Assembly: GCA_016462645.1 (NCBI GenBank) | Contig: JAEMSX010000001.1 | Coordinates: 127,999 to 191,998 of the forward strand | Source of the DNA: Thermoleophilaceae bacterium | GTDB taxonomy: Bacteria; Actinomycetota; Thermoleophilia; Solirubrobacterales; JACPNS01 | DNA: 64,000 nt | Direction: 5' to 3' | In this document: one piece after another, positions 1 through 64,000 of the stretch | Layout: every line of letters starts with the position of its first letter | Position numbering within the stretch: the first letter of the stretch is position 1 | Program-made: the position numbers and the translations under genes | The notes under the pieces: model-generated | What the model saw: the letters and a program-made list of their open reading frames with translations, nothing else | What the model was told of the DNA's origin: nothing | Databases searched by the model: none

Positions 1-1272
1 CGCGATCACGAGCTCGGGCTGGAGCTTCTCCGAGAACGTCGTGAACCCGCGCAGGTCAGAGAACAGCAGCGTCGCCACCACGCGCTTGCCGCCGAGTTTG
101 TTCCCGTCGCCGGCCTCATCGAGAACTTGGTCAACGACGCTGTCGGGGGCGAAGCGGGCGAACTCATTGCGCACGCGTTCCCTTTCAAAAGCGGCCGAGA
201 GGAAGTTCACTCCCAGCGAGGCGACCATCGAAAGGGCCAGCGCGATCAGCGGATATGTGACCGGCAGGATGTAGCCGAGGTTGAAGACGTAGATCACCAA
301 CAGCACATAGAAGATCGCGCCGCCCAAACAGATCAGGAAGGCTTCGCGTGGATCGACCCGCAGATTCAGCAGCGGCTCTGCGAAGCCGAAAAGCAGGATC
401 AGCAGCAGCACCACAAACCACGGTGACTTGCTCATCGGGAAGACATTGAGGATCGTTGCGATCGCGTTCGCGTGAATCTCCGGGCCGGCCATGGCTTTCG
501 AGCTCGAGGTGCGGTGGACATCGTGCAAGGTCTCGTTCGTCGCACCGACGACCACGATCTTCCCCTTGACCGCACGCTTGTTGAAGTGACCGGTGTAGAC
601 CGCCGAGAACGGCACCTGCTGGATTCGTCCCTCCCCGCCGATGAAGTTGATCCATGCCGACTTGTGCGGGAAGTTCTCCTTGCCGGGCATGGTGCCGGTG
701 GCGCGCGTGACCGCCGCAACCGAAAGCGTCGGGATCCCGCCGCGCATCCGATTGAACCGCCTGATCACCCCGTCAGTGTCGGTGGCGAGGATCGAGTTTC
801 CGACGGTCGCGTTCATCGCTTTGACGTTGTCGTTGCCGCCCATCACCGGGGTCTCGCCGGTCCTGGGATCGGTCTCGGACGTCGCGAGCACGACGTTTCC
901 GGCATTCGTGATCGACTCGGCGAGCACGTAGTCGTCGTTCTCGTACGGCGGCAGGCTCGGCTCCGAGTACATGATGTCCTCGACGATCACCTTCGCGCCG
1001 GCTTTGGAAAGATTGTCGATCACCGTCGCCTGAACCGACCGACGGAACGGCCAGCGCAGCCGCAGCTCCGAGAACGTCTCATCGTCGATCGAGACCAGCA
1101 CGACGTTCTTGGCCTCCTGACTGGGGAGATTTCCGCGGATGTCGAAACGCTGGTCGACGGTCGAGAGCTCAAGCGTCTTCATACCGCCCGCCGCCCAGAG
1201 CAGGATCACGAGCGCGGTCGTCAGGGCGCTGAGCGCGAACAGCCATGCGTACTTGCGCTTACCCGAGAGCAC
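1..1272 (-). CDS. CHASE2-domain class III adenylate/guanylate cyclase (C-terminus outside window)
   Basis: Membrane receptor cyclase expected to make cAMP or cGMP in response to an extracytoplasmic signal. 424 codons are visible. A membrane helix (residues about 8-28) is followed by a large outer domain (about 30-275) with CHASE2 layout, three closely spaced membrane helices (about 278-360), and the start of a class III cyclase domain. Its FSDLRGFTTFSEK motif (about 403-415) carries the first metal-binding Asp. The window edge removes the rest of the catalytic domain, so the second Asp and the ATP/GTP-specifying residues cannot be checked. GTG at 1270-1272 is the only start that keeps the first helix, because an in-frame stop lies two codons upstream. 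It is the last visible gene of a leftward run behind two FecR-domain secreted proteins; FecR and CHASE2 cyclases are often neighbours, so a shared signalling role is inferred. Confidence 0.85.
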   Translation of the reverse strand, partial: MLSGKRKYAWLFALSALTTALVILLWAAGGMKTLELSTVDQRFDIRGNLPSQEAKNVVLVSIDDETFSELRLRWPFRRSVQATVIDNLSKAGAKVIVEDIMYSEPSLPPYENDDYVLAESITNAGNVVLATSETDPRTGETPVMGGNDNVKAMNATVGNSILATDTDGVIRRFNRMRGGIPTLSVAAVTRATGTMPGKENFPHKSAWINFIGGEGRIQQVPFSAVYTGHFNKRAVKGKIVVVGATNETLHDVHRTSSSKAMAGPEIHANAIATILNVFPMSKSPWFVVLLLILLFGFAEPLLNLRVDPREAFLICLGGAIFYVLLVIYVFNLGYILPVTYPLIALALSMVASLGVNFLSAAFERERVRNEFARFAPDSVVDQVLDEAGDGNKLGGKRVVATLLFSDLRGFTTFSEKLQPELVIA

Positions 1273-1275
1273 GCG

Positions 1276-1512
1276 TCACCGTTTGTAGAAGGTGAAGAAC
1301 GACTTGCCCGCCTTCAGGTTGAAGTTCCTGCTGTGGAATTGATCGAACGCGAGGCCCGAGACGGTGCCGATCCCGCCCTCGGTGTCGGTGTGACTCCGCG
1401 CGATCGTGGCCTGCACCGCGGCAGACGAGTGATCGGGGCAGTACCCGTAGACGCTGCTGCTGCCGGAGCTCGGATTGTCGGAATACCAGACGAACTTGGC
1501 CGACCAGCGCGA
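1276..1512 (-). pseudogene. FecR-domain C-terminal remnant
   Basis: A 78-codon open stretch with no ATG, GTG or TTG start near its beginning. It ends in a segment (NFNLKAGKSFFTFYKR) that closely matches the C-terminus of the FecR protein at 4369-6321 (NFTLKSGKQFFIFYKRGK) and resembles the end of the neighbour at 1525-4368. Its upstream boundary is an in-frame TGA (1513-1515), four codons after the stop of the 947-residue gene. Its own TGA (1276-1278) is two codons before the cyclase start, and all of these lie in one reading frame. I read it as the surviving C-terminal tail of a third FecR paralogue. An unrecognised start or read-through from upstream cannot be excluded. Confidence 0.55.
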
Positions 1513-1524
1513 TCAGCCGAGGTC

Positions 1525-4368
1525 TCACAAGCAACCCTTCTTCGGCTTCGACTTCTTCTTGTTCAGTTTCTTCAGGCGCTGGCTCTCGGTCAGCGGCTTG
1601 TATTCGACGAAGCGCGTCTCACCGGCCTTCAGGTCAAAGCAGTTGCCGTGTGTCGGCCGCACGTTCACGATCCCGCGATCGACGCGGAAGTAGGTGCCGT
1701 TCTCGTAGTTGGCGACGTACCACTTGGTTCCGCGCACGGTCGCCGACCCACCGCTGCCGCTTGTGCGGAACTTGCCCTTGCCGTTGCCCCAGAGTCCGTT
1801 CTTCTTCTTGCCGCGCTTGGCGATCTGAATTGCTTTGAACGGGTTCGCCGCGAAGCGCGGGTAGGCGCTCGCGGCCGAGGTCGTGGTGTCGATCAGATCG
1901 TCGCGCAACTTCATGATCGCGAGCGGCTGATCGCCCGTGCCCTGGAAGACCTGGAAGATGCCACCCCAGAATTCCGCTTCGTAGGTCGTGCCGTCGGCGT
2001 TCGCAAGCGTGAGCTTCGCGGTTCCCTTGCGCGCGTCGACGATCGTGCCGACCGGGACGAGCAGCGCCTCGCTGAGCGGGATGTACTTGTCGCTGCCGGG
2101 CAACTTGACGAAGACGTCGCCCGTCGCAGGCTCGAGGTTTGCGGACTTGCGGATGAACGGCGTACCCAGCGATTCGACCTGCGTCGGCGCGTAGGTCACG
2201 GCAACCGAGGCAGAGCTGACGCGCTCGGCGTCATCGGTGCAGGTGACGGTGATCGTGTTCGTGCCTTCCACGAGCGCGATCGTGGCGCCGTCGGCGCGCG
2301 AGCATTCGAGTTCACTGTCCACGTCGTCGGTCGCCGAGTACCGGAGGACGGTCTGGGCGATATCCGTCCTCGCTCCGTCGGTCGGCGCCGTGATCGAGAT
2401 CTCCGGGGCCGCTGCGTCGTAGCTGACCGTGACCGACCTGGCCGCCTGGTGGCCACCGTGGTCGGTGCAGCTGACGACGATCAGGTTCGGGCCCGGGGAC
2501 AGGGGCACCGTGGCGCCGTCTGACAGGTTGCAGGCAGGATCGTTGTCGGTGTCGTCGCTCGTCGAGTAGCTCAGCGTGACCGCCGGCGCCGTGACGAGCG
2601 CGCCGTCGAGCGGCGCGCCGATCTCAATCTGCGGCGCGTCGGAGTCATAGGTGACGACGGTGGAGTCTTCGCCGACGTTGCCGGCCCCGTCGGTGCAGTG
2701 CACCGTGATCAGGTTGCTGCCGATGTCCAGCGGCAGGACCGCGCCGTTGCCGTAGTCACAAGACGGCTCGGCCGAAAAATTGTCCGTGACCGAGTAGGCG
2801 AGCGTGATGCTCGAGCTGTCGACGACCGTTCCGCTGACCGGCTCGCTGATCGTCACGTTCGGCGCCTCGGTGTCAGGGGGCACGTAGGTGAAGGAGACGG
2901 AATCCTGTCCGGAGTTGCCCGCATCGTCCTCGCAGCTCACGGTGATCGTGTTGTCGCCTTCGTCAAGCGGGATCTGCGCCTCATCGGCGAGATTGCAGGT
3001 CGGCGAGAGGTCGCGGTCATCGCTGACCGTGTAGTGCAGCGTCGCGGGAGAGCTGGAGAGCGTGGCTTCGGCAGTCGGTGCAGTGATCGTCACGTCCGGC
3101 GGTGTGGTGTCGGGCGGGATCACGTTGATCGGCTGCTGGTAGGTGACGCTGCGGCCGTTCTGCGTGGTCACGCGATACGACAATTCGTCGGCACCGAGCG
3201 ATTCGACGCCCGGGTAGTAGTCGATCGATGCGTAGTCGCCGCTCGCATACGCGTTTCCGAGCGCCGGCGCGCCGATGACCTCGAACTCCAGCGTGGCCGA
3301 GCTGTCTGCGTCGGTGCAGTTCGGGATTATCGAGAGCGGCTCTCCGGCAACGGCGTCAATCGCATCGCTCGGCGTGCAGGTCGGCGCCGCGTTCAGCACG
3401 AGATCGCGCGCGAACGGCGTGGTCGTGCTCGCGAGGAAGAACTTGTTCGTGCCCGGTAGCTGCGCGAGCGACGCGTTCGTGCCCAGGCTCGGGTCGGCCG
3501 TCGTGCCGAGCAGACGGTAGGTCTTCAAGCTGAAGATGTCGACGGAGTCGACCTTGGCGGCGAACAGGCGATTGGTCGCCGAGTCGACCGCAAGTGAGAC
3601 GTAGTCGCCCGGCGTGGCCGATTGAAACGAGCCGGCGAGGCCGTCGATGTTGGCCGTGTAGCCACGCACCTTGGCAAGACCGTCGATCGCGGAGTAGATG
3701 TTTCCGTTCGTCGGGTCAACCGTCAGCGGGCCGGGTCCGTTGACGGTGTTCCACTCACTGGGGTCGTAGGTGAACTTGACCCAACCCAGCGAGTTTCCGG
3801 ACGGAGTCTGGCTGAACACGATCAGGCCGCGTTGGCCGGTGCTGTTCCTGACCGAGGCGTACCCGTAGAGGCCGCCGTGCGTGTCGATCGCGACCCCCGC
3901 CGGGTCGTCCACGTCGAATCCGGGGTAGAAGCTGCCGACGTCCAATGCCGTCGAGTAGTTCACCGGGTCGCCTGACGTGCCGTCGTTGGAGCGTGGGTAG
4001 ACGATGATCCGGTTGTTCGACCGGTCGGCGACGAACAACAGGTTCTGACCGGAGGAGAACGCGATACCGCTGATGCTGCCGATCCTTCCCGGTCCGACGT
4101 CGTCGCTTCCGTCGATCGTCGCGAGCTCGGTGGTGCTGGTGGGGTCGGCCTGGTCAAATCCGCGCAGGATGTCCTCGCCTGCGAGCCGATCGACAAACCA
4201 GACGTACTTGCCGCTGCCGCCGGTGCCTTCTGCCTGAGCCGGGCCGATGCTCGTGAACGCCGACCCGTCGCGCGCGCCATTGTTCTGGAACACCGCTGCC
4301 GATGCCGCCACCGGAAGCGCCACCAGCGCCGCGCAGATCAGCCCAATGAGTGTCAGTCGATAGCGCAT
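1525..4368 (-). CDS. secreted beta-propeller / Ig-like repeat / FecR-domain protein
   Basis: 947 residues, probably exported. A signal peptide (about 1-24, ending ASAA) leads into a propeller-like region (about 30-325) with recurring AVDxxTNxxFAA-type blades, then a cadherin-like module (about 330-415). Four Ig-like repeats of about 76 residues follow (about 418-725), each with two Cys. A FecR-like domain (about 735-905) contains TGDVFVKLPGSDKYIPL and a basic KKKNGLWG block, and the Lys-rich tail ends at 947. The last 460 residues without the Ig repeats resemble the upstream gene product, so the two are paralogues differing mainly by the Ig array. ATG abuts the upstream TAA with no gap, so the pair is co-translated. 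Probable role: surface-exposed partner or sensor for the CHASE2 cyclase downstream (inferred). No catalytic motif is visible. Confidence 0.8.
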   Translation of the reverse strand: MRYRLTLIGLICAALVALPVAASAAVFQNNGARDGSAFTSIGPAQAEGTGGSGKYVWFVDRLAGEDILRGFDQADPTSTTELATIDGSDDVGPGRIGSISGIAFSSGQNLLFVADRSNNRIIVYPRSNDGTSGDPVNYSTALDVGSFYPGFDVDDPAGVAIDTHGGLYGYASVRNSTGQRGLIVFSQTPSGNSLGWVKFTYDPSEWNTVNGPGPLTVDPTNGNIYSAIDGLAKVRGYTANIDGLAGSFQSATPGDYVSLAVDSATNRLFAAKVDSVDIFSLKTYRLLGTTADPSLGTNASLAQLPGTNKFFLASTTTPFARDLVLNAAPTCTPSDAIDAVAGEPLSIIPNCTDADSSATLEFEVIGAPALGNAYASGDYASIDYYPGVESLGADELSYRVTTQNGRSVTYQQPINVIPPDTTPPDVTITAPTAEATLSSSPATLHYTVSDDRDLSPTCNLADEAQIPLDEGDNTITVSCEDDAGNSGQDSVSFTYVPPDTEAPNVTISEPVSGTVVDSSSITLAYSVTDNFSAEPSCDYGNGAVLPLDIGSNLITVHCTDGAGNVGEDSTVVTYDSDAPQIEIGAPLDGALVTAPAVTLSYSTSDDTDNDPACNLSDGATVPLSPGPNLIVVSCTDHGGHQAARSVTVSYDAAAPEISITAPTDGARTDIAQTVLRYSATDDVDSELECSRADGATIALVEGTNTITVTCTDDAERVSSASVAVTYAPTQVESLGTPFIRKSANLEPATGDVFVKLPGSDKYIPLSEALLVPVGTIVDARKGTAKLTLANADGTTYEAEFWGGIFQVFQGTGDQPLAIMKLRDDLIDTTTSAASAYPRFAANPFKAIQIAKRGKKKNGLWGNGKGKFRTSGSGGSATVRGTKWYVANYENGTYFRVDRGIVNVRPTHGNCFDLKAGETRFVEYKPLTESQRLKKLNKKKSKPKKGCL
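2185..3110 (-). repeat. four Ig-like repeats within the 947-residue protein
   Basis: Four consecutive modules of about 76 codons. Each starts with a (A/P)P(D/N/Q/E)(V/I)xI pattern, has a first Cys about 35 residues in (C(N/D/S) followed by a charged loop), a proline- or glycine-rich turn, then VxC(T/E)D near the end. The two Cys per module could form an intradomain disulfide after export. The copies differ enough in sequence that the array is old and not a recent slippage product. Confidence 0.75.
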
Positions 4369-6321
4369 TTACTTCCCCCGTTTGTAAAAGATGAAGAACT
4401 GCTTGCCGCTCTTGAGCGTGAAGTTCTTGCCGCGGATCGGGTCGATCGTGACCGCGCCGCGCTGGACCTTGAAGAGTGAGCCGTACGTGTAGTTGGCGAC
4501 GTACCAACGCGTGCCGCGGACCGTCGCCGAGCCGCCCTTGCCGGACGTGCGGTACTTGCCCTTGGCGTCGCCCCAGAGGCCGTTCTTCTTCTTGCCGCGC
4601 TTGCGCGAGGTCCACGCCTTGAAGCCGGACGGAGTCGCGACCGCGCTGGCGATCGAGGTGGTCGCCTGCGCCACGAGATCGTCGCGCAGCTTCAGGGTGG
4701 CGAGTGGCTTGTCGCCCTTTCCCTGGATGACCTGGAAGATGCCGTCCCAGAAGACGCCGTCGTAGAGCGTCCCGTCGGCGTTCGCGAAGGTCAGATGCGC
4801 CTTGCCGTCGCGTGCGTCGATCACCGTGCCGATCGGGATCAGCGTGTCCTCGGTCAGCGGCACGAACTTGTCGCTGCCGGGCAGCTTGATGAAGACGTTG
4901 CCGCTGGTGAGGCTGAGGTTGGCCGTCTTGCGCACGACCGGCACCTCCGCGGAACCGACAATCCTGACCGGCTGGTTGTAGACGACGCTGCGCCCGTTGG
5001 CGGTCATCACGCGATAGCGGAGGTTGTCCGTGCCGGGCGTCGTGCCGGCGTTGAAGGTCAGCGTGGTGCGCTCTGCGTTCGGGGTGATCGTGCCCAGCGC
5101 CGGCGGGGTGTCGCGGTGGAACTCCTTGACCGGCGCGCCGTCGGCGTCGGTGCAGCTGAGCGGGATCTGCGTGCTCGATCCCGGCGCGACCTGCAGCTCC
5201 GGCGAAACAGTGCACGTCGGCGGGGCGGCAAGCGTGTAGGCGGCGACCGGCGGGTTGTCGGCGTCCGCCGTCGAGACCGTCGTGTTCAGGACGACGTAGA
5301 GCTTGCGGCTGATCGGATCGACGTCGATGTCGATGATCGACAGGCCCGGCTGATTCTTGAAGCTCGACTCTTCAAAGCGTCCGAGCTTGTTCCCGGTGTC
5401 GAGGCTGTAGACGTCGATGTAGTTGCTCGTCGCCGCATACAGGAGGTGGCTCGGGGAGTCGACTGCGACTGATCGCGACTGCTGTCCGACGCCCGATCCG
5501 ATCGAGCGGATCCAGCCGCCGTCGGGATCAAACTCCTGGACGGTGTCGTCCTCGAGGTCCGTGACGAAGACATGGCCGTCGGCGGGGTTGACTGCGATGT
5601 CGGTCGGGAGCGTGTCGTCGGTGTTCCAGTTGAACCCGAAGTCGCCCTCCCAGTCAAGACTCGGGTCGATCGAGACGCCGTCGCCGTAGACGTAGCTGAA
5701 GATCTGCACGCGGGCGTTGAAGTAGTCGACCACGTAGAGGCGGTCGTTGAACGTGCTGTAGACCATGTCGCCTGCTCCGCCGATGGTGTTGAACTGACCA
5801 GCACCGCTGCCCGCACCCGGGGAGCCGCTGGTCACCGGACCGGGAGCCTGAGCCGGCTTCGTGTAGTCGACCGCCTCGGCCGGGGCGTCGTTCCCGGTCA
5901 GGTGGAATGCGAGCACGCGGTAGTTGGCCGAATCCGAGAAGAAGATGACCTGGCGGGTCGGATCGAAAGCGAGGCCGCCGATGTCGCTCGAGTAGTCGCC
6001 GGTGGGGTCGGTGTAGAGACTGCTGATCGTCTGGTCGGGCACGGCGGAGCCGGCGGCGGGAGTCCTGCCCCAGATGTGCCCGGTCCCTGCGAACGCGTCA
6101 CCGACCCAGGCGTACCTGCCCGTCTGGGTGAGTGAGCGCTCGGCCATCACCGAGAGCTGGTTGTCGAAGCCTTTGTTGTCGCCATAGGTGCAGCCGTTGT
6201 CGTTGTCGCCGCAATAGATCACATCGCGAGTGACTCCGGCGAATGCCGAGACCGAGAGCAACGCAACTGCAGAAAGGGTGAGTAGACAAGAGAGCACGGC
6301 GCGGCCGAGCACGCTTTGCAT
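4369..6321 (-). CDS. secreted beta-propeller / FecR-domain protein
   Basis: 650 residues. A signal peptide (about 1-28, ending AFAG) precedes an NHL-like propeller (about 30-345; the motif EFDPDGGWIRSIGSG is typical of NHL blades), a cadherin-like module (about 365-455) and a FecR-like domain (about 460-648). That domain contains GNVFIKLPGSDKFVPL, the basic KKKNGLWG block at about 573 and a terminal FFIFYKRGK. It is the first gene of the leftward operon; its TAA is immediately followed by the ATG of the 947-residue paralogue. The start ATG lies 73 bp from a perfect inverted repeat (6394-6413) in the divergent region shared with galE. Likely a cell-surface scaffold or sensor; no enzyme motif seen. 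Confidence 0.8.
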   Translation of the reverse strand: MQSVLGRAVLSCLLTLSAVALLSVSAFAGVTRDVIYCGDNDNGCTYGDNKGFDNQLSVMAERSLTQTGRYAWVGDAFAGTGHIWGRTPAAGSAVPDQTISSLYTDPTGDYSSDIGGLAFDPTRQVIFFSDSANYRVLAFHLTGNDAPAEAVDYTKPAQAPGPVTSGSPGAGSGAGQFNTIGGAGDMVYSTFNDRLYVVDYFNARVQIFSYVYGDGVSIDPSLDWEGDFGFNWNTDDTLPTDIAVNPADGHVFVTDLEDDTVQEFDPDGGWIRSIGSGVGQQSRSVAVDSPSHLLYAATSNYIDVYSLDTGNKLGRFEESSFKNQPGLSIIDIDVDPISRKLYVVLNTTVSTADADNPPVAAYTLAAPPTCTVSPELQVAPGSSTQIPLSCTDADGAPVKEFHRDTPPALGTITPNAERTTLTFNAGTTPGTDNLRYRVMTANGRSVVYNQPVRIVGSAEVPVVRKTANLSLTSGNVFIKLPGSDKFVPLTEDTLIPIGTVIDARDGKAHLTFANADGTLYDGVFWDGIFQVIQGKGDKPLATLKLRDDLVAQATTSIASAVATPSGFKAWTSRKRGKKKNGLWGDAKGKYRTSGKGGSATVRGTRWYVANYTYGSLFKVQRGAVTIDPIRGKNFTLKSGKQFFIFYKRGK

Positions 6322-6393
6322 AAGGCAAACCTACCGATCCGTAGATGGCCGTGGTATCCCCTCCGAACAAAGTTCACGGTGCGCATTTAGACG

Positions 6394-6413
6394 TGTGTAC
6401 AACCATGTACACA
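6394..6413. promoter_or_regulatory. 20-nt palindromic operator-like site between divergent genes
   Basis: Perfect inverted repeat TGTGTAC-N6-GTACACA, 48 bp upstream of the galE start and 73 bp upstream of the FecR-propeller operon start. Its location between two divergent transcription units and its exact symmetry suggest a dimeric regulator that could control both. The half-site spacing does not fit the TGTGA-N6-TCACA pattern of Crp proteins, so the regulator is unidentified. Confidence 0.55.
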
Positions 6414-6461
6414 GCCTTTTCACAGCTTTTCCAGAACGATCTGACCTACGATCCCCAAACC

Positions 6462-7475
6462 ATGACTTGGCTCGTGACCGGCGGCGCCGGATACATCGGC
6501 TCGCACATCGTCGAGTCCTTCATGCATGCCGGCACTCCGGTCGCCGTGTTCGACGACCTGTCGACGGGCTACCGCAGCTTTGTTCCAGACGACGTCCCAC
6601 TGGTCAAAGGATCGATCACCGACCCGGAAGCAGTCGGCCGCGCGCTCGACGAGCACGCGATCACCGGAATCGTCCACCTCGCAGGTTGGAAGTACGCCGG
6701 CGTCTCGGTTCAGCGCCCGCTCCACTTCTACGGCGAGAACGTCACCGGGATGCAGGTGTTGCTCGCGCAGGCCTCCGAGCGCGGTGTCAATCGCTTCGTC
6801 CTCAGCTCAAGCGCCTCCTGGTACGGAACGCCTGATGCGGAGATCGTGACCGAGGACGCGCCGCCCCGGCCCGAGAGTCCGTACGGCGAGACCAAGGTGA
6901 TCAGCGAGTGGCTGCTGCGCGACCTCGCGCGCATCAATCCCGATTTGCGCCAGACTTCGCTGCGCTATTTCAACGTCGTCGGTTCTGGTCCGCCGGAGCT
7001 CGCCGATCACTCGCCGCACAACCTCTTTCCGAAGGTCTTCCGCGCGGTCACGGCAGGCGAGCAGCCGGTCGTGTTCGGCGATGGCTACCCAACGCCCGAC
7101 GGCAGCTGCGTGCGCGACTATGTGCATGTCGTCGATCTGGCCGACGCCCACGTGACCGCCGCCCGCTTGCTTGATGAGGGCGGCAACTGCGCGCCGGCGT
7201 ACAACGTCGGCCGCGGTGAGGGCTCCTCGGTGTTCGAGGTGCTCGACGCGATTCGCTCGGTCACGGGAATTGACTTCGAGAACGATGTCCAGCCGCGCCG
7301 CCCGGGGGACCCGGCAAGAATCGTCGGCTCGGCCGAGCTGATTGCCCGCGACATGGACTGGCGCGCGGAGTTCGGGCTTGACGCGATGGCGTCGAGCGCA
7401 TGGGCCGCATGGCAGCGCCAGCTCGAACTCTACGGTGGCCCCCCGCCTGACGGCGGCTTCGGCCTGATTGCCTGA
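6462..7475 (+). CDS. galE: UDP-glucose 4-epimerase
   Basis: 337 residues, the normal length for GalE, an extended SDR that interconverts UDP-glucose and UDP-galactose with tightly bound NAD. Visible hallmarks: N-terminal Rossmann motif TGGAGYIGSH (residues 5-14), the VHLAGWKYAGVSV segment that aligns with the HFAGLKAVGESV signature, a catalytic Ser in SSSASWYG (about 113-120) and the YxxxK pair in SPYGETK (Tyr about 141). An upstream in-frame extension to 6345 exists, but the Rossmann fold starts directly at ATG 6462, so that start is chosen. It stands alone on the plus strand and probably feeds galactose units to the polysaccharide genes further right (inferred). Confidence 0.92.
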   Translation: MTWLVTGGAGYIGSHIVESFMHAGTPVAVFDDLSTGYRSFVPDDVPLVKGSITDPEAVGRALDEHAITGIVHLAGWKYAGVSVQRPLHFYGENVTGMQVLLAQASERGVNRFVLSSSASWYGTPDAEIVTEDAPPRPESPYGETKVISEWLLRDLARINPDLRQTSLRYFNVVGSGPPELADHSPHNLFPKVFRAVTAGEQPVVFGDGYPTPDGSCVRDYVHVVDLADAHVTAARLLDEGGNCAPAYNVGRGEGSSVFEVLDAIRSVTGIDFENDVQPRRPGDPARIVGSAELIARDMDWRAEFGLDAMASSAWAAWQRQLELYGGPPPDGGFGLIA

Positions 7476-7516
7476 CAAACCGAGTACCGCACGGTTCCTG
7501 TTTCGGCGCTTAAAGC

Positions 7517-7552
7517 GAATCGGCGATCGCGAGGACGCACGATCGCCGATTC
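7517..7552. terminator. hairpin downstream of galE
   Basis: Perfect 13-bp inverted repeat (GAATCGGCGATCG / CGATCGCCGATTC) with a 10-nt loop, 41 bp after the galE stop. No T-run follows on either strand, so it is terminator-like by position and stem strength only. It could also end a leftward transcript starting near 7709-7727. Confidence 0.55.
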
Positions 7553-7708
7553 TGAAGGGTGGCTGTGACGATCGGGGACATACGAGTCTCAGCTTTCTTA
7601 CCCCATGTGAGCGGTAGGTCTTGATCCGGTGTTGGGGGCAGACTCCCAAGCCGAACGATTAGCTACCACTGGTTCGGTTTTCGACTGTTTGGAGCATTTC
7701 TTTAGCGA

Positions 7709-7727
7709 TAACTGTCCGGTTAGCCAA
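7709..7727 (-). promoter_or_regulatory. 19-nt element, copy 1
   Basis: Read leftward, the sequence is TTGGCTAACCGGACAGTTA, identical in all 19 positions to 52416-52434 on the plus strand. It contains a small dyad TAAC-N6-GTTA. It lies 10 bp beyond the stop of the membrane-protein gene at 7738-8997, with no gene ahead of it on that strand. The next landmark in its reading direction is the hairpin at 7517-7552. A promoter or regulator site for a noncoding transcript is possible but unproven. Confidence 0.4.
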
Positions 7728-7737
7728 TAAATCCAAC

Positions 7738-8997
7738 TTACGTCCATTCGGGGCGTCGGTCCGCCCTTCTTTCGCGGATATACGGCCTCAGATTCTCCGT
7801 GAGCCAGATCCAGCCGAGGGTCAGCGCGATCATCAGGAACGGCAGCATCGGGATGCGCAGGACGTTGCCGTTGGCGGAAAGAAGGGTCGCGAACGGCAGG
7901 GCGATGACCGGTAGCGCAAGCAGGCGCGCGCCCGACCCCGCGCCTTCCGCCAACAGCTCGGTCAGCCCGAGAATGATCAGCACGACGAGCAGGACCATGA
8001 AGAAGCCGACCAGTCCGCGCGTGACCGCCTGGTAGTTCGGGTCGGTGCGCACCGACAGCGGCAGGATCCACTCGTAGTTCCAGTTCGTGCTCGAGTAGGA
8101 GCCACGGGCGAAGCGGGCGTTCCAGGGAGTGGCGATCGAGTAGGCGCGATCGCCGAGGGCGTCGATCGAATTCGGAAGGTTTCCGGCGTCCTGCTGGATC
8201 CAGGCCTTGGCCTGTTCGGTCGGAATGCCGTCCGGCAGTTGGGTCTGCGCGACCGCGAGCCAGCTGGCGGGGATCAGAACGGCGGCGACAATCAGGAGCG
8301 TTGCGTGCTCGGAGCCGATCCCCCGGAACGCCCACCAGAGGATCAGCGGGACGAGCAACAGCACGGCGGGGTTGAAGAGGATCGCGGCGCCGAGCGTGAA
8401 GCCCGCGCTGATCGTGAGCAGCACGGCCTTTGGTCCACGACCGTCGGGCAGGCGCTCCTTGAGGAGCGTCACCTGCCAGATCCCGAGGATCACCACGAAC
8501 ATCAGCGGGATCTGCGGCGCGAGTCCGCCGGGGAGTTCGATCAGCGCGATCGATGCCGTGACCAGGACCGGCGGCACGAGGGCGGCGTAGCCGAAGAGGA
8601 CGCGGCGGGCCAGGGCGAATGTGAGGAGGGTCGTGAGCGCGACGAGCACGGACTGGACGGCGAGCAGCTCAACGGCGACCTGGTGCGGACTCGCCGCCGC
8701 GCCGCCGGCGGCGGCCACGAGGCCGTGGAGCAGCGCGCCGTATCCGGGGGCGAAGGCCTGGGTCACGTCGTAGGGGTTGACCGCGGCATCGCCGATCGCG
8801 CGGCGGAGGCTCGGCTCGAGCGCCCAGGCATGACCGCTCCCGGAGACGAACTCGAAGCTGTTCGGCAGATCGTGCTCGAACTGCATGAACCAGATCACGC
8901 GCGCGGCGATGCCGATCACAGCGATGAACGCTGCGTAGACCCACAGGCGTGCGGGAGTGGCGCGGTCGAGCGCCGCGGGCGTGGAATCGGATTTCAC
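7738..8997 (-). CDS. polytopic membrane protein, GT-C glycosyltransferase-like
   Basis: 419 residues with about ten hydrophobic segments, beginning with YAAFIAVIGIAARVIWF (about 20-36). The first outer loop carries acidic residues and a PYDVTQAFAPGYG stretch, followed by serial helices and a basic C-terminus; this is the layout of ArnT/PMT-like GT-C enzymes that use lipid-linked sugar donors. I do not see a clear catalytic Asp-Glu pair, so the enzymatic role is an inference from topology and from two larger relatives in this window (12620-14815 and 24794-27244). A monocistronic gene with the nrdJ leader region behind its start. Confidence 0.6.
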   Translation of the reverse strand: MKSDSTPAALDRATPARLWVYAAFIAVIGIAARVIWFMQFEHDLPNSFEFVSGSGHAWALEPSLRRAIGDAAVNPYDVTQAFAPGYGALLHGLVAAAGGAAASPHQVAVELLAVQSVLVALTTLLTFALARRVLFGYAALVPPVLVTASIALIELPGGLAPQIPLMFVVILGIWQVTLLKERLPDGRGPKAVLLTISAGFTLGAAILFNPAVLLLVPLILWWAFRGIGSEHATLLIVAAVLIPASWLAVAQTQLPDGIPTEQAKAWIQQDAGNLPNSIDALGDRAYSIATPWNARFARGSYSSTNWNYEWILPLSVRTDPNYQAVTRGLVGFFMVLLVVLIILGLTELLAEGAGSGARLLALPVIALPFATLLSANGNVLRIPMLPFLMIALTLGWIWLTENLRPYIRERRADRRPEWT

Positions 8998-9507
8998 AAG
9001 GGGGCTATTCGCCGCTGGCCCGCGAACGCTTGCCTCTGCGCCCGCGCCTGCACGGGCTTCCTCAGTGTTTGCTTGAGGAAGCGACGGGCTTCCTCAGCAG
9101 AACGATGAGGAAGCCCGTCGGGCGTGGGCGGAAATTGCGGGTTTCGGGGCGTCGCGAGGCCGCAAATCGCGGGAAAACTACTTGCCGGTCGGTCCGCCGG
9201 TGAGCCCGGAAAGTGGGGGTTTCGTGGCGCTCAAACCGGCTCCCCAAGCGGGATTGCGCGGTAAAATATGGGATGAACCAAAGTGGTTTCTCGGTCGTAC
9301 GTCATTGTCCTTTAAACGATTCCGTCCGACGCACGTGATTGATTGTCGAGTTACCCGCTGATAGCGGTTTTCGAGTCCGCAAAGTGGCGAAAAACGCCCG
9401 GTTTTTAGCCATTGCGGCGGTTGGGCGAGCGATCGCGAACTGCCCTCGAAGAATCTGAAATTGAAGTTGCACAACGCTCGGCCCGGTCACAAGACAGCTG
9501 GCGCTCT
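8998..9507. other. gene-free leader region upstream of nrdJ
   Basis: About 510 bp without a convincing gene. The left part holds two strong hairpins (9056-9120). The middle is rich in short G/C and A/T blocks and includes a -10-like TAAAAT at 9261-9266. I looked for a cobalamin riboswitch, expected for some RNR genes, and saw no B12-box-like conserved core. Confidence 0.5.
9056..9120. repeat. two consecutive hairpins sharing a GCTTCCTCA arm
   Basis: Hairpin 1: GCTTCCTCA (9056-9064) pairs perfectly with TGAGGAAGC (9074-9082). Hairpin 2: the 15-nt arm 9082-9096 pairs perfectly with 9106-9120 across a 9-nt loop. The GGGCTTCCTCA core appears twice directly and TGAGGAAGC twice inverted, so arms can also pair between the two hairpins. 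They lie between the divergent membrane-protein gene and nrdJ. No T-run follows. Confidence 0.7.
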
Positions 9508-9517
9508 GGAGGAGGAG
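9508..9517 (+). promoter_or_regulatory. strong Shine-Dalgarno of nrdJ
   Basis: GGAGGAGGAG ends 6 nt before ATG 9524. It decides the start: the frame is open upstream to 9461, but the earlier possible start lacks a ribosome site. Confidence 0.85.
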
Positions 9518-9523
9518 AACAAG

Positions 9524-12454
9524 ATGATGAACCCAACCGAAATGGCCACCCGTGGTCACGTCAGCGCCGCAAGCGGCGCAACCAACCTGAACGGCCATGG
9601 CCGCGGTCTGAAGATCACGCGCCGCTACACCGAAGCCGGTGTCCACCCCTTTGACGCAATCGAGTGGGAGATCCGCGACGCTGTCATCGGTAACCCCGAG
9701 AAGCCTGCCTTCGAGCAGCGCGGTGTCGAGTTCCCCAAGTCCTGGTCGCAGAACGCCACCAACATCGTCGCCCAGAAGTACTTCCGCGGCAAGCTCGGCA
9801 CTCCCGAGCGCGAGAACTCCGTCAAGCAGATGATCTCCCGCGTGTCGGGCACGATCGCCGGCTGGGGCCGCGAGCTTGGTTATTTCGCCTCTGAAGAAGA
9901 CGGCAACGCATTCGAAGACGAGCTGACGCACATCCTCCTCCACCAGATTGCTGCGTTCAACTCGCCGGTGTGGTTCAACGTCGGATTCGAAGAGCGTCCG
10001 CAGTGCTCAGCCTGCTTCATCCTCTCCGTTCAGGACACGATGGAGTCGATCCTCGACTGGAACACGCAGGAAGGCCAGATCTTCCGCGGCGGCTCGGGTT
10101 CAGGAATCAACCTCTCCAACATCCGCGGCTCGATGGAGCACCTGGGCAAGGGCGGCACCGCTTCGGGTCCGGTCAGCTTCATGCGCGGCACCGACGCCTG
10201 GGCCGGCACGATCAAGTCCGGCGGCAAGACCCGCCGCGCGGCCAAGATGGTCGTCCTGGACATCGATCACCCCGACATCAAGGACTTCATCTGGTGCAAG
10301 GCCAAGGAAGAAGACAAGGCTGCTGCCTTGCGCGACGCCGGCTTCGACATGTCGATCGACGGCGACGGCTTCACCTCGATCCAGTACCAGAACGCCAACA
10401 ACTCAGTCCGCGTCTCGGACGAGTTCATGGAGGCGGTCGCCAATGACGGAATGTGGGCCACCAAGTCCCGCGTGACCGGCGAAGTCGTCGAGGAGATGCC
10501 TGCCCGCGAGCTGATGCAGGACCTCGCGGAAGCCGCATGGCGCTGCGCGGACCCGGGCATCCAGTACGACACGATCATCAACAAGTGGCACACCTCGCCG
10601 GCGTCCGGGCGCATCAACGCGTCCAACCCGTGCTCCGAGTACATGCACGTCGATGACTCGGCCTGCAACCTCGCGTCGCTGAACCTGATGAAGTTCCGCC
10701 GCGCCGACGGCACCTTCGACACGCCGCAGTACGAGCACGCGATCGACATCGTGCTGCTCGCCCAGGAGATCGTCGTCGGACCGTCGAGCTACCCGACCGA
10801 GAAGATCGGCAAGAACGCCCGCGCGTTCCGTCAGCTCGGTCTTGGCTACGCGAACCTCGGCGCTCTGCTGATGAGCAACGGACTCGCTTACGACTCCGAC
10901 CGGGGCCGCGCCGACGCTGCCGCGATCACCGCTCTGATGACCGGTCGCGCCTACCGCCAGTCAGCACTGATCGCCGAGGCGATCGGCGTGCACGAGGCAT
11001 ACCCGCCCAACGCCGACGCTCAGCTGAACGTGATGCAGATGCACCGAGAAGCTGCTTACGAGATCCCTGACGAAGCCCTTGAGGACGCGCCGCTCCTGGA
11101 AGCCGCGCGTCGCTCATGGGACGAAGCAGTCCAGCTCGGCGCAGAGCACGGCTACCGCAACGCCCAGGCCACGGTGCTCGCACCGACCGGCACGATCTCC
11201 TTCCTGATGGACTGCGACACGACCGGCATCGAGCCGGACTTCTCGCTGGTCAAGTTCAAGGAGCTCGTCGGCGGCGGCAACATGACGATCGTCAACCAGA
11301 CGGTGCCGCTCGCGCTGGAGACCCTGGGTTACGACTCAGCGGTGATCGACCAGATCGTCGCCTACATCGCTGAGAACAACACCATCGTCGAGGCACCGGG
11401 CCTGAAGGACGAGCACCTCGACGTGTTCGACGTGGCCGTCGGTGAGCGCGCGATCAGCCACATGGGTCACATCAAGATGATGGCCGCGGCTCAGCCGTTC
11501 CTCTCGGGCGCGATCAGCAAGACGGTCAACATGCCCAACACGGCAACGATCGAGGACATCGCCGAGGCCTACATCGAGGGCTGGAACCACGGCCTCAAGG
11601 CGCTCGCGATCTACCGCGACGGATCGAAGACCGCGCAGGCGCTTCGCACCGACGCCCAGGAAGGCGCCGACGCCGAGGGCAACGTCGTGATGAGCGAGGA
11701 AGAGTTCGAGAAGGCGCTCGAGGGTGCGCGTGCAGAGGGTGCTGTCGAAGCAGGCAAGATCCCGCACCGTCGCCGCATGCCGGTCGAGCGTCAGTCGCTC
11801 ACCCACAAGTTCTCGATCGCCGGACACGAGGGCTACATCACCGCCGGTCAGTACGACGACGGAACCCCGGGCGAGATCTTCCTCACCGACATCGGCAAGG
11901 AAGGCTCGACGCTCCGCGGAATGATGAACGCGTTCGCCACGTCGATCTCGGTCGGCCTGCAGTACGGCGTCCCGCTCGAGACATTCGTCGACAAGTTCTC
12001 GTACATGCGCTTCGAGCCCGAAGGCATGACCAAGAACAAGGAGATCCCGTTCGCCAAGTCGATGCCCGACTACATCATGCGCTGGCTCGCATCGCGTTAC
12101 TGCGATGAGGACCTCCAGGAGGAGCTCGGCATCATGACCGACGCTGTCCGCGCGAAGAAGACGGCTGAAGAGGCCGGAATCGATCTTCGTGGCGACACTG
12201 CTGGACCTGTTGCTCCGACCAACGGAAATGGAAATGGGAACGGCAACGGCGCAACCGCCAAGGCTCCGGAGGTCACGAAGATCGAGACCAAGCCTGCAGC
12301 CGAAGCAATCGTCGTCGATCAGCCCACCGCGGCCCCGGCGCGCCTGTCCGGCCTGGACCTCGGTCCGGCCTGCGGTCAGTGCGGCGGAATGATGCAGCGC
12401 ACCGGTTCTTGCTACACCTGCTCGAGTTGCGGCAACAACACTGGTTGCGGCTGA
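9524..12454 (+). CDS. nrdJ: adenosylcobalamin-dependent (class II) ribonucleotide reductase
   Basis: 976 residues. Converts ribonucleotides to deoxyribonucleotides with a B12-derived thiyl radical, so DNA precursor synthesis is oxygen-independent. Seen: N-terminal SPVWFNVGF and CSACFILSVQDTMESI, the glycine-rich GGSGSGINLS substrate loop, the NPCSEYM motif holding the radical Cys and partner Asn/Glu, CNLASLNL, and APTGTISF near residue 550. A C-terminal TSCPD-like region (about 745-865) is followed by a low-complexity linker of Asn-Gly repeats at about 902-910. The protein ends in a Cys-rich tail (CGQCGGMMQRTGSCYTC onward) that would bind zinc and relay electrons from thioredoxin. A single-gene unit with its own terminator. 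Confidence 0.95.
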   Translation: MMNPTEMATRGHVSAASGATNLNGHGRGLKITRRYTEAGVHPFDAIEWEIRDAVIGNPEKPAFEQRGVEFPKSWSQNATNIVAQKYFRGKLGTPERENSVKQMISRVSGTIAGWGRELGYFASEEDGNAFEDELTHILLHQIAAFNSPVWFNVGFEERPQCSACFILSVQDTMESILDWNTQEGQIFRGGSGSGINLSNIRGSMEHLGKGGTASGPVSFMRGTDAWAGTIKSGGKTRRAAKMVVLDIDHPDIKDFIWCKAKEEDKAAALRDAGFDMSIDGDGFTSIQYQNANNSVRVSDEFMEAVANDGMWATKSRVTGEVVEEMPARELMQDLAEAAWRCADPGIQYDTIINKWHTSPASGRINASNPCSEYMHVDDSACNLASLNLMKFRRADGTFDTPQYEHAIDIVLLAQEIVVGPSSYPTEKIGKNARAFRQLGLGYANLGALLMSNGLAYDSDRGRADAAAITALMTGRAYRQSALIAEAIGVHEAYPPNADAQLNVMQMHREAAYEIPDEALEDAPLLEAARRSWDEAVQLGAEHGYRNAQATVLAPTGTISFLMDCDTTGIEPDFSLVKFKELVGGGNMTIVNQTVPLALETLGYDSAVIDQIVAYIAENNTIVEAPGLKDEHLDVFDVAVGERAISHMGHIKMMAAAQPFLSGAISKTVNMPNTATIEDIAEAYIEGWNHGLKALAIYRDGSKTAQALRTDAQEGADAEGNVVMSEEEFEKALEGARAEGAVEAGKIPHRRRMPVERQSLTHKFSIAGHEGYITAGQYDDGTPGEIFLTDIGKEGSTLRGMMNAFATSISVGLQYGVPLETFVDKFSYMRFEPEGMTKNKEIPFAKSMPDYIMRWLASRYCDEDLQEELGIMTDAVRAKKTAEEAGIDLRGDTAGPVAPTNGNGNGNGNGATAKAPEVTKIETKPAAEAIVVDQPTAAPARLSGLDLGPACGQCGGMMQRTGSCYTCSSCGNNTGCG

Positions 12455-12480
12455 TCCTCAGCGGCAGACCCGAAGTCTGA

Positions 12481-12520
12481 AAAAGGCGCCCTCTGTCAGC
12501 TGACCGGGGGCGCCTTTTTC
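12481..12520 (+). terminator. intrinsic terminator of nrdJ
   Basis: Perfect 12-bp inverted repeat AAAAAGGCGCCC / GGGCGCCTTTTT, starting 26 bp after the nrdJ stop. The A-run and T-run allow termination on either strand. Confidence 0.9.
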
Positions 12521-12619
12521 GTTGCCGCATCAGGTGTTTGGGCGTACACGGCGAAATTCCACCAACAGGCGCTCAAGGCGCTGGCGTCAGCCTGCCGATC
12601 TTCCACCTGAACCCCCCGA

Positions 12620-14815
12620 ATGAATTCCTCCGCATCTCCGCAGTCCTCACGTCGCGTAGACCCTTGGCTCGTCGCGATCGTGCTGGTTTCTGCGGCCGCC
12701 GGCGCGCTGACCGTGGCGCGGGCGCGCAACTGGGGCCTGATGACCGACGAACTGCTCTACACGGGCATGGCGCGGTCGATCGCCCACTCGGTCATCCCGT
12801 TGCCGCAGGTACGCGGCGAGTCGGTCCCGGTCAACCAGGTGCTCTTCCCGACGCTGATCGCGCCGATCGTCGGGTCGATCTCGATGCCGGCCGCGTATCC
12901 CGTGATCGCCGCACTGAACGCGATCGTCATCGCCACCGCCGCGATCCCCGTCTACCTCCTCACCAACTTCGTGACCGCCAACCGCACGGCCGCGCGCTGG
13001 GTCGCCGCCTGCACAGTGGCGACGCCGTGGATCGCATTCGCCTCCAAGGCCATCCCCGACCCGCTCGCCTACGTCGCGGTGCTCTGGACCGCCTACGCGA
13101 TGGTCCGAACCGCCGCCAGCAGGCCAAAACCGCTCAAGGGCGATCTGCTCGTGCTCCTGGCGATCGCGCTCAGTTACCTCGCGCGCAACCAGTTCATTCT
13201 GCTCGTCGGTGTCTGGGTCGGCGTGGTCGTGTTCTCGCGCGTCGCGGAAACGCTCGCCGAGCTCTCCTGGCGCGACCTCCCCAAGCGACTGCTCGCCCTG
13301 CTCAAGGACCGCCCGCTTCCGTTCGTCACCTTCGTCGTCGTGATCCTGGTCGTGAAGCTCCAGCCAAGCTGGCTGCTCGGGATCTACACCGTCACCACCG
13401 ACGGCACCCGCGGCGGCTCGGCGCCGAGCGGAATCGTCCACGCCTTCTTCAACCACGCCAGCATCGTCGCGCTCGGCGTGGCCGGTCTTCCGCTGATCCT
13501 CGGCCTCCCGTGGCTCGTCGTCGCGCTCGCCCGCGTGAAGGACCGGGTGCAGAACGACGCGGCAGTCGTGATCCTGCTGCTCTCCTGCGCGGTCCTCTAC
13601 GTCGGCGCGAGCTTCGATCTGCGCTTCGCGCCGTCCGATCAGGTGATCGAGCGCTATGTCTTCTACATCGCGCCGCTGCTGCTGGTCGCGATGGCCGCGT
13701 TCTTCAGCAAGCCGCCCAAGAGCGCAGTCGCTTTCCTGGTGCCCGCGATTGCCGGGCTGCTGTTGCTCAACGTCAGCCAGCCCTACGGACTCGACTCGCC
13801 GCTCGGCTTCGTCGTCAACTCCGGCATCGCCCCCACACAGATCACGTTCGTCGCCTGGCAGAACGTCGCGGACGCGATCGGCACATCGATCTTCGGGATC
13901 GTCGCCGTGCTGATGATCGTGTTGGCGGGCGCGGTGTGGTGGCTGCTCGGCTCGGGCCACGAGTCGATCGCGCGTAACGGGTCGTTCGCGCTGCTGCTGG
14001 TCGTGTTGCTCGCGTCGTCGGCCTACACGGTGCCGAAGATCGTCGACACTCAGAACGACGCGGTCGATTCCGCGTTCGGAGATCGCAGCAACGACGAGAA
14101 GGCCTGGTTGGACCGGCTCGTCGGCGACTCGACCGCATCGCTTGTCTTCACGCGACGCGTCGACGTGAACGAGCAGTCGGGGAGCGAGTCCAGATCGGCC
14201 GCCCCCAACCCGGGAGCTTCCGAGCGCGCAATCGATCTCGCCTTCTGGAACGGTTCGATCAGCGCGGTCTACGTGCCCGTCGGGGGCAACCCTCGCGCCT
14301 ACTCACCGCTCCCCGGCGCGGCCTGGACGATGAAGCCCGACTGGGAGACGGGTGCGCTCAACCGCCGGCCCGAGGACAAGTCACGCGTTCTCGCACAGGC
14401 CGAATCCAATCCGTTCTTCGCGCCTCAGCACGCCGGCGAGCCGGCCTTGGACTCCGGCTATCTCGTCTACGCCACCGGCGCGAAGGCGACCGCCGCCTGG
14501 GCAACCAGGGGCCTGACCCTGAACGGCTGGGTGCCGCCGGAAGGTGCGACGCTGCGCGTCTGGGCGCCGAGGGACGCGACCGGGACCTCGGCGGTGGCGA
14601 TCGATCTCTGGATCGCAACGAACGGTCGGTCGGCGGGGCTCGATGGATTCAAGGTCGCCGGCGCGCAGGACCTCAAGACCGTTCGCGAAGGCGATCAGGC
14701 CCGTTACGCGTGGGACGCCAGGATCCCCGCGGGCGGGCACGTCGACTTCAGGCTGATCCCCGGGGCCGGCAGCGCCCACGTGGAGAAGATCAGCGGTAGG
14801 TCCCCTCCGGGTTAG
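12620..14815 (+). CDS. GT-C family membrane glycosyltransferase-like protein
   Basis: 731 residues: an N-terminal half of about 11 membrane helices (about 20-475) and a soluble, probably outer, C-terminal domain (about 480-731). After the first helix, residues near 40 read LMTDELLYTGMARSI. The Asp-Glu pair at this site matches the DE motif of ArnT/PMT-type enzymes, which move sugars from polyprenyl-phosphate donors on the outer membrane face. Substrate unknown. Its 3' end overlaps the convergent deacetylase gene by 26 bp. First gene of the polysaccharide region. Confidence 0.7.
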   Translation: MNSSASPQSSRRVDPWLVAIVLVSAAAGALTVARARNWGLMTDELLYTGMARSIAHSVIPLPQVRGESVPVNQVLFPTLIAPIVGSISMPAAYPVIAALNAIVIATAAIPVYLLTNFVTANRTAARWVAACTVATPWIAFASKAIPDPLAYVAVLWTAYAMVRTAASRPKPLKGDLLVLLAIALSYLARNQFILLVGVWVGVVVFSRVAETLAELSWRDLPKRLLALLKDRPLPFVTFVVVILVVKLQPSWLLGIYTVTTDGTRGGSAPSGIVHAFFNHASIVALGVAGLPLILGLPWLVVALARVKDRVQNDAAVVILLLSCAVLYVGASFDLRFAPSDQVIERYVFYIAPLLLVAMAAFFSKPPKSAVAFLVPAIAGLLLLNVSQPYGLDSPLGFVVNSGIAPTQITFVAWQNVADAIGTSIFGIVAVLMIVLAGAVWWLLGSGHESIARNGSFALLLVVLLASSAYTVPKIVDTQNDAVDSAFGDRSNDEKAWLDRLVGDSTASLVFTRRVDVNEQSGSESRSAAPNPGASERAIDLAFWNGSISAVYVPVGGNPRAYSPLPGAAWTMKPDWETGALNRRPEDKSRVLAQAESNPFFAPQHAGEPALDSGYLVYATGAKATAAWATRGLTLNGWVPPEGATLRVWAPRDATGTSAVAIDLWIATNGRSAGLDGFKVAGAQDLKTVREGDQARYAWDARIPAGGHVDFRLIPGAGSAHVEKISGRSPPG

Positions 14816-15740
14816 CCATGAAAACACCGCTCACGTTCACGCGTCCGGCGTGTGAGCATCCGCTCGCGCCCATCTTCAGCTGCTCATCCGACGGCGGGTT
14901 CAGCACCATCAGCTCCGGCAGCGTGACCATCGTCAGACCGCTCTTGCGGATCGCCGGGATGATCTTGCGCTTCAGGGCCTCGATCGTCGCGGTCGGGCCG
15001 TCGTGGAAGAGGATGTTCGCGCCAGGTCCGAGCCCGTCGATTGCGTTCTTCGCGATCGTCTGCCAGGGCTTCGCCAGACCATCCTGGGAGTCGGCGCTCC
15101 AGAGCATCTCGGCGTATCCGAGTTTGCGCGTCGTGTTCTCGGTGGCAGGATTGCGCGCGCCGTAGGGCGGGCGCATGAACATGTTGTCCTGGTCGACCTG
15201 AGTCTTGAAGACTTCCTGCGTGTCGTTGAGCTGAGCCTTCAGGTCGGACGTGCTGAGCGTCGTGTAGTCCGAGTGGTCCCAGGAGTGGTTGCCGATCGGG
15301 CCGTATGCGGCGTGCAGCTTGAGTCCGGGGACATCAGCCTGGGCGTTCTTGCCGAGATCGAAGAACGTCGCGGGGATGCCCTCCTCCTTGAGCAGCTTGA
15401 CCAGCTGGGGCGTCGTGGCCGAGGGGCCGTCGTCAAAGCTGAGCGCGGCGTACTTCTTCGTTCCGGCGCAGAAGACCGGCAGCTTCGACTTGACGATGCG
15501 CTTCATGGCGGCCTTCTGCTCGCTCGGCGAGATGTAGATCGCCTCAGAGTTGGCGATATCCAGCGCCATTGCGGTGGGAACGGTCGAAACCTCGATCAGT
15601 GGCCGTTCGACATCTGTGTGCGCCGAAGACGTCGCCATCGCGAAAACCATCGAAAGCAGCACAAAACCCCCGCAAACCAGCACCGCTAAGCGGAGTTTGG
15701 GGTTGGGCCTACGACGTTTGTCCATCTTCCTTGCAGCCAC
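14790..15740 (-). CDS. membrane-anchored polysaccharide deacetylase (NodB domain)
   Basis: 316 residues. A basic N-terminus and one membrane helix (about 17-37) place the catalytic domain outside. NodB motifs are in order: SFDDGPS (about 100-106, the TFDDGP motif with catalytic and metal Asp), NHSWDHSDY (about 148-156, metal His pair), RPPYGARN (about 187-194) and LWSADSQDG. It should remove acetyl groups from N-acetylated glycans such as the local polysaccharide or peptidoglycan; the substrate is not readable. GTG 15740 is used as start because it has an upstream purine-rich site; ATG 15725 is an alternative. Its 3' end overlaps the convergent GT-C gene. Confidence 0.88.
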   Translation of the reverse strand: MAARKMDKRRRPNPKLRLAVLVCGGFVLLSMVFAMATSSAHTDVERPLIEVSTVPTAMALDIANSEAIYISPSEQKAAMKRIVKSKLPVFCAGTKKYAALSFDDGPSATTPQLVKLLKEEGIPATFFDLGKNAQADVPGLKLHAAYGPIGNHSWDHSDYTTLSTSDLKAQLNDTQEVFKTQVDQDNMFMRPPYGARNPATENTTRKLGYAEMLWSADSQDGLAKPWQTIAKNAIDGLGPGANILFHDGPTATIEALKRKIIPAIRKSGLTMVTLPELMVLNPPSDEQLKMGASGCSHAGRVNVSGVFMANPEGTYR

Positions 15741-15882
15741 GCAACATCGATCCTACGTTGATCTTGACCGAGATTAGGGCAACGATCCCAGGCACATGCC
15801 GACAGGGAGTATGCATCCTGATCAAGGTCAGACATCCTGATCGGATGTATCGCGAACTTCTAGCCCCCGTTCTCTGAGCTGC
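15741..15882. other. short gene-free stretch
   Basis: Upstream region of the leftward deacetylase gene. It contains a direct duplicate CATCCTGATC (around 15815 and 15834) and no recognisable gene. Together with the tandem array that follows, it makes a 431-bp gap without coding sequence. Confidence 0.5.
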
Positions 15883-16154
15883 TCGGGAGCTGGAACGCCA
15901 GTCCCGACTGCGGAGGCCGGGACAGGCGGGAAGAGCCCACCCAGGTGGGCTCTTTCTCGTTAAGGGACGATCGGGAGCTGGGCTGCGCCGGATCCCCGAC
16001 TGCGGAGGCCGGGACAGGCGGGAAGAGCCCACCCAGGTGGGCTCTTTCTCGTTAAGGGACGATCGGGAGCTGGGCTGCGCCGGATCCCCGACTGCGGAGG
16101 CCGGGACAGGCGGGAAGAGCCCACCCAGGTGGGCTCTTTCTCGTTAAGGGACGA
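15883..16154 (+). repeat. three tandem copies of a 92-bp unit with terminator hairpin
   Basis: Copy 1 spans 15883-15970 (88 bp, 4 bp shorter and diverged near its start), copy 2 spans 15971-16062 and copy 3 spans 16063-16154. Copies 2 and 3 are identical over 92 bp. Each unit contains a perfect 10-bp hairpin (AAGAGCCCAC-CCAG-GTGGGCTCTT) followed on the plus strand by TCTCGTT, preceded by a second possible stem around CCCG/CGGG. The array lies downstream of the leftward cupin gene and upstream of the leftward deacetylase gene, yet the T-rich side of each hairpin fits rightward transcription. It acts at least as a strong transcription barrier. Confidence 0.9.
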
Positions 16155-16171
16155 GTCAGCCCTCTGTACGC

Positions 16172-16594
16172 CTAGCCCTCGACCGGCACCACGCGGGGCT
16201 GACCCTCGCGGTGGCTTCCGTCACGACCGACGTAACCGCCCGCAGACCCGAAGACGATGTACGTCGCCTCGGTATCCCCGACATTCGCCACACTGCGCTG
16301 CGTCGCGGCTTCAACACGGATCACTCCGCCAGGTCCAAGCGTGACCGACTCCTCGTCGTTCTCGCCCATCGTGAAGCGCAGCGTGCCTTCATGCACGAAA
16401 TAGACCTCTTCCTGACGCTCATGCCAGTGCGCACCGGTTCCGACCTTCGCCGGAAGCACGATCGCGTTCACGCCCATCTCGGTCACGCCGAGCTCCGTGC
16501 GCACCTTGCGAAAGCCCGGACCTTCGCCCATGCCGTCGAGATTGCCGGCCTTCCAGCCCTTGCCCTCGGTCACTTCAACCTGAAGATCGCTCAT
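16172..16594 (-). CDS. small cupin-fold protein
   Basis: 140 residues, a single conserved beta-barrel cupin. The first motif, GAHWHERQEEVYFVHEG (about 54-70), supplies two His and a Glu for a metal, and the second half has the usual GPGGVIRVEAAT turn. Substrate unknown; such proteins range from sugar isomerases to binding proteins. It is too short and lacks the hallmark residues to be RmlC. ATG is 44 bp from the divergent GT2 gene. Followed by the tandem terminator array. Confidence 0.75.
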   Translation of the reverse strand: MSDLQVEVTEGKGWKAGNLDGMGEGPGFRKVRTELGVTEMGVNAIVLPAKVGTGAHWHERQEEVYFVHEGTLRFTMGENDEESVTLGPGGVIRVEAATQRSVANVGDTEATYIVFGSAGGYVGRDGSHREGQPRVVPVEG

Positions 16595-16638
16595 TTCTTC
16601 CCCTGATCAATGATCCGCTGGCTACAGTCGCCAGCTCT

Positions 16639-17634
16639 GTGGATGTCAAGTCTGTCACGGTCGCAGTACCGGTGCTCAACGGCGGTGAGCGCTTTCGTGA
16701 GTTGCTCAGCGCGCTCGCGGGGCAACGCAATGCCAAAGGCGTCGAGTACGAACTCCTGATCGTCGATTCAGGCTCGACCGACGGTTCGGTCGAAGCCGCG
16801 CGCGAAGCCGGCGCGCGCGTGATCGAGATCGACAAGTCCACCTTCCAGCACGGTCGCACTCGCAACATGGCGGTGGCCGAGGCCAAGGGAGAGGTCGTCG
16901 CGCTGCTGACCGACGACTCGGTTCCGGCCAGTGACAGCTGGCTCGACTCGATCGTCGAGGGCTTCGCGGTTGCCGACGATGTGGCGCTCGTCTGGGGTCC
17001 GCAGTTCACGCTGCCCGATCACCCCCACTACGTGCGGCGCGAACAGGACGAGCACTTCGCGCTCTGGGGCAAGGACGATCGCATCGAGATCCAGCGCATC
17101 GGCGAGGGCGCCGAGGGGCTGGCCGAGTACGAGGCGAACCAGGGCTTCTTCGCCTACTTCTCCGACGCAAACGGAGCGGTCGCCAAGTGGGCCTGGAAGG
17201 ACCACCCGTACCGCGAGGTTCCCTACGCCGAAGATCAGCTGATCGCGCGCGAGATGCTCGAAGCCGGCTTCGCCAAGGTGTTCCACGCCGGCGCCGCGGT
17301 CGAGCACTCGCACAACTTCGGCGTGATCGGCTCGATGAAGCGATCGTTCGACGACTACCGCGGGCTGCTTGAGGTGCTGGGTTTCCGGTCCTCGATCGGC
17401 GTGCGCTCGGGAGCGCGTGCCGTGATCGGCCTGACCAGGCGCGACCGCGCGCTGCTCCGATTTGAAGGCGCGCACGGCAGCGCGCTGCTGCTCGGCACGC
17501 TCACCAGCCTGCGCCATCACACGCTGCGCATCATCGCCGAGTTCCTGGCCGCGCGCGCCGACCGACTGCCGGACTGGCTCACGCGACGGCTCTCGAAGGA
17601 AGGCCGTCCGGGCGTCAACCCCGTATCGCTCTGA
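16639..17634 (+). CDS. family 2 glycosyltransferase, rhamnosyltransferase-like
   Basis: 331 residues, GT-A fold. VAVPVLNGGERF opens the nucleotide-sugar domain, IVDSGSTDGS follows, the DxD-like site is LLTDDSVPAS, and the GHGRTRN-type motif (HGRTRNMAV) is common in RfbF-like rhamnosyltransferases. Cytoplasmic, expected to add a sugar to a lipid-linked or growing chain. GTG 16639 is the first start after an in-frame stop. Its N-terminal domain is a clear paralogue of the first half of the fusion protein at 18587-20680. First of three rightward genes. Confidence 0.85.
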   Translation: MDVKSVTVAVPVLNGGERFRELLSALAGQRNAKGVEYELLIVDSGSTDGSVEAAREAGARVIEIDKSTFQHGRTRNMAVAEAKGEVVALLTDDSVPASDSWLDSIVEGFAVADDVALVWGPQFTLPDHPHYVRREQDEHFALWGKDDRIEIQRIGEGAEGLAEYEANQGFFAYFSDANGAVAKWAWKDHPYREVPYAEDQLIAREMLEAGFAKVFHAGAAVEHSHNFGVIGSMKRSFDDYRGLLEVLGFRSSIGVRSGARAVIGLTRRDRALLRFEGAHGSALLLGTLTSLRHHTLRIIAEFLAARADRLPDWLTRRLSKEGRPGVNPVSL

Positions 17635-17662
17635 CAGCGCACCCCGCTGGTAGGGTTTTTTC

Positions 17663-18577
17663 GTGGCCGAGGTAAGCGCAGAGGCGACCGAAACCGCCCC
17701 CCAGGAGGGCGCAGTTTTGAATGGGTCAAGTCCCGATCAGTCGCCCCCGGCGCCGCCCGCCCCGCCGGCAATCGCCGACGAGGCCGTGGCCGCAGCAGAG
17801 CGCATCGCCTTCCTCGCGCTCGCCAGCGAGCTCGCCCGCGGTCGCAACGTCCTCGTGATCGATGACGGAGCGAGCGCACTCGCCGGGATCGCCGCCCATC
17901 TCGACTCGACCGAGATCGGCGCGCTCGACACTCCGGCCGACGGCGCATACGACCTGGTCGTGGCCGATCTGATCGTGGCCGACGACGGCGCGGCCTTCGG
18001 CGTGCCGCAACTCGCGCGGATCGTCGGCGCTGAGGCCGGCGTCGCGCTGCTGCGCGTGCCCAACCGGCCAGAGTTCGCGCCCCTGCTGGACGCCTTCACC
18101 GCGACCTTCGCGCGCACCCTCACGCTGCGCCAGCACAACTGGGTCGCGTCCGCGCTGCTCGACGACGCAATGTTCGCCAACGACGACCCCTCGCGCGCGG
18201 TCGCCGCATCGGTGCGCAAGATGGCCGCAGCCCAGCCGGGCGATGAGCTCTATCAAGTAGTGATCGGCGCGCACGGCGCCTTCCCGGACTTCCGCCCGCA
18301 GCTCGCGATGACCCGCAGCGTCGTGTTGCGCGAGATGATCGCCGAGCTGCAGATCACGCGTGAGCGCGCCGAGGCCGAACTCGTCGACGCGAAGGCCGAG
18401 AACGTCGATCAGGCCGCCCGCATCCGTGAACTCGAGGAAGAACTCGCCTGGTACGACGAGCACAACCTCGCGGTTCGCGCCACTGTCGAGGCCAAGCCCT
18501 GGGCGATGAACCTGTTGTCGCTCTGGAGCTCGATCGTCTCGATCACCAGCCGCGCGCGCAACGTCCTGCGCGGATAG
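17663..18577 (+). CDS. degenerate methyltransferase-like domain plus coiled coil
   Basis: 304 residues, function not recognised. A Pro/Ala-rich N-terminus (about 20-40) precedes a Rossmann-like region: RNVLVIDDGAS (about 60), then a YDLVVADLIV strand (about 95), which is the spacing of a class I methyltransferase but without the glycine-rich SAM loop. A long charged helix (about 215-275, ITRERAEAELVDAKAENVD) is probably coiled coil, and the C-terminus (about 280-304) is amphipathic. It sits between two related glycosyltransferases, 28 bp after one and 9 bp before the other. It may be a scaffold or chain-length partner rather than an enzyme (inference). Confidence 0.5.
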   Translation: MAEVSAEATETAPQEGAVLNGSSPDQSPPAPPAPPAIADEAVAAAERIAFLALASELARGRNVLVIDDGASALAGIAAHLDSTEIGALDTPADGAYDLVVADLIVADDGAAFGVPQLARIVGAEAGVALLRVPNRPEFAPLLDAFTATFARTLTLRQHNWVASALLDDAMFANDDPSRAVAASVRKMAAAQPGDELYQVVIGAHGAFPDFRPQLAMTRSVVLREMIAELQITRERAEAELVDAKAENVDQAARIRELEEELAWYDEHNLAVRATVEAKPWAMNLLSLWSSIVSITSRARNVLRG

Positions 18578-18586
18578 GCGCTGCCG

Positions 18587-20680
18587 ATGATCTCCGTCGT
18601 CATCCCCGTGCTCAACGGGGCAGAGTTTCTGGACGAAGTGCTCGGCGCGGTGACCGGCCAGGTGATCGACGAGCCGTTCGAGGTGCTCGTGATCGACTCC
18701 GGTTCGACCGACGGCTCACTCGAGATCGTCGCGTCGCACCCGGGAGTGCGACTGATCGAGATCGACAAGTCGGAGTTCGGTCACGGGCGCACGCGCAACC
18801 TCGGCGTGCAGAACACGACCGGCGAGTTGATCGCTTTTCTCACCCAGGATGCGACGCCGGCGAGCGAGCACTGGCTCTCGGCCTACCGCGACGCCTTTCG
18901 GCTGGCGGACAACGTCGGCGCAGCGTTCGGTCCGCATCTGCCGCGGACGGGCGTCAGTCCGATCATGGCCCGCCTGCTGCGCGACCACTTTCACCAGTTC
19001 GGCGGTGCGGATGGTCAGCCGGTGCTGCAGGGCGCAGATGGTCCGATCTTCCTCTCGAACTCCAACTCATGCATCGCGCGCGCAGCCTGGGAGCAGACGC
19101 CGTTCCGCGACATCGCCTACGCCGAGGATCAGGCGTTCGGCGTGGACATCCTGCGCGGCGGTTGGCTGAAGGCCTACGTGCCGGGCGCGGCCGCGCTGCA
19201 CTCCCACGACTACGGCATGGCCGAATCGTTCAAGCGCTACTTCGATGAGTACCGCGGCCTCAACGACAGCGTCGGCGAACGCACCGAGGCCTCTGCGAGC
19301 AAGGCCTTCGAGATCATCGCGAGCTCGGTCGCCGAGGACCAGAAGTACCTTGAGGAGCTTGGCCAGCCTGCCTGGCGGCGCGCGGTCTGGGGCGCGCGCA
19401 GCGCGGTTTACCACACCGGTCGCGTGGGATTTGGTGGATTGGGCGCGCGGGCGAACCGGCTTCCGGCGCGCGTTCGTGAGGCGCTTTCTTTTGAGGGACG
19501 GGGCGACGGCGTGAGCGTCGAGATCCCGCCCTCTGGTCGCCTGCCGTTCGAGGATGTGCTTGAGGTCGAGCGCGAGGGCGTCGTGCCGCTGGTGCCCGGT
19601 GACGGACTGGGCAAGCCGATGCACGTCGCGTGGGTCGTTCCTCCGTTCGGCATCGGCGGCGGCGGCCACACCACGATCTTCCGGATGGTGCGGGCGCTCG
19701 AGCAGGCCGGGCACCGCTGCTCGATCTGGGTCCATGACCCGATCGGAGTGGACGGCAGCGCGGCGGGCACGATGCGCAAGCGCATCTCCGATCACTACTT
19801 CCGGATCGACGCGCCGGTGCACACCGGCTTTGAGGACTGGCGCGGCGCCGACGTTGCGATCGCGACCGGCTGGGACACGGTTTACAGAGTCGTGCGCCTG
19901 GAGGACTGCGTGGCGCGCGCCTACTTCGTGCAGGACCACGAGCCCGAGTTCTACGCCAATTCCTCGAAGGCGCTGTTTGCCGAGCGCAGCTACAAGTTCG
20001 GACTGCCGTGCATCTGCGCGAGCCCGTGGCTTGCCGAGATCGTGCGCGAACGCTACGGCGCCACCGCGACGCCGTTCATGCTCGGCGTCGACGCCGATGA
20101 GTACTCGCCGATCGGCACGCCGCGCCGAACCGACACCATTGCGTTCTACGCGCGCACGTTCACGGAGCGCCGAGCGGTGGAGCTCGGACTGTTGGCACTG
20201 GAAGAGGTGCAGCGCCAGCGTCCGCACACGCGGATCGCGTTGTACGGAACCCACGCGATGGTGCACGTGCCGTTCACGTATGAGCACATCGGCGTCGTCA
20301 GCCCGGCGCGGCTGCAGCGGCTCTACAGCGAGGCGACCGTCGGCCTCAGCCTGTCGCTCACGAACTATTCGCTGATCCCGCAGGAGATGATGGCCTGCGG
20401 TCTGCCGGTCGTGGAGCTTGCCGGGCGCGCCTGCGAGGGGGTCTTCGGCGACGATGGCCGCGTGATCTCGTTGGCGCAGCCTGACCCGGTCGACATCGCG
20501 AACCACATCTTGGAACTGCTCGACGATCCCGCTCGCGCCGCAGCGCAGTCAGACGCCGGCCTCGCCTTCGCCCGCGAACACACCTGGGACGTCGCAACCG
20601 CCACAGTCGTCGGAGCCCTGGAGAAACTCCACGCCGAGTCGTCCCCACCCCAACCCTGGGCCGCCGGCTCCCTCATCTAA
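18587..20680 (+). CDS. GT2 - WsaF-like GT4 fusion glycosyltransferase
   Basis: 697 residues with two catalytic units. Residues 1 to about 300 form a GT2 domain (SVVIPVLNGAEF, VIDSGSTDGSLE, GHGRTRNLGV, AYAEDQAFG) related to the enzyme at 16639. From about 344 a GT-B domain starts with HVAWVVPPFGIGGGGHTT. It contains YFVQDHEPEFYAN and CASPWLAEIV, which resemble the rhamnosyltransferase WsaF, and ends with LTNYSLIPQEMMACGLP in the donor site. A single chain could add two successive residues, plausibly deoxyhexoses given the nearby rhamnose and fucose genes (inferred). It ends at a strong shared terminator. Confidence 0.82.
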   Translation: MISVVIPVLNGAEFLDEVLGAVTGQVIDEPFEVLVIDSGSTDGSLEIVASHPGVRLIEIDKSEFGHGRTRNLGVQNTTGELIAFLTQDATPASEHWLSAYRDAFRLADNVGAAFGPHLPRTGVSPIMARLLRDHFHQFGGADGQPVLQGADGPIFLSNSNSCIARAAWEQTPFRDIAYAEDQAFGVDILRGGWLKAYVPGAAALHSHDYGMAESFKRYFDEYRGLNDSVGERTEASASKAFEIIASSVAEDQKYLEELGQPAWRRAVWGARSAVYHTGRVGFGGLGARANRLPARVREALSFEGRGDGVSVEIPPSGRLPFEDVLEVEREGVVPLVPGDGLGKPMHVAWVVPPFGIGGGGHTTIFRMVRALEQAGHRCSIWVHDPIGVDGSAAGTMRKRISDHYFRIDAPVHTGFEDWRGADVAIATGWDTVYRVVRLEDCVARAYFVQDHEPEFYANSSKALFAERSYKFGLPCICASPWLAEIVRERYGATATPFMLGVDADEYSPIGTPRRTDTIAFYARTFTERRAVELGLLALEEVQRQRPHTRIALYGTHAMVHVPFTYEHIGVVSPARLQRLYSEATVGLSLSLTNYSLIPQEMMACGLPVVELAGRACEGVFGDDGRVISLAQPDPVDIANHILELLDDPARAAAQSDAGLAFAREHTWDVATATVVGALEKLHAESSPPQPWAAGSLI

Positions 20681-20699
20681 CGGTTCTAAGCCAAAAACT

Positions 20700-20746
20700 G
20701 CCCCAACGTACGACGTGCCACACCTCGGCACGTCGTACGTTGGGGC
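20700..20746. terminator. bidirectional terminator, 20-bp perfect stem
   Basis: Arms 20700-20719 and 20727-20746 are exact reverse complements with a 7-nt loop. It sits between two convergent genes (stops at 20680 and 20761). No long T-run, but the stem is the longest perfect one in the window. Confidence 0.8.
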
Positions 20747-20760
20747 GGAGAATGACTTGG

Positions 20761-21555
20761 CTATGGGGTTGAGCGTTTTCGCCAGAGTTTGATGGCGCGG
20801 TAGATCAGGACGATGACGCGGCTGAGGAGTTGGTTCACTGCGACGGCGATCGGGTGGCCATTGCCGTTCTCGCGCGCGTTCTGGGCGTGTTCCTTGAACT
20901 GCGTCTCGAAGCCGGTGATGCTCAAGGATCCCTCGCCCATGCGGAAGCGCGCAACGGGCTCGCGCACGAAGGCCGGCGCGCCGCGGCGACCCAGCCGCAA
21001 CCACAGGTCGTAGTCGGCGCTGTACTTGAAGCGCACGTCGAGCGCCCCGATCTCCTGCAAAACAGACCGCCGCACAAAGGTTGCCGGCGACGAAACGAAG
21101 TTGTTCGTCAAGTGCAACCGAAACGAATAGTGCCGAAGCAAGAAGTCCTTGTAGGCCGTCACAAAACGACGAGATTCACGCCCCTCTTCGCCGATAATCC
21201 CGCAACGCCCCACAACCCATTCAGCGTCGGGCGAAGCCTCATAAGCAGCAGCGACCGCCGCCAGCGCCCCAGGCTCATACAAGTCGTCGGCGTTCAGCCA
21301 ACCAATCAACTCACCGGTCGCCATCCCCACGCCCTTGTTGAACGCATCCGACAGCCCATCGTCGGGCTCGCTCACGAATCTCAACCGCCCAGCTGCGGCT
21401 TCTTCCTCGAGGAGTTCGAGGGTTCCATCGGTCGAACCCCCATCGACCACGACGTGCTCCAGCGGATAGTCCTGCCCCTGAATACTCGCCAACGTCTCCC
21501 GAATAGTCGAGATCGCATTGAAAGTCGGGGTGACGATTGTGAAGCTGGTCGCCAC
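20761..21555 (-). CDS. family 2 glycosyltransferase
   Basis: 264 residues, GT-A fold. FTIVTPTFNAISTI starts the donor domain, VVDGGSTDGTLE follows, the metal-binding motif is WLNADDLYEP (about 88-97), and YSADYDLWLRL (about 182-192) holds the acceptor-side acidic residues. A short basic C-terminus (LWRKRS) may touch the membrane. GTG start. Expected to transfer a hexose during polysaccharide assembly; specificity unknown. It lies 11 bp after gmd on the same strand, so the two probably share a transcript. Confidence 0.85.
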   Translation of the reverse strand: MATSFTIVTPTFNAISTIRETLASIQGQDYPLEHVVVDGGSTDGTLELLEEEAAAGRLRFVSEPDDGLSDAFNKGVGMATGELIGWLNADDLYEPGALAAVAAAYEASPDAEWVVGRCGIIGEEGRESRRFVTAYKDFLLRHYSFRLHLTNNFVSSPATFVRRSVLQEIGALDVRFKYSADYDLWLRLGRRGAPAFVREPVARFRMGEGSLSITGFETQFKEHAQNARENGNGHPIAVAVNQLLSRVIVLIYRAIKLWRKRSTP

Positions 21556-21566
21556 CCCGATCTCTC

Positions 21567-22580
21567 CTACTGCTCGAGTGTGCCGCTGGCCTTTTGGCGT
21601 TCGACGTCTTCGACGTCGGCGTCGACCATCATGTCGACGAGACCTTCAAACGTGACCTTCGGCTTCCAACCGAGCTTCTGCTCGGCGCGCGACGGGTCAC
21701 CGATCAACAGGTCGACCTCGGTCGGGCGGAAGTAGCGCGGATCGACCTCGACGTACTCCTCGTAGTTCAGCCCGACGCGTGAGAACGCGCGATCGACGAA
21801 CTCGCGAACCGTGTGCGTCTCGCCAGTGGCGATCACGTAGTCGGCCGGCTCATCCTGCTGGAGCATCAGCCATTGCGCCTCGACGTAGTCGCCGGCAAAA
21901 CCCCAGTCGCGCTTGGCCTCGAGGTTGCCGAGGTAGAGCTTGTCCTGAACGCCGGCCTTGATGCGCGCGACGGCGCGGGTGATCTTGCGCGTCACGAACG
22001 TCTCGCCACGGCGCGGCGATTCGTGGTTGAAGAGAATGCCGTTGCTGGCGTGCAGTCCGTAGCCCTCGCGGTAGTTGACCACGATCCAGTACGCGTAGAG
22101 CTTCGCCACGGCATACGGGCTGCGCGGGTAGAAGGGCGTGTCCTCGTTCTGCGGTACGGCCTGGACCAGCCCGTAGAGCTCGCTTGAAGACGCCTGGTAG
22201 AACCGCGCGGGGACCTCGGTCTCGCGGATCGCCTCAAGCAGGCGCAGGGCGCCGAGACCGGTGACTTCACCGGTGTACTCAGGGATCTCGAAGGAGACCT
22301 TGACGTGGGACTGTGCTGCAAGGTTGTAGATCTCATCCGGCGCGACCTTCTCGAGCACGCGATTCAGCGACGAAGCGTCGTTCAGGTCGCCGTAGTGCAG
22401 GTGGAGGTCGGTGGTCTGCTTGAACGGATCCGAGTAGATGTGGTCGATCCGCTGCGTGTTGATGGAGCTCGACCGGCGGATGAGGCCGTGGACCTCATAC
22501 CCCTTCTCAAGGAGCAGGTCGGCGAGGTAGCTGCCGTCCTGGCCGGTGATTCCGGTGATAAGTGCCTTTTTTGTAGCCAT
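21567..22580 (-). CDS. gmd: GDP-mannose 4,6-dehydratase
   Basis: 337 residues. Converts GDP-D-mannose to GDP-4-keto-6-deoxy-D-mannose, the branch point for GDP-L-fucose, GDP-D-rhamnose and GDP-colitose. Rossmann motif [14 protein letters not shown] (about 9-22), [12 protein letters not shown], the SSSELYG catalytic Ser/Glu, SPYAVAK Tyr/Lys, and the Gmd-specific [16 protein letters not shown] and [17 protein letters not shown] 22580 is chosen over an in-frame upstream extension because the fold starts there. Its start codon is only 2 bp from the start of a divergent Gmd homologue, an unusually tight head-to-head pair. Confidence 0.93.
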
Positions 22581-22582
22581 AA

Positions 22583-23596
22583 GTGGAGCGTACAATTGCA
22601 CACATCGCCGACGCGACCGAAAACCACGCCGCCGACGCGGCACCGCGTCGTGCGCTGATCACGGGAATCGGCGGCCAGGACGGGAGCTATCTCACCGAGA
22701 TTCTGCTTGCACGCGGCTACACCGTCAGCGGCGTCGTCGAACGCGACCCGGCGATCAGGCGCTCGAACCTCACCGCCGTGCAGGACCAGATCGATCTGCA
22801 CACGATCGACCTGACCGACCGCGACGCAGTCGACGCCCTGGTCTCGGGCTGCGCTCCGCATGAGATCTACAACCTCGCTGCGCCTTCGTTCGTGCCGGCA
22901 TCCTGGGACGACCCGACCGCGACGCTCGATTTCATGAGCGGATCGACCGTGCGCCTGCTGGACGCGATCGTGCGTCTGACGCCGGAGACGCGCTACTTCC
23001 AGGCCAGCTCAAGTGAAATCTTCCGCGGCACCGATCAGTCGCCGCAGAACGAGGAGACGACGCCGCGGCCGATCTCACCGTACGGAGTGGGCAAGCTCGC
23101 GGGCCACGGCCTGGTCAACTCATTCCGCGTCGAGCACGGGGTCTTCGCCTGTTCGGGCATCCTCTTCAACCACGAATCGCCGCGCCGACCGGTCGACTTC
23201 GTGACGCGCAAGATCGTCAACGGCGCGGCAAGGATCAAACGCGGCGAACTCGACAAGCTGCAGCTCGGCGACCTCTCGGCCAAGCGCGACTGGGGCTACG
23301 CCCCGGACTACGTCGAGGCGATGTGGAAGATGCTGCAGGTCGAGGAGCCCGACGACTACGTGCTCGCGACCGGCAAGCTGCACACCGTCGAGCAGCTCGT
23401 CGAGGCGGCCTTCGCGGAGTTCGACCTCGACCCGAAGGAATACGTCGTGACCGACCCGAACTTCTTGCGCAAGGCCGACGAGGCGCTGCTCGTCGGCGAT
23501 CCGACCCGCGCGGCCGAGAAGCTCGGCTGGAGCGCGACGACCTCGTTCGAAGAGATGATTGCGATCATGGCCGCGGCGGAGCTGGCGGGCGACTGA
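22583..23596 (+). CDS. second GDP-mannose 4,6-dehydratase-like protein
   Basis: 337 residues, clearly a Gmd homologue: [14 protein letters not shown] (about 28-41), [27 protein letters not shown] (Tyr about 166), [16 protein letters not shown] and [16 protein letters not shown]. It differs from its neighbour in an extra N-terminal leader of about 24 residues and in several substrate-pocket positions, so it may act on another GDP-sugar or support the first enzyme. GTG 22583 is forced by an in-frame stop directly before it. The glycosyltransferase gene follows after 5 bp, so both are probably co-transcribed. Confidence 0.82.
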
Positions 23597-23601
23597 GCGC
23601 G

Positions 23602-24726
23602 ATGCGCGTCGGCCTGAACCTCCTCTACCTGGTGCCCGAGGAGGTCGGCGGCTCGGAGATCTACGCGCGCGAGCTGATCGCGGCGCTCGCCGCTGAAGAG
23701 CCCGACTGGGAGTTCGTGGTCTTCTGCGGGCGCGAAGCGTCGGCGGTGCTTCCGGATGACTCGTGGCCGAGCAATGTGCGTGTGCGCGAACTCGGCTTCA
23801 ACGCGCGCAACAAGCCGGCGCGCCTGGCCTGGGAGCTGCTCGCGCTGCCGCGCGCCGCGAAGCGGGAGAAGATCGAGCTGATGCACAGCCTCGGCCAGAC
23901 CACGCCATGGTGGGGCTGCGGGACGCGCGTCGTGACGATCCTCGATCTGATTTATCACCACTATCCGGCGACGTTTCCCAGGGCGGCACAGCGCGGCCTC
24001 GAGTTCGTGATCCCGCGCGGCGCGCGGCGCGCCGACAGGATCGTCGCAATCTCTGCGGCCACCGCGGACGACCTCGCCGCGAGTTACGGAATCGACCGCG
24101 CGAAGATCGACGTGACGCTGCTCGGCGCGGGATTCGCTGAAGCCCCGCGCATCAGCTCGCGCGCGGAGATCGCAGAGACAATCGGTCTGCCGGCGGGGGA
24201 GTTTGCACTCAGCGTCGCCTCCGGACACGAACACAAGAACATCCCGCGACTGCTCAAGGCCTTCGCGTCGCTCGGCGCGGGCCGCAGGCTCGTCGTGGTC
24301 GGACGCTCGGGCCTCGAAGACGAGCAGCTCGCGGCGACAGCGACGGAACTTGGAATCGCCGATCGCGTGATCTTCACCGGCTGGGTCGATGAAGCAACGC
24401 TCGAAGGCCTCTACCGCGAGGCCGAGCTGTTCGTCTATCCCACCCTGATGGAGGGCTTCGGGCTGCCCGTGCTCGAGGCGATGCACCGGGGCCTGCCGGT
24501 GGCGTGCTCGAACGTCTCGTCGCTCCCGGAAGTCGCCGGCGACGCCGCTCTGACGTTCAACCCGCTCGACGAATCTGCGATCGCGGAAGCCCTCGAACGC
24601 CTCTTCACCGATGCCGATCTGCGCGCCGAACTCACGGTCCTCGGGCGCGCCCAGGCCGCCCGGTTCACGTGGCAACGCTGCGCCGAGGACACGCTCTCGA
24701 GCTACCGAATCGCGCTCGCTCAGTGA
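23602..24726 (+). CDS. family 4 glycosyltransferase
   Basis: 374 residues, GT-B fold, retaining. N-terminal [21 protein letters not shown] binds the acceptor side. The C-terminal donor domain has SVASGHEHKNIPRLLKAF (about 205), FTGWVDEATLEGLYREAEL and the EX7E motif EGFGLPVLE at about 283-291. It resembles the protein at 32267-33409 in the first 15 residues ([19 protein letters not shown]) and in overall length, so the two are paralogues. Start ATG 23602 lies 5 bp after the Gmd-like gene. Confidence 0.88.
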   Translation: MRVGLNLLYLVPEEVGGSEIYARELIAALAAEEPDWEFVVFCGREASAVLPDDSWPSNVRVRELGFNARNKPARLAWELLALPRAAKREKIELMHSLGQTTPWWGCGTRVVTILDLIYHHYPATFPRAAQRGLEFVIPRGARRADRIVAISAATADDLAASYGIDRAKIDVTLLGAGFAEAPRISSRAEIAETIGLPAGEFALSVASGHEHKNIPRLLKAFASLGAGRRLVVVGRSGLEDEQLAATATELGIADRVIFTGWVDEATLEGLYREAELFVYPTLMEGFGLPVLEAMHRGLPVACSNVSSLPEVAGDAALTFNPLDESAIAEALERLFTDADLRAELTVLGRAQAARFTWQRCAEDTLSSYRIALAQ

Positions 24727-24793
24727 GTGTTCTCACCTAGACGCTGCGGATAGTCTTTGCGGCGCTCTTCACCCCGATGCGCACCCCGATTCT

Positions 24794-27244
24794 TTGACAT
24801 ACGTCCTCTCGGCATTCGTCTTCCCGATCGCAGCTCTCGCGGTGCTGTTCGGGCTCGGCCTGCTCGTCTCAGCCGCTGGAGGCAACCGTGTGCGCCCAGA
24901 GCTGATCGCGCCGCTCGGGCTCGGCGCAGTCATCGTGCTCGGCCAGTACACCGCCTGGGCCGGTATCGGCACACCGCTGAACGTGATCCTGATGCTCGCG
25001 CTCGCGATCGCCGGTTATGCACTGCTCGTGCGCAAGGGCGCGGAGTTCTGGCCCGAAGGCGGCGAAGTACGCAGCTGGCTCTACTGGTTTGTTCCCGGCA
25101 TCCTGGCCGGCGGCTTCGTGCTCGCGACGATCGTGTTTCTCGGCAAGGCGTCGATGGCCGGCTTCCTGCTCGACACGACTTCGTCAGTGCAGATGCTCGG
25201 CGGCGACATGGCCCTGAAGGGCAGCGACAACTTCAACTCGATCGCGATCACCGACGCGTCGACGGCGATGACCAAGGGCTACTTCGGAGCGACCTCGTAC
25301 CCCTTCGGATCCCAGGTCGCCCTCGCACTGCTGAGCACGCTGACCGGCATCGGAACGCTGTGGATCTACACGCCGTTCATGGGCTTGATGGTCGCGCTCA
25401 CCGCATTCGGGCTCTACCGCATTGCTCGCCTGCTCAAGCTCGAGCCGGGCTGGGCCGCGATCGCCGCCTTCACCGCGGCGGTTCCCGCGATCGTCTACTC
25501 GAACGCGCTCCAGGGGGCGATCAAGGAGATCGTCTTCATCCCGCTGCTGATCGTGCTGGCGCTGTTGCTGATCGACCCGTTGCTGCGTTCGACGCCGCGC
25601 TCGCTCGCCGTCACCGGTGCGATCCTCGCGACCGGAGCGATCGGCGCGATCGGCCTCGCCGCGCTGGCGTGGATCGCTCCGCTGGCGCTCGCAGCGCTGC
25701 TCGCCCAGACGACGTGGTTCCGCGGCGAGTGGGATCTGACGCAGACTCTGAAGGCCCTCGGCATCTCCATCGCAGCGCTGGTGGTCGCGCTGATCCCGAA
25801 GCTCGGCGGAATCGCCGGATCATTGACCTTGGCCAAGGGACTCTCCCAGACCAACGCGAAGCTTGCGGCCGACCCCGGAAACCTGCTCGGTCCGATTCAC
25901 AAGGTTCAGGCGTTCGGCGTGTGGCTGGGCAACGGGCACCGGGTCGCGCCGGACCTTCCGAATCAGACTTTCGCGATTCTTGGCGTGGTCGTGGCGGCCG
26001 CCGCGCTCGGCGCGCTGGCGCTGGTCGCGCGGCGCATGTGGACGCGCGTTGCCTGGGTCTCGATCATGATCGTGCTCTGGTATGTGCTGACCTGGCGCGG
26101 AACGATGTGGCTCGACTCGAAGCTCGTGACGATCGCCAGTTCGATGGTGATGGTCATCGCGATCTTCGGCGCCGCGCAGTTGACGTTCGACTTCGCCGGC
26201 GAGAACTGGCCGAAGGGCAAGCAGTGGAAGCGGCGATGGAACGCCTTGCCCTCATACGCCGTCGCGGCCGTGATCGTGCTCGGGGTCGTGGCCTCCGCCG
26301 GGATCCAGTACCTCGGCACGGGCATGCTGCCAACCGATCGCTACAAGGAACTCGAGACCGTCAACACCAGGTTCGCCGGCCAGGGCCCGGCGTTTGTTCC
26401 GGACTTCGACGAGAACGCGCTCTACGTGCTCCGCGACATCGGCGCGGCTGGTCCCGGGAACGTGTTCACGAACCCGAACTTCGCCTCCTACCGCGACAAC
26501 ACTCTCGTCGGCTACGGGCACTCGGCCGACATCGACAACATCGCCAATCGCGCGTACACGGAGAGCAAGCTGGTGATCCAGCGCCGCGGTCCCCAGCGCA
26601 GCCGCCCGGGAGCCGACTACGACCTCGTTCTGACCACCGGCTACTACGACGTCTTCCGCAAGAACGACGTGAAAGTCGTCGAGCACCTGAATCTGGGCAA
26701 CCGCGTGCTGGCCAACACGGTGCCGCGCTGCGAGAAGGTCAAGGCGCTCGCCGCCAAGGCGAAGCAGGACGACTCCCTCAAGTTGGTCGCCGCCCGCTCG
26801 GCCGTGGAGTCGACTCCGATCGGACTCAAGCAGATCGGCTTCTCCGGACCGCTCGCGGCCACGGGGCGGCTCGGCGGGATCACGGGCGCAGGAGACATGC
26901 AGTTCACCGCCGATGTGAAGCCCGGCCAGAAGCTGTGGTGGGTCGGCAACGTCAGTCGCAGCCTTGAAGTGATCGTTGACGGCAAGCCGTACGGCGAGGT
27001 TCCGTTCTCGCTCGGCGGCGACGGCAATGTTTCTGGTCCGGTCACGCTGCCGGTCGGCCAGCACACGATCGTGCTGCGCCGCGGATCCGGCCGCCTGACG
27101 CCCGGCGGGCGACTCGGGTCGACCGTCAGTCTGCTCACGCTTTCGTCGCCGGAGACTTCCAGGCTCGTCGAGATCGACCCGGACAAGGCCGAGCAGGAAC
27201 TCTGCGGTTCACAGTCCGACTGGATCGAACTCGTTCAGAAGTAG
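24794..27244 (+). CDS. large polytopic membrane protein with C-terminal soluble domain
   Basis: 816 residues. About 13 helices fill residues 1-510 (first: YVLSAFVFPIAALAVLFGLG), followed by a soluble, probably extracytoplasmic domain (about 515-816). The loop after the fifth helix reads GSDNFNSIAITDASTAMTKG. The plan matches GT-C-type glycosyltransferases or polymer-processing membrane proteins in O-antigen loci, but I cannot identify a catalytic residue pair. TTG 24794 is chosen since hydrophobic sequence begins at once; an open frame upstream has no membrane or ribosome-site support. Wzy polymerase is an alternative reading, as no other polymerase candidate is obvious here. Confidence 0.6.
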   Translation: MTYVLSAFVFPIAALAVLFGLGLLVSAAGGNRVRPELIAPLGLGAVIVLGQYTAWAGIGTPLNVILMLALAIAGYALLVRKGAEFWPEGGEVRSWLYWFVPGILAGGFVLATIVFLGKASMAGFLLDTTSSVQMLGGDMALKGSDNFNSIAITDASTAMTKGYFGATSYPFGSQVALALLSTLTGIGTLWIYTPFMGLMVALTAFGLYRIARLLKLEPGWAAIAAFTAAVPAIVYSNALQGAIKEIVFIPLLIVLALLLIDPLLRSTPRSLAVTGAILATGAIGAIGLAALAWIAPLALAALLAQTTWFRGEWDLTQTLKALGISIAALVVALIPKLGGIAGSLTLAKGLSQTNAKLAADPGNLLGPIHKVQAFGVWLGNGHRVAPDLPNQTFAILGVVVAAAALGALALVARRMWTRVAWVSIMIVLWYVLTWRGTMWLDSKLVTIASSMVMVIAIFGAAQLTFDFAGENWPKGKQWKRRWNALPSYAVAAVIVLGVVASAGIQYLGTGMLPTDRYKELETVNTRFAGQGPAFVPDFDENALYVLRDIGAAGPGNVFTNPNFASYRDNTLVGYGHSADIDNIANRAYTESKLVIQRRGPQRSRPGADYDLVLTTGYYDVFRKNDVKVVEHLNLGNRVLANTVPRCEKVKALAAKAKQDDSLKLVAARSAVESTPIGLKQIGFSGPLAATGRLGGITGAGDMQFTADVKPGQKLWWVGNVSRSLEVIVDGKPYGEVPFSLGGDGNVSGPVTLPVGQHTIVLRRGSGRLTPGGRLGSTVSLLTLSSPETSRLVEIDPDKAEQELCGSQSDWIELVQK

Positions 27245-27256
27245 ACCGACTGCGCG

Positions 27257-28444
27257 CTAACGCGAGTCGCGGCCGTGCATGCCGACGATGCTCATGAAGA
27301 ATGAGGTGAAGATGACCTGCATTCCGAGCACGACGAGCGTCATCGAGAAGACCAGCAGACTCTGATCGTTCAGCGAGCCGAGGTCGTGCTGGATCCAGCT
27401 GACGACGATCACGGTGGTGATGATCGCGCCGATCAGCGCCACGAAGAAACCGGCGAGGAGGCCGTGTTCAAGGCGGATGCGCCCCTCGAACCGCTCGTGC
27501 AGTTCGTCCTCTTCATTCAGGTGGTACACGCCGTAGGCCTTGGCCGAGAGCCCGAGGCTGATGATCTGCGATCCGATGATCGTTGTGAACGCGCCGGCCG
27601 TCATCGCGTGCAGGTCCCACGAGCGGCCGAAGAGATCGAAGCCGGTCAGCACGACGAGCATCATCAGCGCGCCGAGCGCGGCAAGGATGATTCCCGGCGC
27701 CAGGAAGAGGTGGGTCGGGCTGTGGATCAGCAGGAAGCGCAGGTGGCGCCAGCCGTCAGAGAAGGTGTTGAGCTTGCTGTCGCCGATGCGCGGGTGGTAG
27801 TCGATGTCGATCTCGGCGACCTTCAGGCCGGCCTTCGATGAGCGCAACACCATCTCGCTGGCGAACTCCATGCCGGGGGTGCGCAGCTTCAGTCGGTCGA
27901 GCGCGTCGCGGCGGAATGCGCGCATGCCGCAATGGGCGTCCTTCACGCCCGAGCGGAAGAAGATGTTGAGCACGCGCGTGAGGATCGGGTTGCCGACGTA
28001 CTGGTGCAGCCACGGCATCGCGCCGGGCTGGATGTTGCCCATGCGGTTCCCGATCACCATCTCGTTGCCCTCGTCGAGCAGCGCGACGAACTCGTCGATC
28101 TTGGAGAAGTCGTAGGTGTCATCGGCGTCGCCCATGACGATGTAGTTGCCCTTGGCGGCGGCGAATCCGGCGAGGTAGGCGCTGCCGTATCCGGGGCGCG
28201 ACTCATGCACGACGCGCGCGCCGGCCGCTTCCGCGATCTCCGGCGACCCGTCGGTTGATCCGTTGTCAGAGACGACGACCTCACCGACGACGCCCATCTT
28301 CTCGAAAGCCTTGATCGCCTTCTCGACACAGATGCCGACGCCCTCGGCTTCATTGAGACAGGGGATCACGACCGAGACATCGATCGATTCCGTGGGCGGA
28401 CGCTCTGCAACCGCTGTGCTGGTGAGTTCGGTGGGTGAATTCAC
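27257..28444 (-). CDS. DPM1-like family 2 glycosyltransferase with four membrane helices
   Basis: 395 residues. GT2 domain about 23-250: SVVIPCLNEAEGVG, VVSDNGSTDGSPEIA, the metal site VMGDADDTYDF (about 106) and KDAHCGMRAFRRDAL. Four hydrophobic helices (about 255-390) follow. This is the polyprenyl-phosphate glycosyltransferase plan (DPM1/GtrB-like): it would charge undecaprenyl phosphate with a hexose on the inner face for use by GT-C enzymes outside. Three GT-C-like proteins in the window could be the users (inferred). Convergent with the membrane protein gene, 12 bp apart. Confidence 0.85.
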   Translation of the reverse strand: MNSPTELTSTAVAERPPTESIDVSVVIPCLNEAEGVGICVEKAIKAFEKMGVVGEVVVSDNGSTDGSPEIAEAAGARVVHESRPGYGSAYLAGFAAAKGNYIVMGDADDTYDFSKIDEFVALLDEGNEMVIGNRMGNIQPGAMPWLHQYVGNPILTRVLNIFFRSGVKDAHCGMRAFRRDALDRLKLRTPGMEFASEMVLRSSKAGLKVAEIDIDYHPRIGDSKLNTFSDGWRHLRFLLIHSPTHLFLAPGIILAALGALMMLVVLTGFDLFGRSWDLHAMTAGAFTTIIGSQIISLGLSAKAYGVYHLNEEDELHERFEGRIRLEHGLLAGFFVALIGAIITTVIVVSWIQHDLGSLNDQSLLVFSMTLVVLGMQVIFTSFFMSIVGMHGRDSR

Positions 28445-28462
28445 AAATGACCTCGTCGACTG

Positions 28463-28506
28463 AACTACCCGACGAAAGGGAGAAAGTTTCGGAAACGAGG
28501 GTAGTT
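28463..28506. promoter_or_regulatory. inverted repeat between divergent glycosyltransferase genes
   Basis: AACTACCC (28463-28470) and GGGTAGTT (28499-28506) are exact reverse complements 28 nt apart, with an inner CGAAA/TTTCG pair. The site fills most of the 100-bp gap between the starts at 28444 and 28545. It may be an operator pair or a leader hairpin. Confidence 0.4.
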
Positions 28507-28544
28507 GATGACACTCCCGGCGCTCAACATAAGCTCACGCATCG

Positions 28545-29702
28545 ATGAAGGTGGCGATCCTCTACGACTGCATGTTTCCCTACACGGTGGGCGGCGGCGA
28601 GCGCTGGTACGTCAACGTCGCCGAGCGGCTCTCCGAGGAGCATGAGGTCACGTACGTGACGCTCAAGCAGTGGGACGCCGATCACACCCCGGACGTGCCG
28701 TTCCGAGTCGTCACCGTGGCGCCCGGGATGGAGCTCTACACCGAGGACGGCCGCCGCCGGATCGGACCCCCGCTGCGCTACGGGTTCGGCGTCTTCAAGT
28801 ACCTCTTGCGCCACGGCGGTGAGTACGACATCGTGCACAGCTCGGCGTTTCCGTACTTCTCCGTGATCGGGGCGAAGGCTGCGCTGGTCTTTCATCGCCG
28901 CACGAAGCTGGTCGTTGACTGGCTCGAGGTCTGGTCACTGGACTACTGGAAGGGGTACCTCGGCGGGATCGGAGGGCGCGTCGGCTTTGCGATCCAGCAG
29001 TTCTGCGCGCGGCTCCCGGACTACAGCTTCGCGATCTCCAAGCTCCATGCGGACCGGCTCCCGGGACGGGACGTCACGGTCAACACCGGACTGGTCGGGG
29101 AAATGGTTGACGCGCGCCGCCCGGACAAGCCGGCGCCCGCCCCCGATCCGCCACGCGCGGTCTTCGCCGGGCGGCACATCCCCGAGAAGAACGTCGTCGC
29201 GCTGCCGGCGGCGATCGCGCACGCGCGCGAGTCGTTGCCGGGGCTGACATTGACCGTCTTTGGCGACGGACCCGAGCGCGAGCGACTGATTGCTGAGATC
29301 GAGCGGGCCGGACTTGCAGATGTGATTGACGCGCCCGGGTTTGTCGATGCCGACGTGGTCCATGAAGCTCTGCGTACCGCGAGCTGCATGGTGCTGCCGT
29401 CGATTCGCGAGGGCTACGGACTGGTGGTGATCGAGGCCGTCGCCCAGGGCACCCCTTCGGTCGTCGTCGCCGGGCCCGACAACGCTGCGGCCGAGTTCAT
29501 CGACGAGGGCGTGAACGGATTCGTCGCGGCCTCGGCGTCGCCGCAAGCGCTCGGCGATGCGATTGTCCGCGCCGTTCACGGCGGGGACGAGCTGCGCGAG
29601 TCGAGTTTCGACTGGTACGACGAGCACAACGAGCTGCTGTCGATCGACGACTCGATCGTGAAGATCAAAGCGGCGTACGCGGAGCTTGTCCCGAATGGCT
29701 GA
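28545..29702 (+). CDS. family 4 glycosyltransferase
   Basis: 385 residues, GT-B fold. Starts MKVAILYDCMFPYTVGGGER, the glycine-rich acceptor-side loop. The donor domain has RAVFAGRHIPEKNVVALPAA (about 200), VFGDGPERERLI and the EX7E motif EGYGLVVIE at about 288-296. Acts in the cytoplasm on an unknown sugar donor. Its stop overlaps the ATG of the next gene by 8 nt, so the two are translationally coupled. Confidence 0.87.
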   Translation: MKVAILYDCMFPYTVGGGERWYVNVAERLSEEHEVTYVTLKQWDADHTPDVPFRVVTVAPGMELYTEDGRRRIGPPLRYGFGVFKYLLRHGGEYDIVHSSAFPYFSVIGAKAALVFHRRTKLVVDWLEVWSLDYWKGYLGGIGGRVGFAIQQFCARLPDYSFAISKLHADRLPGRDVTVNTGLVGEMVDARRPDKPAPAPDPPRAVFAGRHIPEKNVVALPAAIAHARESLPGLTLTVFGDGPERERLIAEIERAGLADVIDAPGFVDADVVHEALRTASCMVLPSIREGYGLVVIEAVAQGTPSVVVAGPDNAAAEFIDEGVNGFVAASASPQALGDAIVRAVHGGDELRESSFDWYDEHNELLSIDDSIVKIKAAYAELVPNG

Positions 29703-30807
29703 TCGACCGGAGTTCACGATCGTCGACCTGCGCTCCGGTCGCGGGCTCGGCGGTCACTGCTTTGACTACCTCGTCGCACTGAAGGCAGCGTTCGCCGATC
29801 GGGAGATCGCGATCATCGCGCCTTTCGTCGGCCCCGACGCCGCGCCGAACAATCGTTTGACCGTGTATGTGCGCGGCTTCTTCGCGTACCGCCGAGCGAT
29901 CGCGGACCGTGGCATCGGCCTGGTGCACAACTCAAGTCTGAACGACTACATCTGCCTCGCGCTGGCGGCGCTGCTGACCAGACCGTCGCGGCGCGGATTC
30001 TGCATGATGATGCTCTACCGCGATCCCTCGATCAGCTCGTTCGGCGCGGGTTCGGAGCGGCTCAATCGCGCGACGATCTGGCTGATCTCGAAGATGATCC
30101 GCGGCGGCGTCCTGCGGCCGATGTCCGATTCGCCACTGGTGCTCGAGCACTGGCTGGAGGCTACGGCGACCAGCGCCGGGTACGTCGTGCCGACGCCCCC
30201 GCTGCCGACGGCCGAGGGCGACGAGCAGGAGGTCGGATCCACCCTCGTGCTCCCCGCGGGCGCGAGTCCGCTGTTCGTGATCCCTGGACGCATGCGCGCC
30301 GAGAAAGGCGCCGCGAGCTACGCCGTCGTTGTCGAGGCGGTGCTCGAGGGATTCCCCGCGGGCGTGATCGTCCTGCAGGCCGCGGCCGATGACGAGGTCT
30401 CCGCCGAAGCGCTGGCGACGCTGCGCAAGAAGTTCGGCGATAACCCGCGGCTCGTCCTGCTCGAGGGCCACCTCTCCGCGGATGACTACCGCACGCTGCT
30501 CGCGGCTGCCGATGTCGCCGTGCTGCCGTACGACACCGCCGCGTACGGCGCCGGTTCGAGCGGGGTGGTCGGGGACGCGCTCGCGTCGGGCGCGATCGTT
30601 GTGGCATCGCCGATCGAATGGATCAGGCTCGAGCACGGTGACGACCCGCGCGTCGTGCTCCTCGATGACCCCGGCTCCGTTGAATCCGTCGGCGCCGCGC
30701 TCAAGGACGCCACAACGCGCAGCGAGAACGCCGCGCCCGCCAGCGACTCGTCAGCCGAGTTTGCCGCTCGCTGGAACGAAGCCGTCAGCAGGGCGATCGG
30801 CGACTAG
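29695..30807 (+). CDS. atypical GT-B glycosyltransferase-like protein (paralogue of 43054-44199)
   Basis: 370 residues from ATG 29695, which overlaps the upstream gene. No EX7E motif. Instead the C-terminal half carries LEGHLSADDYRTLLAAADV, VLPYDTAAYGAGSSGVVGD and ALASGAIVVASP, a pattern shared almost position for position with the product of 43054-44199. The PYDxxxYGxGSSG stretch sits where GT4 enzymes bind the donor phosphate. A nucleotide-sugar glycosyltransferase is the likeliest role. The stop TAG lies inside a CTAG shared with the convergent flippase gene. Confidence 0.7.
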   Translation: MADRPEFTIVDLRSGRGLGGHCFDYLVALKAAFADREIAIIAPFVGPDAAPNNRLTVYVRGFFAYRRAIADRGIGLVHNSSLNDYICLALAALLTRPSRRGFCMMMLYRDPSISSFGAGSERLNRATIWLISKMIRGGVLRPMSDSPLVLEHWLEATATSAGYVVPTPPLPTAEGDEQEVGSTLVLPAGASPLFVIPGRMRAEKGAASYAVVVEAVLEGFPAGVIVLQAAADDEVSAEALATLRKKFGDNPRLVLLEGHLSADDYRTLLAAADVAVLPYDTAAYGAGSSGVVGDALASGAIVVASPIEWIRLEHGDDPRVVLLDDPGSVESVGAALKDATTRSENAAPASDSSAEFAARWNEAVSRAIGD

Positions 30808-32270
30808 CCGCCCGAAAGCCGCGGCCCGAGCAACGGGATGCGATCAGTCAGCTCCGGCGGGAACACACGCAGGAAGAGGCCGGCGATCACGTAGACCGCG
30901 GTTCCGAGGATCGCCGCGATCAGTCCGGGCAGGTGCAGCAGCGCTACCGCGCATCCGAGGCCGCCGGCCACCAGCGCGGATACGAACCAGCTGAGCTTCG
31001 GCAGCGCCTCGCGATCGATCTGTGCGGTCACGAAGAGATAGCCCGACGCAATCAGAGCCTCGCCGAAGACGATGCCGAGCGCGGCGCCGCTGGCACCCCA
31101 CTCGGTGGCCGCAAACCAGGTGGCGATCACGCTCACCGTCGCGCCGATCAATGTGATGCGTACGAGCTCGCGATGCCGGCCCGACGCGAGCAGCACAAAG
31201 CTTCCGGTCCCGAGCACGAAGGTCGCCGGAAAAGCGAGGCTGATCAGCGCAATCAGGTCGGTCGCCTCCACGTACTTGTCACCGCCGAGAACGGCGGAGA
31301 CGAACGTCGCCCCGGTCACGAGCGCGACGGTGCATGCGAGGCCCGCAGCGACCGCCGTCTGCATGAGTCTGCGAATTGCGTAAACCATCCGCTGGATGTC
31401 GTCCTTGGAACTCGTCACGAGCAGCGGGAACGCGCCGCCTGCGGCGACCATCCAGCCGCCGAGCAGTACGGCGTAGATCCGGAATGCCAGCGCGAACTGT
31501 CCGGCGTCGTACTCGGTCAGCACGCGCGCGCTGACGATCTGCGCGAGGAAGGGATACATCGTGCCGATGCTCGCCGCGACGGCGAAAGTGCCAACGTCCG
31601 CAAACAGCGTGCGCATCGCCTGCGGATCCCAGGCCGGTTTCAGGGGCGCGAGCCTGCGCGCGCGGACTCCGAAGGCAAATGCGATGACGATCGAAACCGG
31701 CAGCATCGTCGCAATGATCACGCCGACGTTCCCCGTGACTACGGCTGCAGCGATCAGCAGCGTCGACCACAGTGCCTGGCGGATCACATCAAGCGCGGCG
31801 AGCGCGTTGAGGTCATAGGTCGCCTGCAGCGGTACTGCGTAGGACGACTGCAGCGACTGCGTCGGAATCGCGAGGGCGGCGAAGAACAAGCCGACGATCA
31901 GCGCCGTCGAGTAGTCCGCCGCAAAACCGAACAGCACGATCATCGTGCCGGCGACGAAACTGAAGAGCAGTCGCAGAGTGATCAGCGCGCGGAACGCACG
32001 GTCGCGTGCCTTGCCTTCGAGCGCCGCGTACTCGCGCACGCCCAGCGCGAGCAGTCCGAAGTCTGAGATCCCCAGCGCGACCGTGACCAGCGACATCGCC
32101 GTGGCGAAGTGACCGAAGTCCTCGGGGCCGATCGAGCGCGAGATGACCGAGGTCGAGGCAACGCCGAGGATCGTCGCGAAGCCGTACCCGACCGCGCGCC
32201 AGACTCCGCCGCCGACGATTCTCTTGCCGATGTTGTCGTCGGCCCGGACGGGCGCTGATTCCGAGTTCAT
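30804..32270 (-). CDS. Wzx-type polysaccharide flippase (MATE-like/MVF superfamily)
   Basis: 488 residues with about 14 membrane helices in pairs and few polar loops. The N-terminus (GGGVWRAVGYGFATILGVAS, then SIGPEDFGHFATAMSLV) is typical of O-unit and teichuronic-type flippases, which move undecaprenyl-linked oligosaccharide to the outer face. It is the only flippase candidate here, which suggests a Wzx/Wzy-type rather than ABC-type export. First gene of a four-gene leftward operon: its ATG precedes, with ATGA overlap, the glycosyltransferase stop convention of the next gene. Confidence 0.85.
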   Translation of the reverse strand: MNSESAPVRADDNIGKRIVGGGVWRAVGYGFATILGVASTSVISRSIGPEDFGHFATAMSLVTVALGISDFGLLALGVREYAALEGKARDRAFRALITLRLLFSFVAGTMIVLFGFAADYSTALIVGLFFAALAIPTQSLQSSYAVPLQATYDLNALAALDVIRQALWSTLLIAAAVVTGNVGVIIATMLPVSIVIAFAFGVRARRLAPLKPAWDPQAMRTLFADVGTFAVAASIGTMYPFLAQIVSARVLTEYDAGQFALAFRIYAVLLGGWMVAAGGAFPLLVTSSKDDIQRMVYAIRRLMQTAVAAGLACTVALVTGATFVSAVLGGDKYVEATDLIALISLAFPATFVLGTGSFVLLASGRHRELVRITLIGATVSVIATWFAATEWGASGAALGIVFGEALIASGYLFVTAQIDREALPKLSWFVSALVAGGLGCAVALLHLPGLIAAILGTAVYVIAGLFLRVFPPELTDRIPLLGPRLSGG

Positions 32271-33409
32271 CTGCCGAGCACCTGCTCGTACGCGTCGATC
32301 GTCAACTGCGCCGCGCGCTCCCAGGAGAACTCGGCGGCGCGCTCGCGTCCGGCCGCAGCCAGCTGCTCGCGCCGCGCCGGATCCGCCAGCAGGTCGTCGA
32401 TCGTCGTCGCGATCGAATCGACGCTGAACGGATCGAAGTAGACCGCCGCGTCACCGCCGACCTCCGGCATCGAAGAGGTGTTTGAAGTCGCGACCGGGAG
32501 TCCATGCTCCATCGCTTCAAGCACCGGAAGCCCGAACCCTTCAGCGAGCGACGGGAAGGCCAGTAGCGTCGAGGCGGCGTAGAGACCGTCGAGATCGGCG
32601 TCATCGATCCAGCCCAGCAGATGCACACGCTCTTTGAGACCGAGCGACTCGATCTGCGCCAGCAGCTCGTCCTCGGCCCCGGTTGCGTATCCGGGCAGCA
32701 CGAGCGCCGGCGCGGGGTCGGCCTTCAAGCGCGCGACGGCCTCGAGCAGGCGACCGAGATTCTTGTGGCCGCGGCGCGCTGACGTGGCGAGGATCAGCGG
32801 CGCGTCGCCAAGACCGAGACGGCTGCGCAGCTCGGCCTCGGGTGTCGGCGGTCCCGGTGTACGCGCCGCAATCGGCACGACCGCGATCTTCTCGCGCGGA
32901 ACGCCGAGGTGCTCGACGATCTCGTCAGCGGATGCCTCTGAAAGGGTCACGACGCGCTCAGCGGTGTTCGCCCCGATCGGCACGAGCACGGACTGGCCGG
33001 CGCGCATCACCGCCGAGTGCGACTCGGGGTGGGTTGCGTACATCACGTCATGCGTCGAGGTGACCTGCGGCACGCCGCAGAAGCGCGGGCCGGTCATCGC
33101 GAAGTTGTGCAGCAGGTCGAGCTTGTGGCGCCGGGCCGCCGCGGGAAGGATCGTCTGCTCGCCGAGCACACGAAGCAGTCTGCCGGTACTGGGCACCGGA
33201 AGCGTGACGGGCTGCGCGCCGAGCCCGCGGACTTCGTCCGCGCTGATTCCGCCGCTGCCGATGAATGCGAGCAGTTCCCAGTCGGGCCGCAGCGCGTGCA
33301 GTGCCGGGATCAACATGCGCGCGTACGTCTCCGTGCCGCCGGTCTCGCCGGGCACGAGGTAAAGCAGGTTCAGACCGATGCGCGGTGCGTGCCGCGGCGT
33401 CGGGGTCAT
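32267..33409 (-). CDS. family 4 glycosyltransferase
   Basis: 380 residues. [21 protein letters not shown] near the N-terminus, [12 protein letters not shown], then a donor domain with [18 protein letters not shown] and the EX7E motif EGFGLPVLE at about 288-296. Paralogue of the enzyme at 23602. Start ATG 33409 shares ATGA with the stop of the upstream GDP-sugar gene, and its own stop shares ATGA with the flippase start, so translation is coupled on both sides. A longer frame upstream is Arg-rich and rejected. Confidence 0.88.
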
Positions 33410-34416
33410 CGCTCGTTCGCTGCGGCCTCGGCTGCGGCGCGACGATCGACGTCGGAGTCGACCCACTCGCGGTTCTCGCGGAACCATTCAACGGTGCGCG
33501 CGATGCCATCGTCAAATCCGACAGATGCCTCGAATCCGAAAGCCTCGGCGGCGCGCGTGGTGTCGAGCATGCGCCGTGGCTGTCCTCCGGGCTTGGACGT
33601 GTTCCAGTTCAGCGGGCCGCTGTAGCCGGTGGCCTTGGCGATCAGCTCGGCGAGGTCCTTGATCGTGATCTCGAAGCCGGCGCCGAGGTTGATCGGGTCG
33701 GCCTCGTCGTAGCGCTCGGTCGCGAGCAGAATCGCGCGGGCGCATTCGTCGACGTAGAGAAACTCGCGGCTCGGGGAGCCGTCGCCCCAGAGCTCGACGG
33801 CCTCGCCGCGCTCTTCGGCCTCGATCATCTTGCGGATCATCGCCGGAATCACGTGCGAGCTCTCGAGGTCGAAGTTGTCGCGCGGTCCGTAGAGATTGAC
33901 CGGCATCAGGAAGATCGTGTCCATCCCGTACTGCTCGCGGTAGCCCTGAAGACCGGCGAGCAGCGCCTTCTTTGCGATTCCGTAAGGAGCGTTGGTCTCT
34001 TCGGGGTAGCCGTTCCAGAGTTCTTCCTCACGGAACGGGACCGGCGTGAACTTCGGGTAGGAGCAGATCGTCCCGAGCTGCACGAACTTCGACGTGCCGC
34101 TCTTTCTTGCCTGCTCGAGCATCAGCGCGCCCATCATCAAGTTGTCGTACCAGTAGGCGCCGGGGTTGTGACTGTTGGCGCCGATCCCTCCGACGCGCGC
34201 GGCGAGGTGGATCACGATCTCCGGCTCGGCGTCGTTGTAGAGGCGCTCGACGGCCTCGGATGTGACCAGGTCGTAGTCCACGCGGCGCGGAACGACAACA
34301 TCGGCGCCGAGCGCTTCGAGGCGGTCGACGACGTGCGAACCGAGAAATCCCGCGCCGCCGCTGACGACGATGCGCTTGCCGGAATAGAACTCGGGGGTCG
34401 GTTGAGTGACGGTCAC
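33406..34416 (-). CDS. fcl: GDP-L-fucose synthase family epimerase/reductase
   Basis: 336 residues. Family enzymes take GDP-4-keto-6-deoxy-D-mannose through 3,5-epimerisation and NADPH reduction to GDP-L-fucose; the close relative ColC makes GDP-L-colitose from the 3-deoxy substrate. Seen: [14 protein letters not shown] (about 17-30), [13 protein letters not shown] (signature of this family), [19 protein letters not shown] with the Tyr/Lys pair (about 146/150), and [11 protein letters not shown]. Because a ColD-like enzyme lies nearby, colitose is as possible a product as fucose. Start GTG 34416 follows an in-frame Arg-rich extension that I reject. Confidence 0.85.
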
Positions 34417-34426
34417 GCGCTGAATC

Positions 34427-35527
34427 TTATTGCGTCGATGTCTTCGCGAGCAGCGCCCTGTAGACAGCGACGGTCGCATCCGCGCAGGCCTGCCAGGTGA
34501 AAGTCGCGGCGTGGGCCAGCCCGCGCTCGATCATCTCCCCGCGCAGCTCCGGGGATCCGAGGACACGCGCAAGGGTCTCCGCGATCTGCTCCGGGTCGTC
34601 AGGGTCGATCACTTCTGCGGCGTCGCCGATCGCCTCCGCGAGGCTCGTGTTGTCCGTGCTGATCACCGGGGTGCCGCAGGCCATCGCCTCGAGCGGTGGG
34701 AAGCCGAAGCCCTCGTAGCGCGACGGAAACACGAGGCACTCCGCGCCGCGATAGAGCGCGATCAGCTCGTCATCCGTGACCCGACCGAGCAGATGAATCC
34801 GCCCCGAGGCGGTCGAGCGTTCGATGCGCTGGATCAGCTCGTCATCGTGCCAGCCGCGCGCGCCGACGATCACGAGGTGCTCGGCGCGCGCGGACCCGAG
34901 CAGCTCGAATGCCTCGATCGCAGCGGCGAGGTTCTTTCGCGGCTGCAGGGTGCCGACCGTGAGCACGTACGGCTCGCCCACTCCGAGTGCGGCGATGGCG
35001 TCGGCGTCGGCCGCGGCCGCCTCTGGCGTGAAGCGCGAGTCAAGCCCCAGCGGGACCGTCGTGATCCGTGCCGGATCGAGGTCAAGCGCTGCGATCAGGC
35101 GCCCGCGTGAATACTCGGACGAAGTGATCACGTGCGCGCCGCTGGCGATCGCCCGCGGCAGGCGCTTGTGCAGCTGAGCGACGTTTGCGCGGGTGAGCCA
35201 CTCGGGATGCTCCCAGCCGATCGCATCGTGAAGCGTCACGACCATCGGCACGACGCAGCTGGGCGGCACGAGCTGAGACGGACAGTGGAGAATCTCTGCG
35301 CCGCTCGCGGCCACGCGCTGCGGCAACACGCGCGGCAGGTACCAGAGCTCACGCGCCAGGCCGCGGGCGATCACGCCGAGGCTGCTCGTCGGCACCCGTC
35401 CTTCATGTTCGAGCCGCACGAGTTCAACGCCCGGCTCGGCTTCGAGCCGCGGCAACAGCTGCTCAATCGCGCGCGCCGTTCCCCCGCGGTCGAGTTGAAG
35501 TGCGGTCAGTTCGATCGCCACGCGCAT
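34427..35527 (-). CDS. family 4 glycosyltransferase
   Basis: 366 residues. [35 protein letters not shown] and [10 protein letters not shown] form the first domain; [36 protein letters not shown] and the EX7E motif EGFGFPPLE (about 274-282) form the donor domain. The arrangement matches mannosyl- and rhamnosyl-transferases of the WbaZ/MtfB type, though specificity cannot be read. ATG 35527 is chosen at the start of the fold; the frame continues upstream as an Arg-rich sequence without a ribosome site. It sits 10 bp before the fucose-synthase-like gene. Confidence 0.87.
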
Positions 35528-35586
35528 AGGCGCACAGTATTTCGCCTGCCCGGGCGGCTCCCGAGGCGCGATTAGAGTCTGCCGCC

Positions 35587-36789
35587 ATGAAGATCGCGCT
35601 ACTCCACGGATACGTCGGCGGCCCGGCCGGCGGCGGCGGCGGGATTCGCCAGATGCTCGAGCTCGCACGCGGGCTCAAGGAAAAGGGCCATGAGCCGGTC
35701 ATCTGCTCGTACCAATTCGAGCCGGGCACGGTCGACCCGGTGCTGGAATCCGCCTTCGAGTACCGCTCGGTGCACACCGGGAAGATCGAGCACCCGGTGG
35801 GAACACCGGCGATGCTCAAGGTCAAGTGGATCGAGATGGCAAAGCTCGCCAACCTGATCCCGCGCGATGTCGACGTCGTCAACGTGCACGAGAGCCCGGC
35901 GCACATGGCCGGCTACTACGCCCACCTGCGCCGCCGGCTACCGATCGTCTGGACCCGTAACGACCCGCAGCTCTACGAGATGGTCCTGATGCCGGAAGAG
36001 TCGTGGATGCCGTCCAGCGGCAGGCTGATGGACACGGCCTTTCGCGTCGCCGGACTGACCGACCGCGCCGCCGCGCGCGCGATGTCCGCGATCTGCGTGC
36101 TCGACGAGCGCAACGCGCGGCTGGTCAAACGCGCATACGGACGCGATGCCAAGGTGATCCGCAGCGGCGCGGCCCCGCGCTTCTTCAACGCCCCGACCCG
36201 CGCCGAGGCGCGCGCAGAGCTCGGGATCGATCCCGACGAGTTCGCGGTGCTGAGCGTCGGCATCCTGCTTCCGCATCGTCGTCACAAGGACACCGTGCGA
36301 GCCGTCGCGATGCTCAGCCCAGAAGGGCGCAAGCCCCATCTGCGAATCATCGGTTCGGACCACCTCAGCCCCGAGACCGGCGCCGAGATGCGCGAGTTCG
36401 TCGCGCAGAGCGGAATCGAGGACCGCGTCGAGCAGATCCAGACGGCCGTGCCCGACGATCAGCTTCTGGCGCACTTCGCGGCGGCCGACGCGTTCGTCTT
36501 CGCCAACGAGAAACAGACCTGGGGCCTCGCCCCGCTCGAGGCGATCGCCGCCGGCACGCCGGTCGTGGTCTCCCGCGGCGCAGGAGTGCACGAGGTGCTC
36601 GACGGACGCAAGGGCGTGCAGCTCGTCGACGCTCGCGCGCCGGAGCAGATCGCGGCGGCCCTGGAGCGCATTCGCAGCTCCCCCGAGGACCAGGACGTGA
36701 CCGAGACACGTGAGTGGAGCCGTCAGGAGTTCAGCTCGTCGGCCTTCTCCGGCCGCATGGCCGACCTCTTTGCCAGTGTCGTCGGCTAG
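35587..36789 (+). CDS. family 4 glycosyltransferase with altered EX7E motif
   Basis: 400 residues. MKIALLHGYVGGPAGGGGGIRQM supplies an unusually glycine-rich first loop; DVVNVHESPAHMAG and SVGILLPHRRHKDTVRAVAML follow. Where other GT4 enzymes here have E(G)FGLPVLE, this one reads QTWGLAPLE: the first Glu is Gln and the second is kept. The rest of the fold is intact, so I treat it as active with altered donor contacts. Divergent from the gene at 34427. Its TAG stop is inside a CTAG shared with the convergent reductase gene. Confidence 0.83.
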   Translation: MKIALLHGYVGGPAGGGGGIRQMLELARGLKEKGHEPVICSYQFEPGTVDPVLESAFEYRSVHTGKIEHPVGTPAMLKVKWIEMAKLANLIPRDVDVVNVHESPAHMAGYYAHLRRRLPIVWTRNDPQLYEMVLMPEESWMPSSGRLMDTAFRVAGLTDRAAARAMSAICVLDERNARLVKRAYGRDAKVIRSGAAPRFFNAPTRAEARAELGIDPDEFAVLSVGILLPHRRHKDTVRAVAMLSPEGRKPHLRIIGSDHLSPETGAEMREFVAQSGIEDRVEQIQTAVPDDQLLAHFAAADAFVFANEKQTWGLAPLEAIAAGTPVVVSRGAGVHEVLDGRKGVQLVDARAPEQIAAALERIRSSPEDQDVTETREWSRQEFSSSAFSGRMADLFASVVG

Positions 36790-37745
36790 TTCGCTTCGCG
36801 CACGCGCCGGCGCCAGAACTCAGCGAGGTCCGTGAGCGTCTGCTCAAGCGAGTAGTGCGGCTGCCAGCCGGTGGCATCGCTGAGCGCGGTGCGATCGCCG
36901 ACAACGACAGGCTGATCGACGGCGCGCAATCGCGCCTCGTCGGTCACGATCGCGACGTCGATCCCGAATGCGTCAATCAGCCCTTCGAGCAGCAGGCGCA
37001 TCGTCACGCCGCTGCCCGAGCAGACGTTGTAGATCGAACCGCTCTCGCCGGCGCGGGCGAGCGCGCGGTATGCGCTCACGACATCGCGGACGTCGAGATA
37101 GTCACGCTCGACGTCGAGCGTGCCGGTCGCGATCTCCCCTGAACCGCCGGCGAGCTCGATGCGCGCGAGTTGCTCGGCCCAGTCCGAAAGCGCGTAGGCG
37201 CCGACGTGGCCCGGTCCGGTGTGCTGGAAGGCACGCGCGATCACCGCGTCGCCGCCGCTCGCTGCGTGCGCGAGGAGCACATTCTCGGCCGCAACCTTGG
37301 TCTCGCCGTAGGGCGTGAGCGGCCGCAGTGGCTGCGCCTCGCCGATCGGCTGTTCATCGGGAGTGGTGCGGCCGTAGACAAATGCCGAGCTGGCGAAGAC
37401 GATCCGGATCGCGGGATCGATCGCGGACACGGCGTCGGCCACGGCCTGCGTGCCGCCGACGTTCACACGCTCCAGCTCTTCGATCGACGGTGTCGTGACG
37501 GTGTCCACGATCGCCGCAAGGTGGAAGACGCTGCTCGGACGAACCTGCTCGATCAGCGCAGTGAGCGCCTCCCGGTCGGCGACGTCGAACGCATGACCCT
37601 CGGTGCCGGGCGGCGTCGCGCCCGATCGCGTCAGCGCGTGCACGCTCCGGCCCTCCTCGAGCAGTTGCGCGCAGAGGTGAGTTCCGGCGAACCCGGCTGC
37701 TCCTGTGACCAGGACGGTGCCGGAATCAGCCGTCGTAGAAGTCAC
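36786..37745 (-). CDS. rmd: GDP-4-keto-6-deoxy-D-mannose reductase (GDP-D-rhamnose synthesis)
   Basis: 319 residues, extended SDR. Rmd reduces the Gmd product to GDP-D-rhamnose. Family landmarks are in order: VTGAAGFAGTHL (about 13-24), FHLAAIVDTV, FASSAFVYG, TPYGETK with Tyr/Lys (about 145/149), FQHTGPGHVG followed by SDWAEQLARIE, RDYLDVRDVVSAY, YNVCSGSGVTMRLLLE, and LRAVDQPVVVGD before TGW near the C-terminus. The VCSG and RDxxDVRD elements separate it from GalE and RmlD. GTG start inside the upstream gene (20-nt overlap), so translation is coupled to the ColD-like gene. Confidence 0.8.
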   Translation of the reverse strand: MTSTTADSGTVLVTGAAGFAGTHLCAQLLEEGRSVHALTRSGATPPGTEGHAFDVADREALTALIEQVRPSSVFHLAAIVDTVTTPSIEELERVNVGGTQAVADAVSAIDPAIRIVFASSAFVYGRTTPDEQPIGEAQPLRPLTPYGETKVAAENVLLAHAASGGDAVIARAFQHTGPGHVGAYALSDWAEQLARIELAGGSGEIATGTLDVERDYLDVRDVVSAYRALARAGESGSIYNVCSGSGVTMRLLLEGLIDAFGIDVAIVTDEARLRAVDQPVVVGDRTALSDATGWQPHYSLEQTLTDLAEFWRRRVREAN

Positions 37746-39015
37746 GGAAGGCTTGGGCTATGTGCGCGATCTGACCGTCGGTCAGGCTCGGGTGATTGCC
37801 GATGAAGAGTCCGCGTTCACCGACGCGTGTGGCGACTTCGAGCGACCCGACCTTGCGGTGATCGTTGTTGCTGAAGGCGGGCTGAAGCGCGAGGTTGCCG
37901 GCGACGATCGGGCGCGTCGCGATGTTGCGTGCCTCGAGGTGGTTGGTCAGCGCGACGCGCTGCTCAGGGCTGTCGGTGATGACCGAGAAACCGAACCAGG
38001 TGCTGCGACCACCCTCCTGCTCATTGATCAGACGCAGGCGATCGCTGTAGGGATGCAGCGCCTCGGCCAGACGATGCGCGTTGACGCGGCGCGCGTCGTT
38101 GAAACTTGAGAGCTTCTTCAGCTGCGCGAGACCGAAGGCCGCCTGCGTCTCCATCGGTCGCAGGTTGTAGCCGACGTTCACGAACAGGAAACGTGGGTCG
38201 ATCTCCGGGTTCGCCGACTCGAGCTCCGGGCGGTTGGACATGTCGCGCGACCAGCCGTGCGCGCGGAGCGAACGCGCGAGGTCGTTGAGCACGGGATCGT
38301 CGGTCACGACCATCCCACCCTCGATCGTCGTGATGTGGTGCGAGAAGTAGAAGCTGTAGGTGCCGAAGTCACCGAACGAGCCGACCTTGCGGCCGCCGAT
38401 CTCGGTGCCGAGCGACTCGCAGGTGTCCTCGACCACCCAGAGGCCGTGCTCGCGAGCGCGCTGCATCAGCGGCTCCATGTCGACCGGGTTTCCGAGCAGG
38501 TGCACGGGAAAGACTGCGCGAGTGCGGTCCGAAAGCGCTTCGTCGATGCTCTCGGGGCGCATGTTCAGCGTGTCCTCATCGATGTCCACGAAGACCGGGA
38601 CGCAGCCGAGCTGGAGGATCGGCGCGATCGTGGTGGACCAGGCGATCGCCGGAACGATGATTTCGTCGCCGGGCTTGAGGTGCCCGTCCAGCACTTTCTG
38701 CGCGAGCACGGAGATCGCCAGCAGATTGGCCGACGACCCGCTGTTGACCATGATCGCGTGGCGGCTGCCCATCGCTTCGGCGAAGGCCGCCTCGAACTCG
38801 CGTACGCGGTCGCCCATCGTGACGTTCTGGCTGAGCAGCGCCGCAACGGCACCGGTCACTTCGTCGGCGCCGTAGAGCGGAACCGAGAGCGGGCAGTCCT
38901 CATCGGCCGGCGGAGCCTCGAGCTCGAAGTACTCCTCGATCAGCGCGTCGATTTCCTGCTCGATGGCGGAACGGCGCGCGGATCCGGCTGCTGTGTCTGC
39001 GTTCGGCGAAGTCAT
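37726..39015 (-). CDS. ColD-like PLP enzyme, GDP-4-keto-6-deoxymannose 3-dehydratase
   Basis: 429 residues, DegT/DnrJ/EryC1 fold I. The region where aminotransferases have the Schiff-base lysine reads SFYFSHHITTIEGGMV, with His226-His227 and no Lys. Loss of this lysine is the diagnostic change in ColD and in the E1 dehydratases, which remove the 3-hydroxyl of a 4-keto-6-deoxy sugar instead of transaminating it. E1-type enzymes also have a C-terminal four-Cys cluster site; none is present here, which favours ColD. Other PLP landmarks: NSGSSANLL (phosphate loop), VVEDTCESLGTE (Asp for pyridine N). Predicted product: GDP-4-keto-3,6-dideoxymannose, a colitose precursor. Overlaps the Rmd-type gene by 20 nt. 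Confidence 0.78.
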   Translation of the reverse strand: MTSPNADTAAGSARRSAIEQEIDALIEEYFELEAPPADEDCPLSVPLYGADEVTGAVAALLSQNVTMGDRVREFEAAFAEAMGSRHAIMVNSGSSANLLAISVLAQKVLDGHLKPGDEIIVPAIAWSTTIAPILQLGCVPVFVDIDEDTLNMRPESIDEALSDRTRAVFPVHLLGNPVDMEPLMQRAREHGLWVVEDTCESLGTEIGGRKVGSFGDFGTYSFYFSHHITTIEGGMVVTDDPVLNDLARSLRAHGWSRDMSNRPELESANPEIDPRFLFVNVGYNLRPMETQAAFGLAQLKKLSSFNDARRVNAHRLAEALHPYSDRLRLINEQEGGRSTWFGFSVITDSPEQRVALTNHLEARNIATRPIVAGNLALQPAFSNNDHRKVGSLEVATRVGERGLFIGNHPSLTDGQIAHIAQAFRDFYDG

Positions 39016-39057
39016 GGCTGGCCAGTCTAACTATGGAGGCGTCAGTAGGCTGGAAAG

Positions 39058-40317
39058 ATGCGCGTCCTCATGGTCACCCCGGAGCAGCCGTCCCAGCGGC
39101 ATCTCAACGGCGGCGCGACCAGGCAGTTCCAACTTGCGCGGCGACTCGTGGAACTCGGCCACGAGGTCACGGTGATCGCCCCCTTCCTGGCTCCGATGAG
39201 CGAGTCGACGAGCGACCTCGAAGCCGCCGGAATGCGCGTCGTCGGGCATGAGCGCTCGCAGTCCAGGCTGCGCGAGATCGCGTCCGCGGTCATCCGTGAA
39301 CCGAGCCTGATCGTCGCCCCGTTCCGGCTCTCGACCAACGAGCACGTCTCGAACGTGTTCTGGACCCAGATCCGCGGATTGGTGCAGACCGAGCTCGACC
39401 AGGGCGGCTACGACCTTGTCGCGATCGAGCACGCGGTGAACTGGATCGGGAACATCGACACCGATCTGCCCGTTGCGCTCACCATGCACGAGGTCGAGAG
39501 CCCGCAGTACTTCGCCAAGGCGGAGCGGATCGGCGGCGTCAAGGGCTTCGCGCGCAAAGTGAACGGTCGCCGCATCCGTGCAAGCGAGCGGCGCTGGGTA
39601 CCCAAGTACGACGCCGTGATCACGATGTCCGAGGAGGAATCGGAGCTGCTGCGCACCGTCGTTCCCGACGCCCCGCCGACGTACGCGGTCGGCAACGGTG
39701 CTCTGCCCAAGGCCTTTCAACTGCCGGACGTCACGCCCGACGGCCAGCGCGTGCTCTTCACGGGCACGATGGCCTACACACCGAACCGCATCAGCGCGGA
39801 TTGGCTCGCGCGTGAGGTCTGGCCGATCGTCCTGAAGTCCAACCCCGATGCGACGCTCGAGATCGTGGGCCGCGGCGTCAGCGCGGAGACGATCGCGCTC
39901 GGCGATCTCGAAGGCGTGAGCGTGATCGCCGACGCGCCCGACATCATTCCCCACCTCTCGGCCGCCGACGTCTGCGCGATCCCGATGCTCGAAGGCGGCG
40001 GCACGCGGCTCAAACTCGCCGACGCGATGGCGGCGGCGCGCGGAATCGTCGCGACGACCAACGGTGCGACCGGGGTCAACCTGACAGACGGTCGCGAGCT
40101 GCTGATCGCCGATTCGGTTGAGGATTTCGCCGACGCGATTCTGGCGCTGCTGCGCGATCGGGAGCGTCGCACCGGGATCGGTCGCGCGGCGCGCAAGCGC
40201 GCCAGCGAGCTGCTCAACTGGGACACTCTGGGCGAGGACCTGGCGCTCGACTACATGGCGATCGCGGCCGTCCACGCCCGGACCAGCGCGGTTGCGGCGG
40301 TGCCGTCCAGCGCTTGA
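39058..40317 (+). CDS. family 4 glycosyltransferase
   Basis: 419 residues. MRVLMVTPEQPSQRHLNGGATRQF begins the first domain; HEVESPQYFAKAER is the conserved segment before the interdomain helix. The donor side has VLFTGTMAYTPNRISADWLA and EGGGTRLKLADAMA, the subfamily version of the EX7E motif in which the usual second Glu is Asp. GGAAAG lies just before ATG 39058. First of nine rightward genes through rmlB, mostly a few bases apart, so this is likely the main biosynthetic operon. Confidence 0.86.
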   Translation: MRVLMVTPEQPSQRHLNGGATRQFQLARRLVELGHEVTVIAPFLAPMSESTSDLEAAGMRVVGHERSQSRLREIASAVIREPSLIVAPFRLSTNEHVSNVFWTQIRGLVQTELDQGGYDLVAIEHAVNWIGNIDTDLPVALTMHEVESPQYFAKAERIGGVKGFARKVNGRRIRASERRWVPKYDAVITMSEEESELLRTVVPDAPPTYAVGNGALPKAFQLPDVTPDGQRVLFTGTMAYTPNRISADWLAREVWPIVLKSNPDATLEIVGRGVSAETIALGDLEGVSVIADAPDIIPHLSAADVCAIPMLEGGGTRLKLADAMAAARGIVATTNGATGVNLTDGRELLIADSVEDFADAILALLRDRERRTGIGRAARKRASELLNWDTLGEDLALDYMAIAAVHARTSAVAAVPSSA

Positions 40318-40338
40318 TCGCTTGGTACCGTCGCGGCG

Positions 40339-41064
40339 ATGCGATACCAGTCAAACCGCGTTCAGGGCGAGCGCGAGCGCGGGATGGAAGTCAATCTCGA
40401 GCACGACGCCCAACTGCACGAATACGAGGCGATCGCCGACGAAGTCGCTTCGCACAAGCCCGAACTGACGCTCGACTGGGGCTGTGGCTGGGGACAGGTG
40501 AGCGCCTTGCTGATCGAGCGCGGCCTCACGATCAAGTCCTACGACTACGACGGTGACGACGCCCCGGAGGCCGAAGTGCCGCTGGAGAAATACCCCGAGA
40601 TCCCGGTCTACCTCTCGGGCGAGCCGAGCAAGCTCCCGTACGACGATGAGACTTTCGATGTGGTCCTCTCCTGCGGCGTCCTGGAGCACGTCTTCGACCC
40701 CGAGGCATCGCTCGACGAGATCAACCGCATTCTCAAGCCGGGCGGCAGGGCGATGATCTACAAGCTTCCAAACCGCCGCTCGTATCTCGAATGGGTCGCA
40801 CGCAAGCTCGGCTGGTACTACCACGGCAAGGAGGAGCTGGACACGCTCTACACGCTCCCCGAAGCCGAGGCGATCGTCCGCAGGCACGGCTTCGAGGTCG
40901 AGCGCTCGCAGCTCGCGAACATGCTGCCGCTCACGTCAGGCGGTTCTGTCGTCAACCGCATTTCCGGCGTGTTCTGGCGCGTCAACACGCTGCTCGCGAA
41001 GATCCCGGTCCTCAACCTGCTGGCGACCAACGTCGAAGTCATCGCGGTCAAGCCGGCGCGCTAG
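40339..41064 (+). CDS. class I SAM-dependent methyltransferase
   Basis: 241 residues. The SAM loop is LDWGCGWGQVSALL (about 45-58), the acidic residue after the second strand is in SYDYDGDDA, and FDVVLSCGVLEHVFDPE (about 109-125) is motif IV with the usual HVFDP turn. A YKLPNRRSYLEW loop and a C-terminal hydrophobic stretch follow. Similar enzymes methylate sugar hydroxyls or cap chains in polysaccharide loci; the acceptor is not known. 21 bp after the glycosyltransferase gene. Confidence 0.82.
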   Translation: MRYQSNRVQGERERGMEVNLEHDAQLHEYEAIADEVASHKPELTLDWGCGWGQVSALLIERGLTIKSYDYDGDDAPEAEVPLEKYPEIPVYLSGEPSKLPYDDETFDVVLSCGVLEHVFDPEASLDEINRILKPGGRAMIYKLPNRRSYLEWVARKLGWYYHGKEELDTLYTLPEAEAIVRRHGFEVERSQLANMLPLTSGGSVVNRISGVFWRVNTLLAKIPVLNLLATNVEVIAVKPAR

Positions 41065-41106
41065 GTCGTGCCGGGCAACCGGCACCTGACCTAGGATCCA
41101 AGGACT

Positions 41107-41826
41107 ATGGCGCGCAATCTGGCGATCGTTCCGTCCTACAACGAAGAGGCCACCGTTGCCGCGGTGGTCGAGCGCATCCGGGCGGAAGCACCGGACTTCG
41201 ACGTGCTCGTGGTCGACGACGGCTCGACCGACGAAACGACCCTCCGCGCCCGCGAGGCCGGCGCCGACGTCGCGCGCCTGCCGTTCAACCTCGGCATCGG
41301 TGGGACGGTCCAGACCGGCTATCGCTACGCGCTTGCCGGTGGCTACGAATACGCCGTGCAAGTCGACGGCGACGGCCAGCATGATCCTGCGGAAATCAAG
41401 AAGCTCGTCGCCCGGATTCACGCCGATCCGCCCGTCGAGATGGTCTACGGCACGCGCTTCGCGGAGGGCACCGGCTTCCAGTCGACTTCTGCGCGCCGCT
41501 TCGGGATCAGGCTGTTTGCCCTGGTGCTCTCAGCTGTCACCGGCTCGAAGGTCACAGACCCCACCTCGGGATTCCGGCTCTGCGACCGGCGCGCGATCGC
41601 GCTGTTCGCAGACAACTACCCGATCGATTACCCCGAGGTCGAGGCGATCCTGCTGATGCATCGCAATCAGCTGAAGTCTGCCGAGGTCCCCGTCGTGATG
41701 CACGAGCGCGGGGGCGGAAGCTCCTCGATCACGGTGCTGCGCAGCGGCTACTACATGATGAAAGTGCTGCTCGCCGTGTTCGTCGGCCTGTTCCGCAAGC
41801 CGATCGAAGTCGAGGCCGCTGCCTGA
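41107..41826 (+). CDS. DPM1/GtrB-like family 2 glycosyltransferase
   Basis: 239 residues, a single GT-A domain. AIVPSYNEEATV, LVVDDGSTDET, LGIGGTVQTGYRYAL and the metal site QVDGDGQHDP (about 87-96) are the polyprenyl-phosphate glycosyltransferase set. It has no membrane helices of its own. The next gene encodes a DUF2304 membrane protein with a TGATG start/stop overlap; such pairs are common and suggest that the DUF2304 protein anchors the enzyme. Confidence 0.87.
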   Translation: MARNLAIVPSYNEEATVAAVVERIRAEAPDFDVLVVDDGSTDETTLRAREAGADVARLPFNLGIGGTVQTGYRYALAGGYEYAVQVDGDGQHDPAEIKKLVARIHADPPVEMVYGTRFAEGTGFQSTSARRFGIRLFALVLSAVTGSKVTDPTSGFRLCDRRAIALFADNYPIDYPEVEAILLMHRNQLKSAEVPVVMHERGGGSSSITVLRSGYYMMKVLLAVFVGLFRKPIEVEAAA

Positions 41827-42278
41827 TGGCCGTGCTGTTCGCAATCCAGGGCCTGAGCTCGCGGCTCCAGCTCGTCTCGATCATCGTCACCGCGGCCCTG
41901 CTGATCTTCGTCTTCGAGCTGATCCGTCGTCGCAAGCTGATGGAGCGCTACTCACTGCTCTGGCTGCTCGCCGCCGTCGTGCTGCTCGTGCTTGCGATCT
42001 TCGATGACCTGCTGGCGAACTTTGCGTCCGCAGTCGGCATCGCGACACCTTCGAACGCGCTGTTCGCGGCGGCGATCGGATTCCTGATCCTGCTCGTGCT
42101 GCACTTCTCGACTTCGATCTCGCGCCTGACCGACGAATCGAAGGTGCTCGCGCAGCGCCTCGCGCTTGCCGAGGAACGGTTGCACCGGCTCGACGGCTCG
42201 CCCGACGAAGACGCCGTCGAAGCCGAGCGCCGAGAGCTCGCGGCCGAACCGCCGCTGAGCGAACATCACCCGTCATGA
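41826..42278 (+). CDS. DUF2304 membrane protein
   Basis: 150 residues with three helices (about 17-35, 46-64, 78-97) and a charged C-terminal helix (about 105-135, probably coiled coil). The sequence LIRRRKLMERYSLLWLLAAV after helix 1 is the DUF2304 signature. Function unproven; family members sit beside DPM1-like glycosyltransferases and probably recruit them to the membrane. Coupled by overlap to both neighbours (TGATG before, ATGA after). Confidence 0.85.
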   Translation: MAVLFAIQGLSSRLQLVSIIVTAALLIFVFELIRRRKLMERYSLLWLLAAVVLLVLAIFDDLLANFASAVGIATPSNALFAAAIGFLILLVLHFSTSISRLTDESKVLAQRLALAEERLHRLDGSPDEDAVEAERRELAAEPPLSEHHPS

Positions 42279-43042
42279 ACCTGCCGCGGCGGCGCGAGAT
42301 CGTCGGCACGCAGGTGTCGATCACCGACTACGCCGAAGTCCTTGACAGCTTCGATGCGGCGATCGCCGGCGACGAGCGAATCTTCGTTTGCTGCGCCCCC
42401 GCCAGCACGTTGATGTTCGCGCGGCGCGACGAACGGCTGCAGCAGGCGCTGGCTGCCGCGCAGATCGTGACGCCCGACGGAATGGGCGTGGTCTACGCAG
42501 CGCGACTGCTCGGCGAGTCGATCGGCGATCGTGTCTATGGACCGGACCTGATGCTCGCTCAACTCGAACGCGCCGCCGCGGCGGGCACGCCGACCTTCCT
42601 CGTCGGCGGCCACGACCAAGCTGCGCTCGATCTGTTGCAGGAGACGCTGATCGATCGGTTCCCGGGGCTCAGCATCGTGGGCGGCGTCTCCCCGCCGCAT
42701 CGCGAGCCGACACCCGATGAGCGGACCGCGACGATCGACGCGATCAACGCATCGGGAGCGCAGATCGTCTGGGTCGGCCTGGGCAGCCCGAAACAGGAGC
42801 TCTGGATGATGGATCACCGCGACGCGCTGGCGGCGCCGGTGCTCTGCGGAGTCGGGGCGGCGTTCGACTTCCTGATCGGCCGCGTCGAGCAGGCGCCGCG
42901 CTGGATGCAGTCGCGCGGGCTCGAGTGGCTCTACCGCGTGTTCAAAGAGCCGCGGCGCCTCGGGCATCGCTATCTGATCACGCTGCCGGCGTTCGCGGCC
43001 GGCGTCGTCAGCCAGCGTCTGCGCGGCGCTTCGGCTGAGTAG
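42275..43042 (+). CDS. WecG/TagA/CpsF family glycosyltransferase (GT26)
   Basis: 255 residues. GT26 enzymes add N-acetylmannosamine(uronic acid) or glucose to a lipid-linked first sugar, a committing early step in teichoic acid, ECA or capsule synthesis. Seen: CCAPASTLMFARRDE, IVTPDGMGVVYAARLLG with the catalytic-region Asp, VYGPDLM, FLVGGHDQAALD, VWVGLGSPKQELWM, CGVGAAFDFLIGRVEQAPRW and the C-terminal GLEWLYRVFKEPRRL hallmark. That C-terminal part folds over the active site at the membrane. Begins within the DUF2304 stop (ATGA). Confidence 0.9.
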   Translation: MNLPRRREIVGTQVSITDYAEVLDSFDAAIAGDERIFVCCAPASTLMFARRDERLQQALAAAQIVTPDGMGVVYAARLLGESIGDRVYGPDLMLAQLERAAAAGTPTFLVGGHDQAALDLLQETLIDRFPGLSIVGGVSPPHREPTPDERTATIDAINASGAQIVWVGLGSPKQELWMMDHRDALAAPVLCGVGAAFDFLIGRVEQAPRWMQSRGLEWLYRVFKEPRRLGHRYLITLPAFAAGVVSQRLRGASAE

Positions 43043-43053
43043 TCTGCTGCGCA

Positions 43054-44199
43054 ATGGAAGCCGAAGTTTCCGCAGCCCGTCGCGTCGTGCTCGTAGACCT
43101 GATGTCGAGTGTCGAGGCCGGTGGCCACACCGAGGAGCAGCTGGTCACTCTCACCGAAGTCTTCAAGGATTCCGATCTGACGGTGATCGCCCCGTACCTC
43201 CAGGGCCGGCCTGAGGAACCGCGCGAGCGCCTCGGCGGCATCGTGACGAGCTTTCGTGCGTTTCGTCGCGCGCTCAAGAAGCCTGCGGGCAGCCGCTCAG
43301 TGCTTGTCGCGCCATCGCCGAACGCGATCGATTTCGTCACCTGCTGGTGCGCCGCCGCAACGCTGCGCCCGCGCGAGCGTTCGGCCTGCCTGATGGTGCT
43401 CCGCCGCGATCCGATCACGATCGCCCGCAACAGGCACCCGCTGCTCGGCAAGGCCTTCGCCCGGTTGGTGGCGCACATGATGCGCCGGCACATGATTTAT
43501 CTGGCGGCCGATTCGCAGATCGTCCTTGACACGTGGCTCGAACTTGTGCCCGGCAGCAGCGGCTCGGTCGTTGGGGTCACGGTGCTGCCCGACCCGCCCG
43601 AGGGCTCCACGCAGCTGACGCTCGTTGAACCGGCGGGGCCGCTCGTCGCGCTCACCGGCGACATGCGCGACGACAAAGGCGCCATGCACTATCCCTCGAT
43701 CGCCGAAGCCGTGCTCGCGGAGTTTCCCGACGGGGCGATCGCGATTCAGACTTCGGACTCCGACGCCGCGGCCGCAACCGCGACCGCGGTGCTTGAGCAA
43801 CGCTTCGCGAGCGAGGCACGCGTGCAGCTGATCTCCGACTACCTCAGCACCGACGAGTACGCACAGCTGATGCACGCCACCGACATCTTCGTGCTCCCCT
43901 ACGACCCGGTCGCCTACGGCGGCGGCTCGAGCGGAATCGTCACCGACGCGCTGGCATCGGGCGGCCTCGTCGTCAGCACGCCGCTGCCCTGGGCGCGTTC
44001 GGAGTTCGCGGACGAGCCGAGCGTCGTGTGGATCGACGATCCCTCCGACATGCAGCAGCTGCGAGCCGCGCTGCGCGAAGCCCAGAATCGTTCCGCGAGC
44101 AGCAGTCACTCGCGCCAGAAATCGCTTGAGCGCTTTGCCGCCAGCTGGCAGGATGCCGCGAGCGCGGCCGAAAAGGACGCCGAGCTCAGATCTCGTTAG
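43054..44199 (+). CDS. atypical GT-B glycosyltransferase-like protein (paralogue of 29695-30807)
   Basis: 381 residues. N-terminus VVLVDLMSSVEAGGHTEEQLV differs from its paralogue, but the second half matches it closely: GDMRDDKGAMHYPSIAEAVL, ISDYLSTDEYAQLMHATDI, VLPYDPVAYGGGSSGIVTD and ALASGGLVVSTP. As in the paralogue, no EX7E motif is visible. Probably uses a nucleotide sugar; partner unknown. It lies 11 bp after the GT26 gene and 13 bp before rmlA. Confidence 0.7.
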   Translation: MEAEVSAARRVVLVDLMSSVEAGGHTEEQLVTLTEVFKDSDLTVIAPYLQGRPEEPRERLGGIVTSFRAFRRALKKPAGSRSVLVAPSPNAIDFVTCWCAAATLRPRERSACLMVLRRDPITIARNRHPLLGKAFARLVAHMMRRHMIYLAADSQIVLDTWLELVPGSSGSVVGVTVLPDPPEGSTQLTLVEPAGPLVALTGDMRDDKGAMHYPSIAEAVLAEFPDGAIAIQTSDSDAAAATATAVLEQRFASEARVQLISDYLSTDEYAQLMHATDIFVLPYDPVAYGGGSSGIVTDALASGGLVVSTPLPWARSEFADEPSVVWIDDPSDMQQLRAALREAQNRSASSSHSRQKSLERFAASWQDAASAAEKDAELRSR

Positions 44200-44212
44200 G
44201 CTTGCGCTTCGC

Positions 44213-45289
44213 GTGACTGAAAAGCTAAAAGGACTGATTCTCTCCGGCGGCAAAGGCACCCGCCTGCAGCCGATCACGCACACCTCGGCCAAGCAACTCG
44301 TGCCGGTCGCCAACAAGCCGGTGCTGTTCTACGGCATCGAAGCGATGGTCGCCGCCGGGATCGAGGAGATCGGGATCATCATCGCCCCCGAAACCGGCGA
44401 CGAGATCCGCGAGGTGACCGGCGACGGCTCGCAGTTCGGCGCGAAGATCACCTACCTGCCGCAGGCTGAGCCGCTGGGTCTTGCGCACGCCGTGCTGACC
44501 GCCGAACCGTTCATCGGCGACGCGCCGTTCGTGATGTACCTCGGCGACAACCTGCTGCGCGACGGCATCGTCTCGCTTGCCGAGCAGTTCCAGTCCTCAA
44601 ACCCCGACGCGCTGATCCTCCTGACCAAGGTTCCCGACCCCGAGCACTACGGCGTCGCCGAACTCCACGACGGCAAGGTCGTCGCGCTCGCGGAGAAGCC
44701 GCCCGAGCCGAAGACCGACCTCGCGCTCGTCGGCGTCTACATGTTCACGCAGGCGATCTTCGACGCCGCCAAGGCGATCAAGCCGTCCGCCCGCGGCGAG
44801 CTTGAGATCACCGACGCGATTCAGTACCTGGTGGACCAGGGCAAGAACGTCGAGCCGCATCTCGTTGACGGCTGGTGGAAGGACACCGGCCGCCTCGACG
44901 ACATGCTCCAGGCCAACCGCCTGGTCCTCGAGGACCTCCAGCCGGTCCAGGACGGTGAACTGATCGACACCCAGATTGAAGGCCGGGTCGTGATCGAGGC
45001 CGGCGCGAAGCTCGAGCGCTGCGTCGTGCGCGGCCCCGCCGTGATCGGCGCCGGCGCACGACTGACCGACGCATACATCGGGCCCTACACCTCGATCGAC
45101 AAGGGCGTTGTGATTGAGCGCTCTGAGGTCGAGTACTCGATCATCCTCGAAGGCTCGAAGATCGCCGACCTCGGCGCCCGCCTCGAGGCCAGCCTGATCG
45201 GCAAGCATTCGCAGGTCGTCCGCACGGACGGCATGCCGCGCACATTTCGCATGCTCGTCGGCGACAAGTGCGAGATCTCGCTCGTATGA
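44213..45289 (+). CDS. rmlA: glucose-1-phosphate thymidylyltransferase, long form
   Basis: 358 residues. Makes dTDP-glucose from dTTP and glucose-1-phosphate, the first step to dTDP-L-rhamnose. The signature LSGGKGTRLQPIT (about 10-22) and LGDNLL metal site (about 106) are followed by EKPPEPKTDLALVGVYMF. It is about 70 residues longer than standard RmlA because of a C-terminal left-handed helix region (about 250-350, repeated VxxGAxLxxCxV turns), the StrD-like long form of actinobacteria and archaea. GTG 44213 gives the correct N-terminus. Stop shares ATGA with rmlD. Confidence 0.9.
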   Translation: MTEKLKGLILSGGKGTRLQPITHTSAKQLVPVANKPVLFYGIEAMVAAGIEEIGIIIAPETGDEIREVTGDGSQFGAKITYLPQAEPLGLAHAVLTAEPFIGDAPFVMYLGDNLLRDGIVSLAEQFQSSNPDALILLTKVPDPEHYGVAELHDGKVVALAEKPPEPKTDLALVGVYMFTQAIFDAAKAIKPSARGELEITDAIQYLVDQGKNVEPHLVDGWWKDTGRLDDMLQANRLVLEDLQPVQDGELIDTQIEGRVVIEAGAKLERCVVRGPAVIGAGARLTDAYIGPYTSIDKGVVIERSEVEYSIILEGSKIADLGARLEASLIGKHSQVVRTDGMPRTFRMLVGDKCEISLV

Positions 45290-46188
45290 AGATCGCGATC
45301 ACAGGTGCTGGCGGGATGCTCGGCCAGGACATGGTCGCCGCGGCCGATGAGGTGCATCACGAAGTCGCCGCCTACACGCGCGCCGATCTCGATGTCACCG
45401 ATGAGCGCGCGGTCTTTGCCGCCTTCGAGCGCGATCTGCCCGCGTTGGTGATCAACTGCGCCGCGTACACCGATGTCGACGGCGCCGAGACCGACGAGCT
45501 GAACGCCTTCATGATCAACGAGGACGGCGCGCGCAACGTCGCGGCAGCCGCCGCCTCGATCGGCGCGCGCGTGATCCAGATCAGCACCGACTACGTCTTC
45601 GACGGCACCAAGCGCGAGCCGTACGTGGAGAGCGACCCGACCGGCCCGATCGGCGTCTACGGCCGCAGCAAGCTCGCCGGTGAGATCGCTGTGGCAGAGG
45701 CCAACCCGCGCCACCTGATCGTGCGCACGTCCTGGCTCTACGGCCTGGGCGGGAAGAACTTCGTCGAGACGATGCTGTCGCTGGCGGCGGAGCGCAGCGA
45801 GCTTCTGGTCGTCAACGACCAGATCGGTTGCCCGACCTACACGCGTCAGCTCGCCGACGCCGTGATCGAGTTCGCCGACTATCAGCGTCTCGGGATCATG
45901 CACCTCTGCGGCGGCGAAGCCTGCTCCTGGTACGACTTCGCGCGCGAGATCTTCCGTCAGAGCCAGGTCGAGGTGATGGTGCTCTCGGGCACCACGGAAA
46001 TGCTGGCGCGCCCCGCGCCGCGTCCGGTCTACTCGGCGATGGTCAGCGAGCGCGAGGACGCCCCCTCCCTCCCACGCTGGGACCACGGCCTGCACGCCTA
46101 CCTGGTTGCGCGCGCGGCGCTGCACACTCAGGAGACCGAAGCCCTCGACCCGAATCAGGAACTGGAACCCAAGGAGACCGGTCAATGA
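45286..46188 (+). CDS. rmlD: dTDP-4-dehydrorhamnose reductase
   Basis: 300 residues, SDR-like. Last step of dTDP-L-rhamnose synthesis. Rossmann motif ITGAGGMLGQDM (about 5-16), VINCAAYTDVDGAE (about 52-65), ISTDYVFDG (about 102-110), YGRSKLAGE with the Tyr/Lys pair (about 125/129), and RTSWLYG. ATG is embedded in the rmlA stop (ATGA) and its stop in the rmlB start, so A-D-B are one translational unit. Confidence 0.92.
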   Translation: MKIAITGAGGMLGQDMVAAADEVHHEVAAYTRADLDVTDERAVFAAFERDLPALVINCAAYTDVDGAETDELNAFMINEDGARNVAAAAASIGARVIQISTDYVFDGTKREPYVESDPTGPIGVYGRSKLAGEIAVAEANPRHLIVRTSWLYGLGGKNFVETMLSLAAERSELLVVNDQIGCPTYTRQLADAVIEFADYQRLGIMHLCGGEACSWYDFAREIFRQSQVEVMVLSGTTEMLARPAPRPVYSAMVSEREDAPSLPRWDHGLHAYLVARAALHTQETEALDPNQELEPKETGQ

Positions 46189-47189
46189 AGCTTCTCGTCA
46201 CCGGCGGTGCCGGATTCATCGGCAGCAACTTCGTCCGTCACGTCCTGCGCGAGCACCCGGAAGATCAGGTCGTCGTGCTCGACAAACTGACCTACGCGGG
46301 CCGCATGGAAAACCTCGCCGACCACGAGGACAATCCCAACTTCAGCTTCATCCAAGGCGCCATCGAGGACCGCGAGGTCGTCGCCCAGGCAGTCGAAGGC
46401 GTCGACGCGATCATCAACTTCGCCGCCGAGAGCCACGTCGACCGCTCGATCGAAGAACCCGATGCGTTCATCACCACCGACGTCTTCGGCACGCAGGTGC
46501 TGCTTGAGGCTGCGCGCGAGCAGGAGATCGGCCGCTACCTGCAGATCTCAACCGATGAGGTGTATGGCTCGATCGACGAGGGAACGTTCACGGAGGAGTC
46601 CCCGATCGACCCCTCCTCTCCGTACTCGGCGAGCAAGGCCGGCGGCGACATGCTCGTCCAGGCCTACCACCGCACGTACGGTCTGCCGGCGCTGATCACC
46701 CGCGCCAGCAACAACTACGGCCCGTACCACTACCCCGAGAAGCTGATCCCGCTCTGCGTGCTCAACGCGTTCGCCGGAATCAAGCTGCCGGTGTACGGCG
46801 ACGGCATGCAGGTGCGCAACTGGCTGTATGTGGAGGACCACTGCACCGGCATCTACACGGCGCTGACGAAGGGCAACGTGGGCGAGGTCTACAACATCGG
46901 CGGACCGGACGAGTGCCCGAACATCGAGGTCGTCAAGCGCATCGTCGAACTCACGGGCAACGACGAGTCGCTGATCGAATACGTCAAGGATCGCCCCGGA
47001 CACGACGTGCGTTACTCGCTCTCGTCGGCGAAGATCCGCGCGCTCGGCTGGGAACCGAAGACGCACTTCGCCGAGGGGCTCGAAGAGACGGTGCAGTGGT
47101 ACCGCGACAACGAGTGGTGGTGGGGACCGATTCGCTCGGGCGAGTATCTCGAGTTCTACAAGCGCCAGTACGGCCAAGCGCTTCAATAA
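46185..47189 (+). CDS. rmlB: dTDP-glucose 4,6-dehydratase
   Basis: 334 residues. Converts dTDP-glucose to dTDP-4-keto-6-deoxyglucose. TGGAGFIGSNFVRH (about 6-19), NFAAESHVDRSI (about 79-90, diagnostic of RmlB), ISTDEVYGSI with Asp-Glu catalytic pair (about 120-129), SPYSASKAGGD, RASNNYGPYHYPEKLIPL, and QVRNWLYVEDHC. An in-frame extension upstream is rejected, since the fold starts at ATG 46185. No rmlC follows; the next gene is a transcription regulator. Last gene of the biosynthetic operon. Confidence 0.94.
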   Translation: MKLLVTGGAGFIGSNFVRHVLREHPEDQVVVLDKLTYAGRMENLADHEDNPNFSFIQGAIEDREVVAQAVEGVDAIINFAAESHVDRSIEEPDAFITTDVFGTQVLLEAAREQEIGRYLQISTDEVYGSIDEGTFTEESPIDPSSPYSASKAGGDMLVQAYHRTYGLPALITRASNNYGPYHYPEKLIPLCVLNAFAGIKLPVYGDGMQVRNWLYVEDHCTGIYTALTKGNVGEVYNIGGPDECPNIEVVKRIVELTGNDESLIEYVKDRPGHDVRYSLSSAKIRALGWEPKTHFAEGLEETVQWYRDNEWWWGPIRSGEYLEFYKRQYGQALQ

Positions 47190-47245
47190 GCACTGCGCTG
47201 ACGCAGAAATTGCACTGCATATGCCGCGCCGATCGGTTGCGTAGG

Positions 47246-47276
47246 CTGTGTGACCTATGAGTGACGGAGCACACAG
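47246..47276. promoter_or_regulatory. inverted repeat in the leader of the Crp-family gene
   Basis: CTGTGTG (47246-47252) and CACACAG (47270-47276) are exact reverse complements 17 nt apart, ending 3 nt before the GTG start. It could be an autoregulatory operator, or a hairpin that hides the AGAAGG ribosome site (47274-47279). Confidence 0.45.
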
Positions 47277-47283
47277 AAGGTGA
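47257..47283 (+). other. possible 8-codon upstream ORF
   Basis: ATG AGT GAC GGA and four further codons end in TGA at 47281-47283, overlapping the GTG start of the Crp-family gene as GTGA. It lies inside the inverted repeat above. It would encode MSDGAHRR; only its position suggests translational coupling, and it may be chance. Confidence 0.3.
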
Positions 47284-47957
47284 GCGAGACCAGCGATCTT
47301 CTCGGCAGTCTCCCACTCTTCGAGACGCTGAACAAGCGCGAGCTCGATGAGCTGGTTGCGGTTGCCGTCCCCCGCTCTTTTGTGCGCGGCGAAGTGATCT
47401 TCCGGGAGGGTTCCCAGGGCGACGTCATGTACGTGATCCGCAAGGGCCGCGTGCTGATCAAGCGCGAACACTCGGGCGGCCGCACGATCGCCCTCACCGA
47501 GATGGGTCCGGGCGATCTCTTCGGCGAACTCGCGATCTTCGACAAGGAGGCGCGCTCGGCGACTGCCGAGTGCATCGAGCTCACGAACGTCGTTGCGCTC
47601 ACCTCCGGCGACGTCACGCGCGTGCTCACGCGCAACCCCGAGATCGCGGTGAAGCTCCTGCAGCAGCTCAGCAAGCGCCTCCGCGCGGCAAACTCGCGCA
47701 TCGGTGACCAGTACTTCCAGTCCACCGAGGGTCGGATCGTCAACGTCGTGCTCGGGCTGGCCGAGCAGCAGAACGGAAGTGTCATGGCTGGCAGCTTCGT
47801 GCGCGCCAACCAGTCCGAGATCGCCCAGCTTGCCAGCACGTCGCGCGAGACGGTCAGCCGCTTCCTCGCCAACTGCCAGCGCGCAGATTTGCTCACCACG
47901 TACCGTGGTAGATTGCAGCTCCGCGACCCCGAAGGCATGCGCCGGATGGTCGTGTGA
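47280..47957 (+). CDS. Crp/Fnr-family transcription regulator
   Basis: 225 residues. The cyclic-nucleotide-binding domain (about 10-125) has the phosphate-binding cassette GELAIFDKEARSATA (about 81-95), with the Gly-Glu and Arg-Ser of cAMP receptors. A dimer helix follows (about 126-150), then a winged helix with NQSEIAQLASTSRETVSRFL (about 178-197). The SRETVSR recognition helix matches E. coli Crp SRETVGR, so a TGTGA-like target is predicted. It could answer the cyclic nucleotide made by the CHASE2 enzyme at 1-1272 (inference across 46 kb). GTG start forced by an upstream in-frame TGA. Confidence 0.9.
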   Translation: MSETSDLLGSLPLFETLNKRELDELVAVAVPRSFVRGEVIFREGSQGDVMYVIRKGRVLIKREHSGGRTIALTEMGPGDLFGELAIFDKEARSATAECIELTNVVALTSGDVTRVLTRNPEIAVKLLQQLSKRLRAANSRIGDQYFQSTEGRIVNVVLGLAEQQNGSVMAGSFVRANQSEIAQLASTSRETVSRFLANCQRADLLTTYRGRLQLRDPEGMRRMVV

Positions 47958-47967
47958 GGACACCAAC

Positions 47968-48366
47968 TTGTACGTACTGAACTTCTACTCCCCGCTCTTC
48001 GCCGACCAGTTGCGCCACGGGCGCAAGCAGGCGACGATCCGCTTGGGCGACAAGTCGCACAAGTACAAGAAGGGCCACGTCGTCCTCGTCACGCTCGGCA
48101 TGGAGAACAATCCGCGCGAGAAGATCTTCGAGGCAGTGATCGACTCCGTCACGGTGAAGAAGGTCTACGACCTCACCCCGCGTGAGATCGAGATGGACAA
48201 CCCGGAATTCCGCTTGCTCGAAGACGAGCTGCGATTCCTGGAGCAGATCTACAACCGTGACATCTCCACCGAGGACCTGGTCACGGTCGTGCGCTTCTCA
48301 GCGATCATCGAGAAGCCGCAGGGCATCGCCGAGTCTTACGGCACCTCGCCCGGCCAGCTCAACTAG
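47968..48366 (+). CDS. ASCH-domain protein
   Basis: 132 residues, a compact beta-barrel of the ASCH/PUA-like type. The strands NFYSPLFADQLRHGRKQATIR (about 5-25) and KGHVVLVTLGM (about 36-46) hold the ASCH pattern Lys-x-(A/T)-T-x-R followed by YxxGxxVxL, and an acidic helix follows (REIEMDNPEFRLLEDE). ASCH domains bind RNA or modified nucleotides; the role here is unknown. The TTG start is supported by GAGGA (47956-47960) overlapping the upstream stop with 7 nt spacing, so it is probably translated with the regulator. Confidence 0.68.
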   Translation: MYVLNFYSPLFADQLRHGRKQATIRLGDKSHKYKKGHVVLVTLGMENNPREKIFEAVIDSVTVKKVYDLTPREIEMDNPEFRLLEDELRFLEQIYNRDISTEDLVTVVRFSAIIEKPQGIAESYGTSPGQLN

Positions 48367-48375
48367 GGAGCCGCC

Positions 48376-49008
48376 GTGAACCTCCACATCCTGCCGCTGG
48401 CGATCCTGATGGTCGCGGGCACGCAGCTTGTGCTCGCAACTCTGCTCGTGACCGGGAAGCGGCCGGTGCTGGCTTCGCTCGCGTACATCGCCGGGTTTGG
48501 CGCGGCAGTCGCAGTGATCATCATCGGCTCTTACGTCGGAGCAAAGTTGCTGCACGCGGGTCTTGCACCGCACACGACCGACGCCGGCCGCAACAAGTCT
48601 GAAAAGCTGGTCGAGACGTTTTTCGTCGTCGTGCTGGTGCTGCTCTCCGTGCGGGCGTACCTGAATCGCGCAAACTCGAAACCATCCAAACTTCTCGAGA
48701 AAGTCCAGGAGGCCGGGCCGCGCGAAGCATTCAAATACGGCGTCCTCGTGATCGCCGTGGCACCAACCGACATCATCGTTGGCGCGACCGTAGGCCTCGA
48801 TCTCGTGCGAAACAAGGACGCGTTGACCGACGCCCTGCCGTTCTACGGCCTCTGCCTCTTGCTGCTTGCGATCCCGCTCTTGCTCTTTTTCATGCTGGGC
48901 AAGCGAGGACCCTCGGCCATGGCAAAGGTTCGAGAGTTCACCGAGAACCAGTCCTGGGCAGTCACGATCATCGTCTGCGTCGTCTACCTCGCTCTGATTC
49001 TCGCCTGA
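48376..49008 (+). CDS. GAP-family membrane protein (sulfolipid-addressing-like)
   Basis: 210 residues with six membrane helices in two groups of three around a charged loop (about 75-115). The pattern LPLAILMVAGTQLVLATLLV, PREAFKYGVLVIAVAPTDII and VGATVGLDLVRNKDAL fits the GAP/Sap family of actinobacteria, distantly related to LysE exporters and linked to surface glycolipid display. Substrate unknown. GTG 48376 has GGGAG six bases upstream. Third gene behind the Crp-family regulator. Confidence 0.7.
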   Translation: MNLHILPLAILMVAGTQLVLATLLVTGKRPVLASLAYIAGFGAAVAVIIIGSYVGAKLLHAGLAPHTTDAGRNKSEKLVETFFVVVLVLLSVRAYLNRANSKPSKLLEKVQEAGPREAFKYGVLVIAVAPTDIIVGATVGLDLVRNKDALTDALPFYGLCLLLLAIPLLLFFMLGKRGPSAMAKVREFTENQSWAVTIIVCVVYLALILA

Positions 49009-49030
49009 GCCGCGGGCGGCCAACGCTCGC

Positions 49031-49076
49031 TATCATTCGCCTCAGTCTTTGGCACTCCGACCATCCGAGTGCCAAA
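49031..49076 (+). promoter_or_regulatory. groESL promoter region with CIRCE operator
   Basis: TTTGGCACTC-N9-GAGTGCCAAA (49048-49076) is a perfect inverted repeat with the 9-nt spacer of CIRCE, the HrcA heat-shock repressor site (consensus TTAGCACTC-N9-GAGTGCTAA; here A is replaced by G and symmetrically T by C). A -10-like TATCAT (49031-49036) lies just upstream, so HrcA would cover the start of transcription. Confidence 0.88.
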
Positions 49077-49157
49077 ATCCCGTGTAAAACCCCTTGAACA
49101 AGCCGTTTCTGCCAGATTTTTCAATCGAAGTGGCAAAAGCGCAAAGGAAAGACAGAT

Positions 49158-49448
49158 ATGGCTCTCAAGCCCTTGGGCGATCGCCTGATCGTCAAAGCAT
49201 CCGAGGAAGATGAAGTAACCGCGAGCGGCATCGTGCTGCCCGACACCGCCAAGGAGAAGCAGTCCCGTGGCACCGTTGTTGCCGTCGGCGAAGGCACCTG
49301 GGACGAGGACGGCGAGAAGCGCATTCCGCTCGACGTCGCTGAGGGCGATGAGGTCCTCTACAGCAAGTACGGCGGCACCGAAGTGACCGTTGAAGGCGAA
49401 GAGCTGCTGGTTCTTCGCGAGAGCGACGTTCTCGCAAAAGTCGTCTAG
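49158..49448 (+). CDS. groES: GroES co-chaperonin
   Basis: 96 residues, full length. Caps the GroEL folding chamber. [27 protein letters not shown] (the mobile loop region that binds GroEL), [14 protein letters not shown] and the terminal [10 protein letters not shown] are all standard. AAAGGAAAG precedes the ATG. Under the CIRCE element, 34 bp ahead of groEL. Confidence 0.97.
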
Positions 49449-49470
49449 TCCACCCCCACGAAAGCATTGA

Positions 49471-51111
<1,641 letters not shown>

Positions 51112-51152
51112 TTCCCCCTCTGCCGATCCGTCTGGATCAGTAGTTCGAGAGA

Positions 51153-51186
51153 GCCCTCGGTGCCAATTGGCGCCGGGGGCTTTTTT
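51153..51186 (+). terminator. groEL terminator
   Basis: 12-bp stem (51153-51164 with 51169-51180, two G-U pairs in RNA), AATT loop, then six T. The right arm GGCGCCGGGGGC is repeated exactly in the element at 52371-52382. Confidence 0.9.
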
Positions 51187-51237
51187 GTAACCCTTTCGGG
51201 TCTTGCCTTTGAAGCAGAGCTTGTTTACACTTTTGCT

Positions 51238-52284
51238 TTGCCCTCGGTCTCCGTCCCTCGAAAGGCTCATCCCATCAAACGCTCGATCTGGATCCCGGCC
51301 CTCGCGGCTGTCTTGTGCCTGGGCCATATGGCGCTGACCACCGCCGCAATCGCGGCGGGCCCTTCAGTCGCCATCTACTCGCCCGCGGCGGCGGACCCAG
51401 CCGACCCGATCGCAGACGCGATCATGCCGTCGATCTACGGGTACTGGGAGATCGGACAGAGCGGGAACTTCCATACTGAGTGCAAATGGGACGACGGACC
51501 CATTGGCGGTTGCGGGAGCGCCCACGGTCCGGGCGGCGGATTCACAGGATTTGGCGTCGGCTTTACGGAACCGTTTCACGACGGTCCCCACACGTTCACG
51601 CTCACCGCAATCGATGACGACACGCTCGAATCAACCACCGTCGTTCGAAACTTCTACGTGCTCGGTCCAGAGATCGAAGTTCCGTGGTCCTCATATGACA
51701 TGGACAACAGCGGAACGATCGAAGACACCGAACTCACGCAGCTTGAAACGCCGACCACCGTGGGTTTCAAGGTGCTCGGTGACGAGACCTACGGCATCAC
51801 GTGTCGCTGGGATCTGGCCACACCGGTGCCATGCGCGAGCCCATTCGGGCCGACCACGCTGTCGCCCGGCAAGCACATTTTCTCAGTGCATGCAGAAGGT
51901 GCCTACTACGAGGACCAGCAGTCGACCCAGGTGAACGTCCTCCCACCGCGCGTCATTCCGCCGCCTGCTGTGAAGCCCGGCACAACCCAACACGTGCCGG
52001 GACCCAGCGGGTCAGATCTGCGGTTCAGCAAGTACGGCCTGAACGGATCCATCCGCCTGCCGGTTCTCACAGCGTCGAACTGTCCCGCTCACCTGAAGAT
52101 TCGACTGATCATCCCCGGCCACGCAATCCGCAGAAGCTGGCCCGGATTCCCGTACAGCAATTCCTGCCGGACATATGGATCGGTCGGATTTTCGGGAGCG
52201 TTCAAGCACGCCAAGAAGATCCGCCTGGAAGTCTTGGTGCCACGCGCGAAGAAGCCGATCTACGTGAAGCGGCTCACGCGTTGA
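51238..52284 (+). CDS. small secreted protein with Ig-like modules and an EF-hand-like loop
   Basis: 348 residues if TTG 51238 is used; the true start is uncertain because no good ribosome site is visible. A signal peptide lies at about 15-45 (SIWIPALAAVLCLGHMAL, then AIAAGPS). Two modules of the CxWD...CxSP...G.HTFxVxAxD type follow (about 85-150 and 180-235). Between them DMDNSGTIEDTEL (about 160-172) fits a calcium-binding DxDxSGxIxxxE loop. The C-terminal third is basic with several Cys. No enzyme motif. It sits between groEL and a second copy of the groEL tail, so it interrupts what was one 3' region. Confidence 0.6.
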   Translation: MPSVSVPRKAHPIKRSIWIPALAAVLCLGHMALTTAAIAAGPSVAIYSPAAADPADPIADAIMPSIYGYWEIGQSGNFHTECKWDDGPIGGCGSAHGPGGGFTGFGVGFTEPFHDGPHTFTLTAIDDDTLESTTVVRNFYVLGPEIEVPWSSYDMDNSGTIEDTELTQLETPTTVGFKVLGDETYGITCRWDLATPVPCASPFGPTTLSPGKHIFSVHAEGAYYEDQQSTQVNVLPPRVIPPPAVKPGTTQHVPGPSGSDLRFSKYGLNGSIRLPVLTASNCPAHLKIRLIIPGHAIRRSWPGFPYSNSCRTYGSVGFSGAFKHAKKIRLEVLVPRAKKPIYVKRLTR

Positions 52285-52390
52285 TGGACATGGGGATGTG
52301 ATTCCCCGCTGCCGATCGGTCCGAATCCGTTCGGCAGTATCAATTGAAGAGTTGGCCCCCGGCACCAAATGGCGCCGGGGGCTTTTTCTT
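52284..52390 (+). repeat. duplicated groEL tail, 3' UTR and terminator
   Basis: From 52284, ATGGACATGGGGATG is identical to groEL codons MDMGM and is again followed by a stop (TGA instead of TAA). The next bases (ATTCCCC, CTGCCGATC) also match, about 36 nt with few changes. It ends in a terminator (52355-52366 pairing with 52371-52382, then TTTTTCTT) whose right arm equals that of groEL. The first A is shared with the stop of the secreted-protein gene. This is a second, untranslated copy of 51094-51186. Confidence 0.88.
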
Positions 52391-52415
52391 TGGGTTACCC
52401 ATTTGTCCGCAACTT

Positions 52416-52434
52416 TTGGCTAACCGGACAGTTA
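52416..52434 (+). promoter_or_regulatory. 19-nt element, copy 2
   Basis: TTGGCTAACCGGACAGTTA, identical to the leftward copy at 7709-7727. Downstream are about 55 bp of A/T-richer sequence and then two hairpins, the second followed by a T-rich tract. A promoter for a noncoding RNA of about 200 nt, or a binding site, are both possible. Confidence 0.4.
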
Positions 52435-52489
52435 CTACATCCATAGAACGTTGCTCGTTCAATCAAAGCGTGCTCCCCAGCGACACACA

Positions 52490-52532
52490 GAGGAGACCCC
52501 CGGCGACGATTGGCGCCGGGGGCGCTCTCCTC
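52490..52532 (+). terminator. hairpin with a third copy of the GC-rich terminator core
   Basis: Outer arms GAGGAGA/TCTCCTC and inner arms CCCCCGGCG/CGCCGGGGG, separated on the right by a 3-nt bulge. The TTGGCGCCGGGGGC core repeats the groEL terminator, but no T-run follows, so it may be a structural or decayed copy. Confidence 0.6.
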
Positions 52533-52597
52533 AACTGAAGACAAACCGTGATCAGCGCAAGCAGACCGCAAGGTTGCCGCATCGTGCTGAGACGCGA

Positions 52598-52643
52598 CGC
52601 ACCCTCGTTCCACGGCGCTGGATCGGGGGTGCGCTTTCTTTTG
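52598..52643 (+). terminator. terminator-like hairpin
   Basis: CGCACCC (52598-52604) pairs with GGGTGCG (52627-52633) across a 22-nt loop that can form its own short stem, followed by CTTTCTTTTG. It could end a transcript beginning at the 19-nt element. Confidence 0.5.
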
Positions 52644-52703
52644 TGAACAAGGCGATTCGCAAGAGAGTGCGAATAGCAACTTGTAACCACTTTCAGGGTT
52701 TTG

Positions 52704-54128
52704 ATGACCATGCTTCGTCCATTTGCTCGCTCTGTCGCGGCGGTTTCGCTCGCTGGTGCACTGATGCTCGGCGCGACGTCAGTCACGCAGAGCGCGACCA
52801 CGAAGTTCGACACCAGCTACCAGAACGCCGGCACGCTCCAGCTGCCCACGATCAAGGGCGTGTACGGCCAGGTCGCCCAGTCCTGCGAGATCAGTGGCAG
52901 GAGCCTCAACATCGCGGGCCGCTTCGGCTACTCCCAGCCCGGCCTGCCCGGTCCCTGGACCACCGAGCAACAGCTCGCGACAGCGTCGATAAAGGTGCGA
53001 CCGCGCCAGAAGATGATGCTCGGAATCGCCGAGGTCAACTGGCGCAAACAGCGCATCCCGACTGACCAGATCGTGCTGGGCAACGACTTTGACAGTCAGG
53101 GCGGCTTCGCGTACGTGACGCGGTCCCAGAGGAAGTCGCTGCGCGCCAAGCTCAAGCTCTTTCGCGTCCTCCCGAGCGGCCGCCGCGACCCGAAGTTCGG
53201 AACCCGGGGATTCATTTCGATCACGATCGCCGGCTTCGACCAGTCGCGCCCCGCAGGCTTTCGCGTGATCGCGCTCGCCGGCGGCAAGGTCGTTGTGCTT
53301 GCCCAGACCTCAGACACTCAGGTCCTGCTCAAGTACGCGAAGGACGGTAAGCCCGACGCCAGCTGGGGCAACAAGGGAGTCGTCGAGCTCGCCGCGCCGA
53401 AGGCCTACACCGCGACGCCGCTCAACGCGCTCGACTCTGCAACCGTGACCTCCGACGGCGGAATGCTCATCAGCGCCAGCAGCCTCCCCGGCAAGCCCGC
53501 CGGCAGCGCGCTCGGTGTGCTCAAGCTGGGCGCAAGCGGCAAACCGGACTCGAAATGGGCGGGCGACGGGCTCTGGACTCCGCCGGCCGCCGGCAAGCCC
53601 AAGCGGATCACCAGCGCCTACACAATCACCGGTCAATCGCTGATGACCACGATTCGCAAGAACGGCGACTACGCGATTCTCTACGCGGACGGCGCGTCAG
53701 TCGACACCGGCACCTACTCCGAGCTGAAGCTCGCCTACGTCGATGAGGACAGCGGTGTCACGACCCTCTTCAACGAAGAGGCGGGGCTCTACTTCAATGG
53801 TGGTGACGGTGGGTTCCCGGACGCTCAGCCCTGGATCCTCCGTGAGAGCAGCGCCGGCACCGTGTTCGCCCACGCCGACAGCTTCTATGACAGCCCTGGC
53901 GGGACGTTCCTGGGACACGCAGCGCGGTTCAGCGCCGACGCGGATGTGCAGGTCAACGATCAGGACATCAGCAACTCGGGATTTGCGACCGGGGCGTTCG
54001 CGGTTGATCCCGCGGCGAAGTACCTCTACTTCTGCGGCTCGCTCGGAGTGACCTCGGTCAAGACCAAGGACGCCAGGAAGCGCGAGCAGCGCAAGACCGT
54101 CGCTGTCCGCCGGATCAAGCTCTTCTAG
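52704..54128 (+). CDS. secreted delta-60 repeat (DUF5122) beta-propeller protein
   Basis: 474 residues. Signal peptide about 1-32 (SVAAVSLAGALMLGATSV). Blades carry the delta-60 pattern of a short strand, Gly, then D-x-x-(F/W)-G-x-x-G: LPSGRRDPKFGTRGFI (about 150), AKDGKPDASWGNKGVV (about 214) and GASGKPDSKWAGDGLW (about 275). The C-terminus is Lys/Arg-rich. Function unknown; surface or exported scaffold likely. ATG 52704 has a weak AGGG site upstream; ATG 52710 is an alternative. Its TAG shares CTAG with the convergent NmrA-like gene. Confidence 0.75.
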   Translation: MTMLRPFARSVAAVSLAGALMLGATSVTQSATTKFDTSYQNAGTLQLPTIKGVYGQVAQSCEISGRSLNIAGRFGYSQPGLPGPWTTEQQLATASIKVRPRQKMMLGIAEVNWRKQRIPTDQIVLGNDFDSQGGFAYVTRSQRKSLRAKLKLFRVLPSGRRDPKFGTRGFISITIAGFDQSRPAGFRVIALAGGKVVVLAQTSDTQVLLKYAKDGKPDASWGNKGVVELAAPKAYTATPLNALDSATVTSDGGMLISASSLPGKPAGSALGVLKLGASGKPDSKWAGDGLWTPPAAGKPKRITSAYTITGQSLMTTIRKNGDYAILYADGASVDTGTYSELKLAYVDEDSGVTTLFNEEAGLYFNGGDGGFPDAQPWILRESSAGTVFAHADSFYDSPGGTFLGHAARFSADADVQVNDQDISNSGFATGAFAVDPAAKYLYFCGSLGVTSVKTKDARKREQRKTVAVRRIKLF

Positions 54129-55006
54129 CGAGCCGGGAGCACGTCCGGCATCGGCAGCGGTTCCACGCCGAGCGCCGTCAGATCTCCCGTGCCGCGCGGG
54201 CTGAGGATCGAGTCCTGCAGCAGCACGACCTGATCCCACGTGGCGAGCGCGGCCTGCCCGAGGCGCTTCTCCTGCCAGTCGAGCGCCCGGCGGGAGATCC
54301 CCGTGGGCAGATGCAGGAGTGGCTTCTGCGCGCCGAAGTGCCGCATCACGATCTTCAGAATCTGATCCTGGGTGAGCGTGTCCGGCCCCGCGAGCGCGAT
54401 CGGCGCCCCCGGCGTGGCGATGCCTTTGAGCAGCGTGGCGGTGATCGCGTCGGCCGCATCCTCGGCCCAGATCGGCTGGAAGGCGGCTTTGCCCCTGCCG
54501 ATCACCGGCATGACGGGGAGCTTCGCGAGTTCCGACATCAGCTTGATCCACGGATCGTCCGGCGCGTAGATGACGCCGGCTTCAAAGATCACGGCTTCCA
54601 GCTCGGACTGTTTGATCGCCTCGGCCACGCGCGCCTGCATACGGATGAAGCGGCTCGGAGAACTCGGTGACGCGTTGAACGAGCTGACGTACACGAAGCG
54701 CCGCACACCGGCACGCTTGGCCGCGTTGAGCAGCCTGAGCGTGGCCAGGCCGTTGATCTCCTCGATCGTCCCGCGCGGTTGATCGCGTGTTGTGGCGGCA
54801 AGATGGATCACCGTGTCCACTCCGCGCAGCGCGCGGTCCTGCCCAGTGCGGTCGGCGAGGTTGCCCAGCGCAATCTGCACCTGAACGCGGTTGGGGCCCA
54901 GTCTGCGCGGCTCGCGGACCATGCAGCGGACCTGCTCGCCGGCGCCCAGCAGGCGCCCGAGCAGCGGCTTGCCGAGCGTTCCAGTTGCTCCAGTCATGAG
55001 GATCAT
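54125..55006 (-). CDS. NmrA-like / atypical SDR NAD(P)-binding protein
   Basis: 293 residues. MTGATGTLGKPLLGRLL at the N-terminus is the GxxGxxG nucleotide site; LRGVDTVIHLAATTRD and VRRFVYVSSFNAS follow. The usual Tyr-Lys pair is absent at the expected place, as in NmrA and complex I assembly-type members, so it may sense NADP(H) or act as a reductase with altered chemistry. ATG 55006 is preferred to the adjacent TTG. Divergent from fdxA by 82 bp. Confidence 0.8.
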   Translation of the reverse strand: MILMTGATGTLGKPLLGRLLGAGEQVRCMVREPRRLGPNRVQVQIALGNLADRTGQDRALRGVDTVIHLAATTRDQPRGTIEEINGLATLRLLNAAKRAGVRRFVYVSSFNASPSSPSRFIRMQARVAEAIKQSELEAVIFEAGVIYAPDDPWIKLMSELAKLPVMPVIGRGKAAFQPIWAEDAADAITATLLKGIATPGAPIALAGPDTLTQDQILKIVMRHFGAQKPLLHLPTGISRRALDWQEKRLGQAALATWDQVVLLQDSILSPRGTGDLTALGVEPLPMPDVLPAR

Positions 55007-55042
55007 CAACGGGAGAATATGGATCGGCGGCGAAGGACTGTC

Positions 55043-55083
55043 TAAAATGACCGTTCAAGCTTTTGAGACCCCGTTGTAAGGAG
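55043..55083 (+). promoter_or_regulatory. promoter element and ribosome site of fdxA
   Basis: A -10-like TAAAAT (55043-55048) and AAGGAG (55078-55083) spaced 5 nt from the TTG start. The ribosome site decides the TTG at 55089 as start. Confidence 0.55.
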
Positions 55084-55088
55084 CAAAT

Positions 55089-55349
55089 TTGGCTTACGTA
55101 ATTGCAGAACCGTGTATCGACACCAAAGACAACTCCTGCGTCGAAGTGTGTCCCGTCGACTGCATCCACCCGTCACCCGACGAGCCCGGGTACGAGGAGG
55201 CAACGCAGCTGTTCATCAACCCCGACGAGTGCATCGACTGCGACGCATGCGTCGAGGCATGCCCGGTTGACGCCTGCTTTGCAGAAGACCAGCTCCCCGA
55301 GGAGTGGAAGAAGTACGCGGGTCTGAACGCGGAGTACTTCGCTGCCTAG
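55089..55349 (+). CDS. fdxA: 7Fe/8Fe bacterial ferredoxin, FdxA type
   Basis: 86 residues. Electron carrier with two iron-sulfur sites. The first Cys set is spread (CIDTKDNSCVEVCPVDC, about 9-25), as in the 3Fe-4S site of seven-iron ferredoxins; the second is a regular CIDCDACVEACPVD (about 48-61) for 4Fe-4S. The C-terminal LPEEWKKYAGLNAEYF is conserved in actinobacterial FdxA. TTG start with strong AAGGAG. Single gene with its own terminator. Confidence 0.93.
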   Translation: MAYVIAEPCIDTKDNSCVEVCPVDCIHPSPDEPGYEEATQLFINPDECIDCDACVEACPVDACFAEDQLPEEWKKYAGLNAEYFAA

Positions 55350-55373
55350 CTCCACCAGCTTCCGTATCTGAAC

Positions 55374-55410
55374 AAAAAAGAGCCCCGGCGTCCTGCCGGG
55401 GCTCTTTTTT
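55374..55410. terminator. bidirectional intrinsic terminator after fdxA
   Basis: Perfect 16-bp inverted repeat (AAAAAAGAGCCCCGGC and its complement) with a 5-nt loop. A-run and T-run at the ends let it stop fdxA and the convergent gene at 55534. Confidence 0.95.
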
Positions 55411-55533
55411 TTATGTATCCCTTGGGGAGAGGGACTGTGTTCTGGGGAGGATGCTGATCGGTTCTTTGGGGGAGTTGATCAGCAAAGTGCCAGCGCGGGC
55501 CGAGACCGCGATGGCGGTGTTAGCTGGGTCGAT

Positions 55534-56085
55534 CTAGAAGTCGAGCGCCTTCTCCACCTGGGACTGAACGTCCTTGATGCGGGTCTCTACTTCGTCGGAG
55601 AGTGATGCGAGACGGTCCTCGAACTCCTTGCGCTGCTTGGTGATCGTGGTCTCGATCTCCTTGCGCTGTGAGTTGTAGGTCTTCTCGATCTCCTTGCGCT
55701 GCTTGCGGAGCTCACGCTCGGCGCGAGTGCGCTGCTTCTTCAGGTCACGCTCGACCTTGTTGGAGAAAGTCTTGCCGCGCTTCTCGAACTTCGTCAACTT
55801 CTTCTCGACGTTGTCCATCGAGGTGTACTTGTCGACGAAGTCGACGACGCCGTCGCGGACTTCAAGAACGATTCCCACCGGCACGAGGGCAGCCTTCTCG
55901 GCGTACGTCTCGAGTGTGTCGGTGTAGGACTCGATGGTCGACTTCGCCTCGGCCTCAGCCTTCTTGGCGGTGGTCTTTGCGGAAGTTGCGGTTGCCTTCG
56001 CCTGCGTCTTCGCAGTAGTGGGCTTGGTGGTCTTGCGGGCCGTGGTCTTGCGTGCGGCCGGCTTCTTTGCGGTGGTGGCAGCCAT
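55534..56085 (-). CDS. Lys/Ala-rich N-terminus with coiled coil, nucleoid- or phasin-like protein
   Basis: 183 residues. Residues 1-48 are Ala/Lys/Thr repeats (KKPAARKTTARKTTKPTTAK), like histone H1 or HupB-type tails that bind DNA. A short hydrophobic segment (about 63-75, ALVPVGIVLEV) is followed by an acidic/basic helix (about 95-183) with KKQRTRAERELRKQRKEIEK, strongly coiled-coil. PhaF-like phasins also join a coiled coil to such a tail, so DNA binding, granule binding or both are possible. The gene stands alone. Confidence 0.65.
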   Translation of the reverse strand: MAATTAKKPAARKTTARKTTKPTTAKTQAKATATSAKTTAKKAEAEAKSTIESYTDTLETYAEKAALVPVGIVLEVRDGVVDFVDKYTSMDNVEKKLTKFEKRGKTFSNKVERDLKKQRTRAERELRKQRKEIEKTYNSQRKEIETTITKQRKEFEDRLASLSDEVETRIKDVQSQVEKALDF

Positions 56086-56269
56086 TAGCGCCGTCCCTCC
56101 ATAAGTTTGTTAGAAGTAACAATGGACAAACTATATACGGGCGCGCCGGCGGATTGGTTACACGCCACGCCAAAGAAACCCCGAAATAGCGGTTTCAAGG
56201 CAGAAGTTGCTGCAAGGTACGTCCTTGCAGCCGCGCAGAGGACGTACCTCGCAGCAGAAAAGCGCGTGT
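56086..56269. other. intergenic region with mutually exclusive hairpins
   Basis: Contains GAAACC (56175-56180) / GGTTTC (56191-56196); on the minus strand this is followed by TTTG-rich sequence and could end the phosphatase gene. To its right are two competing stems. Stem A: 56209-56217 with 56223-56231, perfect 9 bp. Stem B: 56209-56224 with 56240-56255, 15 of 16 bp. Both use the arm GCTGCAAGG, so only one can form at a time. Confidence 0.65.
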
Positions 56270-57118
56270 CTACGCGCCGAGGGCGTCGATCAGGAACTGC
56301 GCGCGGGTCTCGTCGCGGCCGGCGGCCACCGGCTTGTACGGGGCGAGATTGAGCGGGGCGATCAGTTCGGCGTCGTCGCCGAAGATCACTGTGGCTCCGG
56401 CCTCGCGGGCGATCAGCTGCGCGGCCGCTGCATCGATCGAGCGGCAGGGGCGCAGCGAGAGCATTCCGTCGTAGCGGGCGGCCGCCACCTGGCAGAGCGT
56501 CAAGGCAATCGATCCGATCGAGCGGATGCGCTGGACCTTGCCGTCGAACCGACCGAGCAGCTCCGGCGTGAGGAAGATCGGTTTGGTCGATTCGAGCCCG
56601 ACGACCTCGAGCTCATTGCCGGCCTCAGAAGGATCGAGCCTGCGGCCGTCGACTGTCGCGCCGCCGCCCTTGATCGCGATCCATTCCTCATTCGCGCCGA
56701 AGTCGTAGACGTAGCCGTAAACCACGTCAGCCATCGTCTCGCCGGCCGCGACGGCAACAGAAAGACTCCACGACTGCGCCACGCGCTTGGCGTTCAAGGA
56801 GCCGTCGATCGGATCGACGACGACCTTCACGGCCTTCGAACCGAAGTCGACTTCGCCGCGCTCCTCGGAGATCGCATAGAAGTCCGCGCCGGACTTCGAC
56901 AACGCCTCGAGCTCGGCGAACACTGCGTCCTCGGCCACCTCATCGACGATCAGTGTGAAATCGCCGCCGGCACCTTGACCGCTCCCGACCTTGCGGTCCG
57001 CGTAGGTCGGGTACTTGACGAATTCGCGCTTGATCGTCTCGACCATCCGGCGGCACGATGACGTCCAATCCGTTGTCAACGCCAGCTGATTTGTTTCGCT
57101 CAAAGCGCCGGTTTCCAT
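56270..57118 (-). CDS. inositol monophosphatase-family phosphatase
   Basis: 282 residues. Mg-dependent, Li-sensitive-type fold that hydrolyses inositol-1-phosphate, fructose-1,6-bisphosphate or PAP. Metal motif 1 is YAISEERGEV, motif 2 is VVDPIDGSLNAKR (about 85-97; D-P-x-D-G-S), and the C-terminal motif includes RSIDAAAAQLIAREAGA, where most members have a W(A/D)xAA helix. Archaeal-type dual IMPase/FBPase enzymes have this length. ATG 57118 starts the conserved region; an in-frame extension is not conserved. Divergent from the helicase gene by 23 bp. Confidence 0.83.
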   Translation of the reverse strand: METGALSETNQLALTTDWTSSCRRMVETIKREFVKYPTYADRKVGSGQGAGGDFTLIVDEVAEDAVFAELEALSKSGADFYAISEERGEVDFGSKAVKVVVDPIDGSLNAKRVAQSWSLSVAVAAGETMADVVYGYVYDFGANEEWIAIKGGGATVDGRRLDPSEAGNELEVVGLESTKPIFLTPELLGRFDGKVQRIRSIGSIALTLCQVAAARYDGMLSLRPCRSIDAAAAQLIAREAGATVIFGDDAELIAPLNLAPYKPVAAGRDETRAQFLIDALGA

Positions 57119-57141
57119 AACGGCACCGTATCCTAGAGATT

Positions 57142-60100
57142 GTGAGCGAATCCCCCGAGCAGACGACATTGGAGCCCACGCTGCCGCTGCCCGAGCAGGT
57201 TCTGGAAGGTCTCAACGAGCCGCAGAAGGTTGCGGTCACGCACCTCGGCGGCCCGCTGCTGATCGTCGCCGGTGCGGGATCGGGCAAGACACGAACCCTC
57301 ACCCGCCGCTTCGAGTGGCTCGTGGCCCAAGGCGTGCCGGCCGATCGCATTCTCGCGCTCACCTACACCAGCGCCGCGGCGACCGAGCTCGCCGAACGCA
57401 TCGAGGAAGCCCTCGGCGACCTGCCCGAGGAGATCAACGCGTCGACGTTCCACTCGCTCTGCATGGACACGCTGCGCGACGAGGCCGCCGCCGCAGGCCT
57501 GAACCCATTCTTCACCGTCGCGCAGGATCCCGACCGCGTCGCGATCATGCTCCGTCGCATCAACGAACTGACATTCGAGCAGACCTCGCTGCGCGGCAAC
57601 CCCGCTGCCGCGCTCGCCAGCCTGCTCGAAGTGATCGACCGCTTGAAGGAAGAGTGCGTCTCCCCGGAGGGCTTCGCCGAGTACGCCAAGGCCGCCCTCG
57701 CCGACGCGGTCGAAGAGGCCGATCGCGACAAGGCGCTGCTGATGCTCGAGCAGGCCGAGCTCTACGCCAAGCACGAGCAGTTCCTCCGCGACGCGTCAGC
57801 ACTCGACTTCGGAGGGATGCAGTTCGAGCTCTACAAGCTGCTGATGAAGAACGAGAAGATCCGCGCGCGCGTGGCCAGGCGCTTCGATCACATTCTTGTG
57901 GACGAGTTCCAGGACACCACGTATGTGCAGCTCGAGATCCTCAAGCTGCTCGCGCAGGACCACCGCAACATCGCGGCCGTGGGCGACGACGACCAGTCGA
58001 TCTACGGCTTTCGCGGCGCATCGGCCGGGAGCATCCTGCACTTCGAGCGCCGCTTCGGCCCCTCCACGCGGATCGAGCTGGAGCTGAACTACCGCTCGGC
58101 CCCGCAGATCATCGACGCGGCGCGCGCGCTGGTGAAGATGATCCCCGACGAGCGGCGCGTGCCCAAGGAGCTCCGCGCCGCCGAGGAGAAGCCCGGCGAG
58201 GTGCTGTTCTGGCACGCCGACTCCGAGGTCGCCGAAGCGCAGGCGATCGTGACCGAGATCGAGCGGCTGATCGCCGACGTCGGCATCGAGCCGCGCGAGA
58301 TCTGCGTGCTGGCACGAGCACGCACCCACATGCAGGTGCTGGCCGACCGCCTCGGCGCTCACGACATCCCGTATCTGTTGACCGAGAGGGACTTCTTCAA
58401 ACGCGCCGAGATCCGCGTGCCGCTGAGCTGGCTGAAGGTGCTCGCGAATCCCACGCTCAACGAAGACGCCTGGCGCATGCTCACCGCGCACCCGATCAAC
58501 CTCGACAGCGCCGACTACGCCGGACTGATGAAGTGGATGCGCCGCGACAAACAGCCGCACGTGGTCGAGGCGATGCGATCCGCCGCGCGCAGCAAGCAGT
58601 TCTCGCCGGAGACGCTCGACAAGATCCGCCAGTTTGTCTCAACCTGGGATTCGCTGAACGCCGAGTTCAATGAGCTCGGCCCGGGCGAGTTCACGATCCG
58701 CCTGATCAATGAGATCGCGATCAAGGGTTCGGTACTGCTTGAGGGCGGCAAGGACGCGCCGGATCGCCTCGCCAACCTGAGCAAGTTTCAGCGCATGGCC
58801 GAGGAGTTCGAGGCCAACTCGCCCGGCGCCAACGGCCGTGAGTTCGCCAACTACGTGACCGGCATGGCCGAGGCGGGATTCGATGAGGCGAGCGAGTCGG
58901 CCGAGCGCGACCCGAACGCCGTGCGATTGATGACGGCCCACGGATCGAAGGGTCTCGAGTTCGAATACGTCTTCGTGCCCGGGATGGTCAGTGGACGCTG
59001 GCCCGGCAAGCGTGGCTCGGACACGGCCGTTCCCGAACTGCTCAAGAACGATCCGATCCCCGCGCCGACGGGCAAGGACCCCAAGCGCGAGGCCCACATC
59101 GAAGAAACCCGCCGCCTCGCTCACGTGGCTATGACCCGCGCCCGCACCCAGCTGGTGCTGAGCTGGTTCGACTCCGACGCGCGCGGCCACAAGGTCAGCG
59201 AGTTCTACTCCGAGGCGATGCTCGCGGTTGATGGCAAGGAGCAGGAGTTTCCCGAGCGTGACTTTGAGACGGCGGACTTCGTCTACGCCGAGATGGAATC
59301 GCTGCGCGCGGACCTGATGGGGTCGATCGCCTCGGCCGGCGCGCAGCTTGGCGAGATGCGACTCGACGCCCACGCCGGCACTCCCGCCGACTTCGCCCGC
59401 TTCGCCGAGCTGCTGAAGCTGAGCGCTCTGGTGCACCGCCTGCGCCACGGCCAGACGATCGCCGACGCCCTGCCCGAGGTCAACTCGATGCTGGTCGGCC
59501 AGATGTCGCCGGCGCAACGCGCTGCCTACGAATCCTCCGAGCTCGACGACCGCCTGCGCATCAGCGAGGAACGCCTCGAGCAACTCGGCCAGAAGATCGG
59601 CGCGATCACCCCGCAGCTGACCAACTTCCTGCCGACGATCAACAACCGCCTGCGCCTCAGCGCATCGGCGATCGGCAGCTACCAGCGCTGCCCCAAGCAG
59701 TACGAGTATGAGAACGTGATGAAGATCCCGACGCCGGACCAGAGCCACCTGCGCCTCGGCATCACGGTCCACAACGTGCTCGAGCGTTTCCACAAGGATC
59801 TTGAGGAGCCGCTCGAACCCGAGGACGCGCGCAAGCGGATCGAGGCGCTGCTCGAACAGTCCGTCGCGACCGGCGGCTGGGGCCGCACCGACGACGACCG
59901 TCAGTTGCTCGAACGCGCCCGCACGATGCTCGCCCGCTACGCCGACAGCGAGTTCGCGCGGCCCGAGGGTCCGGTCAAGACAGAGGCGAGCTTCTCACTG
60001 AAGCTCCCGCCGACCAAGCTGATGGAGACGACGCCCGTCGGCGGCAAGATCCTCGACGGCATCCAGATCAACGGAAAGATCGACCGCATTGACACGCTTG

Positions 60101-60441
60101 CAGACGGCACGCAGCGCGTGATCGACTACAAGACCGGCAACGACAAGAAGGGCGCGGTCGCCCTGCGCAACCAGGTCGCCAAGGAGATCCAGCTTGCGAT
60201 CTACAAGTACGCGGGCGCCCAGGAGCTCGGGATCGACGCGCAGGGGCTCGTCTACTACTTCCTCGAGAACGCCCAGCCCGTGATCGAGGCCGAGGCCACC
60301 GACGAACACGTCAACGAGGTCCGCGCGACGATCGACGAGGTCGCCGACAGAATCATCTCGCTCGACTTCACTCCCGACCCGGAGTACAACAAGTGCCGCA
60401 GCTGCAGCTTCCGGCACGTCTGTCCGGCGACCGAGGCCTGA
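57142..60441 (+). CDS. UvrD-family helicase with C-terminal RecB-like nuclease (AdnA/AdnB-like)
   Basis: 1099 residues. SF1A helicase motifs: Q-motif LNEPQKVAVTH, Walker A AGAGSGKTRT (about 43-52), DEFQDT (about 252-258), GDDDQSIYGFRGAS, TAHGSKGLEFEYVFVPG (about 596) and HVAMTRARTQLVLSW (about 660). A nuclease domain starts with SYQRCPKQYEYEN (about 846) and has GKIDRID, VIDYKTG and the cluster tail CRSCSFRHVC (1084-1093). The four Cys bind 4Fe-4S, as in AddB and AdnAB. It resects double-strand ends for recombination. No second AdnAB subunit is in the window. Confidence 0.9.
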   Translation: MSESPEQTTLEPTLPLPEQVLEGLNEPQKVAVTHLGGPLLIVAGAGSGKTRTLTRRFEWLVAQGVPADRILALTYTSAAATELAERIEEALGDLPEEINASTFHSLCMDTLRDEAAAAGLNPFFTVAQDPDRVAIMLRRINELTFEQTSLRGNPAAALASLLEVIDRLKEECVSPEGFAEYAKAALADAVEEADRDKALLMLEQAELYAKHEQFLRDASALDFGGMQFELYKLLMKNEKIRARVARRFDHILVDEFQDTTYVQLEILKLLAQDHRNIAAVGDDDQSIYGFRGASAGSILHFERRFGPSTRIELELNYRSAPQIIDAARALVKMIPDERRVPKELRAAEEKPGEVLFWHADSEVAEAQAIVTEIERLIADVGIEPREICVLARARTHMQVLADRLGAHDIPYLLTERDFFKRAEIRVPLSWLKVLANPTLNEDAWRMLTAHPINLDSADYAGLMKWMRRDKQPHVVEAMRSAARSKQFSPETLDKIRQFVSTWDSLNAEFNELGPGEFTIRLINEIAIKGSVLLEGGKDAPDRLANLSKFQRMAEEFEANSPGANGREFANYVTGMAEAGFDEASESAERDPNAVRLMTAHGSKGLEFEYVFVPGMVSGRWPGKRGSDTAVPELLKNDPIPAPTGKDPKREAHIEETRRLAHVAMTRARTQLVLSWFDSDARGHKVSEFYSEAMLAVDGKEQEFPERDFETADFVYAEMESLRADLMGSIASAGAQLGEMRLDAHAGTPADFARFAELLKLSALVHRLRHGQTIADALPEVNSMLVGQMSPAQRAAYESSELDDRLRISEERLEQLGQKIGAITPQLTNFLPTINNRLRLSASAIGSYQRCPKQYEYENVMKIPTPDQSHLRLGITVHNVLERFHKDLEEPLEPEDARKRIEALLEQSVATGGWGRTDDDRQLLERARTMLARYADSEFARPEGPVKTEASFSLKLPPTKLMETTPVGGKILDGIQINGKIDRIDTLADGTQRVIDYKTGNDKKGAVALRNQVAKEIQLAIYKYAGAQELGIDAQGLVYYFLENAQPVIEAEATDEHVNEVRATIDEVADRIISLDFTPDPEYNKCRSCSFRHVCPATEA

Positions 60442-60452
60442 AAGCGCGCGGC

Positions 60453-61334
60453 CTAGTTGCCTTCCTGCGTACGCAGGTAGCGCTGAATCTCTTTGGCGAT
60501 CGCGTCGCCTGACGGGATCGGGTTGGTGGACTCGTCGTCCGCGTCGGCATCTGCGTTCTCTTCGAGCGTGCGGACGTAGCCGGAGATCTCCTCGTCCTGC
60601 GCGACGGCCGCGGAGACCTGCTCCTTGAAGCGATCGGCGGCGGACTCAAGCTCTGCCGCGTCGACCAGCGCGCCGGTGACGCCCTCGAACGCGCGCACCA
60701 GCGCCAGTGCTGCCGGCGGGTTGGGCGTGGCCGCGACGTAGTGCGGGACCGAGGCCCAGAGGCTGACCGTGCTGAGGCCGGCCTTCGCGCAGGCGTGCTG
60801 GAGCACTCCGGTGATTCCGGTCGGGCCCTCGTAGTTGGCGGTGCGGAAGCCGAGGCCGTCGGTCATTTCGACGTCGGGCGCGATCGCGTTGATCGCCGCG
60901 GTGCGCGTGTGCGGCACGTCGGCAAGCAGCGAGCCGAGCATCACGACTGTCGTGACATCGCACTCCTGGGCGACGGTGATGATCGCGTCACAGAAGGTCT
61001 GCCAGTGCATCGAGGGCTCTTCGCCCTCCAGCAGCAGCACGCCGCCCTCAAGGCCCGCGACATCAGCCTGGTAGAAGACGTTGCGCGGCCACTCGACGAA
61101 GCGCACGTCGCCGTCGATCACGCTGATCTGCGGGCGGTGCGACTGGAAGTCGAAGAAGTGCTCCGGGTCGATCTCGGCGATCTTGCGGCGCTCGCCGGTC
61201 TGGCCGAGATAGCTCACCGCGGCGCTCGCGGCATTGCCCGCGTCGTTCCAGCCCTGGAAGCTGACGACCAGAATCGGTCCGCGCGGAATGTCCGCGCCTG
61301 ACCAGACGATGCTTTCGGCGGCGCCTTCTCTCAT
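60453..61334 (-). CDS. PAC2-family protein
   Basis: 293 residues. PAC2 proteins resemble proteasome-assembly chaperones; the actinobacterial members have no fixed role. Seen: VVSFQGWNDAGNAASAAV (about 23-40), which is the family signature, FFDFQSHRP, WPRNVFYQ, LLLEGEEPSMHW, and YEGPTGITGVL with ASVPHYVAATPNPPAAL. The C-terminus is acidic (about 260-280). Convergent with the helicase gene by 11 bp. Confidence 0.87.
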   Translation of the reverse strand: MREGAAESIVWSGADIPRGPILVVSFQGWNDAGNAASAAVSYLGQTGERRKIAEIDPEHFFDFQSHRPQISVIDGDVRFVEWPRNVFYQADVAGLEGGVLLLEGEEPSMHWQTFCDAIITVAQECDVTTVVMLGSLLADVPHTRTAAINAIAPDVEMTDGLGFRTANYEGPTGITGVLQHACAKAGLSTVSLWASVPHYVAATPNPPAALALVRAFEGVTGALVDAAELESAADRFKEQVSAAVAQDEEISGYVRTLEENADADADDESTNPIPSGDAIAKEIQRYLRTQEGN

Positions 61335-61416
61335 TGATGTTCAAAGTACTCGGTCTTGACCGGGACGGCCATCGGTCACCGTCATTTGATGAGCGCGCTC
61401 GGCATAGACTGGCGCT

Positions 61417-62274
61417 GTGACAACGATCGCCGAGCTGCAGCCCGACACCGAAGTCAACGGCATCTACGCCTGCACCCGAAAGCAGAAGTTGACCGCACGC
61501 AACGGCTCGCCGTACCTCACGGTCGAGCTGCGCGACGCCAGCGGCAAGATCGGCGGGCGGGCCTTCAACGACGCGAGCTTCCTCGACTCACAGTTCGACC
61601 GCGGCGACATTGTCCGCGTGGCCGGTCGCGTCGAGTCCTTTCAGGAACAGCACCAGATCAACCTGCGCTCGATCAAGCGCGCCGACCCGGCCGAGGTCGG
61701 CGATCTCTCCGACTTTCTTCCCAGCGCCTACCGCGACGTCGATGAGCTTGAGGGCTTCTTCGAGCACCTCGTCACGGAGGTCCATCACCCCGGCTACGCG
61801 CAGCTCCTCAACACCGTGCTCGCCGACCGCGAGCTGCGCGACGCGCTGCGCACCGCGCCGTGCACAATCGGCGGGCACCACGCCTATCTCGGCGGGCTGC
61901 TCGAACACACCGTCGCCGTCGCCACACTGGCCAAGGAAACGTGGGATCTGCACCGCAGGCTCGACAGCGATCTTCTGATCACCGCCGCTCTGCTGCACGA
62001 CATCGGCAAGACGCGCGAGTTCGTCTACGGCGCCGAGATCACCCAGAGTGAGGGCGGCAGGCTGCTCGGGCACCTCGAGCTGGGCGCACAGATCGTCCGC
62101 GAGTACGCGATCAAGTCCGGCGGGCTCGACCGCAGCAGCGAGCTGAAGCTGCTCAACTGCGTCCTCTCTCACCACGGTCCCACCGGCGGGGCATCGACAT
62201 TCGCCAGCGCAGAAGCGCTCGCGCTCTACAGAATCAACGCACTGGATGCAGGAATCAAGGGGTATCTCGAATGA
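61417..62274 (+). CDS. OB-fold/HD-domain 3'-5' exoribonuclease, YhaM-like
   Basis: 285 residues. N-terminal OB-fold (about 5-90: LTVELRDASGKIGGRAFN), followed by an HD domain with metal ligands in GGLLEHTVAVATLA (His about 168), LLHDIGKTREF (HD about 195-196), GHLELGAQIV and LLNCVLSHHG. The order OB-HD is that of YhaM, a single-strand 3'-5' nuclease. GTG start. Shares ATGA with the SDR gene after it. Confidence 0.83.
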   Translation: MTTIAELQPDTEVNGIYACTRKQKLTARNGSPYLTVELRDASGKIGGRAFNDASFLDSQFDRGDIVRVAGRVESFQEQHQINLRSIKRADPAEVGDLSDFLPSAYRDVDELEGFFEHLVTEVHHPGYAQLLNTVLADRELRDALRTAPCTIGGHHAYLGGLLEHTVAVATLAKETWDLHRRLDSDLLITAALLHDIGKTREFVYGAEITQSEGGRLLGHLELGAQIVREYAIKSGGLDRSSELKLLNCVLSHHGPTGGASTFASAEALALYRINALDAGIKGYLE

Positions 62275-63122
62275 GCAGTGTTTTGATCACCGGCGCAGGG
62301 CGCGGCATCGGCCGCGCGACTTCGCTGCGCCTGGCAAAGGCCGGCTGGGACGTCTACGCCGGTGTGCGCAAGCCCGAAGACGGCGCCGCGCTTGTCGAAG
62401 AGCTGGGCGAAGGCGCCGCTGGATCGATCGTCCCGGTCACGCTCGACGTGACTGATGACGCCTCGATCGCAGCAGCGGCCGCGACGCTCCCCGCGCAGCT
62501 CGACGGCGTGGTCAACAACGCGGGCATCGTGATCGACGGTCCCGTGGAGTCCTTGACGCGCCAGCGCCTGAACGAGCAGTTCGACGTCAACGTCGCCGGC
62601 GCCGTCGCGGTCACCCGCGCCGTGCTGCCGAAGATCCGCGCCGCGAAGGGCCGGGTCGTCTTCATCTCCTCGGTCAGCGGCCGCATCTCCACCCCGTGGA
62701 CCGGCGCCTACAACGCATCGAAGTTCGCGGTCGAGGGCATGGCCGACGCATTGCGCGTTGAACTGCGCCCCTGGAGGATCAAGGTCTCGCTGGTCGAGCC
62801 CGCCAACACCCAGACCGACATGTGGGGCGGCGCGCAGCAGATGTTCGACGACGGGGTGAAGGCGTTGACTCCCGACGAGCACGCGCTTTACAAGGGCCAC
62901 ATGAAAGGCATGCGCCGCACGCTCGGGCTGATGCAGAAGACCGCCGCGCCGGTGGAAGGCGTCGCCGGAACGATCGAGACCGCACTGACGGCCAAGCGGC
63001 CGCGTGCGCGCTACGTCGTCGGGATCCCGGCGAAGGTGCAGGTGATCTCGTCCGGTCTCACGCCGCGACCGATCCTCGACTTCGTGCTTGCCAAGGCGAC
63101 GGGCGTGCCGCGCAAGGCGTGA
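62271..63122 (+). CDS. short-chain dehydrogenase/reductase
   Basis: 283 residues, classical SDR with an extended C-terminus. ITGAGRGIGRATSLRLA (cofactor loop, about 5-21), NNAGIVIDGPVE, ISSVSGRISTPW (catalytic Ser), YNASKFAVEG (Tyr-Lys about 145/149) and VEPANTQTDMW. Substrate unknown; the family covers steroid, retinol and lipid oxidoreductases. Its ATG overlaps the nuclease stop. Confidence 0.87.
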   Translation: MSSVLITGAGRGIGRATSLRLAKAGWDVYAGVRKPEDGAALVEELGEGAAGSIVPVTLDVTDDASIAAAAATLPAQLDGVVNNAGIVIDGPVESLTRQRLNEQFDVNVAGAVAVTRAVLPKIRAAKGRVVFISSVSGRISTPWTGAYNASKFAVEGMADALRVELRPWRIKVSLVEPANTQTDMWGGAQQMFDDGVKALTPDEHALYKGHMKGMRRTLGLMQKTAAPVEGVAGTIETALTAKRPRARYVVGIPAKVQVISSGLTPRPILDFVLAKATGVPRKA

Positions 63123-63126
63123 CCCG

Positions 63127-63531
63127 CTACGTCGCTCCGAGTTCTGCCTCGGCTTCAGCGTCGGGCTCCGGCCGCAGCGCGCGCCGCGCCATACGAAGCG
63201 CCACATAGAGCGCGAAGGCAACGAACATCAGTTGCAGCACTCGCTGCGGCAGTTCGTTCGCGACAAACGCCGCGAGCACCGTCGCCGGCAACGAGATCAC
63301 TCCGATCCAGATCCCTTCGCGCACAGCAACGTTCCCGTACTTGCTCTGGCGATAGCTGCCGACGATGGCAACTGGGACAATCGCCAGCAGGGACGTCGCG
63401 TTCGCCTCGGCCTGGGTCAGCCCGAAGATGAACACCAGCGAAGGCACGAAGACGACTCCGCCGCCCACGCCGAACAGCCCGGAAACCGTCCCGGCCAGAA
63501 AGCCCACAATGATGATCTCGACGGCCTCCAT
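63127..63531 (-). CDS. TauE/SafE permease, half 2
   Basis: 134 residues with four helices: one TauE/SafE repeat only. The conserved turn FGVGGGVVFVPSLVFIFG (about 19-36) follows helix 1. Full TauE/SafE proteins of about 250 residues contain two such repeats; here the second is encoded by the adjacent gene. Ends Ala/Glu-rich. ATG 63531 shares ATGA with the stop of the other half. Probably moves sulfite, sulfonate or related anions as a heterodimer (inferred). Confidence 0.83.
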   Translation of the reverse strand: MEAVEIIIVGFLAGTVSGLFGVGGGVVFVPSLVFIFGLTQAEANATSLLAIVPVAIVGSYRQSKYGNVAVREGIWIGVISLPATVLAAFVANELPQRVLQLMFVAFALYVALRMARRALRPEPDAEAEAELGAT

Positions 63532-63932
63532 CACTTCACCAGGTAGAGGACGACGATGAACAACATCAGCACCGCGAACATCCCGCTCAGCAGTCGATCG
63601 GTCAATCGCTGCTGGATCCACGTCCCAAACAGCACGCCGCCGACCGCCGGGATTCCGATCAGCAGGCCTTTGACGACGTCAACGGATCCGAACAGCCCGT
63701 AACTGATCACCGCGTAGCCGGCGATGATCACGATCGCAAGGAGCGACGTTCCGGTCGCCTTCTTCTCGTTGAAGCCGCGCCAGAGCACGAGCAGCGGAAC
63801 CATCACGGTGCCGCCGCCGACGCCGAAGAGCGCACTGAACGCACCGGCCGCAAGGCCGATCACAGTCAGCTGGCCCGCGTCACGACGTGAGGGCGACCAG
63901 CTGGTCAGCTCGTTCTGATCGCCACCGGCCAT
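63531..63932 (-). CDS. TauE/SafE permease, half 1
   Basis: 133 residues, four helices, one repeat with FGVGGGTVMVPLLVLWRGF (about 35-53). Similar in plan but not identical to its partner downstream, with which it is translationally coupled. A short polar N-terminus precedes the first helix. Confidence 0.83.
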   Translation of the reverse strand: MAGGDQNELTSWSPSRRDAGQLTVIGLAAGAFSALFGVGGGTVMVPLLVLWRGFNEKKATGTSLLAIVIIAGYAVISYGLFGSVDVVKGLLIGIPAVGGVLFGTWIQQRLTDRLLSGMFAVLMLFIVVLYLVK

Positions 63933-63952
63933 TGGTCAGCGATACTAACCCG

Positions 63953-64000
63953 ATGCCTGACGGCCGCGAAACCTCAAACCAGCAGCTTGCGCCACTCGAA
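63953..64000 (+). CDS. start of an unidentified gene (cut by window edge)
   Basis: ATG followed by 15 open codons (MPDGRETSNQQLAPLE) to the end of the window, divergent from the permease genes. Too short to identify; it may not be a gene. Confidence 0.3.
   Translation, partial: MPDGRETSNQQLAPLE

Follow-up and report, generated by a model that had tools for sequence, protein, structure and literature searches.

The window, a 64,000-nucleotide stretch of genomic DNA, carries a colD-type gene that overlaps the gene of a reductase related to RMD. This kind of dehydratase, a vitamin-B6 enzyme that takes an oxygen off a GDP-linked sugar, is already known. What is new here is that an RMD-type reductase stands beside it in ColC's place. 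The pairing argues against colitose. The neighboring reductase suggests a tyvelose-type sugar made by an undescribed route instead, and from the sequences we consider it fairly likely that GMD, ColD and the RMD-like reductase (RMDl) together make GDP-3,6-dideoxy-D-arabino-hexose (GDP-D-tyvelose).

The colD-type gene, for a predicted GDP-4-keto-6-deoxy-D-mannose 3-dehydratase, is located at 37726–39015 on the minus strand. Its ORF starts with ATG at 39015, ends with TGA at 37726 and encodes 429 amino acids. The product matches PF01041 (DegT/DnrJ/EryC1/StrS) with 313.8 bits. Among solved structures, ColD (2gms, 270.8 bits) and E1 (3bcx, 245 bits) score above all true aminotransferases. Residues 221–234 are SFYFSHHITTIEGG and contain the motif SFYFSHHITT. 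Alignments to ColD and E1, which the earlier note had proposed as a check, put His226 in the column of the catalytic histidines, His188 in ColD and His220 in E1. No substitute lysine is found in residues 212–238 around His226–His227. The ORF, the codons of His226 (38338–38340, minus strand) and His227 (38335–38337, minus strand) and the alignments bear out the claim of that note that a histidine pair at 38335–38340 occupies the position of the aminotransferase lysine. The pair is invariant in 13–14 aligned homologues from several phyla, indicating that the motif is not a chance occurrence. Alignment and invariance place the first of the two, His226, at the catalytic-base position as the predicted catalytic residue. 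PDB variants of ColD alter its equivalent (H188N in 3b8x, H188K/S187N in 3gr9), and 2r0t also has a lysine there. Such a replacement of lysine by histidine is known to characterize 3-dehydratases (PMC8987622).

Only the first of the four cluster cysteines in E1 has an equivalent in the ColD-type protein, Cys199, which is likewise kept in E. coli ColD. The CYC...C segment of E1 with the other three ligands is absent from both proteins in the alignment. The claim that the iron-sulfur cysteine set is missing therefore holds for three of the four positions, while Cys199 is retained.

In a maximum-likelihood tree, the protein is located on the ColD side of the split between ColD and E1/SpnQ (100/100). 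A further tree gave the corresponding placement (100 SH-aLRT). Within the ColD side it is one of eight sequences in a clade (100/99) whose named members are all from Actinomycetota. The ColDs of E. coli O55, Chelatococcus and G354 form a separate clade that excludes it. The window protein shares with E. coli O55 ColD (2gms, 3b8x, 3gr9) the fold, the Ser-His-His and RPIV.GN motifs, the missing iron-sulfur cysteine set and a GMD within the cluster. It differs in sequence (~40% identity), in its well-supported separate clade, in an additional E1-like N-terminal helix and in its partner reductase, which is RMD-type and not ColC. The AlphaFold2 model (mean pLDDT 87.8) has E1 and ColD as its best Foldseek matches, with higher identity to ColD (~38%) than to E1 (~34%). 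Sequence, phylogeny and the model group the protein with PMP/glutamate-dependent GDP-4-keto-6-deoxymannose 3-dehydratases. Together with the GMD in the window, they make a ColD-type reaction very likely. We have little doubt that the predicted step is C3 dehydration of GDP-4-keto-6-deoxy-D-mannose, with the PMP recharged by glutamate. Sequence, residues, tree, fold and the GMD within the cluster thus lend good support to the ColD-like 3-dehydratase proposed in the earlier note.

The RMDl gene (36786–37745, minus strand, GTG start) overlaps the end of colD by 20 bases. In E. coli O55 it is colC that adjoins colD. ColC catalyzes C5 epimerisation and C4 reduction. RMD is a GDP-D-rhamnose-forming C4-reductase acting on GDP-4-keto-6-deoxymannose. 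The best PDB matches of RMDl are two RMDs, 2pk3 (174.6 bits) and 6x3b (160 bits), which are also its best fold matches and its nearest solved relatives by either measure. The SDR catalytic pair Tyr146-x3-Lys150 (37296–37310, minus strand) aligns with Tyr136 and Lys140 of Fcl. Phe122 (37380–37382, minus strand) is located in the column of the catalytic Cys109 of Fcl and ColC, where GMD has its catalytic Glu, and the column of His179 in Fcl and ColC is a tyrosine. These two replacements suggest that RMDl does not epimerize C5. Among solved GDP-sugar SDRs RMDl is closest to RMD, with YxxxK kept and both Cys109 and His179 absent, which identifies it as a putative RMD-type (GDP-D-rhamnose) C4-reductase, not a ColC-like enzyme. 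Its predicted substrate is the 3-deoxy ketone rather than GDP-4-keto-6-deoxymannose.

RMDl or an orthologue follows colD in seven genomes: the window genome (G000), its sister genomes G001 and G004, Terrabacter, Intrasporangium, Cellulomonas and G621. The seven colD-linked sequences form their own clade (SH-aLRT 97), apart from the RMDs of colD-negative relatives. Its signature is SSAF(V/A)YG, found in this clade only, together with FQH.G.GH. It has Phe (SSAFVYG) and FQH.GPGH, whereas RMD has Glu or Asp in place of the Phe, in all ordinary RMDs read, and FNH.GPGQ. Among 151 relatives, colD is found only in G000, G001 and G004, and RMDl of at least 54% identity is found in exactly the same genomes. 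Fifteen others have ordinary RMDs only, with 34–43% identity. These counts are not independent trials, as the co-occurrence at the genus level concerns three related genomes and some are incomplete. G536 has colD and no RMDl match, but its contig ends just beyond colD.

A GT4 gene is located between colD and RMDl in G001, Terrabacter, Intrasporangium, Cellulomonas and G621, pointing to a colD-glycosyltransferase-reductase module common to the genus of the window and the Micrococcales loci. A search for this intervening gene in G000 did not find it, and it is absent from G004 as well. In the Micrococcales loci, gmd adjoins colD. Overall, colD occurs in 3 of the 151 relatives, in 2 of 397 genomes across the phylum (including the window genome) and in 3 of 150 Intrasporangiaceae. 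It is rare and patchy, as expected of a horizontally moving surface-glycan module.

The substrate of ColD would be made by GMD, a GDP-mannose 4,6-dehydratase encoded at 21567–22643 on the minus strand (TIGR01472, 553.6 bits, cut-off 415). A divergent second GMD paralogue (22583–23596, plus strand; PF16363, 348 bits) is located head to head with it. The two are 46% identical, and the paralogue reads SSSEIFRG in place of the SSSELYG motif, with another residue for its Tyr. The paralogue occurs in four of five genus genomes, including the colD-negative G002 and G003, and is absent from the colD-positive G001. It was therefore rejected as a dedicated partner of colD. The surrounding cluster extends from ~16.6 to 47 kb and contains many GT2 and GT4 glycosyltransferases, a flippase, a WecG-type transferase and dTDP-rhamnose genes. 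The flippase (30804–32270, minus strand) matches PF01943, and the WecG/TagA-type glycosyltransferase (42275–43042, plus strand) matches PF03808 with 193 bits. Two GT4 glycosyltransferases (PF00534), one at 34427–35668 on the minus strand and one at 35587–36789 on the plus strand, convergent with RMDl, are syntenic in G004. No structured RNA was found in the window. This gene content is consistent with synthesis of an exported polysaccharide.

We propose the following pathway. GMD would convert GDP-mannose to GDP-4-keto-6-deoxy-D-mannose, the substrate of ColD predicted from the GMD gene and homology. ColD, loaded with PMP via glutamate transamination, would form a ketimine at C4. His226 would take the C4' proton of PMP and the C3 hydroxyl would depart. 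Hydrolysis would then release ammonia and leave GDP-4-keto-3,6-dideoxy-D-mannose, and the reaction would need no iron-sulfur partner (for the ColD cofactor mechanism, see PMC8987622). RMDl would reduce C4 with NAD(P)H, leaving C5 not inverted, to give GDP-D-tyvelose, which may be incorporated into the surface polysaccharide made by the cluster. The C4 reduction that RMD carries out to form D-rhamnose, applied to the ColD product, gives 3,6-dideoxy-D-arabino-hexose, which is D-tyvelose.

The earlier note had expected a 3,6-dideoxyhexose and named colitose. A 3,6-dideoxyhexose is still expected, but the RMD-type partner makes a D-configured sugar (tyvelose) more likely than L-colitose. Colitose itself is not supported, since the overlapping reductase lacks the epimerase Cys and His of ColC and Fcl, and the one gene that has them is not tied to colD. 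This GDP-L-fucose-synthase-like gene (GFSl; 33406–34479, minus strand; NF047922, 299.6 bits) is the sole ColC/Fcl-like gene in the window. It keeps the Fcl catalytic positions except Ser107, which is Thr, out of five in all; those kept include the equivalents of Cys109, His179, Tyr136 and Lys140. As ColC is an Fcl homologue, colitose could still be made if GFSl used the 3-deoxy ketone from ColD, GDP-4-keto-3,6-dideoxymannose, in the manner of ColC, while RMDl separately made GDP-D-rhamnose from GDP-4-keto-6-deoxymannose. An Fcl homologue is also found in the Terrabacter, Cellulomonas and Intrasporangium clusters. However, these Micrococcales homologues are 48–53% identical to true Fcl, and GFSl is itself closer to E. 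coli Fcl (38% identity) than to ColC (33%). GFSl is found in 28 of the 151 relatives and in all five genus genomes, including the colD-negative G002 and G003, compared to three of five for colD. Its presence in sister genomes without colD indicates that GFSl is probably not the partner of colD and probably independent of it. RMDl, by contrast, does track colD, and its signature is unseen in ordinary RMDs. Colitose is therefore unlikely, and its synthesis via ColC was set aside because the only ColC/Fcl-like gene fails to track colD. The ColDs of E. coli O55, Chelatococcus and G354 adjoin ColC-type genes.

The main uncertainty of the tyvelose assignment is the C4 configuration, D-arabino or D-lyxo, which sequence does not settle, as RMD-type enzymes differ. 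Raushel and colleagues found that a ColD-type C3-dehydratase and a C4-reductase, in the absence of an epimerase, give GDP-3,6-dideoxy-D-arabino-heptose or the D-lyxo isomer in vitro, depending on the reductase used (PMC10440746). The heptose precedent suggests that GDP-tyvelose chemistry is feasible. The natural Campylobacter jejuni GDP-3,6-dideoxy-heptose pathways resemble the one proposed here in having a GDP-linked 4,6-dehydratase, a ColD-type C3-dehydratase and a separate C4-reductase; they differ in using a heptose rather than a hexose, and a natural C5-epimerase to make L-sugars (PMC10440746). Opposite C4 reduction in the same pathway would give GDP-3,6-dideoxy-D-lyxo-hexose (the 3,6-dideoxy-D-talose configuration). 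Campylobacter C4-reductases produce either configuration from a 3-deoxy ketone (PMC10440746), and the pocket residues of RMDl are unusual (Phe122 and the FQH and GH motifs). The closest characterized enzymes, however, are GDP-D-rhamnose-forming RMDs, and we regard the D-lyxo product as improbable.

Other reactions of the dehydratase itself are less plausible still. E1 (RfbH/DdhC) and SpnQ share the fold, the catalytic His and the N-terminal extension with the window protein, but they contain a 2Fe-2S cluster and act on CDP- or dTDP-sugars, whereas the window protein is missing three of the four cysteines and is found in a GDP context. An E1/SpnQ-type dehydration of such a sugar with an external reductase might be suggested by the NCBIfam RfbH model NF011936, which scores highest of the models (361.6 bits), and by the full-length fold match, slightly better for E1 than for ColD owing to the common N-terminal helix. 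The RfbH score is below its cut-off of 423, the ColD/E1 split is fully supported, the cluster contains GMD, and CDP-glucose dehydratase models all score below cut-off for the cluster SDRs tested. This reaction is very improbable, and an E1/CDP route for the cluster was rejected because both the cysteine set and the RfbH score fail. A sugar aminotransferase with a non-canonical residue, such as a GDP-perosamine synthase, would fit the common Pfam family and the in vitro transamination by SpnQ (PMC8987622), but is hardly credible and was rejected, as lysine is missing at and near the position, Ser225-His226 agree with the residues of ColD, and the ColD structure that does have the aminotransferase residues comes from an engineered double mutant (3gr9, S187N/H188K).

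The known route to tyvelose runs through CDP-linked sugars. The Salmonella and Yersinia pathway leads to the sugar predicted here, 3,6-dideoxy-D-arabino-hexose, but proceeds through E1/E3, CDP-paratose and a 2-epimerase, whereas the window pathway would be GDP-linked from mannose with no 2-epimerase. Among the open-access papers searched, nothing on point was found for 'GDP-tyvelose', or for tyvelose or colitose in actinobacteria. We put at about even the chances that the GDP-D-tyvelose pathway is a second, independent tyvelose route for an Actinomycetota surface glycan, and that the colD-glycosyltransferase-reductase module was inherited across distant lineages. 3,6-Dideoxyhexoses are strong antigenic sugars, and enterobacterial O-antigens are their main known source. 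If true, a GDP route to a D-3,6-dideoxyhexose would add a new branch to nucleotide-sugar biosynthesis and would caution annotators against reading the presence of ColD as synthesis of colitose. It is directly testable, as Terrabacter and Intrasporangium strains are culturable.

The host is probably a member of Actinomycetota, as the earlier note supposed: the nearest ColDs of the window protein are from this phylum, and the top seven plasmid-borne matches of the GroEL encoded on G000 are all actinobacterial. It is not a typical actinomycete, since a homologue of the actinobacterial marker WhiB was not found in the 82% complete assembly. The absence of WhiB beside an actinobacterial GroEL suggests a deep-branching lineage.

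Other arrangements of colD were also observed. In one Cyclobacteriaceae genome (L011, 2749–5321) and one Pelagibacteraceae genome (L014, 9989–12174), a colD homologue is followed by an RMD-side reductase of a second clade, in which the Glu is kept (SSSEV). This suggests that the pairing of ColD with RMD arose more than once. A Haladaptatus plasmid (L082, 6100–9230) has an archaeal operon of gmd, an SDR gene and colD. Its SDR has SSAAVYG, a motif without Cys, and is neither Fcl/ColC-like nor clearly RMD-like; this is another ColD without ColC. In L010, L016 and L021, gmd comes directly after colD, and next to it is a fucose-synthase-like gene that has an SSAC motif and resembles GFSl more closely than it does Fcl or ColC. 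These loci may represent colitose clusters whose ColC has diverged. Finally, G354, which belongs to the same class as the window genome, contains at L093, 6695–14952, a ColC-type colitose set beside E1-like and CDP-glucose-dehydratase-like genes.
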